9,872 nucleotides of DNA from the NCBI GenBank assembly GCA_947178085.1, contig CAMWWS010000077.1, forward strand, positions 1-9,872. The letters run 5' to 3'. Below, in pieces: positions 1-9,872 of this stretch. The notes under the pieces are model-generated. The model made no database searches and was not told the DNA's origin. It saw only the letters and a program-made list of their open reading frames with translations. Numbering within the stretch: the stretch's first letter is position 1; every line of letters begins with the position of its first letter. The DNA is from an uncultured Lachnospiraceae bacterium. GTDB taxonomy: Bacteria; Bacillota_A; Clostridia; Lachnospirales; Lachnospiraceae. The translations under genes were made by a program, and so were the position numbers.

Positions 1-41
1 GACAAGGTCCCTTAGCCCTTTCCTTCCACCTTTATTTATGA

Positions 42-1199
42 CTATATTTCAGACACCAATGCTTCCATTTCTTCACGGTTTTTATCAATAACATAAGAAA
101 GAATAGACACGTCAGGTTCCAATACAGTAATTTCTTTCATATCCTCCAACATCTGCCTCATTTGTTTTGCTGCCATAGGCGCCCAAGAACCATTTTCCAT
201 CAAAGCAGCCGTCCTTTTCTGAAAGCCTTTGGATTTCAAGTGCATCAGGAAACTCTCCATACATGGAAACAGCCCGCCGTCATACGTCGGAGTTGCAAGC
301 ACTATCCTGTCATAGCGGAATGCATCCTCTATAATCTCCGCCATATCTTCCCTTGCAAGGTCGGACACAACAACCTTCTCTTCTCCTTTTTCCTTAAGAA
401 TCTGTGCTAGTTGTTCTGCTGCCTTTGCAGTATTGCCATGAATGGATGCATATGCTATCAGCACACCCTTATCTTCCGGTGTATAACTGCTCCAAACGTC
501 ATATTTATCAATATAATACTTGAGATTCTTATCAAGTACAGGTCCATGCAGGGGACAGATTTTATCAATATCTAATGTTGCCGCCTTTTTCAGAAGTGCC
601 TGTACCTGCGCACCATACTTACCCACGATGTTAAAGTAGTAACGTCTTGCTTCACACGCCCAGTCTCCATCATCCTCCAGCATTCCAAATCTTCCAAAGC
701 CATCCGCTGAGAACAGCACCTTCTCCTTTTGTTCATATGTAACCATAACTTCCGGCCAATGTACCATGGGAGCCATAAAGAACTGCAGTGTGTGATTTCC
801 TAGTGACAGTTCCTGTCCTTCTGCCACTACAACTTTTTTCTCTTCTATATCCAAATCAAAAAACTGGGGAAACATTGAAAATGTTCTGACATTTCCTACC
901 AGTTTCATCTGGGGGTACTCTTCAACCACTGCAGCAATACTTCCCGCATGATCCGGCTCCAAATGAGAGATTACTAGATACTCAGGAGTCTTTCCGCTTA
1001 ACTCTTTTCTCAGGTTTTCCAGCCACACTTCCGTTTTTCTGGCGTCTACCGTATCCATCAAGACAGTTTTTTCGTCCAGAATAAGATAAGAATTATATGT
1101 AACTCCTTCCGGCACCACATACTGTGACTCGAATAAATCAATATCCCTGTCTTCCACACCTACATAACGAATAGCTTCTGAAATTTCAATTACACTCAT
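42..1199 (-). CDS. Flavodiiron protein (FprA-type A flavoprotein)
   Basis: 385-residue cytoplasmic flavodiiron protein, a family that reduces O2 to water and/or NO to N2O in anaerobes using electrons from rubredoxin or a similar donor. The N-terminal metallo-beta-lactamase-like half (about 1-240) carries the diiron ligand set: HLEPDHAG gives H79, E81, D83 and H84, followed by H147 (MVHWPE), D166 (FSADGFG) and H218 (PLHGPV). The C-terminal half (about 245-385) is a flavodoxin domain beginning GVLIAYASIHGNTAKA, the FMN phosphate-binding loop. The length is that of the minimal two-domain class, with no fused rubredoxin or flavin reductase domain. The start has a modest upstream GAAAGG about 12 bases away. 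It seems monocistronic, with its own promoter at 1267-1295 and the degenerate tRNA/lipoprotein region upstream. Family assignment is firm; whether O2 or NO is preferred cannot be read from sequence. Confidence 0.96.
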   Translation of the reverse strand: MSVIEISEAIRYVGVEDRDIDLFESQYVVPEGVTYNSYLILDEKTVLMDTVDARKTEVWLENLRKELSGKTPEYLVISHLEPDHAGSIAAVVEEYPQMKLVGNVRTFSMFPQFFDLDIEEKKVVVAEGQELSLGNHTLQFFMAPMVHWPEVMVTYEQKEKVLFSADGFGRFGMLEDDGDWACEARRYYFNIVGKYGAQVQALLKKAATLDIDKICPLHGPVLDKNLKYYIDKYDVWSSYTPEDKGVLIAYASIHGNTAKAAEQLAQILKEKGEEKVVVSDLAREDMAEIIEDAFRYDRIVLATPTYDGGLFPCMESFLMHLKSKGFQKRTAALMENGSWAPMAAKQMRQMLEDMKEITVLEPDVSILSYVIDKNREEMEALVSEI

Positions 1200-1266
1200 T
1201 AAGATACCATGCCTTTCCGATTCGCTCAGTCATAACAGTCACAAATCTGTAAATATACTACCCACT

Positions 1267-1295
1267 ATTGTATCAGTCCGCCATAATCTTTTCAA
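1267..1295 (-). promoter_or_regulatory. Predicted sigma-A promoter of the flavodiiron gene
   Basis: On the minus strand TTGAAA (1290-1295) is separated by 17 bases from TACAAT (1267-1272). The predicted start is near 1260, giving a leader of about 60 bases before the flavodiiron ATG at 1199. The -10 box begins directly after a TGA stop (1273-1275) that closes an orphan open frame. Seen in sequence; activity is inferred. Confidence 0.6.
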
Positions 1296-1356
1296 GTACG
1301 GTTATAACATATTCTTCCTGCCGCGTCGCATAAATTGCAGCAGTAATAAAATACCC

Positions 1357-1463
1357 GAAGGTGCTGAAAAAATCAACACTTCCGAGTCTTAATTTATCGG
1401 TAGATAATTCTATAAATAGATAAAACGGAGAAAGAGGGATTTGAACCGTATTCTTTTTTCTCC
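1357..1463 (-). pseudogene. Degenerate tRNA-Ser remnant with relic terminator
   Basis: This is a broken second copy of the tRNA-Ser(GCU) at 2627-2714 together with its 3' flank. Positions 1417-1447 match 2618-2648 perfectly over 31 bases, covering the acceptor 3' strand, discriminator, part of the T arm and the sequence just downstream. The next bases (1448-1463) resemble the 5' end of the tRNA: they contain GTATT and the GGAGAAA acceptor strand (minus strand, 1457-1463). The copy thus looks like a tRNA-Ser that lost about 56 internal bases (equivalent to 2649-2704) and gained about 6. On the other side, 1357-1383 is an imperfect hairpin sharing the 11-mer TCAACACTTCC with the tRNA terminator. 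Allowing for a 16-base insertion at 1401-1416, the distance to the repeat is conserved within one base. It lacks D arm, anticodon arm and a paired T stem, so it is not a functional tRNA. Confidence 0.7.
1417..1447. repeat. 31-bp direct repeat, left copy (tRNA-Ser 3' end)
   Basis: Perfect 31-base match to 2618-2648, in the same orientation, beginning TAGATAAAAC and ending TTTGAACC. The two copies are 1,201 bases apart and bracket the CAP lipoprotein gene. The repeat overlaps the 3' end of the intact tRNA-Ser, the usual position of tyrosine-recombinase attachment cores, so this copy could be an att site. A decayed tandem tRNA is an alternative explanation. Confidence 0.85.
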
Positions 1464-1534
1464 GACTCCTAAAACATTGAAAAGAAAGGATTCCGTATCT
1501 CGTGTATAAAAAATGTAACTAAAGTGTAACAACC

Positions 1535-1566
1535 AAGAAAAAGAAAGCTGATACTCTCTTTTTCTT
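1535..1566 (-). terminator. Hairpin after the lipoprotein gene, likely terminator
   Basis: A 13-bp stem (1535-1547 with 1554-1566, one G-U pair in RNA) closes a 6-base loop, about 38 bases past the lipoprotein stop. In the minus-strand RNA the 3' arm is U-rich (CUUUCUUUUUCUU), but no long U run follows the stem. The stem is purine/pyrimidine-segregated and could work in either direction. It lies inside the tRNA-repeat-bracketed segment. Confidence 0.5.
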
Positions 1567-1603
1567 ATGTTAAATCCATATTTTTATTAAACTATATCTT
1601 ATA

Positions 1604-2461
1604 TTAGCTACCAAATTCAAAAGCAGTATATACCGCAATACAACCATCATCATAATGAATCACATAACTGTCTATGCCTATTTTTATATAGTGTTTTTCA
1701 GTTATATTTGCATAATGTTCTGTGCTATTGCAAAGCCAATCAAAGCCTCCATCCGCAAATAATTCATAATCCTCCTTAAAGATGACATTGGGTTCATAGT
1801 TTGCACCCATTACAATATTTTCACCATAACTAGGCATTCCAAGTGTTGAAAGAATTTCCAAGACACTTTCTCCATTTGGTCTTACATGGGTTGGACTCCA
1901 ACAATAAGATATTTCTTCTGCTCTTATATCTGCTACTTCATCTAATCTTTCATCTCTTTCAAATAAAGGAAGTCCAAGTTCAGCTCTTAATTCATTGTGT
2001 AACTCAAAGAATCTTTTATTAACAATTTCAATAATTTCAGCATCAGATATATTCATATATTTAGAATAAATTTCTTCAGGAACATAATAAATACCATTTT
2101 CTTTTTCTTTTAATCTTTTATTATATTCTTCTGTAATTTCAAGAGGAATTTCATCTATAATATCGTTTTCTTCTGCAGGAATTTTTTCAGCTATCATCTT
2201 CTGTCTTTCTTTTTTTGAAGGCATTGTATCAATGATAGGTGTTGAAGAGGCTTCTTCTATCTCTTCTTCCTCAATATGCTCTTCTAGTTGAGCTTCCACA
2301 TCTTCTACTGTTTCTTTAACTTTTTCATTTATATTTTCTAATTGAGTTCCATCTATGATATTTACATCTGCTGACACGGTAACAGGGTTGTCTTTTATAC
2401 CACACCCTGACAACATAATCAAAAATAATCCCATTAACATATAGTCAAAAGTTCTTCTCAC
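1604..2461 (-). CDS. CAP/SCP-domain lipoprotein
   Basis: 285-residue predicted lipoprotein. The N-terminus has Arg-Arg, a hydrophobic stretch and the lipobox LSGC, so Cys20 would be lipidated and the protein anchored on the outer face of the membrane. Residues about 41-80 form a very acidic, Glu-rich linker with coiled-coil character. A CAP (CRISP/antigen 5/PR-1) domain follows at about 148-283, with HNELRAELGLPLF at 155-167 and the conserved pocket residues H192 (THVRPNG), E214 (YGENI) and H249 (EHYANI). Bacterial CAP proteins are widespread on cell surfaces, but their activity is mostly unresolved. The start is GTG, supported by GGGAG nine bases upstream and by the signal peptide. The gene is far more AT-rich than its neighbours (60-base stretches near 1981-2100 are only about 20-25% GC). 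It sits alone between tRNA-Ser and a tRNA-Ser remnant, with its own promoter and terminator, which suggests acquisition. The domain call is firm, its role unknown. Confidence 0.9.
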   Translation of the reverse strand: MRRTFDYMLMGLFLIMLSGCGIKDNPVTVSADVNIIDGTQLENINEKVKETVEDVEAQLEEHIEEEEIEEASSTPIIDTMPSKKERQKMIAEKIPAEENDIIDEIPLEITEEYNKRLKEKENGIYYVPEEIYSKYMNISDAEIIEIVNKRFFELHNELRAELGLPLFERDERLDEVADIRAEEISYCWSPTHVRPNGESVLEILSTLGMPSYGENIVMGANYEPNVIFKEDYELFADGGFDWLCNSTEHYANITEKHYIKIGIDSYVIHYDDGCIAVYTAFEFGS

Positions 2462-2499
2462 GGTCTAAATCTCCCTAATAAAATATATTACTCGGGTTC

Positions 2500-2528
2500 A
2501 TTATATCATTAGCTATACTTTTACGCAA
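2500..2528 (-). promoter_or_regulatory. Predicted promoter of the CAP lipoprotein gene
   Basis: Minus-strand TTGCGT (2523-2528), a 17-base spacer and TATAAT (2500-2505), with a TG one base upstream of the -10 making an extended -10 element. The predicted start is near 2493, about 32 bases before the GTG start. It lies between the tRNA terminator and the gene, so the lipoprotein gene seems independently transcribed. Confidence 0.6.
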
Positions 2529-2570
2529 TTCAATATATTTTTAAATCGTTTATCAGTATTTGCATAGAAC

Positions 2571-2600
2571 AAAAAAGAAGTGTTGATTTTTCAACACTTC
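2571..2600 (-). terminator. Rho-independent terminator of tRNA-Ser
   Basis: A perfect 10-bp stem (2577-2586 with 2591-2600) with a 4-base loop is followed on the minus strand by six T residues (2571-2576). It starts 26 bases after the tRNA 3' end. A degenerate relative of this hairpin (1357-1383) flanks the tRNA remnant. Confidence 0.88.
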
Positions 2601-2617
2601 CACGCCTTTTCTATTGG

Positions 2618-2648
2618 TAGATAAAACGGAGAAAGAGGGATTTGAACC
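2618..2648. repeat. 31-bp direct repeat, right copy (in tRNA-Ser 3' end)
   Basis: Perfect partner of 1417-1447. It comprises 9 bases of 3' flank plus the last 22 bases of the intact tRNA-Ser (discriminator, acceptor 3' strand, T-arm 3' strand and loop). Identity stops inside the T-arm. Confidence 0.85.
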
Positions 2649-2714
2649 CTCGCGCCGCGTAAGCGACCTACACCCTTAGCAGGGGCGCCTCTTCAGCCTC
2701 TTGAGTATTTCTCC
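2627..2714 (-). tRNA. tRNA-Ser(GCU)
   Basis: 88-nucleotide class II tRNA. The acceptor stem GGAGAAA (2708-2714) pairs perfectly with TTTCTCC (2628-2634), with G as discriminator (2627). The anticodon loop is CTGCTAA, giving anticodon GCU, which reads AGC and AGU serine codons. A long variable arm typical of tRNA-Ser follows, then a T arm with GAGGG/CCCTC around TTCAAAT. CCA is not encoded and must be added after transcription. It has a near-consensus promoter and a strong terminator, so it is probably a single-gene transcript. The 3' end is duplicated in the remnant at 1417-1463. Confidence 0.97.
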
Positions 2715-2773
2715 ATAGTCTGAACTCTTCCTCTACCAATATGAAGTTATGCCTATCACACAAGGCAAATGTT

Positions 2774-2802
2774 ATTATACATAAGACCAAAATATTTGTC
2801 AA
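2774..2802 (-). promoter_or_regulatory. Near-consensus promoter of tRNA-Ser
   Basis: Minus-strand TTGACA (2797-2802) and TATAAT (2774-2779), both perfect consensus hexamers, separated by exactly 17 bases. The predicted start is near 2767, leaving a 5' leader of about 50 bases before the tRNA. Strength fits a stable-RNA gene. Confidence 0.88.
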
Positions 2803-2866
2803 TGCTTTTACGGTTATAATTTTCGCATAATTTTTTATTGTTAATTTTCAGGCCCTATCTTTTGTC

Positions 2867-2904
2867 AGAGGAAGTACACAGGTATACAACCCTGTCCTTC
2901 CTCT
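2867..2904 (-). terminator. Long hairpin after the pullulanase gene
   Basis: An 8-bp outer stem AGAGGAAG/CTTCCTCT (2867-2874 with 2897-2904) encloses an inner ACAGG/CCTGT pairing (2878-2882 with 2891-2895). It lies about 38 bases after the pullulanase stop. There is no clear T run on the minus-strand 3' side, so it may be a weak terminator or an mRNA 3'-end stabilising structure. Confidence 0.5.
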
Positions 2905-2942
2905 AACTTTATTAATTAATTATATAGTCTGAATAATAACTA

Positions 2943-5705
2943 TCATTTTTTCTTATTCTTGATACCTAATATACCAAAACCGGCTCCAATGCCTAATACT
3001 GCAATAATACCAATAATCAACGCAATATTTGAACTATTCCCCTCATTTGCAACAGTGTCCGGTGTCGTATCCGATGCTGTTTCAGGTGTCGTATCAGTTG
3101 TTGTGTCCGAAGGAGAAGCTTCCTCTCCATCTGCCTTTATAAGCACCATCGCTGAAATCGGTTCTACCGTTATACTGCCGCCTGTAACAGTATCCAGCAC
3201 TTCCGTTCCGGCTTTTTCACTGTTAACACAGACATTCCATGTTCCAACCGGAAGCGATACCGTTGTACCGGTTTCATTGGCATTAAATATGACAAAAAGT
3301 TCTTCCGCCGGTTCACCGCTCATACCACCCTGAATATCAAAGGCAATAACATTAGCATCTAAGCCTTCTACTGCTGTAACGGCAGCGGAAACTTCCTGTG
3401 CTGTAGTGAGACGAAGCGCCCCATGAGCCTTACGCAATGCAATCAATCCCTTATAATATTCATAAACCTGCGCATAACTGTCCTTTTCCAAATCGCTCCA
3501 CTTCAGGCAATTTATTTTATCACCGGAAGAATAGCTGTTAGAATCAAAAGTTCCATCGTCCTTCACTTTGGTACGAAGCATTTCTTCTCCTGCCTGCATG
3601 AATGGAACACCTTCTGCAGTCAAGTAAACCGCCGCTGCCAGATTATTCATTCTAATCAAGGTTGCCTCGTCGGCTTCCGGTCTGGCGGTCTGCAAATGAT
3701 CAAATAATGTCAGGTTGTCGTGGCAGGATGCATAGTTGATAGTCTGTGACGGGCTTCCACACCATGTATCCGCACCCATAAAGCAACGGCTGATAGCGCT
3801 TTCCATACCGCTTTTACCCGATGCATAGCCCATGTCTTTATCATCAAATACACTTCCTTTTAAACCATCCCTAATCGTATCATTAAAATATGCAAATTCA
3901 GGCGTGTATTTAGAATTAAGCTGTGTCGCCATGGTATATCCACTTTTGGTCAGTTCGGTCGTCATTGTCCAGCCTTCGCCGTAGAAAATAACGTCAGGAT
4001 GCTCCTTGTGAACTTCTTCAATGATTGCATTGACGGTCTCGGTATCCAGAAGTCCGACCAAATCGAAACGGAATCCGTCAATGTGATATTCGTCCGCCCA
4101 ATAGCATACAGAATCCACAATATATTTTTTTACCATGGAACGCTCGGATGCGGTATCATTTCCGCAGCCTGATCCACTGGAATAAACTCCGTTTTCATTC
4201 ACACGTGAAAAATAATCCGGTACAATCTGGTTAAAGCAGAAAGCTGAGGCGCTATATACATGATTGTAGACAACATCCATTACAACGCTTATACCATTGT
4301 CGTGGAGTGCCTTGACCGCCTGTTTCAATTCTTTAACCCTGACATCACCGTTATAAGGGTCTGTTGAATAAGAGCCTTCCGGTACGTTATAGTTTACCGG
4401 ATCATAACCCCAGTTATAAGGATTACTCTGGATATCGGTCTCATCAACTGAGCCAAAGTCATATATCGGAAGTAAATGCAGATGTGTTATTCCCAAGTCT
4501 TTAATATGATCTATGCCTGTAGAAACTCCGTCTGCCGTCTTAGTTCCGGTTTCCGTTAATCCCAAAAACTTTCCTGCATTTTCAATTCCGGAATCTTCAC
4601 CTACGGAAAGATCCCGTACATGCAGTTCATAAATAACAGCATCATTAATACTCTCTCCGGCGTGCGGATTTACATCGCCGTCCCAGCCTTCCGGATCAGT
4701 TTCGTCCAGATTGATTACCATAGCTCTTTCGCCGTTGACGCCCGTAGTCCTCGCGTACGGGTCGCATGCTTCCCTCTGCACACCGTCAACTACTACTGAA
4801 TAGGTATAATAAACGCCTCTTAAATCGCCATCCTTTTGCGCAATCCATGTTCCGTTTACATCCGGTGTCATTTCAATCTCTTCTATCAAATCATCTGCAT
4901 CGCCCTGACCTGATTCATATAGATTCAAAGTAACCGCCTCTGCGGTCGGCGCCCATACGCGGAAATTTGTTCCATTTTCAGTCCATACCGCACCCTGATC
5001 GTTGCCGGTATAAGTATACTCTTCTTCAAAAGACGCAGTAGAATAAATGCTTGGCATAGTAATATTATATTCCGTTTCTTCAAAAATAATGGTGTAGCTC
5101 TTGGAAAGGTTCAGTTCCTGTGCTAAAGTCAAAGTGTATACGAAATCCGAAGTCTCCGTCACTTCAGAAATATCAATCCCGCCTTCTTTTCCTGTAACAG
5201 AAAAGGCATCGGACGCATCTCCATCAATCTTACCTGTCAACGTAACCGTAACCGTTCCATCATCATTATATTTTGCTGTCCTAAGCTTTATTCCCGTAAC
5301 AGCGTCATCACTATATTCTTTAGTGTATCCTTCAACTCCTGACTCAACATAAATATGTACAGTTCCGGAAATCACTTCGGAAACATCAACAAACTGATCT
5401 CCATCAAAGTCTTTTGTCCAGTCTGGCTTTCGGACTATAAAGCCTATTCGAGTTGTTCCCGGACTAATTTCCCTGGTGGCAACCATGTCGCCATCTTCCT
5501 CTACGAACGGGTAGCCGGCTCCCTCTCCTCCGTCATCCCATAACCATACATCCCAATCGTCGTAATTACCATCCTCTCTGTGATAATGCAGCTTCAATGT
5601 AGGATTTTCTTCTGCATTTACTGTCGTTACATTCAAAAATGGCGCAATAAGCGGTGTAACCGCTAACATTAACGCCATTAATAACGAACCTACTTTCTTT
5701 TTCAT
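2943..5705 (-). CDS. Surface-anchored type I pullulanase (GH13)
   Basis: Extracellular alpha-1,6-debranching enzyme for pullulan, starch or glycogen branches. Residues here count from a GTG at 5717; I prefer the ATG four codons later (5705), giving 920 residues, because the GGAG is only one base from the GTG and MKKK begins a typical signal peptide (cut near NA-EENP, residue 35). Domains in order: CBM41-like module (about 38-125, LKLHYHREDGNYDDWDVWLW), a linker domain (about 138-222), CBM48 (about 240-335, FRVWAPTAEAV) and the GH13 catalytic barrel. The type I pullulanase motif YNWGYDP is at 434-440. GH13 regions: DVVYNH (481-486), GFRFDLVG with nucleophile D552, FYGEGW with acid/base E581, and SCHDN with H666/D667. 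The C-terminus has a Thr/Asp/Pro-rich spacer, one membrane helix (about 897-919) and a KNKKK tail, so the enzyme is tethered by a membrane anchor; no LPXTG motif is present. It has its own promoter. Confidence 0.96.
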   Translation of the reverse strand: MKKKVGSLLMALMLAVTPLIAPFLNVTTVNAEENPTLKLHYHREDGNYDDWDVWLWDDGGEGAGYPFVEEDGDMVATREISPGTTRIGFIVRKPDWTKDFDGDQFVDVSEVISGTVHIYVESGVEGYTKEYSDDAVTGIKLRTAKYNDDGTVTVTLTGKIDGDASDAFSVTGKEGGIDISEVTETSDFVYTLTLAQELNLSKSYTIIFEETEYNITMPSIYSTASFEEEYTYTGNDQGAVWTENGTNFRVWAPTAEAVTLNLYESGQGDADDLIEEIEMTPDVNGTWIAQKDGDLRGVYYTYSVVVDGVQREACDPYARTTGVNGERAMVINLDETDPEGWDGDVNPHAGESINDAVIYELHVRDLSVGEDSGIENAGKFLGLTETGTKTADGVSTGIDHIKDLGITHLHLLPIYDFGSVDETDIQSNPYNWGYDPVNYNVPEGSYSTDPYNGDVRVKELKQAVKALHDNGISVVMDVVYNHVYSASAFCFNQIVPDYFSRVNENGVYSSGSGCGNDTASERSMVKKYIVDSVCYWADEYHIDGFRFDLVGLLDTETVNAIIEEVHKEHPDVIFYGEGWTMTTELTKSGYTMATQLNSKYTPEFAYFNDTIRDGLKGSVFDDKDMGYASGKSGMESAISRCFMGADTWCGSPSQTINYASCHDNLTLFDHLQTARPEADEATLIRMNNLAAAVYLTAEGVPFMQAGEEMLRTKVKDDGTFDSNSYSSGDKINCLKWSDLEKDSYAQVYEYYKGLIALRKAHGALRLTTAQEVSAAVTAVEGLDANVIAFDIQGGMSGEPAEELFVIFNANETGTTVSLPVGTWNVCVNSEKAGTEVLDTVTGGSITVEPISAMVLIKADGEEASPSDTTTDTTPETASDTTPDTVANEGNSSNIALIIGIIAVLGIGAGFGILGIKNKKK

Positions 5706-5731
5706 TTCAATAACCACGCTCCTTTCTCAAT

Positions 5732-5749
5732 TTGCGAAAATTTTCGAAA
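5732..5749. promoter_or_regulatory. Palindrome in the pullulanase leader, candidate operator
   Basis: A perfect 12-bp palindrome CGAAAATTTTCG (5735-5746) extends to 18 bp with one mismatched pair. It lies a few bases downstream of the predicted transcription start, between the -10 box and the ribosome binding site. Its size and position suit repressor binding, for example by a LacI-type sugar regulator, but no regulator gene is in the window and the centre is AT rather than the usual CG. Confidence 0.45.
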
Positions 5750-5758
5750 CTTTTCTTA

Positions 5759-5767
5759 ATTATATCA
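5759..5767 (-). promoter_or_regulatory. Extended -10 promoter of the pullulanase gene
   Basis: Minus-strand TGATATAAT, i.e. a consensus TATAAT (5759-5764) with TG one base upstream (5766-5767). No good -35 hexamer is found at 16-18 bases, fitting an extended -10 promoter that may need an activator. The predicted start is near 5752, about 47 bases before the ATG at 5705. Confidence 0.5.
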
Positions 5768-5775
5768 CAAATCTT

Positions 5776-5796
5776 GAAAAAAGCTATAACTTTTTC
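5776..5796 (-). terminator. Weak AT-rich hairpin after the fumarase beta gene
   Basis: Minus-strand AAAAAG-TTATAG-CTTTTTTC, a 6-bp stem with six T residues in its 3' arm, seven bases after the fumarase beta stop. It could end the fumarase transcript weakly. It overlaps where a -35 element for pullulanase would be. Confidence 0.3.
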
Positions 5797-5802
5797 TATA
5801 AA

Positions 5803-6342
5803 TCAACCGTTCATCACAGTCTCGTATAAATCGGTTCCCTCTGAATCAATTACAACGATAACGGGAAAATCCTTAACTTCCAGTCTACGGACTGCCTCTG
5901 TACCCAAATCATCGTATGCAATTACTTCTGCGGATTGAATGGACTTGGACAGTAAAGCTCCTGCTCCGCCTACTGCCGCAAAGTATACGGCTCCATTCCT
6001 GACAATGGCTTCCCTAACTGCCTTGGAACGTTTTCCCTTACCTATCATTCCTATCAGACCCAGGTCCAGCAGTGCAGGCGCATACTTATCCATACGGCTT
6101 GCAGTGGTCGGTCCTGCGGAACCGATTGGTCTGCCTTCTCTTGCAGGAGAAGGTCCCATATAATAGATCACATTATTCATCATATCAAGCGGCAGGGATT
6201 CTCCCTTTTCCAACGCTTCATACATCCTTTTATGCGCCGCATCCCTTGCCGTATAAATAGTGCCGGTAATATAAACATAATCTCCGGCACGTAGTTTTTT
6301 TGCATCCTCTGCGCTCATAGGCGCCTGTATGTACTGATTCAT
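5803..6342 (-). CDS. Fumarate hydratase class I, beta subunit
   Basis: 179-residue small subunit of the heteromeric iron-sulfur fumarase/L-tartrate dehydratase family, matching the C-terminal domain of the long single-chain class I fumarases. With the alpha subunit it interconverts fumarate and malate in the cytoplasm. Diagnostic segments include YYMGPSPAREGRPIGSAGPT (about 60-79), TASRMDKYAPALLDLG, MIGKGKRS and VYFAAVGGAGALLSKSI. The length is normal for the separate subunit. The start is supported by AGAGGTGA seven bases upstream. It follows the alpha gene by 59 bases on the same strand, fitting co-transcription. Tartrate dehydratase is the main alternative; the neighbourhood has nothing specific to tartrate. 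Confidence 0.95.
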   Translation of the reverse strand: MNQYIQAPMSAEDAKKLRAGDYVYITGTIYTARDAAHKRMYEALEKGESLPLDMMNNVIYYMGPSPAREGRPIGSAGPTTASRMDKYAPALLDLGLIGMIGKGKRSKAVREAIVRNGAVYFAAVGGAGALLSKSIQSAEVIAYDDLGTEAVRRLEVKDFPVIVVIDSEGTDLYETVMNG

Positions 6343-6401
6343 CTTCCAGTCACCTCTTACATTATCCTATCTGTTTTTTCATATTAATAATCTTGATCTT
6401 T

Positions 6402-7244
6402 TCAGACTATCCTCACTGCATGTCTGTTCACATGACAGCAGATATTAATGCCAACCGGAAGTCCTGCAATATGCGTCGGATATGTATTGATATTGACAGC
6501 CAGCGCTGTAGTCGTTCCGCCTAAGCCTCCCGGTCCTATTCCTGTCTTATTTATTTTTTCAAGCATCTCCTCTTCCAGCTCTTTCACATAGGGAATATCG
6601 GAACGCTCATCGACCGGTCTGGTCAACGCTTTTTTCGCCATCAATGCACATTTTTCAAAGGTTCCTCCAATACCTACGCCAATTACCATCGGTGGGCAGG
6701 CATTCGGTCCGGCATCTTTTACCGCAGTAAGTATTGCATCCTTTACACCTTCTATTCCGTCTGCGGGTTTAAGCATAAATACTCTGCTCATGTTCTCACT
6801 ACCGAACCCTTTCGGTGCAACCGTAATCTTCACTTGTTCTCCCGGAACCATCTCGTAATGTATAACTGCAGGCGTATTGTCTTTAGTGTTTTCCCTGATA
6901 ATCGGGTCTTTTACAACGGACTTTCTAAGGTATCCTTCTATATATCCTGCTCTTACTCCTTCATTAATGGCATCCTCCAAAACGCCTCCCGTAAAATGAA
7001 CATCCTGACCTACCTCAAGGAAAATCACTGCCATTCCTGTATCCTGGCAAATTGGTATCATATCTTCCCCGGCAATTTTTAAATTATCCTGAAGCTGACA
7101 CAAAATCTGCTTTCCCAGCGGTGATTCCTCACTATCCGCCACTGTTTTCATGACCGCATCCATATCCTGTGCCAAAAAATGATTTGCCTCTATGCACATC
7201 TCTTTAATGTTTTCCGTAATTTCCGCCACGTTTATTGTACGCAT
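6402..7244 (-). CDS. Fumarate hydratase class I, alpha subunit
   Basis: 280-residue large subunit of the [4Fe-4S] hydro-lyase fumarase (or the related L-tartrate dehydratase). Cluster ligand candidates are C66 in PICQDTGM, C183 in NACPPMVIGVGIGG and a cysteine in INICCH (C269 or C270), matching the three conserved cysteines of the family. GPGGLGGTTTALAVNINTYP (about 237-256) is another family hallmark. Such an enzyme is oxygen-labile, suiting an anaerobe. GGAGG six bases before the ATG is the strongest ribosome binding site in the window. The HIT gene ends 41 bases upstream and the beta gene starts 59 bases downstream, so an operon is likely. Confidence 0.95.
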   Translation of the reverse strand: MRTINVAEITENIKEMCIEANHFLAQDMDAVMKTVADSEESPLGKQILCQLQDNLKIAGEDMIPICQDTGMAVIFLEVGQDVHFTGGVLEDAINEGVRAGYIEGYLRKSVVKDPIIRENTKDNTPAVIHYEMVPGEQVKITVAPKGFGSENMSRVFMLKPADGIEGVKDAILTAVKDAGPNACPPMVIGVGIGGTFEKCALMAKKALTRPVDERSDIPYVKELEEEMLEKINKTGIGPGGLGGTTTALAVNINTYPTHIAGLPVGINICCHVNRHAVRIV

Positions 7245-7285
7245 TACACTCCTCCATGCTGCGTTTAAATACTTCTATCCTACAA

Positions 7286-7699
7286 TTAATTACCTACAAT
7301 CTGATTCTTAATCTCTTCCAGTTCTTCCTGAGAAGGCTCTCCCGGCTTCCATCCTATCTTCTGTCCATCACCCTTATACCGTGGAATCAAATGCATATGA
7401 AAATGAAATACCGTCTGTCCCGCTATCTCTCCGTTATTCTGCATCAGGTTAAACCCATCACAGTTCAGTTTATCCGTCATCTGCGCTGCCATCTTCTTTG
7501 CAAGCATCATCACTTTTGCTGCCGTTTCCTCCGGCAGTTCATACAGATTTGCATAATGATTCTTTGGCAGAATCAAAGCATGACCTTTCGCAGCCGGCCC
7601 CAAATCCAAAATAACCCGAAACTCCTCATCCTCATATAATGTCTTTGATGGTATCTCTCCATCTGCAATTTTACAGAAAATGCAATTATCGTCCTTCAT
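7286..7699 (-). CDS. HIT-family nucleotide hydrolase (HinT-like)
   Basis: Histidine-triad protein of the HinT branch, cytoplasmic enzymes that hydrolyse nucleoside phosphoramidates and acyl-adenylates. It shows the zinc-type CIFC pair (C10, C13 counted from the upstream ATG at 7711), GHALILPKNHYANL (43-56) and the catalytic triad motif HFHMHLIPRY with H103, H105 and H107. Two in-frame ATGs exist. The first, at 7711, is only one base from the AAGGAG; the second, at 7699, is 13 bases away and gives MKDDNCIFCKI, a common N-terminus for the family, so I chose the second with moderate confidence (137 residues). It sits 36 bases after the flavodoxin-SCP2 gene and 41 before fumarase alpha. The linkage to fumarase is probably just shared transcription. 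Confidence 0.93.
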   Translation of the reverse strand: MKDDNCIFCKIADGEIPSKTLYEDEEFRVILDLGPAAKGHALILPKNHYANLYELPEETAAKVMMLAKKMAAQMTDKLNCDGFNLMQNNGEIAGQTVFHFHMHLIPRYKGDGQKIGWKPGEPSQEELEEIKNQIVGN

Positions 7700-7747
7700 A
7701 TTAATAGTCATACTCCTTTCTCACTTTTATCTATCCACATTTTTCTA

Positions 7748-8737
7748 CTAGAATACAAAAACCTGATCCAGCATTTTAAGAACCGTGAAGTCACCTTTCA
7801 TTTTCATATCCCCTGCCATGAATGAGCGTTGGAAGGTTGCTGCCCCTGAAGTGATTTCTATCATAATATCCCTACTCAACTGTATTTCCACATTGAAATT
7901 ATCGGTCTCTCCATAGAAGCAATTCATACGTGCACTGTCTAATTCAATAATTAACGGCTTGTCCTTTTCCTCAATAACAAGCTTATATTTAGCAGCAAAC
8001 CCTGCCATGGGACTAAAGTGTGACCTCAGCTCCTGCAAAAATTCTGTTTCATCCTCTTTCTCGCTGCTTCCCATCATATCTCTGAACAAGCTGGTCAGTT
8101 CCTGAATATCCGCTTTCTGACGCTGCACATAACTGTCATCCGAAACATATTGTGAAAGCTGCTCTGATTCCTGCGGTGTCAAATCAATGTTATGAGGAAC
8201 CGATATCTTCTGTTTAACCACCTGATTGCTTGCCGGCAGACAGGGCATCTTCTGATTGATTGTCCTGTAAAGATTCTCTGCTTTCTTTTCAATGATACGC
8301 ACATAGTCCTCATTGTTCTCTAATATGCTTATATCCTCAATATACCCACACAATCCGCTGCATGGGCGTCCGCCCAAAATCTCCCATGCGGTCGCCAGAT
8401 TAAGTTTACCTTCCTGTTCACCATAGGTCGTAGACATAACAATCGGACACATATATATATTACTTATTTTTTCCTTATCTCCGTACAGCCAGCAGGCATC
8501 CAGAAATTGCTGCATATATCCGCCGATACCATACCACTCTACAGTCGTTGCCAATATAATTCCATCAGCATTTTTCAATGTCTGCGGTAATGTAGTAATA
8601 CTGTTTTTCAATTCCATAAGTTTGAAATTCTCTACCGTAACATGCAGCTCGTCCAATACCTCTTCTATTTTTCCCAATACATAAAGTGTCGGATCATCAA
8701 TTAATCCCCTACCGCCATAATAAATATTAATTTTCAT
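7748..8737 (-). CDS. Flavodoxin-fold oxidoreductase fused to SCP2-like domain
   Basis: 329 residues in two parts. Residues about 1-165 look like an NAD(P)H-dependent FMN reductase/flavodoxin-fold domain: beta strand MKINIYYGG, ADGIILATTVEWYGIGGYMQ (57-76), FLDACW, and a strand with MSTTYGEQEGK at about 101-111. The N-terminal loop (GGRGLIDDPT) is not the classic T-x-T-G-x-T flavodoxin phosphate loop, so cofactor binding is inferred from the fold. A polar linker (about 165-230) leads to a C-terminal domain (about 232-329) resembling SCP2 sterol-carrier domains: LVIEEKDKPLIIELDS, then ITSGAATFQRSFMAGDMKMKGDF near the end. A small hydrophobic ligand or lipid could be held there. No signal peptide or membrane helix is seen. 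The ATG has GGGAG about nine bases upstream and overlaps the rhomboid stop by 11 bases, so translation is probably coupled. The substrate is unknown. Confidence 0.8.
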   Translation of the reverse strand: MKINIYYGGRGLIDDPTLYVLGKIEEVLDELHVTVENFKLMELKNSITTLPQTLKNADGIILATTVEWYGIGGYMQQFLDACWLYGDKEKISNIYMCPIVMSTTYGEQEGKLNLATAWEILGGRPCSGLCGYIEDISILENNEDYVRIIEKKAENLYRTINQKMPCLPASNQVVKQKISVPHNIDLTPQESEQLSQYVSDDSYVQRQKADIQELTSLFRDMMGSSEKEDETEFLQELRSHFSPMAGFAAKYKLVIEEKDKPLIIELDSARMNCFYGETDNFNVEIQLSRDIMIEITSGAATFQRSFMAGDMKMKGDFTVLKMLDQVFVF

Positions 8738-9827
8738 AACGCCCCACTCCCTTGCATTCTTTTTTTCTCTTTTCAGGAATCAACAGCCAGCAAATACCTG
8801 CAGCCACAAATCCTGCCAATACGCCGCCAATATGTGCCGCATTATTGATATTACTGCTGCTAAAACCGCAATACAGCGAAAAAGCAATAGCAAATACCAG
8901 CCTGCCGGTCGTCACCTCTGCACATTTACCCTTGTATATAATAACCAGCATCAAAAGCGCTCCTTCTATTCCGAAAACAGCGCCGCTGGCTCCTACCGAG
9001 CTCACATAACTCCCGGTCAACATTTCGTATCCCGCTGAAAGCATATTTCCGACGATGCCTGACAAAAAATATATTATCATATATGGCACACATCCAATAT
9101 GCTTTTCCACCACATTTCCAATATAGTACAATATCAGCATATTGCTAAACAGATGCTGAATGTCTGCATGAAGAAACATGCTCGTGACAATGCGATACCA
9201 CTCTCTGTCTTCTATAACATTTCTTATGCTGAAGGCTCCTGTCTTATATAGCCAATCGCCTGTGAACATGCAGACAATAAACAGAATTACATTAGCTGCA
9301 ACAAGAATAATATTCCCCCAGCACAATATGTTCTTGCGCACTCCGGAAAGCGCAGCTCCTACCGGACCAGTTTCTCCATACGTCGGTTTTTCCGAATAAC
9401 AGGTCTCCGGATTCGCATAAGATTCATTGGCTACAGCATAAAGAAAGTTTTCCAGAATATCCTTCATTCCGTAAAAATCAGCCACTTGATTTTCATGGAT
9501 TATCAGTCTGTTTCCCATCGGATCAATCAGCCAGCAGAAAGTATCATCTACACATAGCTGCTTCGCCTTTCCTATATCTGCACTGACAATCAGCGATAAT
9601 AAATGCACATTATTTATATTCTTATTCTGAAAAAACTTCCTAATCAATTCTTTTATATGCTCATATTGATCCGTAGAAATATAAATTCCCTGATGGTAAT
9701 CAATAACCTGAAGCACATTCACATACGCATTTTCAGGATGAAAGAAAAATGTAAATTCCGGAAGGTTTAACGAAACCTTATAAAATCCCTGTTCAGTTAA
9801 TAAATGTTCCAATTGTTCATGTTCCAT
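8727..9827 (-). CDS. Rhomboid-family intramembrane serine protease
   Basis: 366-residue membrane protease expected to cleave transmembrane segments of other proteins. A soluble N-terminal domain (about 1-160, probably cytoplasmic, no family I can name) precedes a six-helix-type rhomboid core: first helix about 169-189, then WYRIVTSMFLHADIQHLFSNM with the H225-x3-N229 oxyanion pair, the catalytic serine in GASGAVFG (S281) and the catalytic histidine in NAAHIGG (H332). Both catalytic residues are intact, so an active enzyme is expected. The Lys/Arg-rich C-terminus (PEKRKKECK) fits a cytoplasmic tail. The ATG has a GAGAGG about 11 bases upstream. The gene overlaps the flavodoxin-SCP2 gene by 11 bases and is the first complete gene of the right-hand run; its promoter is outside the window or another gene lies just upstream. 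Confidence 0.95.
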   Translation of the reverse strand: MEHEQLEHLLTEQGFYKVSLNLPEFTFFFHPENAYVNVLQVIDYHQGIYISTDQYEHIKELIRKFFQNKNINNVHLLSLIVSADIGKAKQLCVDDTFCWLIDPMGNRLIIHENQVADFYGMKDILENFLYAVANESYANPETCYSEKPTYGETGPVGAALSGVRKNILCWGNIILVAANVILFIVCMFTGDWLYKTGAFSIRNVIEDREWYRIVTSMFLHADIQHLFSNMLILYYIGNVVEKHIGCVPYMIIYFLSGIVGNMLSAGYEMLTGSYVSSVGASGAVFGIEGALLMLVIIYKGKCAEVTTGRLVFAIAFSLYCGFSSSNINNAAHIGGVLAGFVAAGICWLLIPEKRKKECKGVGRYEN

Positions 9828-9872
9828 GATATACTATGCCTCTCTCCTATCACTGAGAGTAACATTTTAATC

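Follow-up and report, generated by a model that had tools for sequence, protein, structure and literature searches.

A 1.2-kb integrase-less unit with a single CAP lipoprotein gene behind tRNA-Ser(GCT) of a Lachnospiraceae genome: a putative CIME-like insertion at the T-loop

A 1201-bp unit with a single gene, for a CAP-domain lipoprotein, stands between the tRNA-Ser(GCT) gene of an uncultured Lachnospiraceae bacterium and the native downstream flank of that tRNA. The unit is bounded by an exact 31-bp repeat of the tRNA 3' end, is absent from the two nearest genomes, and encodes no recombinase. At a probability of about 0.5, it can be read as the product of site-specific integration at the T-loop, now without an integrase and CIME-like.

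The window, which is the whole 9,872-nucleotide (9.9-kb) stretch of DNA that was analysed, resembles a Lachnospiraceae chromosome, and the nearest named relatives of its SCP2 protein (85% identical) are labelled as belonging to that family. The minus strand carries the long genes of the window: rhomboid, SCP2, pullulanase, tRNA-Ser(GCT), the CAP lipoprotein and a flavodiiron protein. Three further genes of this strand, between SCP2 and pullulanase in order, presumably encode HIT and two fumarase-type subunits. The features of the locus are as follows.

42-1199, minus strand: flavodiiron protein gene.
1345-1416, minus strand: native downstream flank of tRNA-Ser, which holds a terminator-like hairpin of the host and was moved away by the putative insert; window 1345-1447 aligns to L008 620-529 and L009 628-529.
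1417-1447, minus strand: displaced (distal) 31-bp copy, with only the T-loop to the 3' end and no tRNA gene upstream.
1418-2618, no strand assigned: putative inserted unit, 1201 bp from the repeat spacing and from its absence in both nearest genomes; its exact ends are ambiguous within the 31-bp repeat.
1514-1530, plus strand: two TGTAAC hexamers 11 bp apart at the distal end of the insert, with a third copy inside the gene at 1998.
1535-1566, minus strand: A/T-rich hairpin of 14 pairs, two of them G-T, behind the lipoprotein gene; possible terminator (fold z -4.5; inverted repeat I3).
1604-2461, minus strand: cargo gene, a single ORF for a 285-aa lipoprotein with a low-confidence N-terminal part and a C-terminal CAP (SCP/PR-1) domain.
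2500-2528, minus strand: promoter-like TTGCGT-17-TATAAT with TG before the -10; weak, the first hexamer agreeing at 3 of 6 positions.
2568-2617, minus strand: tRNA-proximal end of the insert, of a flank type found behind tRNA genes of the genus, with a terminator hairpin at 2576-2601.
2618-2648, minus strand: tRNA-proximal 31-bp att-like repeat, from the T-loop through the acceptor 3' strand and 9 nt beyond; single copy in the empty sites (L008 and L009, 529-559).
2626-2715, minus strand: intact tRNA-Ser(GCT) gene (ARAGORN; Rfam RF00005, 51.6 bits), the putative integration target, regenerated by the insert.

The first-pass annotation had described the 3' end of tRNA-Ser repeated perfectly and in the same orientation around one gene, and this arrangement was confirmed: the copies at 1417-1447 and 2618-2648 are exact, with 1201 bp from start to start. 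Among 100 windows simulated with a Markov model, the longest exact direct repeat averaged 13.2 bp and never exceeded 16 bp, as against 31 bp here. The lipoprotein gene is the sole ORF of at least 60 aa within the unit, and no integrase was found among the ORFs of the unit or among the five window proteins scanned with Pfam. Neither a relaxase nor a phage gene is left in the unit, and the earlier description of a unit of about 1.2 kb with a single surface lipoprotein and no integrase is borne out.

The unit does differ in composition from its surroundings, with two qualifications. G+C content is 30.3% for 1448-2617, compared with 42.5% for 1-1199 and 43.6% for 2943-5717, and the GC3 of the lipoprotein gene is 0.179 where seven other window genes range from 0.385 to 0.441. 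Because the intergenic stretch 2716-2942 is likewise AT-rich (30.4% G+C), and because a codon-likelihood test does not mark the lipoprotein gene as aberrant (z 0.47), the difference amounts to AT bias and no more.

The same annotation had taken the repeat for the footprint of integration, and had proposed that relatives be searched for an empty site or for other or larger cargo. The empty site was found. In both of the two nearest genomes, G001 and G069, whose flanks are 86-89% identical to the window, a single 31-bp copy lies between the same pullulanase and flavodiiron neighbours (protein identities of 91% and 89% for the pullulanase, and of 92% and 91% for the flavodiiron protein, respectively). 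Window 2618-3219 aligns to 559-8 of L008 and window 2618-3180 to 559-1 of L009, and in each locus this block overlaps the block of the displaced flank in exactly 31 bp; therefore, the site is empty with one copy. The tRNA flank of G001 and G069 matches the distal side of the insert and not its proximal side. At the tRNA-Ser site in the genomes examined, other cargo, a larger island or a helper was not found. The direction of change, insertion rather than loss, is inferred from these alignments, with insertion in the lineage of the window as the simpler reading; because the three genomes are almost equidistant (longest-block identities of 88.2% for window and G001, 89.0% for window and G069, and 89.7% for G001 and G069), one loss in a common ancestor of G001 and G069 is a possible alternative.

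The distance from the tRNA-Ser terminator to the flavodiiron gene also differs, at 27 bp in the window and about 760 bp in both empty-site genomes (L168 and L169), where it contains an ORF of roughly 200 aa on the opposite strand that looks like a membrane protein by eye. This difference suggests that the spot is prone to indels in other ways as well.

In the mechanism proposed, a circle with a tRNA-Ser 3' end would have undergone a single recombination event, at or close to the T-loop, with the tRNA-Ser(GCT) gene of the chromosome, and a tyrosine integrase is the likeliest agent. Insertion would regenerate an intact tRNA gene and set a new tRNA-type terminator behind it, and the old tRNA 3' end and the old terminator would be pushed 1.2 kb away. 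What remained between the att copies would be a single CAP lipoprotein gene without a recombinase, which is to say a CIME-type remnant, presumably immobile at present. A single crossover of this kind at the T-loop would explain all of the junctions. Loss of the putative integrase by deletion, whether after or before entry, is given about even odds, and is likelier than a naturally minimal unit moved in trans. It counts against this reading that decay is deduced from the absence of integrase, relaxase and phage genes; the anatomy of the unit favours neither the decay of a larger element nor movement in trans.

The insert has a terminator of its own at the tRNA-proximal end. A terminator scan reports the hairpin at 2576-2601 as strong and followed by a U tract, and its fold z is -3.5. 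A DNA search with the unit against 77 genomes of the genus gave eight matches in seven genomes at E <= 1e-3. The best of these, 88% over 48 bp, lies in the tRNA-proximal end and near tRNA-Lys of G030, the second lies in the same end and behind tRNA-Ser of G002, and the other six (E 5e-5 to 9e-4) are short and fall within the AT-rich gene or close to it. The perfect stem GAAGTGTTG-N2-10-CAACACTTC occurs at four places in the 77 genomes, all of them behind tRNA genes and three of the four behind tRNA-Ser: tRNA-Ser(GCT) in G024 and G072, a tRNA-Ser cut by the contig end in G002, and tRNA-Lys in G030, where the stem stands about 90 bp behind the tRNA and is separated from it by a repeat of the tRNA's own 3' end. 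The displaced terminator of the host, and those of G001 and G069, differ in sequence from the terminator of the insert. Given that the stem is found only behind tRNA genes of the genus and that the host terminators are different, the unit appears to bring a tRNA-type terminator of the genus with it, which would either have been captured by an ancestral element from the tRNA-Ser flank of a congener or have been shaped by need.

Other signals in the insert are fainter. The promoter-like site at 2500-2528 was not reported by a consensus scan, in which promoter-like sites did not outnumber those of shuffled sequence, and the hairpin at 1535-1566 was not reported by the terminator scan. The pair of TGTAAC hexamers could be integrase arm sites, a weak suggestion for which chance may also account. 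The distal end was also considered as a folded attC-like site, built on 8 bp of complementarity between insert and repeat. This was rejected, since the fold is barely stronger than that of shuffles and since the corresponding gapped pattern has ten matches in viral contigs, all ten inside tRNA genes.

The displaced copy is rare. The exact 22-bp core of the repeat is present in 53 of the 77 genus genomes, at 54 places, and in 184 of 397 family genomes. Forty of the 54 genus places were taken with up to 18 kb downstream, of which 28 reach more than 1 kb past the core and 12 end within 600 bp. No second core copy, with up to five mismatches, was found in these 40 regions downstream of tRNA-Ser, 12 of them being the short ones; contig ends this close to tRNA-Ser(GCT) could hide occupied sites by assembly breaks. 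Deduplication by flanks over L171-L240 and L247-L267 left 68 further distinct copies of the core, of which 46 are from genus genomes and 22 from family genomes; few of the family genomes with matches were sampled. Each of the 68 is preceded by GAG, as in the tRNA T-stem, and the 5' acceptor strand is in view for 66 of them, with two cut by a contig end. All are tRNA genes, and a displaced fragment was found among none. A flavodiiron gene lies behind tRNA-Ser in one of the 40 genus regions, that of G069, with G001 taken separately. A second occupied tRNA-Ser site was not found among the regions and core copies examined.

A crossover at the T-loop seems to be in use elsewhere, given that in the phage contig L155 the same core, from T-loop to 3' end but with no other part of the tRNA, stands some 80 bp away from a tyrosine integrase gene. 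A longer part of tRNA-Ser(GCT) is present in six further viral contigs, two of which, L151 and L158, have the same junction. Among the viral-contig integrases, the Pfam scan covered that of L155. It was considered as a helper in G001 and G069, where its best match is 27% identical, and no helper is named on this basis. Matches to the tyrosine-recombinase family number 15 in G001 and 8 in G069, such that enzymes for action in trans are common in genomes of this sort. Exact strings for the junction and the terminator, as marks of a resident element with the same ends, have no matches in the viral contigs. In four of the six contigs with the longer part (L152, L154, L156 and L157, from IMG/VR), the 3' half of tRNA-Ser(GCT) stands beside integrases that are related to each other, at 33-41% identity. 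They seem to form a group for which the anticodon side of this tRNA serves as the site.

Rather than decay, the unit may be a minimal cassette of att core, terminator, promoter and one lipoprotein gene that is both integrated and excised in trans by the integrase of a phage or island, an explanation that is doubtful but credible. The unit is indeed compact, with its gene alone between two hairpins. The longest contigs of the lipoprotein homologues have a median of 1.8 kb (14 lgn proteins of 18 non-self rows, the other four rows coming from another source), versus 4.5 kb for a control chromosomal gene (43 lgn-only rows among the 120 matches listed; Mann-Whitney p 0.003), but the rows are non-independent and the contig ends lie out of view. 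Short contigs are what assemblies interrupted at repeated ends near 1.2 kb would give, and the result leans weakly to cassettes, but contigs of 1.1-1.45 kb occur in the control as well (3 of 43, versus 4 of 14). Also against the cassette are the lack of a second occupied tRNA-Ser site in the set above and the result of DNA searches with the unit, which returned nothing from phage or plasmid records. It is improbable that a whole family of such one-gene CAP lipoprotein cassettes of about 1.2 kb exists, sharing the tRNA-Ser T-loop site, a tRNA-mimicking terminator that keeps the tRNA working, and full reliance on phage or island integrases in trans. In G001, three tyrosine recombinase matches lie in a row on one strand (C133, 792-3247; L295, L297 and L284), which we take to resemble recombinase-in-trio elements.

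An origin that involves no integrase would be quite improbable. By this account, a stretch of tRNA-Ser, terminator and lipoprotein gene from a congener was acquired by homologous recombination in the conserved tRNA gene, in the manner of minimal mobile elements, or a tandem duplication was followed by partial deletion. The likeness of the tRNA-proximal 50 bp of the insert to the native tRNA flank of congeners would fit a piece of donor chromosome, but recombination in the tRNA homology alone makes no displaced 3' fragment that ends exactly at the native flank. Upstream of the distal copy there is, moreover, no tRNA remnant save a short stretch complementary to the acceptor strand, and the fold of that stretch is barely stronger than that of shuffles (z -0.8 and -1.1). 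An assembly chimera, in which unit and host flanks come from different genomes within a short contig, is very improbable: the repeat length of 31 is a common assembly k-mer size and the terminator at the junction is of congener type, but a real molecule would still be needed in which a lipoprotein segment ends in a tRNA 3' fragment, and both flanks match one genomic neighbourhood at 86-89%.

The cargo protein belongs to the CAP superfamily, with a match to Pfam PF00188 at E 6e-8 (33.9 bits against a cut-off of 21.1), and scores 31 of the 171 bits of the NCBIfam YkwD cut-off. An N-terminal signal and a lipobox-like LSGC motif can be read by eye. In the predicted structure, pLDDT is at least 90 for 169 of 285 residues and below 50 for residues 9-77, and the top Foldseek matches are CAP-fold proteins (4d53, 4ifa and 1smb), among them the Borrelia outer surface protein BB0689, a Bacillus SCP-domain protein and GAPR-1. 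A protein search found six relatives beyond the protein itself at E <= 1e-3, and an alignment query found 18 at E <= 1e-15, which are 35-71% identical in the alignment and have lgn or ena as their only listed sources. Residues E182, E183, H192, E214 and H249 are invariant in all 19 aligned sequences, and we take them to fit the usual CAP cavity. The lipoprotein is inferred to have a surface function, and a role there such as phage adsorption is guesswork.

Close relatives of the lipoprotein were not found in 77 genus, 397 family and 392 order genomes at the cut-offs used. Three genus genomes match at E <= 1e-12, in the CAP domain only (best E 3e-15); 167 family genomes match at E <= 1e-8 with alignment A1, most of them across the CAP domain only; and two order genomes match at E <= 1e-20 (best E 3e-23). 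The best family match, G377 (E 1.3e-27), covers profile positions 78-289 in an ORF without a lipobox-like start. With a single-sequence query, CAP matches were found in 7 of 61 genomes at E <= 1e-3. Those matches in relatives that were viewed (the neighbourhoods of 10 stretches and 47 loci scanned for tRNAs, in overlapping sets) were set aside as other CAP proteins, since a tRNA was seen only at L159, about 2 kb from the match. Relatives in viral contigs were also sought by pattern, and none of the stretches found (59 with pattern A1 and 7 with A2) encodes one. Plasmid records hold no relatives of the lipoprotein; phage records hold one distant CAP match (34% identity across 41% of the query), from a 5-kb record that has no annotation. 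Three of six homologues weakly match one PHROG family, of phage CAP-type proteins; P0001 matches no PHROG family, and none of the six matched anti-phage defence models. By eye, the N-terminal part hardly varies among seven homologues (P0009-P0014 and P0016) and their C-terminal parts are mosaic, a pattern that would fit several recombining copies within one population.

The unit can be compared with several known systems. As described in PMC7563491 and PMC5704250, streptococcal CIMEs are att-flanked at the 3' end of a target gene and carry cargo only, with no genes for integration or transfer. The same is seen here, in that attL and attR would be represented by the 31-bp repeat with its exact empty site in two relatives, their use by a recombinase being putative, and in that the lipoprotein gene is the only ORF of at least 60 aa. 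CIMEs derive from an ICE or IME by decay and can be mobilized by accretion with such an element. Unlike the streptococcal CIMEs, the unit has a single gene, stands alone rather than in tandem with an ICE or IME, and is of putative ICE or IME descent; it retains no gene remnants of such decay, and no intact relative lies at the site in the genomes examined. By its sequence features, the unit would be CIME-like, of a kind already known and at the small end of the 1.2-13 kb given in PMC7563491 for the classical, cargo-carrying CIMEs of S. salivarius.

The ssrA islands of Dehalococcoides also show the 3' end of a tRNA-like gene as direct repeats and are inserted in the T-loop, of tmRNA, with 15 islands lacking an integration module and 16 having one, but the complete islands use a serine recombinase and stand in tandem (PMC3146451). 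The tRNA islands treated by Islander share the regenerated, intact tRNA gene and the displaced downstream 3' fragment in the same orientation; the unit differs in having no integrase and in its length of 1201 bp, below the 2-kb lower limit of that search (PMC4383910). Minimal mobile elements of Neisseria are likewise whole-gene cassettes between conserved genes without mobility genes, and two relatives of the window do have another ORF between tRNA and flavodiiron gene, but as described in PMC3898611 such elements are incorporated by homologous recombination only and are defined without tRNA repeats. The att-like repeats argue for site-specific entry. The unit has none of the phage or integrase genes of a prophage or phage satellite. 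The islands described in PMC9745183 and PMC12595487 do have an integrase.

Among the top-ranked literature on integrase-less tRNA islands, CIMEs, tRNA terminators, CAP lipoproteins on mobile elements and tycheposons, no paper on the lipoprotein cassette was found. The putative tRNA-type terminator at the tRNA-proximal end is the new detail. With a single gene, a pair of att-like copies and a substitute tRNA terminator as its whole content, the unit may serve as a clean small example of what is left of site-specific gene acquisition, or of what is enough for it. An element that separates a tRNA gene from its terminator may need to bring a terminator of the type used by the host for tRNAs. If the homologues prove to share the same ends, the unit would exemplify the movement in trans of cargo made up of one gene.

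Gene-less microCIMEs of 130-220 bp have been described in S. salivarius (PMC7563491). In contig C23 of G030, the tRNA-Lys 3' end is repeated 65 bp downstream, at 86% over 29 bp (L301, 1541-1634). An inverted 17-bp copy of the T-arm lies between these repeats and a tRNA-type terminator stands behind them, and the stretch looks like a gene-less, microCIME-like scar.
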